A DNA stretch of 36,347 bases from a virus. Location of the stretch: the IMG/VR virus record IMGVR_UViG_3300044639_002063, positions 1-36,347 of that record; one strand, written 5' to 3'. Shown here one piece after another: positions 1 through 36,347 of the stretch. The stretch's first letter is position 1; the number at the start of each line of letters is the position of its first letter. The notes beneath the pieces are model-generated. The model had not been told where the DNA came from, did no database searches, and worked only from the letters and a program-made list of their open reading frames with translations. Both the position numbers and the translations under genes were made by a program.

Positions 1-1
1 T

Positions 2-1435
2 TTTGAAATTTGGCAAAACGGAATACTTGTTAATCAGGAGTCACATTCGCGTGACTATCAAAAATTGCTCGAGACTAATATCCTAAAATTGAATCATAAG
101 AGTTTCCACCAGGTTGTCGTGCTTGGTAGTAGTAACTTTATTCCCTTTATGCAACTTAGCACTCATCATCGTCGTGAGGTTATTGAGGATCTATTAGACA
201 TTGGTGTGTTTAGCAAAATGAACTCAGTGCTAAAGGAAAATTCAGCAAAACTTAAGGATGGCATAAAGGACACCGAAAATCAACTCTTTACCTTAAAAGA
301 AAAAGTTGATTTGCAGAAAAAACATATTTTGCATTTACAGCAGTTAAATGAAAGCAACGCTGCAAAATATTCTGATGAGATAGAGAGTCTGCAAAGTGAT
401 ATTTCTAATATGGAGACGGAAAATTTATCTTTAAGCGCGGAGTATAGCGAGGCGTATGGCAAGACCCAAAGCCAATTGGGACGGCATGAAAAAACAAAAG
501 CTTCGTTGCTATCTTATGAGAGGCAAATAAAGGACAACATTAAGAAAATTGTTTCTGACTCTCAGTTTTATGAAAATAATACTGAGTGCCCAACATGCAA
601 CCAAAACATAGATTCGGACCTTCGTGAGCATAAGATTGCTGGGTGCAAACATAGTGCTCAAGAATTAATTTCTGGGTATGACAAGCTTAAGGAGTCATTA
701 ACTCAAACCGGAGACTCGATACAAGAGGTGACGTCTGAGTTAAAAAGACTAAACAGCATTCACAATAAGATACACAGCAACCAGAATCTAGTTAGTGGAC
801 TTGAAAAGCGAATCATTGATTTGACTACACTGATGAACACACACTATGAAACATTGGAAGTCTCTGGCGCTCAGTCTTCTCTTGACACTCTGCTTAACGA
901 AAGAGAGACCTTTCAAGAATTAAAGTCATCGCAACTTGAAGAGAGAATGTACAATGAGATTCTTGCTGAATTACTAAAAGACACTGGAATAAAGACTAAG
1001 ATTATTCGTCAATATCTGCCAATTATGAATAAACTCATAAATCATTATCTGCAGATTTTAGACTTTTTTGTTTCGTTTACGCTCGACGAGAATTTTACTG
1101 AGATGATACGCTCACGTCATCGCGATGATTTTTCATACAGTTCATTTAGTGAGGGAGAAAAACAACGAATTGATTTAAGCCTACTCTTTGCATGGAGACA
1201 GGTCGCAAAGATGAAAAACAGCAGCAACACAAACCTGCTTATACTCGACGAGGTATTTGACGCAAGTCTTGACTCTGACGGCATTGATAATCTACTTAAG
1301 ATTATGAATACACTGGATTCTGACACGCGCATATTCGTGATTAGTCATAAGCAGGATTTACTAGAAGGCAAGTTTGAACAAAAAATTGAGTTTGAAAAGG
1401 TGAAAAACTTCACTCGGATTAAAGAAATGGCTTAA
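2..1435 (+). CDS. 46: Recombination endonuclease subunit gp46 (SbcC/Rad50-like), 5'-truncated by window
   Basis: This is the ATPase subunit of the gp46/gp47 (Rad50/Mre11-like) complex, which resects DNA ends in recombination-dependent replication. The frame is open from base 2, so the N-terminal Walker A part lies upstream of the window. Visible here are the family stretch SFHQVVVLGSSNFIPFM, long coiled-coil arms, a zinc hook Cys-Pro-Thr-Cys (bases 587-598), the ABC signature FSEGEKQR (about 1140-1165) and Walker B LLILDEVFD with a following SHK switch (about 1237-1350). The arrangement and wording of the C-terminal third closely follow T4 gp46. A TTG at base 65 is not a real start, because the homology continues upstream of it. 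It heads the T4-like replication cluster. The gene is followed by a 105-bp gap containing a promoter. Confidence 0.95.
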   Translation, partial: FEIWQNGILVNQESHSRDYQKLLETNILKLNHKSFHQVVVLGSSNFIPFMQLSTHHRREVIEDLLDIGVFSKMNSVLKENSAKLKDGIKDTENQLFTLKEKVDLQKKHILHLQQLNESNAAKYSDEIESLQSDISNMETENLSLSAEYSEAYGKTQSQLGRHEKTKASLLSYERQIKDNIKKIVSDSQFYENNTECPTCNQNIDSDLREHKIAGCKHSAQELISGYDKLKESLTQTGDSIQEVTSELKRLNSIHNKIHSNQNLVSGLEKRIIDLTTLMNTHYETLEVSGAQSSLDTLLNERETFQELKSSQLEERMYNEILAELLKDTGIKTKIIRQYLPIMNKLINHYLQILDFFVSFTLDENFTEMIRSRHRDDFSYSSFSEGEKQRIDLSLLFAWRQVAKMKNSSNTNLLILDEVFDASLDSDGIDNLLKIMNTLDSDTRIFVISHKQDLLEGKFEQKIEFEKVKNFTRIKEMA

Positions 1436-1502
1436 ATTGTCACTCCCGAACCCTTTGGTGGCTTACTTTTCTCACTTTTTTTCACAAATCGTCATTTTTT
1501 TA

Positions 1503-1531
1503 TTTACATTAGCAGGTTTTCTTGCTATAAT
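1503..1531 (+). promoter_or_regulatory. sigma70-like promoter for the CobT-like gene
   Basis: TTTACA (1503-1508), a 17-bp spacer and TATAAT (1526-1531) preceded by TG-n (extended -10). The ATG at 1541 is only 9 nt after the -10 hexamer, so the transcript would be leaderless or nearly so. It belongs to the recurring promoter family of this window. Confidence 0.75.
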
Positions 1532-1540
1532 AGATTCATA

Positions 1541-3754
1541 ATGACTGCCACCGTTAATCGTGAATCTCAAACAAAGCTAGCAAAGTTGCTGGCTAAGGAA
1601 AATATTCAAGTAAGCATTGGGAACTATCATACTGCATTCTTCGACGTTAAGAACAGGATTTTGGGTTTGCCGCTGTGGAACACCGACAACAAGAATGTTT
1701 CTGACTTGTTAATTGGTCATGAGGTTGGACATGCTCTATACACTCCGGAAGATGCAATTACTCGATTCAAAGAGGAGTTTCCTAATATCCCATTCGATAT
1801 TGGAAATATTGTTGAGGATGTTCGTATTGAACGTCTGATTCGCAAAAATTATCCAGGTCTCGTTTTCTCCTTTAAGGAAGGGTATAAACATTTTATTCAG
1901 ACAAACCTTTTTGAAATTGCTGATAAGGATGTTTCCACTTTAAGGTTTGTCGATCGTCTTAACCTCCGTGCTAAAGTCGGAAATATTGTAGATATTCCTC
2001 TTAACGAAGAGGAGACTGTTATATATGACCGCTGTGTCTCTGCTGAAACTTATGATGAGGTTTTAGAAATTTGTAAAGACATCATTGAGATGATTAAGGA
2101 CGAAAAGAAAGACGACTCACAACAATCTGGCACAGATAGTGAGCAGTCGATGCCCTCTAATGACGAGTCTAACAACGAGGGTGATGAAGGCGATACTGAA
2201 GACGAGGCTGATGAAGGTAAGTCTACTGATGACGAGTCTAAACCCAAAGAATCGAATTCCTTGAGTGACAATTCTCAACAAAATGCAAATGATGAGTCGA
2301 ATGATGACACCGAAAAGGAAGAGTATCCGGCTCTCAACGAGGAGTTACGCTCAAAAACTTTAAGTGCTGCAGAGGAAAATATTAAAAATTTGCAAGATGA
2401 AACAATCACGTCCCATCTCGCAAATCCTCCCAATATTGAATATATGATGTCGAGAGTTGTTCCAATTAAAGAGATTATGTTGGAGCGTAGAGTTGACTTG
2501 GTTCGATATAACAGAGTCATGACATGTCCTGATGTGATTGCTGATTGGAATGCATTTAAGTCGGCAACTAAATGTCACATTGCGACACTAATAAAGGAAT
2601 TTGAACGCAGGAAAGCAGCTTATCAATATTCCCGCGCTGCCCGGTCAACAACTGGAACGATTGACGTAAACAGATTGCACTCTTATAAGTTTGAAGATCA
2701 AATATTTAAAAGTGTCACTCGCCTTGCAGACGCTAAAAATCATGGAATGGTTTTCTTTATTGACTATTCTGGTTCAATGTCAGGAACTATTAGTATGGTA
2801 GCCAATCAAACTCTTCAACTTGTAGCCTTCTGTAAAGCAGTTGGAATTCCATTTGAGGTCTATGGATTTACTTCATCTTATTCTGCATATGGAGAAGTTC
2901 ATGAAAGTGTGGCGTCAGCTCCAGGTCGTAGCATTAATTTTTCAAATACCAGTGTGTTTGAGTTGCTAAATTCAGCAATGAAAAAAACTGATTTTGAACT
3001 TGCTTGCCGAGAACTTAAAGCCCAATTCTCATACCTCCGCACAGACTATTCTTCACCAATGATGGCACTCGGTGGCAAGTATGAGATTATGAATGGCACC
3101 CCACTCAATGAAACTATCATTATTGCCCATGAAATTGTACGGCGATTTAAAGCACGACATAATGTTCAAAAAATGAATACGATTTTCCTAACTGATGGAG
3201 ATGGTTGTGGTGTGCAATTTCATACAAACGACACCGCGAAAGAGTTTGAACGCGAACCAGACAATAAATGGAACTGCGGAATTACTGTTCCGGTCTTTGG
3301 TACAAATATTAAATTTAATCGCAAAGAGCGCGACATTTATGCTGCACTCATTCAAAATTTGAAAACTAGTTGCAATACCACCGTAATTGGATTCTTTATT
3401 GCTAACTATAGATCTGACTATAAGAACAGTTGTATTAATGCATTAATGTACACCAAAAAACAACCCATGGGCTGGAGTGAAGCAGTTAATGCATTTAGTT
3501 CTATGCAAAGGACAGCAAAAAAAGAAAAATGTTTGCCAATCGTGGGTGGATTTAATTATGACATCTATTTTGTATTTGATTCAAAAAATAACCTAGACAT
3601 TAACGAGGATGAGGAATTCATGAGTGACGGCTTTGGAAAGAACCTGACCGAAAGTTCCTCTCAGAATAAACTTGCCCGCGATTTTACCAAATTCAACACT
3701 GAAAAGAAGGTTTCTCGCGTGTTTTTGAACAAATTCGCTGAATTTATTGCATAA
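1541..3754 (+). CDS. CobT-like protein: N-terminal zincin motif plus C-terminal vWA domain
   Basis: 737 residues in three parts. Residues 60-64 are HEVGH, a zinc metallopeptidase motif, with a possible third ligand in NIVEDVRIERL about 40 residues later. Residues about 185-265 form a very acidic D/E/S-rich linker. The C-terminal half is a von Willebrand A domain with a complete MIDAS: DYSGSM (D408), a conserved Thr in GTPLNET, and LTDGDG (about 551). An acidic linker followed by a vWA domain is the layout of CobT, the cobaltochelatase subunit that partners the AAA+ protein CobS, and the next gene encodes such an AAA+ protein. No CobN is present, so a cobalamin role is doubtful. Inference: the pair is a MoxR-vWA remodelling machine with a possible protease activity, placed between gp46 and gp45. 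It has its own promoter. Confidence 0.8.
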   Translation: MTATVNRESQTKLAKLLAKENIQVSIGNYHTAFFDVKNRILGLPLWNTDNKNVSDLLIGHEVGHALYTPEDAITRFKEEFPNIPFDIGNIVEDVRIERLIRKNYPGLVFSFKEGYKHFIQTNLFEIADKDVSTLRFVDRLNLRAKVGNIVDIPLNEEETVIYDRCVSAETYDEVLEICKDIIEMIKDEKKDDSQQSGTDSEQSMPSNDESNNEGDEGDTEDEADEGKSTDDESKPKESNSLSDNSQQNANDESNDDTEKEEYPALNEELRSKTLSAAEENIKNLQDETITSHLANPPNIEYMMSRVVPIKEIMLERRVDLVRYNRVMTCPDVIADWNAFKSATKCHIATLIKEFERRKAAYQYSRAARSTTGTIDVNRLHSYKFEDQIFKSVTRLADAKNHGMVFFIDYSGSMSGTISMVANQTLQLVAFCKAVGIPFEVYGFTSSYSAYGEVHESVASAPGRSINFSNTSVFELLNSAMKKTDFELACRELKAQFSYLRTDYSSPMMALGGKYEIMNGTPLNETIIIAHEIVRRFKARHNVQKMNTIFLTDGDGCGVQFHTNDTAKEFEREPDNKWNCGITVPVFGTNIKFNRKERDIYAALIQNLKTSCNTTVIGFFIANYRSDYKNSCINALMYTKKQPMGWSEAVNAFSSMQRTAKKEKCLPIVGGFNYDIYFVFDSKNNLDINEDEEFMSDGFGKNLTESSSQNKLARDFTKFNTEKKVSRVFLNKFAEFIA

Positions 3755-3776
3755 AAAGTGAATTTTTTATCACTTT
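3755..3776 (+). terminator. Weak hairpin between the CobT-like and CobS-like genes
   Basis: AAAGTGA and TCACTTT form a 7-bp stem around an 8-nt A/T loop, directly after the TAA at 3752-3754, and end just before the next promoter. There is no proper T-run, so termination would be weak. Confidence 0.3.
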
Positions 3777-3780
3777 CTTA

Positions 3781-3809
3781 TGTACAAACCCCAGAATTTA
3801 GTTTATAAT
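3781..3809 (+). promoter_or_regulatory. sigma70-like promoter for the CobS-like gene
   Basis: TGTACA (3781-3786), 17-bp spacer, TATAAT (3804-3809). The initially transcribed region contains CTGTAAGCAA, the GTAAGC element shared with the promoters at 15522, 23679 and 25277. The leader to the ATG at 3841 is about 25 nt and has no Shine-Dalgarno sequence. Confidence 0.75.
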
Positions 3810-3840
3810 AAGCCTGTAAGCAATACCAACCGTAAATAAT

Positions 3841-5001
3841 ATGATTGACCAAATCAAAGCACAAGCTGCCTTAAATGACCTATTAACCGCTCACACTCCT
3901 AAAAGCGTGAGCTCAAAGACAATCTTTGCTGTTGGCCGAGCTCACGGCCTCAAATTTAGAGAGATTAATGATACCTTTATTGTAAAAGGTATCAAAGTTG
4001 GTCGTGGAAAATTTGATGTGTCTCAGCTATCGCCGTCGACCTCTATGCCGCCTCAGCGTCCTGTCTTTACTGAGACTGTGACTGAGTCTAAACTAAATCT
4101 TGCATGCGCAGTTTCGTCGATCTCAAATGATGATGTGTATGTCCCAAATGTCGATCATACGTTTGTAAAGTGGGGCGAATATAAAAATATTCAACGCATT
4201 ATTGAGTCAGGAATGTTCTTCCCACTGTATATTTCTGGAATGTCTGGTAATGGTAAAACCATGATGGTAGAACAAGCTTGCGCCCGACTTAAGCGCGAGT
4301 ACATTCGAGTACAAATCTCCCCTGAGACTGATGAAGACGACCTTATTGGTGGCTTTCGCCTAATTAACGGCGAAACCGTTTTCCAAAAAGGTCCTGTAAT
4401 TAAAGCCATGGAACGTGGCTGTATCTTATTGATCGACGAGTTGGATCGCGGTAGCAATAAGATTATGTGTCTCCAGGGAGTCCTAGAAGGAAAACCAGTC
4501 TTGATCAAAAAGATTGGTCAGGTCATCTCCCCGGCCCAAGGGTTTAATGTGATTGCTACCGCAAACACCAAGGGCCGGGGATCAGACGATGGGCGGTATA
4601 GCGCCGCAAACATTATTGATGAAGCATTTATTGAACGGTTTGTTGCCACGATTGATCAACCATATCCACCATTTAAGGTTGAGCGCAATATTATTGCCAA
4701 GCATATGGAATTACTAAATATTGATGACTCGGAATTTACTGACAAACTTGTTGCTTGGAGCAGTGTTATTCGTAAAACATATGACGCTGAGGGAGTTGAT
4801 GAACTTATTTCGACTCGCCGCCTGTGTCATATTGTTAAGGCCTATAGTATTTTTAGAGATCGTCTAGTTGCAATTAGCATGTGCGTTGCCAGATTTGAGC
4901 AAGAAACACGCGAAGCATTTATCGATCTTTATACCAAAATTGATAGCAACCAAATCAAAGCTGAAATTGACAGCGATCCACAAGTGGAACAAACTTTATA
5001 A
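3841..5001 (+). CDS. CobS/MoxR-like AAA+ ATPase
   Basis: 386 residues. Visible motifs are Walker A GMSGNGKT (about residue 133), Walker B CILLIDELDRGS (about 197), and the sensor/arginine-finger stretch ATANTKGRGSDDGRYSAANIIDEAFIERF. These are typical of CobS and related MoxR AAA+ ATPases, which work with a vWA partner, here the gene just upstream. Annotation pipelines commonly call this phage family a cobalamin (cobaltochelatase) subunit, but no other cobalamin gene is visible. The first ~60 residues lie outside the AAA+ domain and contain VGRAHGLKFREI, a motif that reappears in the protein at 29412-29879. Inference: this N-terminal module is an adaptor or DNA/protein-binding domain. The AAA+ call is certain; the biological role is not. 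Confidence 0.9.
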   Translation: MIDQIKAQAALNDLLTAHTPKSVSSKTIFAVGRAHGLKFREINDTFIVKGIKVGRGKFDVSQLSPSTSMPPQRPVFTETVTESKLNLACAVSSISNDDVYVPNVDHTFVKWGEYKNIQRIIESGMFFPLYISGMSGNGKTMMVEQACARLKREYIRVQISPETDEDDLIGGFRLINGETVFQKGPVIKAMERGCILLIDELDRGSNKIMCLQGVLEGKPVLIKKIGQVISPAQGFNVIATANTKGRGSDDGRYSAANIIDEAFIERFVATIDQPYPPFKVERNIIAKHMELLNIDDSEFTDKLVAWSSVIRKTYDAEGVDELISTRRLCHIVKAYSIFRDRLVAISMCVARFEQETREAFIDLYTKIDSNQIKAEIDSDPQVEQTL

Positions 5002-5005
5002 ACTT

Positions 5006-5045
5006 TAGCGGTTGGTCTACGCTAAACACTGTAACTATAGACCAA
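5006..5045 (+). promoter_or_regulatory. Leader with two mutually exclusive hairpins
   Basis: TAGCG (5006-5010) can pair with CGCTA (5020-5024), enclosing 9 nt. Alternatively TTGGTCTA (5012-5019) pairs perfectly with TAGACCAA (5038-5045). The first hairpin uses the loop and part of the second, so both cannot form fully. They lie in the 72-nt leader before the HTH gene at 5074. A regulatory or attenuator role is inference only. Confidence 0.35.
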
Positions 5046-5073
5046 AACTGAACAAACAAAATAGAAATATAAT

Positions 5074-5331
5074 ATGACTAAAATTGAAACAACCAAGTTG
5101 GCCCGCCTCGTTAAAAACATGACCCAAAAGGAAGCTCTTTTTGCTTTCCTTGAACAAGGACATGAGTTTTCGGCATCGGAAGCCCGCAATGCAGGTATTG
5201 CTGATCCAAGCCGCGTCATCAGCGCTCTTCGTAATGACCACGGTCTTGCGATTTACTTGAACCCGCGCAAGAATCGCAAGGGCGAAAGCATTAACCGCTA
5301 TCGTCTTGGCACCCCACGTAAGAATGGCTAA
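5074..5331 (+). CDS. Small helix-turn-helix DNA-binding protein (HTH_39-like)
   Basis: 85 residues, basic. The stretch from MTQKEALFAFLEQGHEFSASEARNAG through SRVISALRNDHG to the C-terminal YRLG fits the winged-helix pattern of small phage HTH proteins: a helix, a turn with an Ala-rich recognition segment, a second helix and a beta wing ending in Tyr-x-Leu. It is probably a transcriptional regulator or DNA-organising protein. It follows the CobS-like gene with a structured 72-nt leader and is followed by a strong hairpin, so it may be its own transcription unit. The ATG at 5074 has an A-rich upstream region and no Shine-Dalgarno sequence. The assignment rests on pattern recognition; its targets are unknown. 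Confidence 0.65.
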   Translation: MTKIETTKLARLVKNMTQKEALFAFLEQGHEFSASEARNAGIADPSRVISALRNDHGLAIYLNPRKNRKGESINRYRLGTPRKNG

Positions 5332-5341
5332 TTCTTAAAAC

Positions 5342-5375
5342 ATGCAGGAGCATAGCAAATGCTATGCTCCTGCAT
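5342..5375 (+). terminator. Perfect 15-bp hairpin after the HTH gene
   Basis: ATGCAGGAGCATAGC (5342-5356) pairs perfectly with 5361-5375 around a 4-nt AAAT loop, 11 nt after the HTH stop codon. The following bases, TCTTCCTT, are pyrimidine-rich but not a clean T-run. A terminator or mRNA-stabilising hairpin is likely. It contains an ATG in frame with the next gene, which is therefore probably not the real start. Confidence 0.6.
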
Positions 5376-5383
5376 TCTTCCTT

Positions 5384-5686
5384 ATGATACATGACCAGGA
5401 GAAAACAAAAGGCATCAAATATGATGGTGATAAACCAGATTATAGTTTGATTCCTCCGTATGCATTGGAAGAAACGGCAAAGGTTCTTACATATGGCACT
5501 GTTAAATATTCTCGAGATAACTGGAGATTGCTTGACGACGCTAAGAATCGTTACTTTGCCGCAGCTCAGCGACATATGTGGGCCCTACAAAAAGGCGAAA
5601 CACATGATCCTGAGAGTGGACTACATCACGCAGCTCACGCAACTTGCTGTATGCTTTTTTATTACGAATTGCAAATACAAAAATAA
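5384..5686 (+). CDS. dATP/dGTP pyrophosphohydrolase-like protein (DUF5664 family)
   Basis: About 100 residues from the ATG at 5384. The whole protein matches a phage family annotated as dATP/dGTP diphosphohydrolase: KGIKYDGDKPDYSLIPP, then a TYGTVKYSRDNW motif, an Arg-His pair in AAQRHMWAL, and GETHDPESGLHHAAHA near the end, which supplies likely metal-binding acids and histidines. A role in shaping the dNTP pool suits a phage with modified cytosine and its own polymerase. An upstream in-frame ATG at 5342 would add 14 residues, but it is the first base of a perfect 15-bp hairpin stem and those residues do not match the family, so 5384 is preferred. Neither start has a clear Shine-Dalgarno sequence. 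Confidence 0.75.
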   Translation: MIHDQEKTKGIKYDGDKPDYSLIPPYALEETAKVLTYGTVKYSRDNWRLLDDAKNRYFAAAQRHMWALQKGETHDPESGLHHAAHATCCMLFYYELQIQK

Positions 5687-5691
5687 ATGTG

Positions 5692-5720
5692 TTTACAAAC
5701 GCCCTTCTCTGATATATAAT
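5692..5720 (+). promoter_or_regulatory. sigma70-like promoter for gene 45
   Basis: TTTACA (5692-5697), 17-bp spacer, TATAAT (5715-5720). The ATG of the sliding clamp gene is 11 nt downstream, so the 5' leader would be only a few nucleotides. Confidence 0.75.
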
Positions 5721-5731
5721 ATACTTACACT

Positions 5732-6403
5732 ATGACTAAACTATCCTCTCAAACAATTGATATTCTAAAGAACTTTTCGAGTATCAATTCTAATCTCGTC
5801 GTAAAGACTGGCGAACCTCTCTCTACAATTTCTGAAGCCAAGAATATTATGGCAATTGCGGAAATTACAGAACAATTTTCCACGGACTTTGGCATCTATG
5901 ACCTAAATGAATTTATTTCAATGTTCTCGTTGCTACAAGACCCAGACCTCGAATTTACTAATGATAGTGTCCAATTTAAGTCTGGGCGTACTCGCGCATC
6001 ATATCGTTTTGCAGATCAAAGTATTCTTACAAGTCCTAAGAATAAGATTAATATGCCGAATGGTGACGTCACTGTAAACATTACTTCCGAACTCCTAACC
6101 CAGGTCCGCAAGGCTGCTGGTGTGCTCGGACATTCGATTGTTTCCTTGCAAGGCGAAGATGGTGTCATTACTCTTTCTGTTGTTGACCCTAAAAACTCTT
6201 CAGCAAATACATTTTCGGTGGTGCTAGACGAAGATAACTCTCAACGTGGTTCTTTTGACTTGCAATTTTTGATTAATAATCTTAAAGTGCTTCCAGGAGA
6301 CTATGTAGTGAATATTTCGTCTAAGCTTATTAGCCACTGGAAAAACGAAATCATTCCAGTTCAATACTATATTGCTCTGGAAAAAACTTCAACATTTAAA
6401 TAA
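5732..6403 (+). CDS. 45: DNA polymerase sliding clamp gp45
   Basis: 223 residues, close to T4 gp45 (about 228). The N-terminus MTKLSSQTIDILKNFSSIN, the segment STDFGIYDLNEFISMFSLL, and the C-terminal IPVQYYIALEK follow the T4 clamp. The protein forms a trimeric ring that tethers gp43 to DNA and also activates late transcription, which fits the DsbA-like coactivator two genes on. It is loaded by gp44/gp62, encoded just downstream. It is transcribed from its own promoter at 5692-5720 with almost no leader and begins a block running to the RegA region. No Shine-Dalgarno sequence is seen. Confidence 0.95.
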   Translation: MTKLSSQTIDILKNFSSINSNLVVKTGEPLSTISEAKNIMAIAEITEQFSTDFGIYDLNEFISMFSLLQDPDLEFTNDSVQFKSGRTRASYRFADQSILTSPKNKINMPNGDVTVNITSELLTQVRKAAGVLGHSIVSLQGEDGVITLSVVDPKNSSANTFSVVLDEDNSQRGSFDLQFLINNLKVLPGDYVVNISSKLISHWKNEIIPVQYYIALEKTSTFK

Positions 6404-6412
6404 TATACTACT

Positions 6413-6697
6413 ATGGAAGAACAAACAACTGAACAAACAAACGGAAACGAAATTATCCTCGGAGATCTCGTTTTAATGCACAACATTATTGCTACAGTGT
6501 CTCGCCGCGGCGGCTTTGAAGCGAGTGAATTTAAACTTGTGGGATCGCTTTTTGAAAAGCTTAAAACGTATATCCCAGCACAAGAAGATACTGAAAACAC
6601 TGCAGAAACTACAAATACTGCAAGTGAATTGGATAGCGAAAACCAACTTAAATTCGAGTTTGTCGAAGGAGAAGGTGTTGATACCGTAACTGAATAA
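6413..6697 (+). CDS. Small acidic conserved phage protein
   Basis: 94 residues, acidic, with a Thr/Glu-rich C-terminal half. The middle segment (LMHNIIATVSRRGGFEASEFKLVGSLFEKLKTYI) resembles a small protein commonly found in T4-like environmental phages, with the pattern RRGaF-x-xxE-x-xxVGxLyxKL. No function is known to me. It follows gp45 after 9 nt and precedes a small membrane protein, within the clamp/clamp-loader block. In T4 the gene next to 45 is rpbA, but no resemblance to RpbA is visible. Confidence 0.7.
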   Translation: MEEQTTEQTNGNEIILGDLVLMHNIIATVSRRGGFEASEFKLVGSLFEKLKTYIPAQEDTENTAETTNTASELDSENQLKFEFVEGEGVDTVTE

Positions 6698-6707
6698 TAA
6701 TAATAAT

Positions 6708-6941
6708 ATGGCAAAAGATAGGCTTGATGGGACTGGTGGCGGCAGCATTTTATATGAACTATTTGCGTTTCCTGGAAGAGCGCTGCTGTGGTTACAATAC
6801 ATGAATCCTAAGGGTGGAATGGCAGGTGTAGCGTCGTCTAAGAGACGTGCTAACAGTCCCATCATGACCTTTATCTATGCATTGGGTTTTTGGGTGTGTT
6901 CGGTATTTATTGCGTATGCGCTATATTTTGGAGAAAAATAA
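6708..6941 (+). CDS. Small single-span membrane protein
   Basis: 77 residues. The C-terminal third (IMTFIYALGFWVCSVFIAYALYF) is a clear transmembrane helix. The N-terminal part is Gly-rich and includes basic residues (SSKRRA) just before the helix. The upstream junction is TAATAATAATA before ATG, only A/T with no Shine-Dalgarno sequence. The function is unknown; its place between gp45 and the clamp loader suggests co-expression with replication genes. Confidence 0.65.
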   Translation: MAKDRLDGTGGGSILYELFAFPGRALLWLQYMNPKGGMAGVASSKRRANSPIMTFIYALGFWVCSVFIAYALYFGEK

Positions 6942-6947
6942 TATATT

Positions 6948-7202
6948 ATGATTGAAATTGAAGACGATAAGACTAAAATGGAGTTGCTTGGTGCAATTCG
7001 CGAAATCTCGGATGAACTATCTAAAATGGATGACAGCCGAGATGCTATCAAAGAAATTATTTCTGCAACTGCAGACGCCTTTGATTTGCCAAAACCACTA
7101 ATTCGCAAGGTTGCTAAATTATACCATAAGAAAACTGCAGCTCAGTTTGAAAATGAAGCTGCAGAAATTAAAAGTGTGTACAAACAAATCACTTTGGTAT
7201 AA
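6948..7202 (+). CDS. dsbA: DsbA-like dsDNA-binding late-transcription accessory protein
   Basis: 84 residues, the size of T4 DsbA (about 89), a double-stranded-DNA-binding protein that helps late promoters. The C-terminal two thirds resemble it: a DRSAIK-type helix, a DFLPKPLIRK-like segment, and KLYHKKTAAQFENEAAEIKSVY matching T4 LYHKQQREEFEAENEEVVELY. The fit to known sequence is good but short. It sits just upstream of gp44. The next gene's promoter overlaps its last codons. If correct, together with gp45 it points to T4-type late transcription and TATAAATA promoters. Confidence 0.75.
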   Translation: MIEIEDDKTKMELLGAIREISDELSKMDDSRDAIKEIISATADAFDLPKPLIRKVAKLYHKKTAAQFENEAAEIKSVYKQITLV

Positions 7203-7203
7203 T
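7177..7203 (+). promoter_or_regulatory. Probable promoter for gene 44, inside the dsbA 3' end
   Basis: TGTACA (7177-7182) and GG-TATAAT (7198-7203) with a short 15-bp spacer. The ATG at 7214 is 10 nt after the -10. The short spacer makes this weaker than the other family members. Confidence 0.5.
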
Positions 7204-7213
7204 ATAGTCATAT

Positions 7214-8155
7214 ATGAAAACTGATGAGTATTTGTGGGTCGAAAAATACAGACCACAAAAGATTGATGAATGTGTTCTCCCGGCGGAACTAAAGAAAACG
7301 TTTAATGAAATGGTACAGGGAGGTCAACTCCCTAACCTATTGTTGGCGGGTTCCGCTGGGCTGGGGAAAACTACTGTTGCCCGCGCGCTATGCGCGGAAT
7401 TGAACCTTGATTATATACTAATCAATGGCTCTGAAGAGAGTGGCATTGATGTCTTGCGAAATAAGATTAAGCAGTTTGCCTCAACGGTGTCGTTGAACGG
7501 AGGTTATAAGGTAGTTATTCTTGATGAGGCTGATTATCTTAATCCGCAAAGCACCATGCCTGCACTTCGCGGGTTTATTGAAGAGTTTAGCAATAATTGT
7601 AGATTTATCTTAACGTGTAACTTTAAAAACAAGATTATTGAACCACTGCATAGCAGATGTTCGGTAATTGAGTTTAATACTACAAAAAAGTCATTGGCAT
7701 CTCTTGCTGGAGACTTTATGAAGCGCCTGATGTTTATTCTTAAGACTGAAGGTGTCAAATATCATGAACAAACGCTTGCAGAGCTGATTATTCGCTATGC
7801 TCCAGACTGGAGACGTGTGATTAATGAATGTCAACGATACAGCACGAGCGGCGAGATTCCAACTGCAATCTTGGTTGGTATGTCAGATCAAAGCATTGCT
7901 GAATTGGCACGACATCTGAAAAGTAAAGACTTTAAGTCTATGAGATCTTGGGTGGTAAACAACAGCACACTTGATAGCGCAGTTGTATTTCGTAAGCTAT
8001 ACGATTCGTTATATGACGTTGTTGCTCCATCTTCTATTCCATCCGCAGTTCTTATTCTTGCCGACTATTCTTATAAATCAGGATTTATGGCTGACAAGGA
8101 GCTGAACATGGTTGCATGTATGACGGAACTAATGGGAAATATTGAATGGGCGTAG
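7214..8155 (+). CDS. 44: Clamp loader large subunit gp44 (AAA+ ATPase)
   Basis: 313 residues (T4 gp44 is about 319). It opens the gp45 ring and loads it at primer ends. The N-terminus YLWVEKYRPQKIDECVLP is the clamp-loader signature. Walker A is GSAGLGKT (residues 46-53), Walker B with DEAD is at 104-107, and the SRC arginine-finger motif is at 147-149 in LHSRCSVIEF. The C-terminal region is helical, as in the collar domain. Its stop codon overlaps the start of gene 62 by 10 nt, so the two subunits are translationally coupled, as in T4. A possible promoter overlaps the preceding gene. Confidence 0.97.
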   Translation: MKTDEYLWVEKYRPQKIDECVLPAELKKTFNEMVQGGQLPNLLLAGSAGLGKTTVARALCAELNLDYILINGSEESGIDVLRNKIKQFASTVSLNGGYKVVILDEADYLNPQSTMPALRGFIEEFSNNCRFILTCNFKNKIIEPLHSRCSVIEFNTTKKSLASLAGDFMKRLMFILKTEGVKYHEQTLAELIIRYAPDWRRVINECQRYSTSGEIPTAILVGMSDQSIAELARHLKSKDFKSMRSWVVNNSTLDSAVVFRKLYDSLYDVVAPSSIPSAVLILADYSYKSGFMADKELNMVACMTELMGNIEWA

Positions 8156-8598
8156 AGCATAAAAAACTTTCGCCATTTGACTTTATTAATAGTATTAATG
8201 AAGGTCAAAGCGGTAAAAATTTGTTAGAGGTATCTCGTGCTGACAGCAGCGAAGGCCTCGACCATAGCAGTCCTGATAAGCAATATGTTCCATTTATAGT
8301 CAATCGTGGTCTGTCTTATTTTAATGATACAGTGTTATTTGCAAATGAGATGAATCAACGCCCATTCTTGCCACATAAGATGCAATATGATTTTCTCAAA
8401 CATTGCATACGTCCACGTAAACGCTTTAGTAAATGGGCAAAAAAGTCAGATGATTCTGAATATATAAAATGTATAATGGATGAATACTCATATAGCGCTG
8501 AAAAAGCACGAGCAGTATTCCATCTATTTACACAAACACAACTAACACAACTAAAAAACAAGAGAGATGTCGGAGGAAACACACGAAAAAGCAATTGA
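8146..8598 (+). CDS. 62: Clamp loader small subunit gp62
   Basis: 150 residues, shorter than T4 gp62 (about 187). Sequence conservation is low but the segment RPRKRFSKWAKKSDDSEYIKCIMDEY matches T4 [24 protein letters not shown] in spacing and key residues. The preceding FNDTVLFANEMNQ plus QYDFLKHCI resembles the T4 region before it. Position directly after gene 44 with an overlap, and before regA, confirms the identity. GGGAAATATTG upstream gives a modest Shine-Dalgarno-like run inside gene 44. Its last 32 bases overlap the next small gene in another frame. Confidence 0.85.
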   Translation: MGVEHKKLSPFDFINSINEGQSGKNLLEVSRADSSEGLDHSSPDKQYVPFIVNRGLSYFNDTVLFANEMNQRPFLPHKMQYDFLKHCIRPRKRFSKWAKKSDDSEYIKCIMDEYSYSAEKARAVFHLFTQTQLTQLKNKRDVGGNTRKSN

Positions 8599-8791
8599 AG
8601 CTGAAGTATTATCAGACACACCAATCGAAAGACTTCAGATTGATCCAGCAAAGTTTATAAAGCGCATGATGGCTGGTGGATTTAGAATGTCAACCGGGAA
8701 GAAAAATTTGTCTCCAAAGCGAGTAGCAAAAATGCGCGCAAAGAATAAGCGTGGACGGCGTGCCAGATCAGTTAATAAAAGTAAACGATGA
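8567..8791 (+). CDS. Small basic protein of unknown function
   Basis: 74 residues. The N-terminus is acidic (MSEETHEKAIEAEVL), and the C-terminal half is strongly basic (RVAKMRAKNKRGRRARSVNKSKR), suggesting nucleic-acid binding. It overlaps the end of gene 62 by 32 nt and ends one base before a hairpin preceding regA. AGAGAG lies just before the ATG. No family was recognised. T4 has no gene in this position, so it is an insertion between 62 and regA. Confidence 0.6.
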   Translation: MSEETHEKAIEAEVLSDTPIERLQIDPAKFIKRMMAGGFRMSTGKKNLSPKRVAKMRAKNKRGRRARSVNKSKR

Positions 8792-8813
8792 CGATATTAT
8801 AAATATAATATCG
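8792..8813 (+). promoter_or_regulatory. 10-bp inverted repeat containing TATAAATA, before regA
   Basis: CGATATTATA and TATAATATCG are perfect arms around AA. The centre contains TATAAATA (8798-8805), the T4-type late promoter core. The regA ATG follows at 8818. It could be a late promoter, a weak hairpin controlling regA translation, or both; AT-rich sequence makes chance occurrence possible. Confidence 0.4.
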
Positions 8814-8817
8814 CATC

Positions 8818-9255
8818 ATGAATGACAATTTTTCACCTACAGATATTATAAGCTGGTCACCACCTCAAATGCTTGAGGTGTATCTAAATGACCCGGATGA
8901 TTTTTTAAAAATTAAAGAGACTCTTTCTCGCATTGGTGTCTCCTCCAAGCGAGAACAAAATGTACTCTTTCAAAGTTGCCATATCTTGCACAAACAGGGG
9001 CGTTACTTTATTGTACATTTTAAAGAACTCTTTATGTTAGATGGTAAGCCATCAACGTTTACACACGAGGATATGTGTAGGCGTAATACAATTACTCTTC
9101 TTCTTTCTGATTGGGGACTGCTTGAAATTGTCAATCGTGATCAAGCAAAAGACACCACAAGTCTAAAACAAATTAAAATTATCTCTCATAAAGATAAGTT
9201 TAATTGGGACCTTCGCTCAAAATATAGTATTGGTAACGTTAAGAAAAAAGCATGA
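8818..9255 (+). CDS. regA: RegA translational repressor
   Basis: 145 residues (T4 RegA 122). Starting near residue 20 the protein follows T4 RegA closely: VYLNDPDDFLKIKETLSRIGV, LFQSCHILHKQGRYFIVHFKELFMLDG, and LLLSDWGLLEIV, ending in KYSIGN. RegA binds AU-rich sequence around start codons of early mRNAs and represses their translation. That is interesting here, because many starts in this window sit in A/T-only junctions. There is an N-terminal extension of about 18 residues relative to T4. The gene lies between 62 and 43 as in T4, but three extra genes separate it from 43. It overlaps the next gene by 4 nt (ATGA). Confidence 0.95.
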   Translation: MNDNFSPTDIISWSPPQMLEVYLNDPDDFLKIKETLSRIGVSSKREQNVLFQSCHILHKQGRYFIVHFKELFMLDGKPSTFTHEDMCRRNTITLLLSDWGLLEIVNRDQAKDTTSLKQIKIISHKDKFNWDLRSKYSIGNVKKKA

Positions 9256-9953
9256 AAAGCTTTAACCAATACTCAGTAGACTCTCTTCAAGAAGAAGCAG
9301 ACTACTACTCCGCAATAACTATATTTGAGTCTAATAACCTAGACGAAGGAATATTATCCAATCTAACGGCAGGCGTGCGGTCAAAGTTAGATTTTATTCG
9401 AACTTTGGCAAGTGCTGCCAAAGCAGATGTTCAGGAAATTATAACTATGTTTAAAGACTCAAGGGTCTTTAAATTTTTTAGTTCTATACGGTTCGACTTA
9501 AATTCATTGTGGAAATCAGTAAAGGCTGGCTATGCTGCATATGCCCAAGTTCAAAAGGCCATTGCTGAGTATATTGCTAAAAGTAAGATTGGTCGATGGA
9601 CAGAAGAAGCCCTTCGAGGCCTCGACAACTGGTTACAAAATCATCCAAAACTAAAGAAAATTGGTGGTTTTGCCGTTGCTGGTATGCTAATCTATATTTG
9701 GATGAATATGTCATTTACTGGTGACTTTCATTATGACTTTGACTTTTCTGACGTGCTGGCCGCGCTTTCGGGAAATTATTCTCTATCAACATTGTTTGCT
9801 GGCACTGATGGCACACGACTATTATTGTTATTTACTACTGGAGTAATTGGATTAAGTTTTCCATGGCCTGGACCAACGAGTACTAAATTTGTCATAGCTC
9901 TATTAAATGGTTTAAGAAAACTGATTAATAAGCGTAAAAATGTTGTATTATAA
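9252..9953 (+). CDS. Two-span membrane protein with a capsid-targeting-like N-terminus
   Basis: 233 residues. Hydrophobic segments are at about 137-155 (IGGFAVAGMLIYIWMNMSF) and 188-206 (TRLLLLFTTGVIGLSFPWP); the first 130 residues are helical and soluble-looking. The N-terminus MKSFNQYSVDSLQEE resembles the leader of T4 internal head proteins (MKTYQEF..EA), and LQE fits the prohead protease rule [I/L]-x-E. That would suggest a virion protein, but this is inference. It overlaps regA by 4 nt, so it is at least partly co-translated with it. A TATAAATA overlaps its stop codon. No homologous family was recognised. Confidence 0.65.
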   Translation: MKSFNQYSVDSLQEEADYYSAITIFESNNLDEGILSNLTAGVRSKLDFIRTLASAAKADVQEIITMFKDSRVFKFFSSIRFDLNSLWKSVKAGYAAYAQVQKAIAEYIAKSKIGRWTEEALRGLDNWLQNHPKLKKIGGFAVAGMLIYIWMNMSFTGDFHYDFDFSDVLAALSGNYSLSTLFAGTDGTRLLLLFTTGVIGLSFPWPGPTSTKFVIALLNGLRKLINKRKNVVL

Positions 9954-9956
9954 ATA
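9949..9956 (+). promoter_or_regulatory. T4-type late promoter candidate before the Ntn hydrolase
   Basis: TATAAATA overlapping the stop codon of the preceding gene, 21 nt before the ATG at 9978. Exact match to the T4 late core, but such AT-rich octamers also occur by chance at this base composition. Confidence 0.4.
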
Positions 9957-9977
9957 ACAATATAGCAATTATCTCAT

Positions 9978-10895
9978 ATGTGTGTAGTAGCAGTAAAGTA
10001 CATTAAGAAATTTGGTTGGGTCGGCGCTAAAAATCGCGACAGAAATTACTCGACCTCTATAAAGGTTGTAAACTCAAACCGTGGCGGCATACAACGCCTC
10101 TTTATTGATGATCAAACTACTCGATGGACGGAAGGCGTAAACGAGTATGGGCTGTCAATTATATCTGCTTCTTTTAGTGTAAAGAGTGACGAAAAAGAAG
10201 GTGAAAAAGTATTAGGCAAAAACGCAAAGAAAAAGAAAGCAATTGTCTCTCCCGATGGCCTTGCTATTCGTAATGCTTTAAGACTACGGACTCCAAAAGA
10301 TGCCGCTCAATTTTTAATTGATAAGGAACTTGCTGGAGCAACATTTATTTTTAATCCTGAGACATGTTACCTTCTTGAAGGCGGATTTACTATTAAAAAA
10401 GCAAACTCTACAAAGGAAAACCCGCGTAAGTATGTTTATAAACTCAAAGAAATTAGTAAAGCAGACGATCATTGCGTTCGCACAAATCATGGCATTGATA
10501 TGCCTAATTTGGGTTATAGTAAAAATGCGCAAGATGATCATCTCATTAATGCTCGTAAAAGTTCAGAGACCCGTTGGGAAATTGTCAATGACTATCTTCG
10601 CGATAATACTATAAGTGATCCATATGAGTTTCTTGAGGCAATGTCTCAAAAGCCAAATGATGATAAGTTTATGAATCCTATACGCACGGGTGATATTAAA
10701 AAATCTGACATGGTAACTACAGGTCAGTTGCTCTTGGTCGCGAAGGAGCGTACTCTACACTATCGCCCTATATACTCAGAAGTATCATTCGACTATAAGA
10801 AATTAAATTCAGAAGAAGCAAAGACTTTCTTCGAGATTATTTCAAGCCGAAAGTTACTTTCTTTTAAGGAATTTGTACTTCCCCAATATAAATAA
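9978..10895 (+). CDS. Ntn-hydrolase fold amidase/acyltransferase-like protein
   Basis: 305 residues starting Met-Cys, so removal of Met exposes Cys2 as the N-terminal nucleophile of an Ntn hydrolase. The stretch GWVGAKNRDRNY (Arg/Asp), EGVNEYGLSIISAS, and the later VRTNHGIDMPN match the layout of the penicillin V acylase / AAT-like / C45 group. The substrate cannot be deduced; peptide, acyl-homoserine-lactone or other amide hydrolysis are possible. It stands between the membrane protein and Hsp20, outside the T4 gene set. A TATAAATA lies 21 nt upstream, so late expression is possible. An insertion-like Lys-rich stretch (GKNAKKKKAIV) sits near residue 80. Confidence 0.7.
   Translation: MCVVAVKYIKKFGWVGAKNRDRNYSTSIKVVNSNRGGIQRLFIDDQTTRWTEGVNEYGLSIISASFSVKSDEKEGEKVLGKNAKKKKAIVSPDGLAIRNALRLRTPKDAAQFLIDKELAGATFIFNPETCYLLEGGFTIKKANSTKENPRKYVYKLKEISKADDHCVRTNHGIDMPNLGYSKNAQDDHLINARKSSETRWEIVNDYLRDNTISDPYEFLEAMSQKPNDDKFMNPIRTGDIKKSDMVTTGQLLLVAKERTLHYRPIYSEVSFDYKKLNSEEAKTFFEIISSRKLLSFKEFVLPQYK
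10887..10894 (+). promoter_or_regulatory. T4-type late promoter candidate before hsp20
   Basis: TATAAATA overlapping the stop codon of the Ntn hydrolase, 86 nt upstream of the hsp20 start. The predicted leader would contain the palindrome at 10898-10918 and a genuine Shine-Dalgarno sequence. Confidence 0.4.
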
Positions 10896-10897
10896 TA

Positions 10898-10918
10898 GTG
10901 TTACCACTGTGGTAACAC
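10898..10918 (+). repeat. 21-bp palindrome (GTGTTACCAC-T-GTGGTAACAC)
   Basis: Perfect 10-bp arms around one base, just after the Ntn hydrolase stop. It could be a transcription terminator stem without a T-run, or a protein operator for hsp20. GTGATAAC recurs once about 30 bp downstream (10941-10948). Confidence 0.55.
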
Positions 10919-10980
10919 CACAGATGCCAGAATTGGGTCTGTGATAACATATAAAACTCGCTTAATTAGGAGAAACAAAA

Positions 10981-11385
10981 ATGAAAATAAGTACAATGTA
11001 TAGGCCGTTTGGTATTGGGTTCGATCAACTCTTTCAAGAGTTTGATACAGTTCAAAGAGAAAATCTGAATGTTTATCCGCCGCATAACGTGGTTAAACTA
11101 TCGGAAGACCAGTATGTCATTGAATTGGCAGTCGCTGGATTTGATAACTCTGAACTCGACATTGAAACGATAGAAAACTCACTAGTGATCACTGGTGAAA
11201 AGTCGGAAAAAGACGAAAGAGAGTATGCACACCGAGGAATTAGTGCTCGCAAATTCTCTCGTCGTTTCACCCTTGCAGAGCATGTTGTCGTAAACGACGC
11301 TTCTCTGCAAAATGGAATCTTGTCTGTCTCGCTTGAGAGACAAGTTCCAGATGAAAAGAAACCACGCAAAATAACAATAGCATAA
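10981..11385 (+). CDS. hsp20: Small heat shock protein Hsp20 (IbpA-like)
   Basis: 134 residues. An alpha-crystallin domain spans about residues 35-125: NVVKLSEDQYVIELAVAGFDNSELDIE, then VITGEKS, the arginine-bearing GISARKFSRRFTLAEHV, the NGILSVSLER strand and a C-terminal I-T-I tail (I-x-I anchor). It is an ATP-independent holdase chaperone. Related proteins are common in T4-like phages of aquatic bacteria and are thought to assist virion assembly. It is one of the few genes here with a strong Shine-Dalgarno sequence (AGGAG at 10968-10972, 8 nt before ATG), consistent with high expression. A 14-bp hairpin terminator-like element follows. Confidence 0.95.
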   Translation: MKISTMYRPFGIGFDQLFQEFDTVQRENLNVYPPHNVVKLSEDQYVIELAVAGFDNSELDIETIENSLVITGEKSEKDEREYAHRGISARKFSRRFTLAEHVVVNDASLQNGILSVSLERQVPDEKKPRKITIA

Positions 11386-11404
11386 ATAAACATACATAAA
11401 CATC

Positions 11405-11442
11405 AAACCGGCAAAGATTGTTGTTTACATCTTTGCCGGTTT
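11405..11442 (+). terminator. 14-bp perfect inverted repeat: hsp20 terminator overlapping the gene 43 promoter
   Basis: AAACCGGCAAAGAT (11405-11418) pairs perfectly with 11429-11442 around a 10-nt loop, ending in TTTAT. It would terminate hsp20 transcription. The -35 TTTACA of the gene 43 promoter lies across the loop and the first base of the right arm. Confidence 0.7.
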
Positions 11443-11452
11443 ATGGTATAAT
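11424..11452 (+). promoter_or_regulatory. sigma70-like promoter for gene 43
   Basis: TTTACA (11424-11429), 17-bp spacer, GG-TATAAT (11447-11452). ATG at 11461 is 8 nt after the -10, predicting a leaderless or nearly leaderless polymerase mRNA. The promoter is interlocked with a perfect inverted repeat. Confidence 0.8.
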
Positions 11453-11460
11453 AATCTTAC

Positions 11461-14022
11461 ATGATTAACGGATTCTATACTTGCATTGAACGAAAAATGA
11501 ATACTCTCCTATATCGAGGGTATGACGAAGACGGGCAAAAGATCTATACCACATATCGATTTCGGCCAGTCATGTATCTTGAAAGTAAGGATGCAAACGC
11601 CAAATGGCGTTCTCTTGACGGCCTGCCACTTGAGCCAATGCGGTTTGACAGCATGTCTGAGTGTCGAGCATTTACTAAAAGTTACGAAGGAATAGACAAT
11701 TTTAAAATTTATGGAAATGATCGTCATATACCTGCTTTTATTCAGGCAGAGTTTCCAAACGAAATTAAGTATAACTCTAAAAAGATTGATGTCGTTTCTC
11801 TCGATATCGAGTGTAAGTCTGATAATGGCTTTCCAGAACCGTCTATAGCAGACCAAGAAATTACAGCAATTGGTCTTAAGAGTAGCCGGCTAGATCACTA
11901 TATTGTTTGGGGATTAAAGGAGTATGACCCTTCACAATCGAGTGTCCCACATCTTAAAAAGCAATTTAGACAATTTGATAGCGAGGCGGAACTGTTGCTT
12001 GACTTTTTGTCTTGGTGGTCTGATACGTTAAATACGCCAGACGTAATTACTGGGTGGAACATTCGTCTGTTTGATATTCCATATCTCGTCAATCGCATCT
12101 CTCGAGTGCTTGGCCAAGACGACGCGAAAAAGATGTCGCCATGGAACTATGTTGAACAAAAAGCAGTGGTAATTAAGGGTAAAGAAAACTTTCTTTATAA
12201 CCTGTATGGCATTCAACAACTAGACTATCTTGACCTCTTTAAAAAGTTCGCAGCAAATACCTATGGTGCTCAAGAGTCTTATCGTCTTGATTTTATTGCT
12301 GAAGTTGTACTTGGACAAAACAAGATTGATTATAGCGAGTATGGCACACTTACTGAATTATATGAACGTGACTATCAAAAATTTATTGACTATAATATTG
12401 TCGATACTGAACTTATTGAACGTTTAGAAGCAAAACTGGGCCTTATCAACCTTGCTTTTACCCTCGCTTACTTTGGCGGTGTAAACTATGCTGACACACT
12501 AGGCACTGTCGCAATTTGGGACAGTATTATTTTTCGAAAGCTTGCAAGTCGAAAAATTGCTATTCCGCCAAACTCACGATCGTTTAAAACAGACTATGCT
12601 GGTGGATTTGTTAAAGATCCGCAAATTGGTCGCCACCAATGGGTTATGAGTTTTGACCTTAATAGTCTCTATCCTAATCTTATTATTCAGTACAATATGA
12701 GTCCTGAAACAATTGTGCCTCATATGAAAGTGGCATCATTGCAGAACGGTGGAGAAGACAAGATTTTAAACTCTGAACAAACATGGGCACCAGAAGACAA
12801 CCTTGCAGTTGCTGCAAATGGCGCATGTTTTCGCCGAGACAAACAAGGCATCCTTCCTGAAATTATTGAAGAACTATACAATCAACGCGTTGTAGTAAAG
12901 CGACAGATGCTTGACTATGAAAAAGAGGCTGAAGTTACAGATAAAAAATCTGAGCGGTATCGCACCCTTCAAATTGAGATTGACCGTTCGAGCAATCGTC
13001 AGATGTGTTTAAAAATTCTTCTTAATAGTCTTTATGGTGCGGCGGCAAACCAATATTTCAGATATTTTAACCTTGATATTGCTGAAGGTATTACGCTGTC
13101 TGGTCAACTTGCAATTCATACCGCAGAAAATGCCGTAAATGATTACCTGTCAAAGGCTCTCTCAGATGGCATCGCAAAAGATCGTATTATCGCGTCTGAT
13201 ACAGATTCTATCTATATCAACCTATCAGATGTCGTAAAAAAATGTAATCCAAAAGATCCTCATGCATTTTTAATTAAGTTTGGCAAAGAGGCACTTGAAC
13301 CAGTAATTCAAGCTGCTTATGCAAATATGTCGCGTAAGACAAACTCATATAAAAATACTATGGTTATGAAGGTTGAAAAGATTAGCAGCGTTGCAATCTT
13401 TACTGCTAAAAAACGATATATTCTTAATGTGCTTAGCAGTGAAGGTGTACAATACTCTGAACCGAAGATTGTTATGAAAGGCATTGAGGCAATCAAAAGT
13501 AGTACGCCAAAAATTTGTCGCGAAGAGTTTAAAAAGATCTTTAAGATTTTAGTTACTGGTTCAGAGTCTGACATTCAGACTGAAGTTTCAGAGTTTCGTG
13601 AAGTGTTTGATCGTTATCCTATTGAAAAGATGGCCTTTCCTAGAGGAGTGTCTGATATTAATAAATGGATGCAAAAAGTTGGCACGAATGGATCAAAGGT
13701 TCCATACAAGAGCAGAACTCCAATTAATAGTCGTGCATCGATTATGTATAACATGCTACTAAAACAACTCGGGTTAACCCAACAATATCATCTCATTAAG
13801 GGCGGTGACAAGATAAAATACATCTATCTTAAAAGGGGTAATCCCACTGGTGAAAATGTAATTGGGTTTATTGATATACTTCCTCCCGAGTTTGAACTTG
13901 AAGGCTGGGTTGACCGTGACTTGCTTTTCGAAAAAACGTTTTCTGACCCATTGCAGCTTGTGCTTGATGCCGTTCGCTGGAAAGCAATTCCAGTCGCAAG
14001 TCTTGAAGATTTTTTCGGATAA
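11461..14022 (+). CDS. 43: Family B DNA polymerase gp43
   Basis: 853 residues (T4 gp43 is 898). Proofreading domain: Exo I D115-x-E117 in VVSLDIECKSD, Exo II in WNIRLFDIPYLVNR, Exo III in YNIVDTELIERL. Polymerase domain: motif A SFDLNSLYPN (D399), motif B KILLNSLYG (from K518), motif C DTDS (D580, D582). The C-terminus GLTQQYHLIKGGDKIKYIYL is the T4-type thumb region. It replicates the phage genome with gp45 and gp44/62. Unlike some related phages the gene is intact, with no intron or intein. It has its own promoter with almost no leader, so RegA-type control at the start codon would act on a very short 5' end. Confidence 0.98.
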   Translation: MINGFYTCIERKMNTLLYRGYDEDGQKIYTTYRFRPVMYLESKDANAKWRSLDGLPLEPMRFDSMSECRAFTKSYEGIDNFKIYGNDRHIPAFIQAEFPNEIKYNSKKIDVVSLDIECKSDNGFPEPSIADQEITAIGLKSSRLDHYIVWGLKEYDPSQSSVPHLKKQFRQFDSEAELLLDFLSWWSDTLNTPDVITGWNIRLFDIPYLVNRISRVLGQDDAKKMSPWNYVEQKAVVIKGKENFLYNLYGIQQLDYLDLFKKFAANTYGAQESYRLDFIAEVVLGQNKIDYSEYGTLTELYERDYQKFIDYNIVDTELIERLEAKLGLINLAFTLAYFGGVNYADTLGTVAIWDSIIFRKLASRKIAIPPNSRSFKTDYAGGFVKDPQIGRHQWVMSFDLNSLYPNLIIQYNMSPETIVPHMKVASLQNGGEDKILNSEQTWAPEDNLAVAANGACFRRDKQGILPEIIEELYNQRVVVKRQMLDYEKEAEVTDKKSERYRTLQIEIDRSSNRQMCLKILLNSLYGAAANQYFRYFNLDIAEGITLSGQLAIHTAENAVNDYLSKALSDGIAKDRIIASDTDSIYINLSDVVKKCNPKDPHAFLIKFGKEALEPVIQAAYANMSRKTNSYKNTMVMKVEKISSVAIFTAKKRYILNVLSSEGVQYSEPKIVMKGIEAIKSSTPKICREEFKKIFKILVTGSESDIQTEVSEFREVFDRYPIEKMAFPRGVSDINKWMQKVGTNGSKVPYKSRTPINSRASIMYNMLLKQLGLTQQYHLIKGGDKIKYIYLKRGNPTGENVIGFIDILPPEFELEGWVDRDLLFEKTFSDPLQLVLDAVRWKAIPVASLEDFFG

Positions 14023-14060
14023 ATTATAATACAAACAACAACAACTATATAATTAATAAT

Positions 14061-14471
14061 ATGAGCTCAAACTGGGTAAAAGACATCTATAATATGCATG
14101 CAAAGTATGGAGTGCACGGCGCACTTGAAAATTTTGATAATCACAAACTTCGACAGTTTTTAGAGTTTCGTTTAAGTTTTCTTGATGAAGAACTAAACGA
14201 GACAAAGGCAGCGGCCAGAAAAGAAAGGGTTGACGCTGAAGAAGTTGTTGATGGGTTGATTGATCTTTGTGTCGTCGCTATTGGAACTCTTGACGCATTT
14301 GGCGTAAATGCATATGCGGCATGGGAGGCAGTACACACTGCAAATATGAGCAAAGAAGTGGGAGTAAAGGAGTCTCGTCCAAATCCATTGGGACTTCCGG
14401 ATTTGATCAAGCCGCCAAATTGGGTTGCACCTTCTCATGTAGGCAATCATGGCAAACTAGAAGGGCTATAA
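14061..14471 (+). CDS. MazG-like nucleotide pyrophosphohydrolase
   Basis: 136 residues. The pattern MHAKYGVHGAL, then FRLSFLDEELNET (E-E-x-x-E), RVDAEEVVDGLIDLCVVAIGTLDAFGV (E..D metal-binding helix) and VHTANMSKE is that of all-alpha MazG/phosphoribosyl-ATP pyrophosphohydrolase-like phage enzymes. These hydrolyse (d)NTPs to monophosphates and may tune the dNTP pool or alarmone level during infection. It lies 38 nt after gp43. A possible -10 TATAAT at 14025-14030 with a poor -35 lies between, so it may be read through from gene 43. Confidence 0.85.
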   Translation: MSSNWVKDIYNMHAKYGVHGALENFDNHKLRQFLEFRLSFLDEELNETKAAARKERVDAEEVVDGLIDLCVVAIGTLDAFGVNAYAAWEAVHTANMSKEVGVKESRPNPLGLPDLIKPPNWVAPSHVGNHGKLEGL

Positions 14472-14476
14472 AAACG

Positions 14477-14505
14477 TGTACAATAGAGCCTGAATATATT
14501 ATAAT
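14477..14505 (+). promoter_or_regulatory. sigma70-like promoter for the primase-like gene
   Basis: TGTACA (14477-14482), 17-bp spacer, TATAAT (14500-14505). ATG at 14514 is 8 nt further, again predicting a leaderless or near-leaderless mRNA. Confidence 0.75.
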
Positions 14506-14513
14506 ATTCCAGT

Positions 14514-15455
14514 ATGCAATACAGTCTTACAATATTTACTTCGATATTTGATAATAAAACTCATCGCAGAATGACCTTTGATACAGTTGAGGGGTTTGAA
14601 AAATTATTGTATAAACTTAGCGAACAGCCAGGCTATAAACCAAAAAAGGGAGAGTATCGTCTGGGTTCGCCGCTCATCAGCCCTGCACAATTTAATGAAA
14701 ATACGACTCGTAAAAATTCAAACGTTGTTTCATGGGGCGGATGGGCAGCTCTTGATGTTGATAGCTATGAAGGTCATTGGATGGATGCAGTTTCCATATT
14801 TAGAGATGTACGCTATGTATGCTATAGCTCTGCAAGTTCAACTGATGAGTATCCAAAATTTAGAGTAGTTTTTCCACTTACATGTGAAGTGCCGGCTGAA
14901 AGCATACGCCATCTATGGTATGCATTAAATAAAGAATATAATGGACTTGGCGACCCACAAACAAAAGACCTAAGTCGAATGTATTATGTTCCAGCAGACT
15001 ATGCGGGTTCAAAAAAGTTTATTTTCAGCAATCGCGACGCGCCGATGATTAATCCGTATACGCTTATGGCGAAACACCCATATATTGCTAAAGAGTCGGC
15101 ACCAACTTTTATTGATAAATTGCCTGAAAGCATACGTCTTAAAGTGCTGCAACATCGTCGTGATGGCCTCACAAATACGTCATACACATGGAAGTCATAT
15201 CATGATTGTCAATTTGTGAATAAAAATATGGTAGCAGAGTATCGTAACATTCAGCACTCTGGGTGGTACACGCAAATGTACAAAATAATGATCAATATTT
15301 CGTCAAACGCGATGAAACGGGGCTATCCGATCACCCCACACGAAGTGGCGTCCCTTTGCAAAGAGATAGATACCGAGACTGGTGGATGGTACAAGTCTCG
15401 TCCAATGGAGCTGGAAGCCTCACGTGCCATAGAATTTTCCTCCCGGGGACTTTAA
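14514..15455 (+). CDS. Probable archaeo-eukaryotic primase (AEP/PrimPol)-like protein
   Basis: 313 residues. Core motifs fit an AEP fold: WAALDVDSYEG with D81-x-D83 (metal ligands), VCYSSASSTDEYPKFRVVFPL (nucleotide-binding strand), and KDLSRMYYVPAD (about 151-162), the third acidic/arginine motif seen in PrimPol-like replication proteins. A C-terminal helical region (MVAEYRNIQHSGWYTQMYKIM, then ITPHEVASLCKEID) resembles primase C-terminal helical modules. No helicase domain follows. T4 uses a TOPRIM primase, gp61, encoded outside this region, so a second, AEP-like protein next to gp43 is unexpected. Catalytic activity is inferred; a degenerate or regulatory AEP is possible. Confidence 0.55.
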   Translation: MQYSLTIFTSIFDNKTHRRMTFDTVEGFEKLLYKLSEQPGYKPKKGEYRLGSPLISPAQFNENTTRKNSNVVSWGGWAALDVDSYEGHWMDAVSIFRDVRYVCYSSASSTDEYPKFRVVFPLTCEVPAESIRHLWYALNKEYNGLGDPQTKDLSRMYYVPADYAGSKKFIFSNRDAPMINPYTLMAKHPYIAKESAPTFIDKLPESIRLKVLQHRRDGLTNTSYTWKSYHDCQFVNKNMVAEYRNIQHSGWYTQMYKIMINISSNAMKRGYPITPHEVASLCKEIDTETGGWYKSRPMELEASRAIEFSSRGL

Positions 15456-15495
15456 ATTGTAAATTTTTCTCTATACCGGGCATACGTCCGGGGCT

Positions 15496-15517
15496 TATTT
15501 TCACTTTCTTGAAAATA
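15496..15517 (+). terminator. Hairpin between the primase-like gene and the next promoter
   Basis: TATTTTCA and TGAAAATA are 8-bp arms around CTTTCT, about 40 nt after the primase-like stop and just before the -35 at 15522. No T-run on the plus strand. The 118-bp gap also holds two short GC-rich CCGG-containing runs (15440-15495) of no evident role. Confidence 0.35.
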
Positions 15518-15521
15518 GTTG

Positions 15522-15550
15522 TGTACATTTGTCTGGTTTCATGCTATAAT
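15522..15550 (+). promoter_or_regulatory. sigma70-like promoter with GTAAGC element, entry to the accessory block
   Basis: TGTACA (15522-15527), 17-bp spacer, TATAAT (15545-15550) with extended TG-n. The transcript start region reads CTATGTAAGC, shared with 25277-25305. It drives the long run of small genes beginning at 15574. Confidence 0.8.
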
Positions 15551-15573
15551 GACTATGTAAGCCAACCAACCAT

Positions 15574-15777
15574 ATGACACCAAGCACCAAAACGCAACTC
15601 GAAGCCCGTAAGTCACTCATCGCCAAAATCGCTCAGCGCCACGCTGCAGAAGATCAAATGCTAAAGTCATTCGCGGTTGAAAAAAATACCGATGTCGCCA
15701 ACGACTATGATGCCCTCGTACAAGACGAGTATGCTCAAGTTCGTAAGGCTTCAACCTTCAACCCAATTTCTCTCTGA
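15574..15777 (+). CDS. Small hypothetical protein
   Basis: 67 residues, largely helical and charged, ending in FNPISL. First gene after a strong promoter, with a leader of about 17-20 nt and no Shine-Dalgarno sequence. No family recognised. As the promoter-proximal gene of a long early block it is likely well expressed. Confidence 0.65.
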   Translation: MTPSTKTQLEARKSLIAKIAQRHAAEDQMLKSFAVEKNTDVANDYDALVQDEYAQVRKASTFNPISL

Positions 15778-15809
15778 TCCTAAATATAGAACTCCTCTAT
15801 AATAAAAGT

Positions 15810-15953
15810 ATGACTACCACCACACAACCTACCTTTGCAATTTTCAATGGACAATCTGTCCTTATTCTCGAGATTGAATCTACCACTGCGTGGATTTCCT
15901 TTAATGATGGAGAAGAGAGAGAAGTGTCCATGTTCCAACTTGAAATCCTGTAA
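15810..15953 (+). CDS. 47-residue hypothetical protein
   Basis: ATG at 15810, TAA at 15951-15953. The product (MTTTTQPTFAIFNGQSVLIL...) alternates hydrophobic and polar residues, suggesting a small beta-rich fold, and ends EVSMFQLEIL. A TATAAT lies at 15798-15803, but no good -35 is seen. It occupies a slot between neighbouring genes with no other reading frame of comparable quality. Confidence 0.5.
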   Translation: MTTTTQPTFAIFNGQSVLILEIESTTAWISFNDGEEREVSMFQLEIL

Positions 15954-15969
15954 TAAAAGAAACACTAAG

Positions 15970-16146
15970 ATGCATTGGAAAACTAAAGAGAAGATCACTC
16001 GGCTTATCAATGAGAAGCTTGAAGCATGCCCTCACAATAAAGCGGTATGGGACATGTTGACCGCTGAGGAACGTGAAGTTTACAATGAACGCTTCGGCGC
16101 ACCAGACCGCTCATACCCAATTGATTGGGTTATAAAAACCCGCTAA
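15970..16146 (+). CDS. 58-residue hypothetical protein
   Basis: The start is taken at ATG 15970 (MHWKTKEKITRLI), because an upstream in-frame extension would run back through the whole 47-residue gene before it. The protein is amphipathic helical, then has VWDMLTAEEREVYNERFG and an aromatic C-terminus. No known family. Confidence 0.6.
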   Translation: MHWKTKEKITRLINEKLEACPHNKAVWDMLTAEEREVYNERFGAPDRSYPIDWVIKTR

Positions 16147-16155
16147 TACTTTTAT

Positions 16156-16416
16156 ATGAATACCACCATACAAATCGCAGACCAGACCATCGGACTTATT
16201 GAAGTCAAACAACCCAATGGGCATTACTTGTCTACAACCGTAATGAAGAAAGGAAAAAAGCTCATTACTGGTACTCCAACCAATAATTCCTTTCTTCGTA
16301 ATGAGTGGGCTGTTAATCTTAATGACTACTTCACATTGGATGAAGCATTGGACGACCTGTATACGTTAGTAAGTAACAGTGCCCGTGCCAGCAAACGCAA
16401 CAGCACTTTCCGATAA
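16156..16416 (+). CDS. Hypothetical protein
   Basis: 86 residues. The N-terminal half looks beta-rich (TIQIADQTIGLIEVKQPNG), the C-terminal half helical (DYFTLDEALDDLYTLVSNSARASKR). Followed by a TAA-T-ATG junction to the next gene. No family recognised. Confidence 0.6.
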   Translation: MNTTIQIADQTIGLIEVKQPNGHYLSTTVMKKGKKLITGTPTNNSFLRNEWAVNLNDYFTLDEALDDLYTLVSNSARASKRNSTFR

Positions 16417-16417
16417 T

Positions 16418-16600
16418 ATGAAAAGCGACTATAGAAAATATCGTGAGCGTGAATACGAACTCATTGAAGAAATTGAAAACAATTTCGCACGCTTGGAAAA
16501 GAATCTAAAACAGTTGCGTAATGAAGTTGATTATGCAATTTGTGAAATTGAAGTTGACGACTTTTTAGAACATGGCCCAAGTGGTGTAGACCCAACGTAA
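16418..16600 (+). CDS. Short coiled-coil protein
   Basis: 60 residues from ATG 16418; an in-frame GTG 39 nt upstream lies inside the previous gene and is less likely. The residues MKSDYRKYREREYELIEEIEN and following heptads predict a coiled coil over most of the length, with an acidic tail. TAA-T-ATG junctions on both sides. Confidence 0.6.
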   Translation: MKSDYRKYREREYELIEEIENNFARLEKNLKQLRNEVDYAICEIEVDDFLEHGPSGVDPT

Positions 16601-16601
16601 T

Positions 16602-16895
16602 ATGTCATTAGAAAAAGCAATTGCACACAAGAAAGAAAAGCGTAAGCCTTATCGCGGTTCGAAAGCATTTGATTGCTCTTGTCGTAACCACGGCAGTTGC
16701 GGTTACTGCGAAAGCAATCGTACACTCTTTGATAAGAAAGCTCGTATGCGTGTTGAAGGCCAAGTCGATGAATGGTTTGGATACTGGAACCTTCCAGACC
16801 CACATGATGCGAGCAGCGCTGCGTATGAGGAGTGTCTCAAGCAGATTGATGTTGACCCTTGGGACTTTGAGACACGTCGAGAATTAGATATCTAA
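16602..16895 (+). CDS. Cysteine-rich (zinc-binding-like) conserved phage protein
   Basis: 97 residues. A basic N-terminus (AIAHKKEKRKPYRGSKAFD) leads into CSCRNHGSCGYCESNR, four Cys and one His in a compact zinc-binding-like cluster (residues about 25-40). Proteins with the SCRNHGSCxxCxxNR signature are widespread small phage genes without an assigned function. The rest is acidic with Trp residues (VDEWFGYWNLPDPHD). Nucleic-acid binding is a reasonable guess, not shown. Confidence 0.75.
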   Translation: MSLEKAIAHKKEKRKPYRGSKAFDCSCRNHGSCGYCESNRTLFDKKARMRVEGQVDEWFGYWNLPDPHDASSAAYEECLKQIDVDPWDFETRRELDI

Positions 16896-16914
16896 ACACA
16901 AATAAAATAAAAAT

Positions 16915-17148
16915 ATGGAATATAACATTACATCCCCGCGCCTAGACCTCGCAATGAAGTTTAAAAATGAAACAGCTTTTAATACTGGTTATAACCGTCT
17001 TAGTGGCAATGCTTTTAACTTTGATAACTATAAAAGTGTGCAAACCCTTCGTTTCTTTACTCAGGAGCAACTTGCGAATGCGGTATTGGAAATGAATTCA
17101 GCTGGCCTTGAGCAAGGAGAGGACTTTACGCTTGAAGATGCAGTATAA
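16915..17148 (+). CDS. Hypothetical protein
   Basis: 77 residues. Asn/Phe-rich N-terminal half, then the helical RFFTQEQLANAVLEMNSAGLEQGEDFTLEDAV. No family recognised. Preceded by an A-rich spacer. Confidence 0.55.
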   Translation: MEYNITSPRLDLAMKFKNETAFNTGYNRLSGNAFNFDNYKSVQTLRFFTQEQLANAVLEMNSAGLEQGEDFTLEDAV

Positions 17149-17188
17149 AGACATACTGTTTTTATACGTTTAAAAAATCGTTATTAAT

Positions 17189-17347
17189 ATGACAAACATT
17201 CAACTTGAAGCAGAAATCAAACATTTACTTGCGCTTATCTCTGAATTGAGAGAAGAAATAAATGATTTAACTGAAAAAGTAAATATGTTATCTATTTTAC
17301 CACCAAAGGGTGTGAAATTTGAGCATATTGGACGCTGGGAGAATTAA
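17189..17347 (+). CDS. 52-residue leucine-zipper-like protein
   Basis: ATG 17189 to TAA 17345-17347. The sequence IQLEAEIKHLLALISELREE continues with heptad-spaced Ile/Leu to about residue 37, a clear coiled coil, then a short PPKGVKFEHIGRWEN tail. Similar short zipper proteins with a globular tail occur in many phage accessory regions. Function unknown. Confidence 0.6.
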   Translation: MTNIQLEAEIKHLLALISELREEINDLTEKVNMLSILPPKGVKFEHIGRWEN

Positions 17348-17359
17348 TTTATATAAAAT

Positions 17360-17752
17360 ATGAACGCATCAATGAGAATTTACGATAAAATGAATCAACA
17401 ACTGTACAGAAAAGTCGGTCGCAAATATGTCCCTGAAACTGATCCTTATGCACTGGACGGATTGCGTGAAGGCTGGTGGTTAGTCAAGGTTGCTCCAGGA
17501 AGCACTTCGATTAGACAGCAAGTATACCCAAGTAGATCAGAAATCTCTGCCGCTGCACGAGACAAAGAAGACGAATTGATTAAAATTATTCGTGAAGCAA
17601 GCGAAGCTCGACCATCTAAACGTCCATTAACTCCCGAAGCTCTCGCGGATTGGCAGGCATTTATCGCTAAACATGGAGAGCAATTTAACACGCTTGAGTA
17701 TCCATCTATACAGGAGAACGCCGAAAAAATCATCGAAGCATTATTGAAATAA
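17360..17752 (+). CDS. Conserved phage hypothetical protein
   Basis: 130 residues. The N-terminal domain contains YALDGLREGWWLVKVAPGSTSIR, a Trp-rich segment seen in small phage proteins; the C-terminal half is helical (REASEARPSKRPLTPEALADWQAFIAKHG). No function known. Ends in a TAA-T-ATG junction with the next gene. Confidence 0.65.
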   Translation: MNASMRIYDKMNQQLYRKVGRKYVPETDPYALDGLREGWWLVKVAPGSTSIRQQVYPSRSEISAAARDKEDELIKIIREASEARPSKRPLTPEALADWQAFIAKHGEQFNTLEYPSIQENAEKIIEALLK

Positions 17753-17753
17753 T

Positions 17754-18155
17754 ATGAAAGGTAAATTTTTTAAATGTGAGTGCGGTAGTGAAGGTCTATG
17801 GGTCGAGTATGATCATGGATTCGGCACAGAAATTTCATTGTTTAAAACCGATCCACAAAATCGTTCATTCAAAAATCGGCTGATTCTTGCGTGGGAATGT
17901 TTAAAAGGAAAACCATATACTGATATGGTATTACTAGATGATCAATCACTGGCTGATCTAGTAGACCAGCTAGTTGGCATTCAAAACAGTGACTATATAA
18001 AGGAAAACTATAAAGAAACAGTTTCCGCTGCGGCAGATAAACTGTGTGGCCTTAGTTGTGGAACTGCCGTAGATAGTATCATTGAATATGTCAAGCGACC
18101 AGATTGTTCAAAAGTGCAATTGAATCGATTGATTTCAGATCTTAATAAATTATAA
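17754..18155 (+). CDS. Conserved phage hypothetical protein with N-terminal CxC
   Basis: 133 residues. Begins MKGKFFKCECGSEGLWVEYD, a C-x-C hairpin like half a zinc ribbon, then SFKNRLILAWECLKGKPYTDMVLLDD, a pattern recurring in phage proteins of this size. The C-terminal ~50 residues look helical and may be a separate module. It contains further Cys residues (LCGLSCGTA). Function unknown. Confidence 0.65.
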   Translation: MKGKFFKCECGSEGLWVEYDHGFGTEISLFKTDPQNRSFKNRLILAWECLKGKPYTDMVLLDDQSLADLVDQLVGIQNSDYIKENYKETVSAAADKLCGLSCGTAVDSIIEYVKRPDCSKVQLNRLISDLNKL

Positions 18156-18156
18156 T

Positions 18157-18408
18157 ATGCAACTACCAAGCAAAGAGAGTAAAACGACGATCATCGTAAA
18201 TGGTTATAAACACAACAGTTCATTGCAATTAACGATGAACTGGGATGCCGATCTCGATGATTGGGTCAATGCATTTAAGACGATCCTAATTCATCAGACG
18301 TTTACCGAAGATAGCGTCAAAGAATTATTTGAAGACCCTTGGGATGAGTACGAGAATGCCATGAAACATAAAGAGGAAATATTAGAAAATGAAACTCCTT
18401 ACGAGTAA
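18157..18408 (+). CDS. Conserved phage hypothetical protein
   Basis: 83 residues, acidic. Contains DLDDWVNAFKTILIHQTFTEDSVKELF, a motif shared by many small phage proteins (DWxxAFKTILxxQTF). Overlaps the next gene by 20 nt. Function unknown. Confidence 0.65.
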   Translation: MQLPSKESKTTIIVNGYKHNSSLQLTMNWDADLDDWVNAFKTILIHQTFTEDSVKELFEDPWDEYENAMKHKEEILENETPYE

Positions 18409-18610
18409 TGAAATCACAGTAGTCGCGAGCTATAAAGCAGGCTTCGGACTAGAACTCGAGAATCTATTTCTAGAAAATGAAACCGGCAAAATAACGATTA
18501 CTGGTTCTCAATGGAAAGAGATTCAAACAGTAATGTCCGGGAAACGTAAAAGCGCTCATTCGCAAGAATTTGACGGTTACACACCAAAAACAGCGGTGTA
18601 TTGGAACTAA
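18389..18610 (+). CDS. Hypothetical protein
   Basis: 73 residues starting at ATG 18389 inside the previous gene. Beta-rich N-terminal part (NEITVVASYKAGFGLELENL), basic middle (MSGKRKSAHSQ). No family recognised. Confidence 0.55.
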   Translation: MKLLTSNEITVVASYKAGFGLELENLFLENETGKITITGSQWKEIQTVMSGKRKSAHSQEFDGYTPKTAVYWN

Positions 18611-18630
18611 CCTAGATTTAAATCTGTATT

Positions 18631-18918
18631 ATGTCGCTAGTTGAAATTTTTTTAAACCTTGGAGTAAGTCTCTACGAAGGAGAGTTTGCAAACTATAGTC
18701 GTCATGTATTTGAGTATGAGTCTATGTTAAGTGGAGAGGCTGCTGCAGAGGAGGCATATAAAATAATTAACTCAGCGTCATTTGAATTAAATGATGTACA
18801 AAGCGAAATTCAAAGCGAATATCTAGTAAACAATGAAGATCCGCTATTGTGTGGTGATGTTGTAATAGTTAGCGGAGTTGCCTATGTATGTTTACAAGAT
18901 GGGTGGAAAATATTATAA
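18631..18918 (+). CDS. Hypothetical acidic protein
   Basis: 95 residues, acidic. Helical N-terminal two thirds, then a beta-like GDVVIVSGVAYVCLQDGWKIL. No family recognised. Followed by a promoter. Confidence 0.6.
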   Translation: MSLVEIFLNLGVSLYEGEFANYSRHVFEYESMLSGEAAAEEAYKIINSASFELNDVQSEIQSEYLVNNEDPLLCGDVVIVSGVAYVCLQDGWKIL

Positions 18919-18925
18919 AAAAGCA

Positions 18926-18954
18926 TTTACATGCTCGTATATATAATTTATAAT
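18926..18954 (+). promoter_or_regulatory. sigma70-like promoter, leaderless
   Basis: TTTACA (18926-18931), 17-bp spacer, TATAAT (18949-18954). ATG at 18961 lies 6 nt after the -10, where transcription is expected to begin, so the mRNA is probably leaderless. Confidence 0.65.
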
Positions 18955-18960
18955 GTCATT

Positions 18961-19125
18961 ATGCAAGTTAACTTTGAAAATATAGTAGTGTTTATAGCCT
19001 TTATGTTATATGCCGCAGTATGCATTGCACACCTCTACAAACAAAACTATGCATGGGGCATAGTTTGGGGAGGTTACGCAGTATCCAACCTTGGATTAAT
19101 TGCAGCACAATCACTAACAAAATAA
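18961..19125 (+). CDS. Small two-span membrane protein
   Basis: 54 residues. Two hydrophobic segments: NIVVFIAFMLYAAVCIAHLY and WGIVWGGYAVSNLGLIAA. An upstream in-frame ATG at 18931 overlaps the -35 of the promoter and would be untranscribed, so 18961 is chosen. Function unknown. Confidence 0.65.
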   Translation: MQVNFENIVVFIAFMLYAAVCIAHLYKQNYAWGIVWGGYAVSNLGLIAAQSLTK

Positions 19126-19129
19126 AAAA

Positions 19130-19837
19130 ATGGGTATGTTCGATTATATTAAAGTAGATACAACTTTACCAAAGTTGCCTCAATCTGTAGCTGATGCTTG
19201 GGGAAAAGAAGGAGTAGCTTTTCAAACTAAAGACACTCCAAACCAAGCAATGTCGCATTATAAAATCGATGGCGCTGGTTTGTTATGGATTAAGAAAGTT
19301 GAAGGTCGTTGGGAAGAGGGTAAAGAAGTTGCAGACAATGCATCATTCAGCGAAAAGATGGCATCGTTTGGTCGCTTTGTAGTTGAACACGAATGGTGGG
19401 AAGAAGAAAAATATACTGGTGCAATTAACTTCTATGAAAGCTATAATCATCCCGAATATCATATCGAACACTCTTTACATAATGATAATAAATTTTTACG
19501 CTTTGAGTATGGGTGGATTGAATACTCAACATTATTTCAAAATGGTAAATTGATTGGTGATATTACTCTTGTCGAACACATAGAACCTAAAAAACTTTCT
19601 GATGAAGAATTTGAGGAGCGCATAGCCCAAAACAAAAAAAGAAAAGAAGAGAACGAAATACAACAACGTGAACGTCGGAGGGAATCTCCGACCGCTGAAC
19701 AAAAACTAATAGATAATATTGACCGTGAATGTAAACTTACCGAAACAATTATGGATGAGGCTGATCTCATCGTTGCAATTAGCAATATACGCCTTCACAT
19801 CAAAGATTGGAGACAAAAATATGACAACTGGTATTAA
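19130..19837 (+). CDS. Conserved phage hypothetical protein (MGMFDYI family)
   Basis: 235 residues. The start MGMFDYIKVDTTLPKLP and the FQTKD motif near residue 32 are shared with a family of phage proteins that begin MGMFD and contain FQTKD. The second half is very charged, with a coiled-coil region (EEFEERIAQNKKRKEENEIQQRERRR) and a helical tail. No function known. Overlaps the next small gene by 17 nt. Confidence 0.7.
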   Translation: MGMFDYIKVDTTLPKLPQSVADAWGKEGVAFQTKDTPNQAMSHYKIDGAGLLWIKKVEGRWEEGKEVADNASFSEKMASFGRFVVEHEWWEEEKYTGAINFYESYNHPEYHIEHSLHNDNKFLRFEYGWIEYSTLFQNGKLIGDITLVEHIEPKKLSDEEFEERIAQNKKRKEENEIQQRERRRESPTAEQKLIDNIDRECKLTETIMDEADLIVAISNIRLHIKDWRQKYDNWY

Positions 19838-19967
19838 AGAGGAATCTGGAGAAAAATTGTATACGTTTCGTGGAAAAACATTCTATTGCGACGCCCGAAC
19901 AATACAAAAACTAAACTATGCTCTCGCACTAAATCAATCATGTGAACGTTATGAAAAAGCTAAATAA
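19821..19967 (+). CDS. 48-residue hypothetical protein
   Basis: ATG 19821 inside the end of the previous gene. MTTGIKEESGEKLYTFRGKT then FYCDARTIQKLNYALALNQS. The frame is also open upstream, but that part is the shadow of the previous gene. Slight overlap with the next gene. No family. Confidence 0.5.
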   Translation: MTTGIKEESGEKLYTFRGKTFYCDARTIQKLNYALALNQSCERYEKAK

Positions 19968-20157
19968 AGACGAGCAGACACAGGTTGAATGTGCTAAAGA
20001 ATTGATTAATAAACTTCAAGAAGCGCAGGATCTCATTTACATACATCTTATAAAAGAACTTGATATGGATAATGACTGGTTGTATGATTATATTTTTAAT
20101 GCCTCATCAATTGATGATGAATATACGTTAACTGTAAAGGACCACCTTTTTGAATAA
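19951..20157 (+). CDS. Hypothetical helical acidic protein
   Basis: 68 residues from ATG 19951 (a GTG 9 nt earlier is possible). Helical: LNKDEQTQVECAKELINKLQ, then MDNDWLYDYIFNASSIDDEY. No family recognised. Confidence 0.55.
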   Translation: MKKLNKDEQTQVECAKELINKLQEAQDLIYIHLIKELDMDNDWLYDYIFNASSIDDEYTLTVKDHLFE

Positions 20158-20159
20158 TT

Positions 20160-20459
20160 ATGGCAGCACAAAATGATATTACTGGTGATTCTATTCAGTC
20201 CCGCGTCCTTTCGCGAGAAGGTCGAGACAATTGGGATCGTATTTTCGGTAAGAAAGAAAAGAAATATAAGTGGGTCGAACAAGGCGAAACCGAGCAAGAT
20301 GAACCTATCAAAATGATCTGGACCGAGACTCAGATTTTAGATCACTATTATGATTGGTGGTCGGAACAAATGACCAAACGAGATAAGGCTCACATGATTA
20401 ATCGTAAAGAATGTATCGCAGATTTTTGTGTCGTTAACTGGGCACAAGAAGTAAAATAA
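20160..20459 (+). CDS. Hypothetical protein
   Basis: 99 residues. SREGRDNWDRIFGKKEKKYKW in the N-terminal half; the C-terminal YDWWSEQMTKRDKAHMINRKE and CIADFCVVNWAQEV resembles a segment repeated in small phage proteins, aromatic with a terminal NWA. Function unknown. Confidence 0.65.
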   Translation: MAAQNDITGDSIQSRVLSREGRDNWDRIFGKKEKKYKWVEQGETEQDEPIKMIWTETQILDHYYDWWSEQMTKRDKAHMINRKECIADFCVVNWAQEVK

Positions 20460-20463
20460 ATAT

Positions 20464-20655
20464 ATGAATTTTGAAAATGAAAAAAAGACGCTTAGAGAAT
20501 GGAAACGCGAATATGGATTGGCTGACGAAGATGTATTAACAAATCCGCTACTTGAGGAAATTGAAAGTCCGAGTAGCGCTACTATGACGCGAGCATTTTT
20601 CGAGCAAGTATATAATGTTCAAGGTAATACTAGTAATGGCACTAGACTACTATAA
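20464..20655 (+). CDS. Hypothetical protein
   Basis: 63 residues, acidic, with FENEKKTLREWKREYGLADE at the start. No family recognised. A/T-only junction upstream. Confidence 0.5.
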   Translation: MNFENEKKTLREWKREYGLADEDVLTNPLLEEIESPSSATMTRAFFEQVYNVQGNTSNGTRLL

Positions 20656-20673
20656 CCAGTTTAAAAATAATAT

Positions 20674-20913
20674 ATGAAACTAATTTTAGCAAGTGCAAGT
20701 TGGTGTGGTCCATGCAAGATAATTAAGTCTAAGCTACAATCAGAAAACTTAATTGAAAAGGTAGAGATTAAGGACCCTGATACTGATTACGCGTTTTTTA
20801 AAACTAATAACATTAAATCAGTGCCTCGACTGCTTGTTATGGATGGTGAAACTGTCGTGGAAGTTATTCAAGGTGCAGATGATATTATACAACGTATTAG
20901 AGACGAATCATGA
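20674..20913 (+). CDS. Thioredoxin/glutaredoxin-like redox protein
   Basis: 79 residues, glutaredoxin-sized, with a thioredoxin active site WCGPC (residues 10-14) after a beta strand (MKLILASAS) and the cis-proline segment SVPRLLVMDG. Such phage proteins can reduce ribonucleotide reductase or other targets. It overlaps the next gene by 4 nt (ATGA). No reductase partner is visible in the window. Confidence 0.85.
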   Translation: MKLILASASWCGPCKIIKSKLQSENLIEKVEIKDPDTDYAFFKTNNIKSVPRLLVMDGETVVEVIQGADDIIQRIRDES

Positions 20914-21323
20914 ATTTCTTTCTAGACGACCTACGCAATCCAAACGATGCTTATCTACACCTTGATGACGTAGCAAGTAAAACTTCTTTAGTCGAACACT
21001 CAGGCATTCACCAAAATGACTGGGTAATTATGAGAACTTATGATGAGTTTGTAAAGTGTATTACATACCTTGGACTACCTAATACTGTTTCGTTTGATCA
21101 TGACCTTGATGAAGAGCATATTAAGCACTATTTTATGGTCACGCAAGATATTGGCATAGTTGAATATGGTAACCTCAAAGAAAAAACTGGCAAACATTGT
21201 GCTGAATATCTTGTACAGGAATGGAAAAAGCAAGGCAAACCTAAACAAATCAAAACATTCGTTCATTCCGCAAATATGTGGGGCGGACAGAATATTAAAA
21301 ATGTACTAACAGAACTTTGTTAG
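20910..21323 (+). CDS. cREC-type receiver-like protein (cyclic-phosphate-processing)
   Basis: 137 residues. MNFFLDDLRNPNDAYLH has the FLDDxRxP start, and VSFDHDLDEEH is the second acidic motif; FVHSANMWGGQNI is the conserved Ser/Asn end. These define the receiver-like domain named for proposed cyclic-phosphate processing (cREC_REC), frequent in phages and anti-phage neighbourhoods. The role is known only by computational proposal. It sits between a thioredoxin-like protein and a HAD phosphatase. Its 3' end is inside a perfect hairpin. Confidence 0.75.
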   Translation: MNFFLDDLRNPNDAYLHLDDVASKTSLVEHSGIHQNDWVIMRTYDEFVKCITYLGLPNTVSFDHDLDEEHIKHYFMVTQDIGIVEYGNLKEKTGKHCAEYLVQEWKKQGKPKQIKTFVHSANMWGGQNIKNVLTELC

Positions 21324-21328
21324 TACAT
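21301..21328 (+). terminator. 11-bp hairpin across the cREC stop codon
   Basis: ATGTACTAACA (21301-21311) pairs perfectly with 21318-21328 around GAACTT. It spans the stop codon (21321-21323). It is followed by AAAAAGC, not a T-run, so it may protect or process mRNA rather than terminate. Confidence 0.45.
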
Positions 21329-21345
21329 AAAAAGCTAAGATATAA

Positions 21346-21432
21346 ATGGATGACGCTAAATTACATTCCCTAATTATTGTAATTATAGCTTGTTTATTGG
21401 CATTAATTATAAATTTAAAATTTAAAGTATGA
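21346..21432 (+). CDS. 28-residue transmembrane micropeptide
   Basis: ATG 21346 to TGA 21430-21432: MDDAKLHSLIIVIIACLLALIINLKFKV, one hydrophobic helix with charged ends. It overlaps the next start by 4 nt (ATGA), the arrangement used by genuine coupled genes here, and fills an otherwise unexplained gap. Confidence 0.5.
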   Translation: MDDAKLHSLIIVIIACLLALIINLKFKV

Positions 21433-21947
21433 TAAAAAGAATATTTCAAGATCTCGATGAATGCATCTTGCACACAACAGTGAATAATGATCCAGGTCAA
21501 ACACATGTCGAATTTATGCTTCCCGAAGATGTGCATACCTATCGTACGATCATTCGTCCTTGCGCGAAAGATCTCTTTGCATATTATAACGACCTCATTG
21601 GCAAAGAAAATGTTTATATTCTCACGACCGCTACACGCGAATATGCCGAAGCATTAAATCGACTGGGTGAGTTTGGTTTAGACTATGCTCATATTTTTAC
21701 ACGCGAAGACATTCAGCAATATAAAATTTCCTTTGGTTATGGTGGCGAAGGAGTGATGAAGATGCCTATCGCAGATAAAGATAATGTGCTTATTGATAAC
21801 CTACCACCTCGTTATAATTGCGACAAAATGGATATGATGGGTATCGTCACAAAAAATTACCATCAGACCCCAGAGTATTATGGTAACAATCTAAACGATG
21901 AAGGCTTTTTTGAAAATATTAAGAAATTCCTCAAAGACAGACTATGA
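21429..21947 (+). CDS. HAD-superfamily phosphatase, NIF/CTD-like
   Basis: 172 residues. FQDLDECILHT (D8-x-D10) is the HAD motif I in the form DLDExxxHT typical of NLI-interacting-factor / CTD phosphatases. IIRPCAKDLFAYY matches the R-P segment that follows in that family, YILTTATREYA supplies motif II (Thr), and DNVLIDNLP the acidic motif. Substrate unknown; in a phage it may act on a nucleotide, nucleic-acid end or phosphoprotein. Together with the thioredoxin-like and cREC genes it forms a small enzyme cluster. Confidence 0.75.
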   Translation: MIKRIFQDLDECILHTTVNNDPGQTHVEFMLPEDVHTYRTIIRPCAKDLFAYYNDLIGKENVYILTTATREYAEALNRLGEFGLDYAHIFTREDIQQYKISFGYGGEGVMKMPIADKDNVLIDNLPPRYNCDKMDMMGIVTKNYHQTPEYYGNNLNDEGFFENIKKFLKDRL

Positions 21948-21956
21948 AAACAATTT

Positions 21957-22253
21957 ATGAAAATTACAAAAGAAATTATTAAAGAGTTGGATGAATTAGC
22001 AATCTGGGATGGTTGCGAAACTGGAGATTATTGCCATTTACTACTTGAATTGCGTGAATCATATTTACCTACATATTGCTCTATTGAATTTGCAGAGGCT
22101 TTAGACTTAGAATTGATTGTTTTGTATAATTCTTTAAAAGAATTTAAAGCTGATGAAGATGAGTTGGCCGCTGGATTGTCATATGCCGACAAAAGACAAA
22201 ACGCTTTAGATAAACTAACCGATGAAGAGAAGAAAATTCTAGGATTGGTGTAA
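21957..22253 (+). CDS. Hypothetical acidic helical protein
   Basis: 98 residues, acidic, helical, with DGCETGDYCHLLLELRES near the start and LTDEEKKILGLV at the end. TAA-T-ATG junction to the next gene. No family recognised. Confidence 0.6.
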   Translation: MKITKEIIKELDELAIWDGCETGDYCHLLLELRESYLPTYCSIEFAEALDLELIVLYNSLKEFKADEDELAAGLSYADKRQNALDKLTDEEKKILGLV

Positions 22254-22254
22254 T

Positions 22255-22533
22255 ATGAAAACTAAATATAAAATCATTAAAAGTGAAGGCTGTAGGTCAT
22301 TTGGAACAACTGTAAATGGTCAAGACATTTATGGTGAATATAATCCGATGAATGAATCTCAGATCAACGAATTGGTGGATTATCTTTGTGAAAAATTCAA
22401 AGAAGAACTTAGACAAAATACTGTCTCAGTCGATGACTTACTTGGTTGTTTCCAATATGACTCTTGTGAAACCGAGGACGGTTATTGTGAAACATGTGGA
22501 GATTCTATGACAGAAACTACTTGGAATATTTGA
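22255..22533 (+). CDS. Hypothetical Cys-rich protein
   Basis: 92 residues. The C-terminal 30 residues contain five Cys (LLGCFQYDSCETEDGYCETCGDS), which could form a small zinc site. Helical middle (INELVDYLCEKFKEELRQN). Unknown function. Followed by a promoter. Confidence 0.6.
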   Translation: MKTKYKIIKSEGCRSFGTTVNGQDIYGEYNPMNESQINELVDYLCEKFKEELRQNTVSVDDLLGCFQYDSCETEDGYCETCGDSMTETTWNI

Positions 22534-22543
22534 CATTTTCTTG

Positions 22544-22572
22544 TTTACTTTCTGTAGGAACTTTGGTATTAT
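22544..22572 (+). promoter_or_regulatory. sigma70-like promoter, predicted leaderless
   Basis: TTTACT (22544-22549), 17-bp spacer, GG-TATTAT (22567-22572). The ATG at 22579 is 6 nt after it. An overlapping TATAAT at 22570-22575 would have a 20-bp spacer. Confidence 0.6.
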
Positions 22573-22578
22573 AATCAT

Positions 22579-22788
22579 ATGAACAGCCTAAGTCCGCTCG
22601 AAATTTATAATATTACCGAAGCAACAAAACTCCGCGAATTTGTCGAACTCGCTTCAAATAGCAAACGACCAGACGGCACTTATAATTATTGCCGTGAAGC
22701 GTTGGAAAAGAAAGCAAAAGGCTTACTACAAGAATTAAAACAAATTAAAAATGAGGTGATGGAAGAAACTTTGATAAAATATGATTAA
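22579..22788 (+). CDS. Hypothetical helical protein
   Basis: 69 residues; SPLEIYNITEATKLREFVEL, RPDGTYNYCREALEKKAKGL and a lysine/glutamate coiled-coil-like tail. Overlaps the next small gene by 8 nt. No family recognised. Confidence 0.6.
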   Translation: MNSLSPLEIYNITEATKLREFVELASNSKRPDGTYNYCREALEKKAKGLLQELKQIKNEVMEETLIKYD

Positions 22789-22879
22789 CATTAACAACTT
22801 TGAAATTATCCTTGCTATACTTTGCTCAATCGCGGGTATTTGGTTTATCTATGATGCAATTAGATACTTTGACGAATAA
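22781..22879 (+). CDS. 32-residue transmembrane micropeptide
   Basis: ATG 22781, TAA 22877-22879. The middle FEIILAILCSIAGIWFIYDA is a single transmembrane helix; the tail is acidic. Overlaps the genes on both sides (8 nt and 1 nt, TAATG), consistent with coupled translation. Confidence 0.5.
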   Translation: MININNFEIILAILCSIAGIWFIYDAIRYFDE

Positions 22880-23184
22880 TGAAACATACAATTCAATTTG
22901 TGTCTGAACTCACTGAAGCAGAAGTGCGTCAACTGCTGTTTGATATCTACGAGCGAGTACCAATCACTGGTGAAGACTTGTCCTATGCAGCGCTGCCAGA
23001 TAAAATCACTCGATATGTAAACGAAGCAAGTAGACTGTCTTCACTGGAAGAAGTGGTTACTCAATATATCGTAGAAGAATGTTGCAATGGAAATATTGGA
23101 GTTCAAGATCCAATTAATTTTTTACTTGCATCTCATCGCATGTTAAGGCATAATATACATGAAGTTTGGAAAGAAGAATATTAA
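22879..23184 (+). CDS. Hypothetical protein
   Basis: 101 residues, acidic and helical: FVSELTEAEVRQLLFDIYER, then RLSSLEEVVTQYIVEECCNGN. Starts in a TAATG overlap. No family recognised. Confidence 0.6.
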   Translation: MKHTIQFVSELTEAEVRQLLFDIYERVPITGEDLSYAALPDKITRYVNEASRLSSLEEVVTQYIVEECCNGNIGVQDPINFLLASHRMLRHNIHEVWKEEY

Positions 23185-23188
23185 TACT

Positions 23189-23380
23189 ATGAAAACAGGA
23201 GAAGAACGAGTTAAAAAGGCAGTTGACACATTTGTTGAATCAACTGAAGGTGCATCACAACACTTGGAAGACTTGGAGCAACAATTAAAAAATCTGGATA
23301 AAAGCTCTACCCGTAATACACTCATTATTTGGGTTGTAGCACTTATCATTGCTGGAATTATAATTTTAGTGCGGTCTTAA
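23189..23380 (+). CDS. Small coiled-coil membrane-anchored protein
   Basis: 63 residues from ATG 23189; an in-frame ATG at 23159 inside the previous gene is less likely. A helical coiled-coil part (STEGASQHLEDLEQQLKNLD) leads to a C-terminal transmembrane helix (LIIWVVALIIAGIIILV). Tail-anchored topology suggests a membrane-associated role, such as lysis control or exclusion; this is not supported further. Confidence 0.6.
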   Translation: MKTGEERVKKAVDTFVESTEGASQHLEDLEQQLKNLDKSSTRNTLIIWVVALIIAGIIILVRS

Positions 23381-23386
23381 TAAAAT

Positions 23387-23671
23387 ATGAAAGTTGCAAT
23401 TAACACATGCCATGGAGGATTTGATCTTTCACCTGAAGGACTATATTTGTATAGAGAGAGATTAAACGTTCCAGAAAATTTGCCACTTCAAGGCTGGCAA
23501 ATTCCACGAGATGACGAAAACCTTATAAACATTATCAATGAATTAGAAGAAGTGTCATGGGGAAAGTTTTCTCAATTAAAAATTGTCGAGATACCAGATG
23601 ACATTGAATGGGAAATTGGTCAATATGATGGCATAGAATGGGTCGCCGAGAAACATCGTAAGTGGGACTAA
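23387..23671 (+). CDS. Conserved phage hypothetical protein
   Basis: 94 residues. The pattern INTCHGGFDLSPEG, IPRDDENLINIINEL, LKIVEIPDDIEWEIGQYDG and EWVAEKHRKW is a widespread phage protein family with no assigned function. Well conserved, so likely a real and beneficial gene. Confidence 0.75.
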   Translation: MKVAINTCHGGFDLSPEGLYLYRERLNVPENLPLQGWQIPRDDENLINIINELEEVSWGKFSQLKIVEIPDDIEWEIGQYDGIEWVAEKHRKWD

Positions 23672-23678
23672 AATTTGG

Positions 23679-23707
23679 TGTACATTATATAGGTTTTATG
23701 ATATAAT
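23679..23707 (+). promoter_or_regulatory. sigma70-like promoter with GTAAGC element
   Basis: TGTACA (23679-23684), 17-bp spacer, TATAAT (23702-23707), followed by CCCAGTAAGCAATAAT before the ATG at 23726. Confidence 0.75.
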
Positions 23708-23725
23708 AACCCAGTAAGCAATAAT

Positions 23726-24325
23726 ATGATTAACACATACAAAACCAATCCGTTAAGAGTGCTTAAGCACCCATCTCTGCTATTTAATAGTTACTTTTGG
23801 TGGGATTTGAAATATCAAATTTCAGCATGGTTTAATCCACGACAAAAGTGGTTGACTAAAACCATTCCAAATACATGGTGTGATAAGACATCACTCATAC
23901 CACATTTGCTTTTTGAGTGCCTCATTCATTATATAGAAAAGGAAGAGGGGCTTCAGGATCAAATGGACTGGAGCGAGGATCTTAAAGCAGGACACGTGTC
24001 TCAGGAATATATTGATACTTTAAAAACAAGAGACACTCTTCTTCGTTCGGTTTATAACTATATTAAGACTGAGCGGCCAATGCTTGAAAAAGAACATGAC
24101 AATTCTTATCCAGAAGAGCTTCCTGGGGTTCATGGAATGTTTAGAGAACCAAAGGTTGATGCCGCAGGGAACAAATCATCATGCATGCGTTCATGCGAAG
24201 AGCTATATGGTATGAGTTTTGAAGAAGCATACGCCGAAACAAATCGTCTCGAAAAACTAATCGAAGAAAAAGACCTGTGGGCCATGAACGCTATCGTTAA
24301 ATATCATCAACATTTGTGGACATGA
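23726..24325 (+). CDS. Conserved phage hypothetical protein
   Basis: 199 residues. SYFWWDLKYQISAWFNPRQKW and LTKTIPNTWCDKTSLIPHLLF are characteristic of a phage family (W-D-x-K-Y, N-P-R-x-K-W, then W-x-D-K). The middle is helical and acidic, and the C-terminal part has CMRSCEELYGMSFEEAYAE. No function known. Overlaps the next gene by 4 nt. Confidence 0.7.
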   Translation: MINTYKTNPLRVLKHPSLLFNSYFWWDLKYQISAWFNPRQKWLTKTIPNTWCDKTSLIPHLLFECLIHYIEKEEGLQDQMDWSEDLKAGHVSQEYIDTLKTRDTLLRSVYNYIKTERPMLEKEHDNSYPEELPGVHGMFREPKVDAAGNKSSCMRSCEELYGMSFEEAYAETNRLEKLIEEKDLWAMNAIVKYHQHLWT

Positions 24326-24534
24326 ACGTAAAACAACTGATTGAAAAACTAAGTACATATGATCCGAAAACTATGGTTATTGTTTCTGGTTATGAAGGAG
24401 GAGTCGATGAAGCTCATCAAGCTGGCAAAGTTAAGATTAAACTTGATGCGTATACCGAATGGTATTATGGTAAACATGAAGTTGCTGATCGTGATGACGA
24501 TCCGTTTGATTGTGAAGCAATTTATATTCATTAA
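24322..24534 (+). CDS. Conserved small phage protein
   Basis: 71 codons including stop. VKQLIEKLSTYDPKTMVIVS then GYEGG is a common small-phage-protein pattern. The ATG overlaps the previous stop (ATGA); a GTG 6 nt earlier is possible. Function unknown. Confidence 0.65.
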   Translation: MNVKQLIEKLSTYDPKTMVIVSGYEGGVDEAHQAGKVKIKLDAYTEWYYGKHEVADRDDDPFDCEAIYIH

Positions 24535-24537
24535 ATT

Positions 24538-24993
24538 ATGACAAACCGAGAAACTATTAAATTCCGAGTCTGGAATAAAAAAAATAAACGATGGTTAAGT
24601 GCCGATGACGGAGGTACACACGCTTGTAGCAACTGGGCGCTTGACATTTTTACTGGAAAAATCATAGACTATGTAAACTGCAACGGTGAGTACACTCCAA
24701 CCGAAGAACCAAATCATTACTTTGATGGACTTACACACATCAATGAATCTCCTCTCGTCATTCAACAATACACTGGTCTAAAAGATAAAAATGAAAAAGA
24801 CATTTATGAAGGTGATATTGTAAAAGCGACATCTGACCAATATACAAATGAAAACTTTATCGGTAAAGTGATTTTTGATGAAGGGTGTTTTTTAACTTGG
24901 ATTAATAAAAATGATATTCGGGGAGTTTGGAGCGGGGATGATATTGAGGTAATCGGTAACATCTTTGAAACCCCCAAACTATTAAAAGCATGA
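24538..24993 (+). CDS. YopX family protein
   Basis: 151 residues. KFRVWNKKNKRWLS at the start, then VIQQYTGLKDKNEKDIYEGD (YopX core: QYTGLKDKNGKxIYEGDIV), a V-x-F-D strand and EVIGNIFETPKLL at the end. YopX proteins are small beta-barrel phage/prophage proteins of unknown function. The gene overlaps the next by 4 nt. Confidence 0.9.
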   Translation: MTNRETIKFRVWNKKNKRWLSADDGGTHACSNWALDIFTGKIIDYVNCNGEYTPTEEPNHYFDGLTHINESPLVIQQYTGLKDKNEKDIYEGDIVKATSDQYTNENFIGKVIFDEGCFLTWINKNDIRGVWSGDDIEVIGNIFETPKLLKA

Positions 24994-25268
24994 GCGTATT
25001 TGAAAAAGATAAAGAAAGAATGGGACTCCCGAAAGATGGGCAAAAAGTTACGTTTACTCAACCTTGCACACACGCATGGCATACCAATGTAATAACCGAT
25101 CAAAAGTATCTTGCCATTGGACAGGAATATACCGTGCGTAAAACTCAACTTAATTCCTCTTCGACATATGTTTGGCTAGAAGAGATTGAGGCTTATGACG
25201 CTGAACGTGACATGCCATTTTTCAATATGTGGAGTTTTGATTGGGAAGGCAAAAAGGAACTTTTGTAA
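24990..25268 (+). CDS. Hypothetical protein
   Basis: 92 residues. DKERMGLPKDGQKVTFTQPC and the segment YLAIGQEYTVRKTQLNSSST suggest a small beta-barrel; it ends FFNMWSFDWEGKKELL. Overlaps the YopX gene by 4 nt. No family recognised with confidence. Confidence 0.6.
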   Translation: MSVFEKDKERMGLPKDGQKVTFTQPCTHAWHTNVITDQKYLAIGQEYTVRKTQLNSSSTYVWLEEIEAYDAERDMPFFNMWSFDWEGKKELL

Positions 25269-25276
25269 AATAGTTG

Positions 25277-25305
25277 TTTACATCTGCCGAATTTTATGGT
25301 ATAAT
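25277..25305 (+). promoter_or_regulatory. sigma70-like promoter with GTAAGC element
   Basis: TTTACA (25277-25282), 17-bp spacer, GG-TATAAT (25300-25305), then AACTATGTAAGC. Both flanks of the promoter resemble those at 15522 closely. Confidence 0.8.
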
Positions 25306-25322
25306 AACTATGTAAGCGACAC

Positions 25323-25526
25323 ATGATGAAAAAGCACACAAAACTTCCAACTGGAAAACTAACCCAGATTCATAACTATACACAGGAAGAACAACTTGTA
25401 TTGCTTACTCATATTTGTCATCAGATCTTTATTGCCAGAAATATTAGTATGAACCAAGAAGTAATCCTTGCTAATCTAAAGAAAATTGATACACTCTTTC
25501 AAACAGGACCAGAAGACGGTAATTAA
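25323..25526 (+). CDS. Hypothetical protein
   Basis: 67 residues; helical, QEEQLVLLTHICHQIFIARN in the middle. Two consecutive ATGs at the start. No family recognised. Confidence 0.6.
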   Translation: MMKKHTKLPTGKLTQIHNYTQEEQLVLLTHICHQIFIARNISMNQEVILANLKKIDTLFQTGPEDGN

Positions 25527-25529
25527 AAT

Positions 25530-26120
25530 ATGAGATCAAGCACAGAAACAATTATTGGAGCTATGAAGATTCTTTCATATGATATTTATTGCGAAGATGG
25601 TGTTGCTACAGCAGCAATCGCAGAAGCGGCAGATCGTCTTGAAGAGATCGCCGCTGAGAATAAAAAACTAAAAACTGAATTACAAGAAGCAAAAGATTAT
25701 GCCGATAAGCTTGTAGAGCATAAGGATATGGTTTGTCTGCCAGCCGACCTAGCCAACCTTCGTGAAGCAAATGCTCGTTTCGCAATGGAAAATCATGAGC
25801 TTCAAGAAAAAGTCGATAAACTTGAACGTGAACGTGATGCATGGAAAGCCGCTCACGACAATCAAGTAAAACTAAAGCAAATCATTAGTGACCGCCCTGA
25901 CTTGAAAGAGCGAGCTAAACGTGTAGCTGTGTTGATTGAAGAGCGTGATAGCTGGAGAGAAGCAGCATATGCGCTAGGCGAAGCTCTTCCTCCATCATGG
26001 GAAGAGTTGCAACCACCAGTAGAACAGTTACGAAAATTCAAAGAGATGGTCGCGCTTCAAAACGAAAAGACCAAAAAGCTTCTTGACATTGCAGACAAAC
26101 ATAGTAAAATGTATCCATGA
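25530..26120 (+). CDS. Coiled-coil phage protein with conserved N-terminal module
   Basis: 196 residues. The N-terminal TETIIGAMKILSYDIYCEDG then VATAAIAEAADRLEE resembles a module at the front of various phage proteins (xDGVANAAIxEAAxRL). The rest is mostly coiled coil (about residues 40-145). No catalytic motif is seen. Its stop overlaps a 19-codon basic ORF by 4 nt. Confidence 0.65.
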   Translation: MRSSTETIIGAMKILSYDIYCEDGVATAAIAEAADRLEEIAAENKKLKTELQEAKDYADKLVEHKDMVCLPADLANLREANARFAMENHELQEKVDKLERERDAWKAAHDNQVKLKQIISDRPDLKERAKRVAVLIEERDSWREAAYALGEALPPSWEELQPPVEQLRKFKEMVALQNEKTKKLLDIADKHSKMYP

Positions 26121-26176
26121 AACTTGGCGAAAATAAAAAAGCGGGACGAATTAAACGAACACGTAAGATACAATAA
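26117..26176 (+). CDS. 19-residue basic micropeptide candidate
   Basis: ATG 26117, TAA 26174-26176: MKLGENKKAGRIKRTRKIQ, strongly basic. It overlaps the previous stop (ATGA) and ends 3 nt before the next ATG, as a coupled gene would, but the length is too short for certainty. Confidence 0.35.
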   Translation: MKLGENKKAGRIKRTRKIQ

Positions 26177-26179
26177 CGT

Positions 26180-26872
26180 ATGACAAACGAAGAATACCTA
26201 AAAGAAATTAACCGACTTGAATCTCGCTGTAGCAACCTTCAGGCAGTAGTTAATGGCGATGCCTATAATATCAAACGTCTATCAGAAGTAAACGAGCGGC
26301 TAGTTGACGCATGTTCTATTTCGGAAATGGAATTGGAAACTCTACAAGGTGAGATTGAAATGACTTATAGGTATTATGCTGGCTTTGGAGCAAAGAAAGA
26401 TCTTACAACAACTGAAATGTTGAATCATATCTTGCGAACTGTGCCAAACTATAAGCCAACAAAAGAAGAGCACGATCTGGAAGATATGAAGCGTCACTGC
26501 GATCATTACATCAAGGCACTGGAGGAAATCACCAAGAAGAATCGTAAAGCAGAAACTTGCCGAATGATCGCTCTGAAGGCTTTAGGAGAACTTGATGACG
26601 ATAAGTATCAGCCAGAGTTATTGATTGAAGAAAATCTTAAATTGAGAATGCAAGTAGAAGATCTTGAAAGTAAGATTGTTAAATATTCTATTGATAAGGT
26701 TTTTCCTACAGAAGCTCAAGCCCATCCTTTGATGCATTGTAAAGACTTTAAAGAAGAATTAAAGCGTGAATGGTTCTTTCACAAAAGAAATCCAGAAATG
26801 CTTATTTTATTGTTGATTATAATTGGACTGCCGTTATACTATATTCTTACAGAAACGCTATGGAAAAATTAA
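26180..26872 (+). CDS. Coiled-coil protein with C-terminal membrane anchor
   Basis: 230 residues. Coiled-coil stretches at about 5-60 and 95-180, then a C-terminal transmembrane helix (MLILLLIIIGLPLYYILTETL). Resembles the neighbouring coiled-coil gene in style, but no shared motif is obvious. Likely peripheral to the inner membrane, tail-anchored. Overlaps the next gene by 13 nt. Confidence 0.6.
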   Translation: MTNEEYLKEINRLESRCSNLQAVVNGDAYNIKRLSEVNERLVDACSISEMELETLQGEIEMTYRYYAGFGAKKDLTTTEMLNHILRTVPNYKPTKEEHDLEDMKRHCDHYIKALEEITKKNRKAETCRMIALKALGELDDDKYQPELLIEENLKLRMQVEDLESKIVKYSIDKVFPTEAQAHPLMHCKDFKEELKREWFFHKRNPEMLILLLIIIGLPLYYILTETLWKN

Positions 26873-27162
26873 TTCGTACTATAGATACTACTGATCTTGA
26901 GTTAGACGAGATGAGTATTGAAGGAGCGATTGAATATCTTCAATCACTACAAGAAAAATATTCAAAGGATTGGACTGATTTACAAATCTATGAAGACTCT
27001 TGTTATGAAGGTGGGTATCATCTTAAGCTTCGTGGTAAACGCTTCGAAACTGATCAAGAATACGCAAATCGATTAAAGTATCATAAAGAACGTGCCGAGG
27101 AAAAAATCGTCCGAGATCGTTCTGAATACGAGAGATTAAAAGCTTTATTTGAAAAAGAATAA
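26860..27162 (+). CDS. Conserved phage hypothetical protein
   Basis: 100 residues from ATG 26860, chosen because earlier in-frame starts lie within the previous membrane-anchor sequence. Pattern SLQEKYSKDWTDLQIYED, LKLRGKRFETDQEYANRLKYH, and a final DRSEYERLKALFEKE is shared with small phage proteins (R-x-E-T-D-x-E-Y). Function unknown. Confidence 0.65.
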   Translation: MEKLIRTIDTTDLELDEMSIEGAIEYLQSLQEKYSKDWTDLQIYEDSCYEGGYHLKLRGKRFETDQEYANRLKYHKERAEEKIVRDRSEYERLKALFEKE

Positions 27163-27166
27163 TAAT

Positions 27167-27874
27167 ATGAAAACTAAAACCGTAAAAGAACTAAAAGAAA
27201 AAATCGAAGCAGAAGTCAAAGAAGATTATGACTTTGAGCAACATCTGTTTAAAAAGTATCCTAACCTTTTCTATACAGGAGAAGATGGAGAACTGCTGCC
27301 GCAGTTTCAAAGATGCTGGAATGATTGCCCTAAAGGATGGGAGACTATTGTAGATCATCTATTCGGCAGTATTGATAACTATATTAAAAATACTCAACGG
27401 AGCAAAATTAATCCTAATAAAAAGATCAAAGCTTGGATCAATGAAAAAATGTGGAAGCCTATTAACTGGAAAATCAACACAATTTTTAATCCATACAAAG
27501 ACACGTTTGTGATTCGTAAGTTTGCTTCTCCGACACCAGAGCAAAGAGCAAAGATTGATGCAAAATTCTCAATGAAGGTTCGAAGACTTACATCGAAAAT
27601 CGCTTCTTGGTTCATGCGCGACTTATACATTCGTACCAACCCTAAGCAAGCAAAGATTGCCCAGTACAAAGAAAAGTTTGGAACTCTACGAGTATACGCC
27701 GATGGAGGAGACGATGATATTTATGGTATGATTCGTTTTGCTGAGTATCTTACCTCAAAGACATGTCAGCATACTGGTGAAGCAGGAGATCTTTACAAAA
27801 AGGGTGGGTGGTATGCGACACTATCACCTAAAAAGGCAAAACAATTGGGATTTTCTGCAACTAAGGAACTGTAA
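27167..27874 (+). CDS. Conserved phage hypothetical protein
   Basis: 235 residues from ATG 27167. The C-terminal domain (QYKEKFGTLRVYADGGDDD, ... TCQHTGEAGDL..GGWYATLS) matches a phage family in which KEKFGxLRxY is followed by a zinc-ribbon-like C-x-x-(C/T)G; here only one Cys of the pair is present, so the metal site may be lost. Upstream junction is TAATAAT-ATG. Function unknown. Confidence 0.65.
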   Translation: MKTKTVKELKEKIEAEVKEDYDFEQHLFKKYPNLFYTGEDGELLPQFQRCWNDCPKGWETIVDHLFGSIDNYIKNTQRSKINPNKKIKAWINEKMWKPINWKINTIFNPYKDTFVIRKFASPTPEQRAKIDAKFSMKVRRLTSKIASWFMRDLYIRTNPKQAKIAQYKEKFGTLRVYADGGDDDIYGMIRFAEYLTSKTCQHTGEAGDLYKKGGWYATLSPKKAKQLGFSATKEL

Positions 27875-27888
27875 TATAATAATATGTA

Positions 27889-28080
27889 ATGAGCTATTAT
27901 GTAGAAAATGATAATGTGTTTTTTCCAAAACATGGCTTTGTCTTTCATTGCAGTTTTGCTGAAGCATATAGGAATTATTCCACAATAGAAACAAGACGCA
28001 AACTCAAAAAGCATTATACAAAATCACAGCAAAACGACATCATTCACTATTTAAAAGAACAAAAATACATTACAATATGA
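27889..28080 (+). CDS. Hypothetical protein
   Basis: 63 residues, rich in Tyr/Phe and His (SYYVENDNVFFPKHGFVFHC), basic at the end. A minimal ATG-TAA start-stop sits immediately before and overlaps the true ATG (ATGTAATG at 27884-27891). Overlaps the next gene by 4 nt. No family recognised. Confidence 0.55.
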   Translation: MSYYVENDNVFFPKHGFVFHCSFAEAYRNYSTIETRRKLKKHYTKSQQNDIIHYLKEQKYITI

Positions 28081-28763
28081 GCAACCCAATTTACATTATC
28101 GGAGACATCCACGGCGCATTTAATCGCCTAATGAAAAAAGTTACTGACCTCGATTTACGTGACTGCACATTGATCTGTGTTGGCGACTTAGGTATGGGGT
28201 TTCACTATTCCCCAGAGGGCGAGCGTAAAGGATGCGTTCTTATGAATGAATTCTTTGAAGAAAGACATATTCGCTTTATGTCGATTCGGGGTAATCACGA
28301 TGATCCACTGTATTTCAATGGTTCTGAACGAATCGACCTGAGCCATTTCAAACTACTTCCCGATTATCATACTGAAACTATTAACGGAGAAAAGTTTTTG
28401 TTTGTCGGCGGAGCAGTAAGCATTGATCGAGCCTGCCGTAAGGAAGGATTGAGTTACTGGAGCGATGAAGTATTCGTACTAAAGCCAGAACTTGTTGAAA
28501 AGTGTGATGTTCTTATTACCCATTCTGCACCAAGTTGGATTGGACCCTTTGACAAAGAAGGTATTAGTGGTTGGTGCGAAAAAGATCCAACGCTTTGGGA
28601 CTTATGCTATAAAGAGCGTATTGAACATAGCGAATTGATTAAACTTTGCCAGCCGTCAAAAGCATATCATGGACATTTTCATGAGAGTCATTGGGTTGAC
28701 TTTGCTGAATGCTATTCTACAATTTTGGCGATTGAGGAAATAAAAGAGCACAGAAAAGCTTAA
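28077..28763 (+). CDS. Calcineurin-like metallophosphoesterase
   Basis: 228 residues. All dimetal motifs are present: GDIHG (residues 9-13), GDLG (about 36), GNHDD (about 73), ITHSAPSW (about 145) and YHGHFHESHW near the C-terminus. The GNHD/HGHFH layout suits the small phage phosphoesterases related to serine/threonine phosphatases and nucleotide phosphoesterases. The substrate is unknown. It closes the run of small genes before the inverted-repeat-bounded gene. Confidence 0.9.
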   Translation: MSNPIYIIGDIHGAFNRLMKKVTDLDLRDCTLICVGDLGMGFHYSPEGERKGCVLMNEFFEERHIRFMSIRGNHDDPLYFNGSERIDLSHFKLLPDYHTETINGEKFLFVGGAVSIDRACRKEGLSYWSDEVFVLKPELVEKCDVLITHSAPSWIGPFDKEGISGWCEKDPTLWDLCYKERIEHSELIKLCQPSKAYHGHFHESHWVDFAECYSTILAIEEIKEHRKA

Positions 28764-28782
28764 AGGCCTTCACCCGCAATAA

Positions 28783-28797
28783 TTTGCATCTATCGAA
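28783..28797 (+). repeat. Left arm of a 15-bp inverted repeat flanking the secreted protein gene
   Basis: TTTGCATCTATCGAA, perfectly complementary to 29256-29270. The arms bracket exactly one gene (28838-29245) and its Shine-Dalgarno region. Confidence 0.75.
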
Positions 28798-28837
28798 GAT
28801 ATAAAAAAATACTAAAGATAGAAAGGAAACAAACATA

Positions 28838-29245
28838 ATGAATAAAATTACGTATATAATACTATTATCATTATTATTCTGTGGGGATGTGTATGCACTT
28901 GCTCCACAGAACGCTACTAAAATAAGAGCGCGCATTACATATTACTATCCCGAATCCCCATGGTGGGGACGGGTTGCGTGCTCAAAAATAAAACACGGAA
29001 AGTCTGGAGTTACCATAGCGGCTCATCCAGACTTTCCTTTCGGGACTAAAATCATTATTCCCGAATTAGAAAATAAAGTAGGAAATGGGAGTTTCGTCGT
29101 CCAAGACCGTGGTTCGGCCGTTACTCGCAAAAGTGCTGCGCGGGGAAATGGGTATGTCTTCGACGTATTTGTACCCTCACGTAACACACTGCGTCAGCTT
29201 GTGACATCCACTAATGCTTGGATGGATGTTTATATTCTGAAGTAG
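28838..29245 (+). CDS. Secreted double-psi beta-barrel (3D-domain/RlpA-like) protein
   Basis: 135 residues. A signal peptide (MNKITYIILLSLLFCGDVYA, likely cut after VYA) precedes an RARITYYYPESPWWG start, then AAHPDFPFGTKIIIPEL, FVVQDRGSAV and YVFDVFVPS. The order P-x-G-T, V-x-D-x-G and D-V-F fits the 3D/double-psi beta-barrel fold of murein-acting proteins (MltA-type, RlpA-like). Export and fold suggest action on peptidoglycan, either in lysis or in changing the infected cell's envelope; this is inference. It has a Shine-Dalgarno-like AAAGGAAA, unusual here, and is flanked by a perfect 15-bp inverted repeat, so it looks like an independently acquired unit (moron). Confidence 0.7.
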   Translation: MNKITYIILLSLLFCGDVYALAPQNATKIRARITYYYPESPWWGRVACSKIKHGKSGVTIAAHPDFPFGTKIIIPELENKVGNGSFVVQDRGSAVTRKSAARGNGYVFDVFVPSRNTLRQLVTSTNAWMDVYILK

Positions 29246-29255
29246 ACCATAAACA

Positions 29256-29270
29256 TTCGATAGATGCAAA
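29256..29270 (+). repeat. Right arm of the 15-bp inverted repeat
   Basis: TTCGATAGATGCAAA, the exact reverse complement of 28783-28797, 10 bp after the stop codon of the secreted protein gene. Confidence 0.75.
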
Positions 29271-29299
29271 AATTGTCTAAAAAAGTGCTTTTTCACGCA

Positions 29300-29324
29300 T
29301 TTTTACGTCCCAGAGACGTAAAAA
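29300..29324 (+). terminator. 10-bp hairpin in the 166-bp gap before 29412
   Basis: TTTTTACGTC pairs with GACGTAAAAA around CCAGA. The gap 29246-29411 holds this hairpin, the right inverted-repeat arm and a promoter, and nothing else visible. The hairpin is A/T at the base and could end transcription from the secreted protein gene. Confidence 0.4.
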
Positions 29325-29347
29325 ATGAAAAAAAGTGAATTTTGTTG

Positions 29348-29376
29348 TGTACAAGTTCGAGGATTCATGCTATAAT
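29348..29376 (+). promoter_or_regulatory. sigma70-like promoter
   Basis: TGTACA (29348-29353), 17-bp spacer, TATAAT (29371-29376) with extended TG-n, then GGCTATGTACAGC, a variant of the GTAAGC element. Leader of about 30 nt to the ATG at 29412. Confidence 0.75.
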
Positions 29377-29411
29377 GGCTATGTACAGCTAAACAATACA
29401 AACACACACAT

Positions 29412-29879
29412 ATGCTAACACGAGTAGAAGAAATGATTGACGAATTGCATTCCCGCCCTAATGCTAAAGATGGGTTTACTGCTAAGGAAGTATATACAGT
29501 CGGGCGCGAATATGGCCTGACATGCAGGGAAATTGGACAAAACTTCCTTGGAAAGGCCAAGTGTATTGGCTACAGCCGCTACTTGCCGCAAAACCTCCCA
29601 CTCGAGGTAATCGCCGCGGCTCTTGCAGCAGGTCCAACCAAACGTGGCCGTAAAGCCGGTGTTGCAAAAAAGGCAACTGCTAAAAAGCTCGCAAAGGTAA
29701 TTGAACCCGAAGTTGAGGACAAAATTGCTGAAGACTTTGAAGCAATTGAATTTACTGAAAGTAGCGACGATGGCTGCTGCTTTATTGCTAGCCCCGAAGA
29801 AATTTCGGAAGACTTCCAAGTTGAAGCTCCACCAAAGCGGAAGGCTCCGCCAAAACAACGTAAGGTAAAAGTTTCCTAA
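29412..29879 (+). CDS. Protein sharing an N-terminal motif with the CobS-like ATPase; basic/acidic tail
   Basis: 155 residues. Residues about 25-45 read VYTVGREYGLTCREIGQNFL, clearly like VGRAHGLKFREI...F in the first 60 residues of the AAA+ protein at 3841. The rest is low complexity: Lys/Arg/Ala-rich (TKRGRKAGVAKKATAKK, histone-tail-like), an acidic stretch (EVEDKIAEDFEAIEFTESSDD), and a basic end (PPKRKAPPKQRKVKVS). A stand-alone copy of the adaptor module with nucleic-acid-binding tails is a reasonable guess. It is transcribed alone, from a strong promoter to a strong terminator. Confidence 0.65.
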   Translation: MLTRVEEMIDELHSRPNAKDGFTAKEVYTVGREYGLTCREIGQNFLGKAKCIGYSRYLPQNLPLEVIAAALAAGPTKRGRKAGVAKKATAKKLAKVIEPEVEDKIAEDFEAIEFTESSDDGCCFIASPEEISEDFQVEAPPKRKAPPKQRKVKVS

Positions 29880-29886
29880 ACACTTC

Positions 29887-29922
29887 GCCAAGGCAATATT
29901 TCTATATTGCCTTGGCTTTTTT
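29887..29922 (+). terminator. Intrinsic terminator
   Basis: GCCAAGGCAATAT (29887-29899) pairs perfectly with 29904-29916 around TTCT, followed by TTTTTT (29917-29922). The best canonical terminator in the window. Confidence 0.92.
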
Positions 29923-29950
29923 ATGCATAAATCTCAGTATAAATCTTATT

Positions 29951-30310
29951 ATGACAACCACAATTCCAATTATTAATCGTCTACATTCTATGTTTACGTC
30001 GTCACCGACCGACAATATTAATGATCCACTTAAGCAAGTCCTTTTTTCACGACTCGTTAATTTTGTGGAGCATGATGATTGCTTTAATACGCTTTCTTGG
30101 TCATCGTTTGAAAATGGACACAGCGTTAAGGATTGCATTTCAGATGCGTATATCTATATCTCTAATGACCGTCAACTTCAAGTCAATAAAATTATTGAAG
30201 TTGAATTGCTTGGAGATGAGGACTATACCGAATTCGAACGTGAACTAGACACACAGGACAATTACTATCTTAAACTAATCATTGAACACCGCAAAATCAT
30301 CTTTGGATAA
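29951..30310 (+). CDS. Hypothetical protein
   Basis: 119 residues from ATG 29951. Mixed alpha/beta, acidic: SSPTDNINDPLKQVLFSRLV, then a C-terminal ELLGDEDYTEFERELDTQDN. TATAAATC (one mismatch to the late core) lies just upstream. TAA-T-ATG junction with gene 42. No family recognised. Confidence 0.6.
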   Translation: MTTTIPIINRLHSMFTSSPTDNINDPLKQVLFSRLVNFVEHDDCFNTLSWSSFENGHSVKDCISDAYIYISNDRQLQVNKIIEVELLGDEDYTEFERELDTQDNYYLKLIIEHRKIIFG

Positions 30311-30311
30311 T

Positions 30312-31043
30312 ATGACAATCAATCAAATCAGAAATTACTTTGTTGAACAATATAATGCGGGGGCCTTTGTAGTTGATAAAACTGGAGTGTCTACTCTAGA
30401 ACTAGTAGGCGCTTCTTTTTGTGCAGATGAGCCAAGCATTTTCGGCGAACTCAATCATGAGTATATTCAACATGAGTTGGATTGGTACCTATCGCGATCG
30501 CTGAACGTAAATGACATTCCAGGTAAAGTTCCAGCAATTTGGAAATCAGTGGCAACTCCAGCCGGATTCATTAACTCAAATTACGGTTATCTCACCCTCG
30601 ATTCCAAGAATCATAATCAGTATCAAAACACTCTAAACGAATTGGTCCGCAATCCAAATTCGCGCCGTGCGATTATGATCTATACTCGTCCCACCATGCA
30701 TGATGATTGGCACAAAGGTGGTATGAGTGATTTCATCTGTACGAACGCCGTACAATACTTGATTCGTGACGGTAAAGTACATTGTATCGTTCAAATGAGG
30801 AGTAATGATATTTGGGCAGGCTATCGTAATGACTATGCATGGCAAAAGTATGTGTTAGATAAGTTAGTTGCAGATTATAATCTAAAAGATTATAGGGCAA
30901 ATCTTGTTGCAGGTGATATTACTTGGCAAGTTGGTAGTTTACATGCATATGAAAATCAATTTTATTTAATCGATCATTATAGTAAAACTAGAGAACATTA
31001 CATTTCAAAGAAAGATTATAACATTCTATATAATAAATCATAA
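30312..31043 (+). CDS. 42: dCMP hydroxymethylase gp42
   Basis: 243 residues, nearly the length of T4 gp42 (246) and alignable end to end: FVVDKTGVSTLELVGASFCA, ADEPSIFGELNHEYIQ, SRRAIMIYTRPTMHDDW, MSDFICTNAVQYLIRDGKVH, MRSNDIWAGYRNDYAWQKYV and GSLHAYENQFYLIDHY. The catalytic Cys sits in DFICTN. The Asp/Asn choice (RNDYAW) is that of dCMP-specific enzymes, not thymidylate synthase. It makes 5-hydroxymethyl-dCMP, implying hydroxymethylcytosine in phage DNA. Thus the dNTP hydrolases and the glycosyltransferase nearby belong to one modification pathway. In-frame TTG upstream at 30282 lies in the previous gene; ATG 30312 matches the T4 start. Confidence 0.97.
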   Translation: MTINQIRNYFVEQYNAGAFVVDKTGVSTLELVGASFCADEPSIFGELNHEYIQHELDWYLSRSLNVNDIPGKVPAIWKSVATPAGFINSNYGYLTLDSKNHNQYQNTLNELVRNPNSRRAIMIYTRPTMHDDWHKGGMSDFICTNAVQYLIRDGKVHCIVQMRSNDIWAGYRNDYAWQKYVLDKLVADYNLKDYRANLVAGDITWQVGSLHAYENQFYLIDHYSKTREHYISKKDYNILYNKS

Positions 31044-31058
31044 GCAATCACTTTAATA

Positions 31059-31086
31059 TTTACAAAAACTATATTCGATATATAAT
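31059..31086 (+). promoter_or_regulatory. sigma70-like promoter
   Basis: TTTACA (31059-31064), 16-bp spacer, TATAAT (31081-31086). The ATG of the basic peptide is 6 nt downstream at 31093. Confidence 0.6.
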
Positions 31087-31092
31087 AAACAT

Positions 31093-31218
31093 ATGAAAAA
31101 CAACAACCCCAAGGTAAAACCAAAGAAAATTAAGCGCAAAGGAATTCATGCTAAAAGCAAAACTTCCCATTTGAAGCAAAGCAAAAATTACAAAAAGCTT
31201 TCCCGCGGTCAAGGTTAA
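31093..31218 (+). CDS. 41-residue basic phage peptide
   Basis: ATG 31093 to TAA 31216-31218. Begins MKNNNPKVKPKKIKRKGIHA, then KSKTSHLKQSKNYKKLSRGQG; about a third Lys/Arg. Small peptides ending in SKNYKKxYRGQG recur in many T4-like phages, so this is likely a real gene, perhaps an RNA- or DNA-binding peptide. It is preceded directly by a promoter with almost no leader. Confidence 0.65.
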   Translation: MKNNNPKVKPKKIKRKGIHAKSKTSHLKQSKNYKKLSRGQG

Positions 31219-31226
31219 TATATTAT

Positions 31227-31568
31227 ATGAAAAAAGTATCTATTACAGTTCTTGAAGAGTGCGCAGAGTTGCAACTCAAAAAATCGAATGATTATCAGAA
31301 TCCTCATAGTAGGATTCGTCAAGCAGACTATTATCCTCGCGGCGCAGCAAGTATACTTGATATTATACATGCAAAGGTACTTCGTATGCAAAGTGTGCTT
31401 GAAGCTATGGAAAATGATCCAAACTATGTCCCAAACTTTGAGAGTATTGAAGACAGCGGAAAAGATTTGATCAATTACGGCAGCTTCCTTGTTGCATGGT
31501 GTCGCGAAGGAATTGAAGGTCAAGATAGCACACGCGACTTTTTGAATCGTAAACGTTTCGAATCATAA
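31227..31568 (+). CDS. Nucleotide-modification-associated protein (Nmad1/DUF1599-like)
   Basis: 113 residues. KKSNDYQNP, then ADYYPRGAASILDIIHAKVLRM, and a C-terminal FESIEDSGKDLINYGSFLVAWC reproduce the DUF1599 pattern (K-x-x-D-Y, Y-Y-P-R-G, I-x-x-K-x-x-R, E-S-x-x-D-x-x-x-D-L-x-N-Y). The domain was named from its association with modified-nucleotide genes. Here it lies between gp42 and a glycosyltransferase, which fits that role. The exact activity is unknown. Confidence 0.75.
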   Translation: MKKVSITVLEECAELQLKKSNDYQNPHSRIRQADYYPRGAASILDIIHAKVLRMQSVLEAMENDPNYVPNFESIEDSGKDLINYGSFLVAWCREGIEGQDSTRDFLNRKRFES

Positions 31569-31569
31569 T

Positions 31570-32598
31570 ATGAGAATCTTAATTACTGGATGTAACAAGG
31601 CACAGTGCACATATGACTTTTATCTACAACAACAATTGCAGGTTGCAATGTGTCAATATGGACTACCACGCATCCTTCGAGACATGGGACATATTGTTGA
31701 TATGCGTCCGACAGTTATTGGTGAAAGCTTAGACGAGTATGACGAAGTGTTTGTATTCCTACATAACCCAGCTGGATTTGCTGGATATGTATACAATGCA
31801 CTATGGGCAATTTCACGCAAGCCAAACTGTATCTTTGCATTTGATGACTGGCAAACAGAAAGTATCTTTACTGGAATTACGTCACTTAGCGACCCAGCCA
31901 AGTTGTTTAGAAAATTTGTTGTAGACAGTCACACACATATTCCAGACAACATTGAGTCATATACAGACACATTTATTCAAGCTATTGAAAAAATCAAAAG
32001 TAAGTCTAATAGAATGTGTATGCCCGCTTTTGCTGGAGGAGACTTGAGTTTGCTATTAGACTGGCCAAATGATTTGTTATTTGGATACAACCCAAATCCG
32101 TATCACCTCAATCGTCAAGCAACTCCAGCCCTTTTCCCAGATCCGAAACAGCGAGTATTTAATTTTGCTGGACTTATGCAGGACAAGACTAAAAAGTGGC
32201 TTGCAAAACAAGGTGTTGAATCTACTGATTGGACACTAAAGCAATATGGCTCTCGTAAAGACGGTCAAGACCGGGTCGTTGAGGGCGAAATGATGAATGT
32301 CTATGCATCTCAGTGGGGAATTCTTATGCCAGGTTATTTTCATGCTGGCTCTGGATGGTGGAGAGCTCGCCCACTACAAATTGCTGACGTAGAGTCGATT
32401 TTGATTGGTGAACCTAAAGAAATGATGTTGTATTATCGTGACGAGTCGCTTGCAAATATTCGTGCTGCTGATATTGCGCATCTAAATGATTCCCAACTAA
32501 CTGAAATTGCACAGGCTCAACGAGAAGCGATTTACCGCATTCACCCACTAGACAAAGACGTCGCTCGTCAAGAACTAAATGTTGTGCTAAATGCATAA
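31570..32598 (+). CDS. Probable GT-B glycosyltransferase at the beta-gt locus
   Basis: 342 residues (T4 beta-glucosyltransferase is 351). It begins with a Rossmann strand MRILITGCNKAQ, then PRILRDMGHIVDMRPTVIGE, DEYDEVFVFLHNPAGFAGYV and KPNCIFAFDDWQT, matching the layout of the T4 enzyme N-terminal domain (Ile-rich strand, loop, RLIVVNSSINFFGG, YYLFTD). The C-terminal half contains MNVYASQWGILMPGYFHAGSG and WWRARPLQIADVESILIGEP, like a GT-B donor-site (E/R-W...). Place between gene 42 and uvsX is the T4 beta-gt position. It probably glucosylates hydroxymethylcytosine, although sequence identity with the T4 enzyme is low, so donor sugar and linkage are open. Confidence 0.65.
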   Translation: MRILITGCNKAQCTYDFYLQQQLQVAMCQYGLPRILRDMGHIVDMRPTVIGESLDEYDEVFVFLHNPAGFAGYVYNALWAISRKPNCIFAFDDWQTESIFTGITSLSDPAKLFRKFVVDSHTHIPDNIESYTDTFIQAIEKIKSKSNRMCMPAFAGGDLSLLLDWPNDLLFGYNPNPYHLNRQATPALFPDPKQRVFNFAGLMQDKTKKWLAKQGVESTDWTLKQYGSRKDGQDRVVEGEMMNVYASQWGILMPGYFHAGSGWWRARPLQIADVESILIGEPKEMMLYYRDESLANIRAADIAHLNDSQLTEIAQAQREAIYRIHPLDKDVARQELNVVLNA

Positions 32599-32605
32599 TT
32601 TCTTA

Positions 32606-32634
32606 TTTACTTGCTGACGCAAACAATATATAAT
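32606..32634 (+). promoter_or_regulatory. sigma70-like promoter for uvsX
   Basis: TTTACT (32606-32611), 17-bp spacer, TATAAT (32629-32634). Purine-rich AAAAGAAAACAAACT leader of about 15 nt to ATG 32654. Confidence 0.65.
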
Positions 32635-32653
32635 ATACAAAAGAAAACAAACT

Positions 32654-33730
32654 ATGTCATCTGTACTTGAAAAACTAAAAAAGAATTGCCGAATTAAAGA
32701 AGCCGACGTCCTTGCTGACAGTGACTTTTACTCTGAAAAAGACATTACGAGCACAAGCGTGCCAATGGTTAATGTTGCATTAGGTGGTAGCATTGATGGT
32801 GGACTAACAAGTGGATTGACCGTACTTGCTGGTCCATCAAAACACTTTAAGACCAGTTTTGCATTGCTTATGGCAGGCGCATACCTGAAAAAACATCCAG
32901 ATGCTTGTCTTATGTTTTATGATAGCGAATTTGGATCACCTCAACAATATTTTGAAAGCTTTGGCATTGATACCAAACGAGTGTTGCATATTCCAATTAA
33001 AAACATTGAAGAACTCAAGTTTGATATTGTAAATCAGCTTGAGCAGATGGACCGCAAGGACAAGGTAATTATTGTTATTGACAGTGTTGGCAACCTTGCA
33101 TCCAAAAAGGAATTGGAAGATGCAATGAATGAAAAGAGCGTGGCTGATATGACTCGTGCTAAAGCTCTTAAGGGATTGTTCCGTATGGTAACGCCATACC
33201 TTACAATGAAAAACATTTGCTTGCTTGCAATTAACCATACCTATCAGACTCAGGAAATGTTTAGCAAAGCTGTTGTGAGTGGCGGAACTGGAATTATGTA
33301 TAGTGCCGACAACGTTTGGATTATTGGTCGCCAACAAGATAAAGACGGAACCGAGATTCAAGGCTATCACTTTATTATTAACGTTGAAAAGTCTCGATTT
33401 GTTAAAGAAAAAAGTAAGATTCCAATTAGTGTGTCATGGGAAGGCGGTGTCCAAAAATGGAGTGGTCTTCTTGATATTGCTATTGAAGGAGGGTTTGTAA
33501 TTAAGCCTAAAAACGGCTGGTATGTTGCGTATGATCCAGCAACAAAAACTGAATTGTCGGGAAATACACGAGCAGCACAAACAATGACAAAGGAATTTTG
33601 GGAAACTGTCTTTACTAAAACAGCATTTGCGGCACACATTAAGAAAAAATATACGATTGGGTTGAGAGAGATGATTAGCGATGATGCTAGTGTCAAAGAA
33701 GAGGTTAGCGAAGTTGGCGAAACTGAATAA
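32654..33730 (+). CDS. uvsX: RecA-like recombinase UvsX
   Basis: 358 residues (T4 UvsX 391). Walker A is GPSKHFKTS (residues 60-68), followed by LMFYDSEFGSP (T4-like MFYDSEFG), Walker B VIIVIDSVGN, and the DNA-binding-loop and ATPase region MTRAKALKGLFRM, LAINHTYQTQEMFSKAVVSGGTG. The C-terminus is acidic. It polymerises on single-stranded DNA for recombination-dependent replication with gp46/47 and gp41. Position upstream of gp40 and gp41 is T4-like. Confidence 0.97.
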   Translation: MSSVLEKLKKNCRIKEADVLADSDFYSEKDITSTSVPMVNVALGGSIDGGLTSGLTVLAGPSKHFKTSFALLMAGAYLKKHPDACLMFYDSEFGSPQQYFESFGIDTKRVLHIPIKNIEELKFDIVNQLEQMDRKDKVIIVIDSVGNLASKKELEDAMNEKSVADMTRAKALKGLFRMVTPYLTMKNICLLAINHTYQTQEMFSKAVVSGGTGIMYSADNVWIIGRQQDKDGTEIQGYHFIINVEKSRFVKEKSKIPISVSWEGGVQKWSGLLDIAIEGGFVIKPKNGWYVAYDPATKTELSGNTRAAQTMTKEFWETVFTKTAFAAHIKKKYTIGLREMISDDASVKEEVSEVGETE

Positions 33731-33731
33731 T

Positions 33732-34331
33732 ATGAAAACGCTAGCCGACTATATACTCCTATTGAGGGGCGCAATGCCCCTTGATATGTGTCAGGCTTTG
33801 ATCTCTCGATATGATTCAATATCAGAAAATGACCCACTAAAGGTGCGTCGTAAAAATAAGATTCTGGATTTTGACGAGATTAATATGCTCGACCACCCAG
33901 GCTTTGAAGAATTTCGAGGTCCAATGGGGAAGCTAATGTCTGCGGTAAATAATCATTACTTGGAAAAGACATGTAATATACTACGTGATCGTCTGCCGTG
34001 TTATGAACCATTAAAGGATTATGAAGCCCCTCGTATAAAACGATACGAACCTGGAACTGGTATATTTGATTGGCATACCGATCACTGCGACGTCCCGTCA
34101 AGTAAACGCGCGATCGTAATGTTTTGGTACCTCAATGACGTAGCCGAGGGCGGCGAGACGCTATTTGATATTGGCACTGAGATTGCTATAAAGCCAGAAG
34201 CCGGAAACGTATTATGTTTTCCACCATACTATATGTATCCACACAAAGGAGCAACTCCAATCTCTAACCCTAAATATGTAATTTCATCATACGTTTGGTT
34301 GCCACAGAAGTATGGAAATTCATGTGACTAA
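33732..34331 (+). CDS. 2OG-Fe(II) oxygenase, prolyl 4-hydroxylase-like
   Basis: 199 residues from ATG 33732 (longer in-frame starts lie within uvsX). The double-stranded beta-helix core is clear: RYEPGTGIFDWHTDHCD with the metal-binding H-x-D, VMFWYLNDVAEGGETLF (GGET), and NVLCFPPYYMYPHKGATPIS carrying the distal His; the 2-oxoglutarate-binding Lys/Arg is probably in the NPKYVISSYVWLP strand. It resembles phage prolyl-4-hydroxylase-like proteins that hydroxylate peptides, more than TET/JBP enzymes. It is an insertion between uvsX and gene 40 relative to T4. TAA-T-ATG junction upstream. A nucleic-acid substrate cannot be ruled out given the neighbouring modification genes. Confidence 0.88.
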   Translation: MKTLADYILLLRGAMPLDMCQALISRYDSISENDPLKVRRKNKILDFDEINMLDHPGFEEFRGPMGKLMSAVNNHYLEKTCNILRDRLPCYEPLKDYEAPRIKRYEPGTGIFDWHTDHCDVPSSKRAIVMFWYLNDVAEGGETLFDIGTEIAIKPEAGNVLCFPPYYMYPHKGATPISNPKYVISSYVWLPQKYGNSCD

Positions 34332-34638
34332 ATTTATGCCAAGCGAAATAACTGACTATATATTTGTAGACGACTCATCAAATGATAAGGTATATGGGAT
34401 ACGACTCGTTAGCGGGCCGTATGTCGGCACAATATACAAGTATGCAAAAATAAAACTAAATGAGGACCCGCAAAAAGACGTGTGTACATTATCGTATGCA
34501 TATAATATAATATCTACAGCAGAGACACACTGCAAAGAATCTTTGCACCGCGACAACGTCTTTAAAAATTATATTGGAGACGTATTGTCTGATATACTTT
34601 TAAATCAAGAATATAAAATAGGAAAACATGGAGAATAG
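34312..34638 (+). CDS. 40: gp40-like head vertex assembly chaperone
   Basis: 108 residues, T4 gp40-sized (about 114). Pattern DYIFVDDSSNDKVYGIRLVS, then GPYVGTIYKYAKIKL and a C-terminal VFKNYIGDVLSDILL resembles T4 gp40 (G-x-x-K-G-V, K-x-Y-I-G-D-I-L). The location between uvsX and gene 41 is diagnostic. gp40 helps assemble the gp20 portal vertex. It overlaps the oxygenase gene by 20 nt and gene 41 by 11 nt. A promoter-like sequence lies within its coding region. The assignment relies more on position and pattern than on strong identity. Confidence 0.65.
   Translation: MEIHVTKFMPSEITDYIFVDDSSNDKVYGIRLVSGPYVGTIYKYAKIKLNEDPQKDVCTLSYAYNIISTAETHCKESLHRDNVFKNYIGDVLSDILLNQEYKIGKHGE
34483..34511 (+). 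promoter_or_regulatory. Promoter candidate for gene 41 inside the gp40-like gene
   Basis: TGTACA (34483-34488), 17-bp spacer, TATAAT (34506-34511), 116 nt upstream of the gene 41 ATG. It fits the family exactly but is within coding sequence. Confidence 0.5.
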
Positions 34639-35269
34639 CCTTCAAGACATCATAATTAAAAATTTAGTAAACAACGAACCATTTTGTCGTAAAACATTAC
34701 CACACCTAAAACCAGAATATTTTGAAGGACATCATAAAGCAATATATGGTCTCGTACTGCAATTTATTACAAAATATAATAAGTTACCAAACTCTTCAGC
34801 ACTTGCAATCGAGTTTCAACAGTCTGAGCATGTTAATCGTGGAGACTCTGGTGCGATTGCCCATACAATTACTACACTAAATGAGAATTATTCTGTAGAG
34901 CATGAGTGGCTGCTAACGCAGACAGAAAAGTGGTGTAAAGATCGCGCAGTTCATCTTGCGATTATAGAAGCAGTTTCTATTATTGATGGTCGGTCTCCAG
35001 ATCAGGCAGAAGGCGCAATTCCAAACATACTTAGCAAGGCATTAAGTGTAACATTTGATACAAATGTTGGTCATGACTATCTCGAAAATATAAATCAGCG
35101 ATATGAGTTTTATCACAAGACCGAAGATAAAATCCCATTTGATCTTGAGATGTTTAATACAATTACTGGTGGAGGCATCCCTCGTAAAACACTAAACATT
35201 ATCCTTGCAGGCTGTGTTCACCCTGAGACTCCAATTCGAGTAAGGATTCATAAGAAAATTCTTTCTTAG
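34628..35269 (+). CDS. 41: gp41 replicative helicase, N-terminal extein fused to ultra-short N-intein
   Basis: 213 residues. Residues 1-195 follow the N-terminal part of T4 gp41, the DnaB-type helicase that unwinds the fork with the primase: HEWLLTQTEKWCKDRAVHLA, ALSVTFDTNVGHDYLENIN, KIPFDLEMFNTITGGGIPRKT and LNIILAG. In T4 the sequence continues directly into the P-loop (AGVNVGKS). Here Cys196 follows Gly195 and the frame ends after CVHPETPIRVRIHKKILS. That tail resembles the first strand of a Hint domain (C-V-x-x-x-T-x-I/V), so it is probably an N-intein of only about 18 residues. The helicase cannot work alone in this form; the missing motor domain would come from downstream by protein trans-splicing. 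It overlaps the convergent HNH gene by 71 nt. Confidence 0.88.
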   Translation: MENSLQDIIIKNLVNNEPFCRKTLPHLKPEYFEGHHKAIYGLVLQFITKYNKLPNSSALAIEFQQSEHVNRGDSGAIAHTITTLNENYSVEHEWLLTQTEKWCKDRAVHLAIIEAVSIIDGRSPDQAEGAIPNILSKALSVTFDTNVGHDYLENINQRYEFYHKTEDKIPFDLEMFNTITGGGIPRKTLNIILAGCVHPETPIRVRIHKKILS

Positions 35270-36014
35270 ACCGCTTACGATCTGGTTGGTAATTTGGTGC
35301 CTTTCCTAATTGCCAACCACGCAAAAGCAATTCAAATATTTTCTCGGTTTGAATACGAAATGTTTTCTCTCCATTATTTACATATTCCTTGCCGCCGTCT
35401 TTCATACCATATTGCCACCCATCATCTATTTTTTTGCTAATTTCGCTATATAGACATCGTGTTATTACATCATCTTTATGGATCCATACTTTTCCGACGT
35501 GCGATTTTCCCCCCAAACTTGCTCGAGTTGATCTCCCCTCACGAGTGGCCCAATATGTCCATGGGTTATTAGGTGAAACTATTGAAGCTTTTCCACCCAG
35601 TGAAGCAAATTTTGAAAAGTTTTCTGGATTATGAATGCCAGTTTCTCTTTCTTTTGCCATTTTACCATTTCTTCGTGAAATTTCTGCCTTCTCTTCTTTG
35701 CTAAATGAAAACATTCCTATTTTATTTTCATAACACCATTTACCAACAATACTCCGCTGTTCGTATGTTAACTTTGCCCCCAACATATGCATTGATCGCA
35801 AATCATTAGCCATTCCATGAATTTTCCATAATAAGAAATGGGCAATTATATGATGTCTAATACTAAGATAAGTAAAATTACTCTCGTCTTCTCCTCCGCC
35901 AGCATGTCGTGGGATGATATGATGTTTATGTATGTTTGATCCTCTACAATAATGAATTTTGTTATTTACATTTTCATTACATAGGTTATAATAGAGTTGA
36001 GAGTAAAATTTCAT
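35199..36014 (-). CDS. HNH homing endonuclease, convergent with gene 41
   Basis: 271 residues from the ATG at 36014 on the minus strand; a longer start at 36059 is possible. The HNH motif is IHKHHIIPRHAGG (H31-H32), with N46 and H55/H59 following in SNFTYLSIRHHIIAHFLLW, typical of phage HNH endonucleases. The C-terminal half has repeats of the DNA-binding type VWIHKDDVITRCLYSE...KIDDGWQYG and RIQTEKIFELLLRGWQLGKA, found in free-standing phage HNH enzymes. It lies between the two halves of an intein-split gp41 and would spread the insertion by cutting intact gene 41 alleles. The only sizeable minus-strand gene in the window, with a late-type TATAAATA 30 nt upstream of this start. Confidence 0.9.
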   Translation of the reverse strand: MKFYSQLYYNLCNENVNNKIHYCRGSNIHKHHIIPRHAGGGEDESNFTYLSIRHHIIAHFLLWKIHGMANDLRSMHMLGAKLTYEQRSIVGKWCYENKIGMFSFSKEEKAEISRRNGKMAKERETGIHNPENFSKFASLGGKASIVSPNNPWTYWATREGRSTRASLGGKSHVGKVWIHKDDVITRCLYSEISKKIDDGWQYGMKDGGKEYVNNGEKTFRIQTEKIFELLLRGWQLGKAPNYQPDRKRSKKEFSYESLLELESQGEHSLQG

Positions 36015-36043
36015 GAGATTGATTCCCGTTCCGGCTAAAATTA

Positions 36044-36051
36044 TATTTATA
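36044..36051 (-). promoter_or_regulatory. T4-type late promoter candidate for the HNH gene
   Basis: TATAAATA on the minus strand, 29 nt upstream of the ATG at 36014. It would exclude the longer start at 36059 from the transcript. Confidence 0.45.
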
Positions 36052-36067
36052 CAAATCACACCTTTAT

Positions 36068-36347
36068 ATGACTGAAAAAACTATTAAAATTAAAGAAGTT
36101 GAAACTTTGCTAAACGAAGGATACACTATAGAAGTAGATTCTCCAGATGGATTTGTTCCAGTATCAGCATTTGTTGATAAAGGAATGTGGGAAGAATATA
36201 TTCTACTTCTTAATAGCGGCAAAGTTATCCGAGTTAATGAAAATCATTTGTTTGAAACTGTTGATGGTTGGCAATATGCTAAAGATCTCGTACATAAAAA
36301 ACAAGAATACTTAACTGAAGATGGGTATCAAATTGGTATCGTTACGA
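36068..36347 (+). CDS. 41: C-intein of split gp41 (Hint domain), 3'-truncated by window
   Basis: At least 93 residues to the end of the window. It begins MTEKTIKIKEVETLLNEGYT, then IEVDSPDGFVPVSAF, YILLLNSGKVIRVNENHLFE and TVDGWQYAKDLVHKKQEYL. The last two are the Hint block B pattern (S/N-x-N-H-x-F-x-T...G-W-x-x-A-x-D-L), with the N-x-x-H active-site pair. The first half provides strands that in a normal intein belong to its N-terminal part, complementing the 18-residue N-intein of the upstream fragment. This arrangement matches atypically split inteins known from environmental phages. The end with His-Asn and the rest of gp41 (P-loop and motor) should lie just outside the window. No Shine-Dalgarno sequence precedes the ATG. 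Confidence 0.82.
   Translation, partial: MTEKTIKIKEVETLLNEGYTIEVDSPDGFVPVSAFVDKGMWEEYILLLNSGKVIRVNENHLFETVDGWQYAKDLVHKKQEYLTEDGYQIGIVT

What the first reader, a model, noticed from the sequence alone, without database searches (positions are those of the whole stretch)
34628..36347. gp41 helicase split by an ultra-short-N split intein, with a convergent HNH homing endonuclease between the halves
Seen: the gp41 frame reaches LNIILAG at the entry of the P-loop, then reads CVHPETPIRVRIHKKILS and stops (35267-35269). A minus-strand HNH gene follows. At 36068 a plus-strand ORF carries the rest of a Hint domain, including VNENHLFETVDGWQYAKDL. Known: phage genes fractured by split inteins with an intervening endonuclease occur in environmental data, including gp41 helicases, and atypically split inteins with N-parts of about 16-25 residues are documented (AceL-TerL, VidaL). 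Inference: this is such a system with an 18-residue N-intein, splitting an essential helicase exactly in its ATP-binding loop so that helicase activity depends on trans-splicing. The convergent endonuclease overlapping the N-fragment by 71 nt is an unusual arrangement.
Basis: partly seen in the sequence, partly recalled or inferred. Interest (0 to 1): 0.95.

Follow-up and report, generated by a model that had tools for sequence, protein, structure and literature searches.

The report
Split helicase intein with homing nuclease
A T4-like phage has its replication helicase gene cut in two inside the ATP-binding loop by a protein-splicing element whose first piece is only 18 residues, with a DNA-cutting "homing" gene wedged between the halves that appears to carry a decoy copy of its own target beside its promoter.

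Summary
The gp41 helicase frame stops after an 18-residue N-intein inside the Walker A loop, a convergent HNH gene follows (71-nt overlap), and a C-intein ORF runs off the contig. An overlapping contig (L002, identical over 1,263 nt) supplies the end: the C-intein finishes SSHN and continues as TGCGKS plus the rest of gp41. A second contig (L028) is the same phage without the element: 4,887 nt identical on the left, 5,911 of 5,913 on the right. The 1,222-nt insert sits exactly at LAG^TG and the only two SNPs lie within 15 nt of it, as homing with co-conversion would leave. Relatives carry this intein contiguous, split by this HNH family, split by other nucleases, or split with the nuclease decayed or gone. 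It is an atypically split (S1-type, VidaL-like) intein with a convergent HNH homing endonuclease: a new variant of a known kind. Splicing, cleavage and repression are inferred, not measured.

The parts
34628..35212 (+). gp41 helicase N-extein, ending ...LNIILAG at the entry of Walker A
   Evidence: PHROG 19 DnaB-like helicase E=8.7e-38; 100% identical to empty allele L028 up to 35211
35213..35269 (+). N-intein CVHPETPIRVRIHKKILS plus stop (18 aa)
   Evidence: the contiguous relative L003/L007 shares CVHPETPIRVR and then continues into the intein
35199..36014 (-). HNH homing endonuclease gene (271 aa from ATG), convergent, 71-nt overlap with the N fragment
   Evidence: phrog_655 homing endonuclease 7e-14; HNH motif invariant in the family
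36024..36047 (-). Target-site copy in the HNH leader: AATATAATTTTAGCCGGAACGGGA reads NIILAGTG, matching gp41's empty junction; core TTAGCCGGAACGGGA at 36038-36024
   Evidence: 0 mismatches to the degenerate target; 0.01 expected at <=2 mismatches in 36 kb
36044..36051 (-). T4-late-promoter-like TATAAATA upstream of HNH
   Evidence: by itself no more frequent in the window than chance; present upstream of 45 of 49 distinct HNH relatives
36068..36347 (+). Start of the C-part ORF (C-intein; cut by the contig end). Completed in L002: 122-aa C-intein ending SSHN, then TGCGKS and the gp41 C half
35212..36347 (.). Mobile insert: 1,222 nt in all, absent from L028; left boundary at 35211/35212, right boundary beyond the contig end (L002:1349)

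Best explanation
The locus is a mobile, atypically split class-1 intein in the Walker A loop of gp41 helicase. gp41 is made as two polypeptides: extein plus 18-aa N-intein, and 122-aa C-intein plus extein. They associate and trans-splice, using Cys1, the terminal Asn and Thr+1, to give intact helicase (inferred). Between the halves lies a convergent HNH homing endonuclease. It cuts intein-free gp41 genes at or near LAG^TG, and repair copies the intein halves and HNH together into the gap (inferred; the empty/filled pair and the edge SNPs are the trace that is shown). HNH is driven by its own late-type promoter. A wobble-degenerate copy of the target beside that promoter probably serves as an operator that HNH binds to repress itself, as I-TevI does (inferred, less certain).
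For: Full C half with SSHN^TGCGKS in L002. Exact empty-site allele L028 with 10.8 kb of near-identical flanks and two junction-proximal synonymous SNPs. Contiguous mini-intein at the same site (L003/L007, 99% aa identical over the C-part). AF2 of the contiguous form pLDDT 95.5, with the split falling between strands 7-12 and 15-21. Best PDB match VidaL 6vgv by sequence (4e-10) and by fold (TM 0.88). 49 distinct HNH relatives, 46 with the same intein C-part and P-loop extein beside them. Nuclease-decay and clean-loss alleles. Target copies: 11 of 13 distinct non-P-loop matches to the 14-nt core in about 1.24 Mb of distinct sequence lie in convergent-HNH leaders, and a 12th lies beside the promoter of a codirectional HNH relative.
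Against: No biochemical data: splicing, cleavage and repression are untested. Block B has NENH where the common motif is TxxH. 28 of 49 HNH leaders carry a hairpin instead of the target copy, so operator mimicry cannot be general in the family. No cultured phage with this gp41 intein was found.
Confidence: 0.85

Rival explanations
1. The gp41 gene is a broken pseudogene and the phage uses another helicase.
For: The frame is interrupted by a stop and an inserted gene.
Against: Both halves are intact in many contigs. The 270 nt shared with L007 differ at 8 positions with 99% aa identity. Catalytic intein residues are invariant. One gp41 per contig in eight relatives.
Confidence: 0.03
2. The HNH-bearing insert is a self-splicing intron removed at RNA level, restoring a contiguous intein.
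For: Phage HNH genes often live in group I introns (general knowledge).
Against: No Rfam match in 35000-36347 even at E<=1. Relatives L066, L164 and L165 are split by only some 20-45 nt with no room for an intron. The C part has its own start codon.
Confidence: 0.03
3. The target copy in the HNH leader is a relic of an old insertion, an N-terminal coding extension, or chance, not an operator.
For: In the window clade it is in frame with HNH and could be read as MICINIILAGTG.... Only some HNH lineages have it.
Against: It tracks the promoter (2-8 nt in most, 12 in L266) rather than the ATG. Third-codon-like positions vary in all five codons while first/second positions are nearly fixed. Chance enrichment P about 7e-27 (rough).
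Confidence: 0.3
4. HNH homes independently of the intein and merely splits it; the intein moves by other means.
For: Contiguous and HNH-free alleles exist. L007 has 97% intein identity inside 90% flanks. At least 3, and by parsimony 10, cis/split changes on the intein tree.
Against: The target copy matches the intein-free gp41 junction, not the intein interior. The L028/L002 pair gained or lost intein and HNH together.
Confidence: 0.12

Closest known systems
VidaL atypically split intein (PDB 6vgv; 16-aa N part, S1 split; PMC13014065)
   Same: Closest solved relative by sequence and fold; cysteine-dependent; split after strand beta2; ultra-short N part
   Different: About 28% identity in the fold alignment; here the insertion site is gp41 Walker A, with an HNH gene, and with empty and contiguous alleles known around it. 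VidaL's own host gene was not checked here
Fractured genes with split inteins and free-standing endonucleases (Dassa et al. 2009; cited in PMC13014065 and PMC6892783; the paper itself is not held)
   Same: A phage gene divided by split-intein halves with an endonuclease gene between; gp41 among the hosts (from memory)
   Different: HNH rather than the new endonuclease family described there (from memory); convergent; ultra-short N part; P-loop site
I-TevI transcriptional autorepression (reviewed in PMC2988022)
   Same: A homing-site-like sequence overlapping or adjoining a late promoter of the endonuclease gene
   Different: HNH, not GIY-YIG; associated with a split intein, not a group I intron; binding not tested here
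uvsX split intein of Pseudomonas phages PA5oct/MIJ3 (unannotated)
   Same: P-loop site, 17-aa N part CLPETAKVKIRLSKKQS, related C-intein (39% identity), nuclease-like gene between
   Different: Host gene uvsX; a different, codirectional nuclease

Membership tests
Naturally split class-1 intein, atypical S1 split (VidaL/PolB16 type) | Catalytic Cys1 at the start of the N part | tested here: met
   CVHPETPI...
Naturally split class-1 intein, atypical S1 split (VidaL/PolB16 type) | Terminal His-Asn and Cys/Ser/Thr at +1 | tested here: met
   SSHN^T in L002; SSHN invariant in 33 relatives
Naturally split class-1 intein, atypical S1 split (VidaL/PolB16 type) | Block B TxxH | tested here: inconclusive
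   NENH: His invariant, Thr replaced by Asn
Naturally split class-1 intein, atypical S1 split (VidaL/PolB16 type) | N part of 15-37 aa, split just after beta2 | tested here: met
   18 aa; strands 7-12 and 15-21 in the contiguous model; range from PMC13014065
Naturally split class-1 intein, atypical S1 split (VidaL/PolB16 type) | Hint fold | tested here: met
   pLDDT 95.5; Foldseek VidaL E=3.9e-11, TM 0.88, on the contiguous relative
Naturally split class-1 intein, atypical S1 split (VidaL/PolB16 type) | Trans-splicing activity | not testable with these tools
   needs expression of both halves
Fractured gene | Two host-gene halves with split-intein parts flanking a free-standing endonuclease gene | tested here: met
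HNH homing endonuclease | HNH catalytic motif | tested here: met
   HxHHIxPxH...N...H invariant in the family; Pfam HNH only 15.8 bits, below its 21.4 cut-off; phrog_655 homing endonuclease 7e-14
HNH homing endonuclease | Element occupies its own target; empty alleles exist | tested here: met
   L028 versus L002/window
HNH homing endonuclease | Site-specific cleavage of the empty allele | not testable with these tools
   needs a cleavage assay
I-TevI-like autorepressing endonuclease | Homing-site-like sequence overlapping or adjoining the endonuclease promoter | tested here: met
I-TevI-like autorepressing endonuclease | Endonuclease binds it and represses transcription | not testable with these tools
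   needs binding and reporter assays

The most novel reading that the evidence does not exclude
The HNH endonucleases of this split-intein family regulate themselves by operator mimicry. A copy of the host gene's most conserved codons (Walker A, LAG^TG), tolerant at wobble positions, sits against the late promoter, so the enzyme that hunts P-loop sites also shuts off its own gene. Other lineages carry a conserved leader RNA hairpin in place of this switch.
Probability: 0.55. Interest if true: 0.72.

Novelty: new variant of a known kind. Interest (0 to 1): 0.62.

Why it matters
The locus gives a rare natural series at one site: empty, contiguous intein, split with nuclease, split with decayed nuclease, split with none. 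It includes a pair differing over 10.8 kb only by the element and two edge SNPs. That makes the question of how split inteins arise and persist directly testable. The target copy extends the I-TevI autorepressor idea to HNH enzymes and split inteins, and hints at which bases the enzyme reads. The many natural 14-20-aa N-inteins are also candidates for protein semisynthesis.

Tried and rejected
RNA intron: Rfam at E<=1 found nothing. Pfam and NCBIfam are weak on the bare intein, so identity rests on alignment, terminal motifs and fold. One script failed on alignment rows and one leader-hairpin pattern was too strict; both were corrected. I first read the target copy as a relic of insertion; that became less likely once it was found promoter-anchored and out of frame in other lineages. 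Whether contiguous L003/L007 is ancestral or a secondary fusion is unresolved: it nests among split forms, but branches within that clade are weak. Dassa 2009 is not held. Library searches for a T4-like-helicase VidaL intein by name gave nothing useful; I recall, unverified, that Neugebauer et al. 2017 named one, so priority for the split intein itself is not claimed. Leaders in the enrichment figure were sized roughly, so P=7e-27 is an order-of-magnitude statement, and the hits are not phylogenetically independent.

Full report
Observation. gp41 runs from 34628 to ...LNIILAG, then CVHPETPIRVRIHKKILS and a stop at 35267-35269. The HNH gene on the minus strand ends at 35199, inside the N fragment. 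The C-intein ORF begins at 36068 and runs off the contig. The window is a complete linear IMG/VR record.

Completion. L002, a different IMG/VR contig, is identical over 1,263 nt and continues. The C part is a 122-residue C-intein ending HRYYTDGVSSHN, then TGCGKSLGM and the rest of gp41.

Homing trace. L028 is the same phage with an uninterrupted gp41. It matches the window over 4,887 nt without a difference up to the junction, and L002 beyond it over 5,913 nt with two differences, at positions 9 and 15 of the right extein, both synonymous. A 1,222-nt insert at the exact junction with the only SNPs beside it is what gene conversion from a donor leaves. Under uniform placement two such SNPs have a probability near 8e-6. 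Assembly of mixed strains cannot be fully excluded without reads, but both alleles must exist.

What the intein is. Relatives at the same site are contiguous in L003/L007 (136 aa), L021, L146, L149 and others. AF2 on L003 gives pLDDT 95.5, with the split region in the turn between strands 7-12 and 15-21. The nearest solved structure is VidaL by sequence and by fold. Published natural atypical splits have N parts of 15-37 residues, and VidaL and PolB16 are split at this same position (PMC13014065). Fold, split position and terminal residues fit that family. Block B reads NENH rather than TxxH.

Allelic series. Among 46 distinct inteins, 22 are split by a convergent nuclease, 15 contiguous, 3 split by a codirectional nuclease, and 6 split with no full nuclease. 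Among loci of the last kind, L069, L075 and L186 hold HNH remnants, L066 and L164 show none, and L165 keeps only a trace of the antisense promoter. The intein tree needs about 10 cis/split changes, 3 of them forced by well-supported branches. Direction is not settled. L016 carries two split inteins in gp41, leaving the gene in three pieces.

The HNH family. The convergent nucleases compared are one family. Of 49 distinct proteins found, 46 have the intein C part with a P-loop extein beside them, and 45 have TATAAATA upstream. Overlap with the N fragment is usual; 71 nt is long.

The leader. In the window, AATATAATTTTAGCCGGAACGGGA on the HNH strand reads NIILAGTG, gp41's empty junction; every codon but GGA differs synonymously from the L028 site. 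The degenerate target pattern matches here with no mismatch and nowhere else in 36 kb with up to two; 0.01 was expected. The same core follows TATAAATA closely in L159, L178, L194, L245, L262, L264, L266 and L268, and appears without an exact TATAAATA in L212, L215 and L249. In L159, L178 and L194 it is out of frame with HNH. In L160, whose nuclease is codirectional and only about 30% identical, a copy lies just upstream of TATAAATA in the opposite orientation to the nuclease. Across 15 distinct copies, third-codon-like positions vary in all five codons and the others are nearly fixed. Outside P-loop genes, 11 of 13 distinct core matches lie in convergent-HNH leaders and one more is the L160 copy. 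I-TevI's operator, 15/20 identical to its homing site and overlapping its late promoter, is the precedent (PMC2988022). I infer autorepression; binding is untested.

A second leader type. 28 of 49 HNH leaders have instead a hairpin: 6-bp outer stem, C[AG]C, 4-bp inner stem, 6-7-nt loop, C or T, closing stem, then usually TCTA. Both stems covary strongly. In all loci held, a strict form of it was found only upstream of these HNH genes or in the equivalent place, and five loci gave no Rfam match above a gathering score. The two leader types do not occur together.

Verdict. [quoted passage not shown] a new variant of a known kind. The allelic series at the P-loop site and the promoter-linked target copy are what a specialist would find worth testing.

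Noticed in passing
L020, L070, L174, L190, L209, L213, L247 and others, between TATAAATA and the HNH start: A covarying leader hairpin (outer 6 bp, C[AG]C, inner 4 bp, 6-7-nt loop) found only upstream of these HNH genes; no Rfam family matched in the five loci tested.
   Followed up: partly
L129 (NC_071039.1, PA5oct) 754-3760: uvsX of PA5oct appears to be split at its P-loop by a 17-aa N-intein with a nuclease-like gene between; the N part is annotated as a hypothetical protein. MIJ3 and eight other Pseudomonas phage records match the C part. A cultured model.
   Followed up: partly
L016 4552-8807: gp41 in three pieces: the P-loop split intein plus a second split intein at TDTSE^SFGLPATADL with another nuclease-like gene.
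   Followed up: no
L007 3090-4467: A close relative has its uvsX interrupted by a different split intein with an HNH-like gene; uvsX in the window (32654-33730) is intact.
   Followed up: no
L186 3694-4408: Truncated HNH remnant between intein halves whose end keeps a CTAGCTGGA trace near an antisense ATAAATA, possibly a decayed target copy.
   Followed up: no
phages collection: Roughly 280 further isolate phage records (Salmonella, Klebsiella, Escherichia, Dickeya; terminase large subunit in most of those listed) hold a distant relative of this intein at about 34% identity.
   Followed up: no
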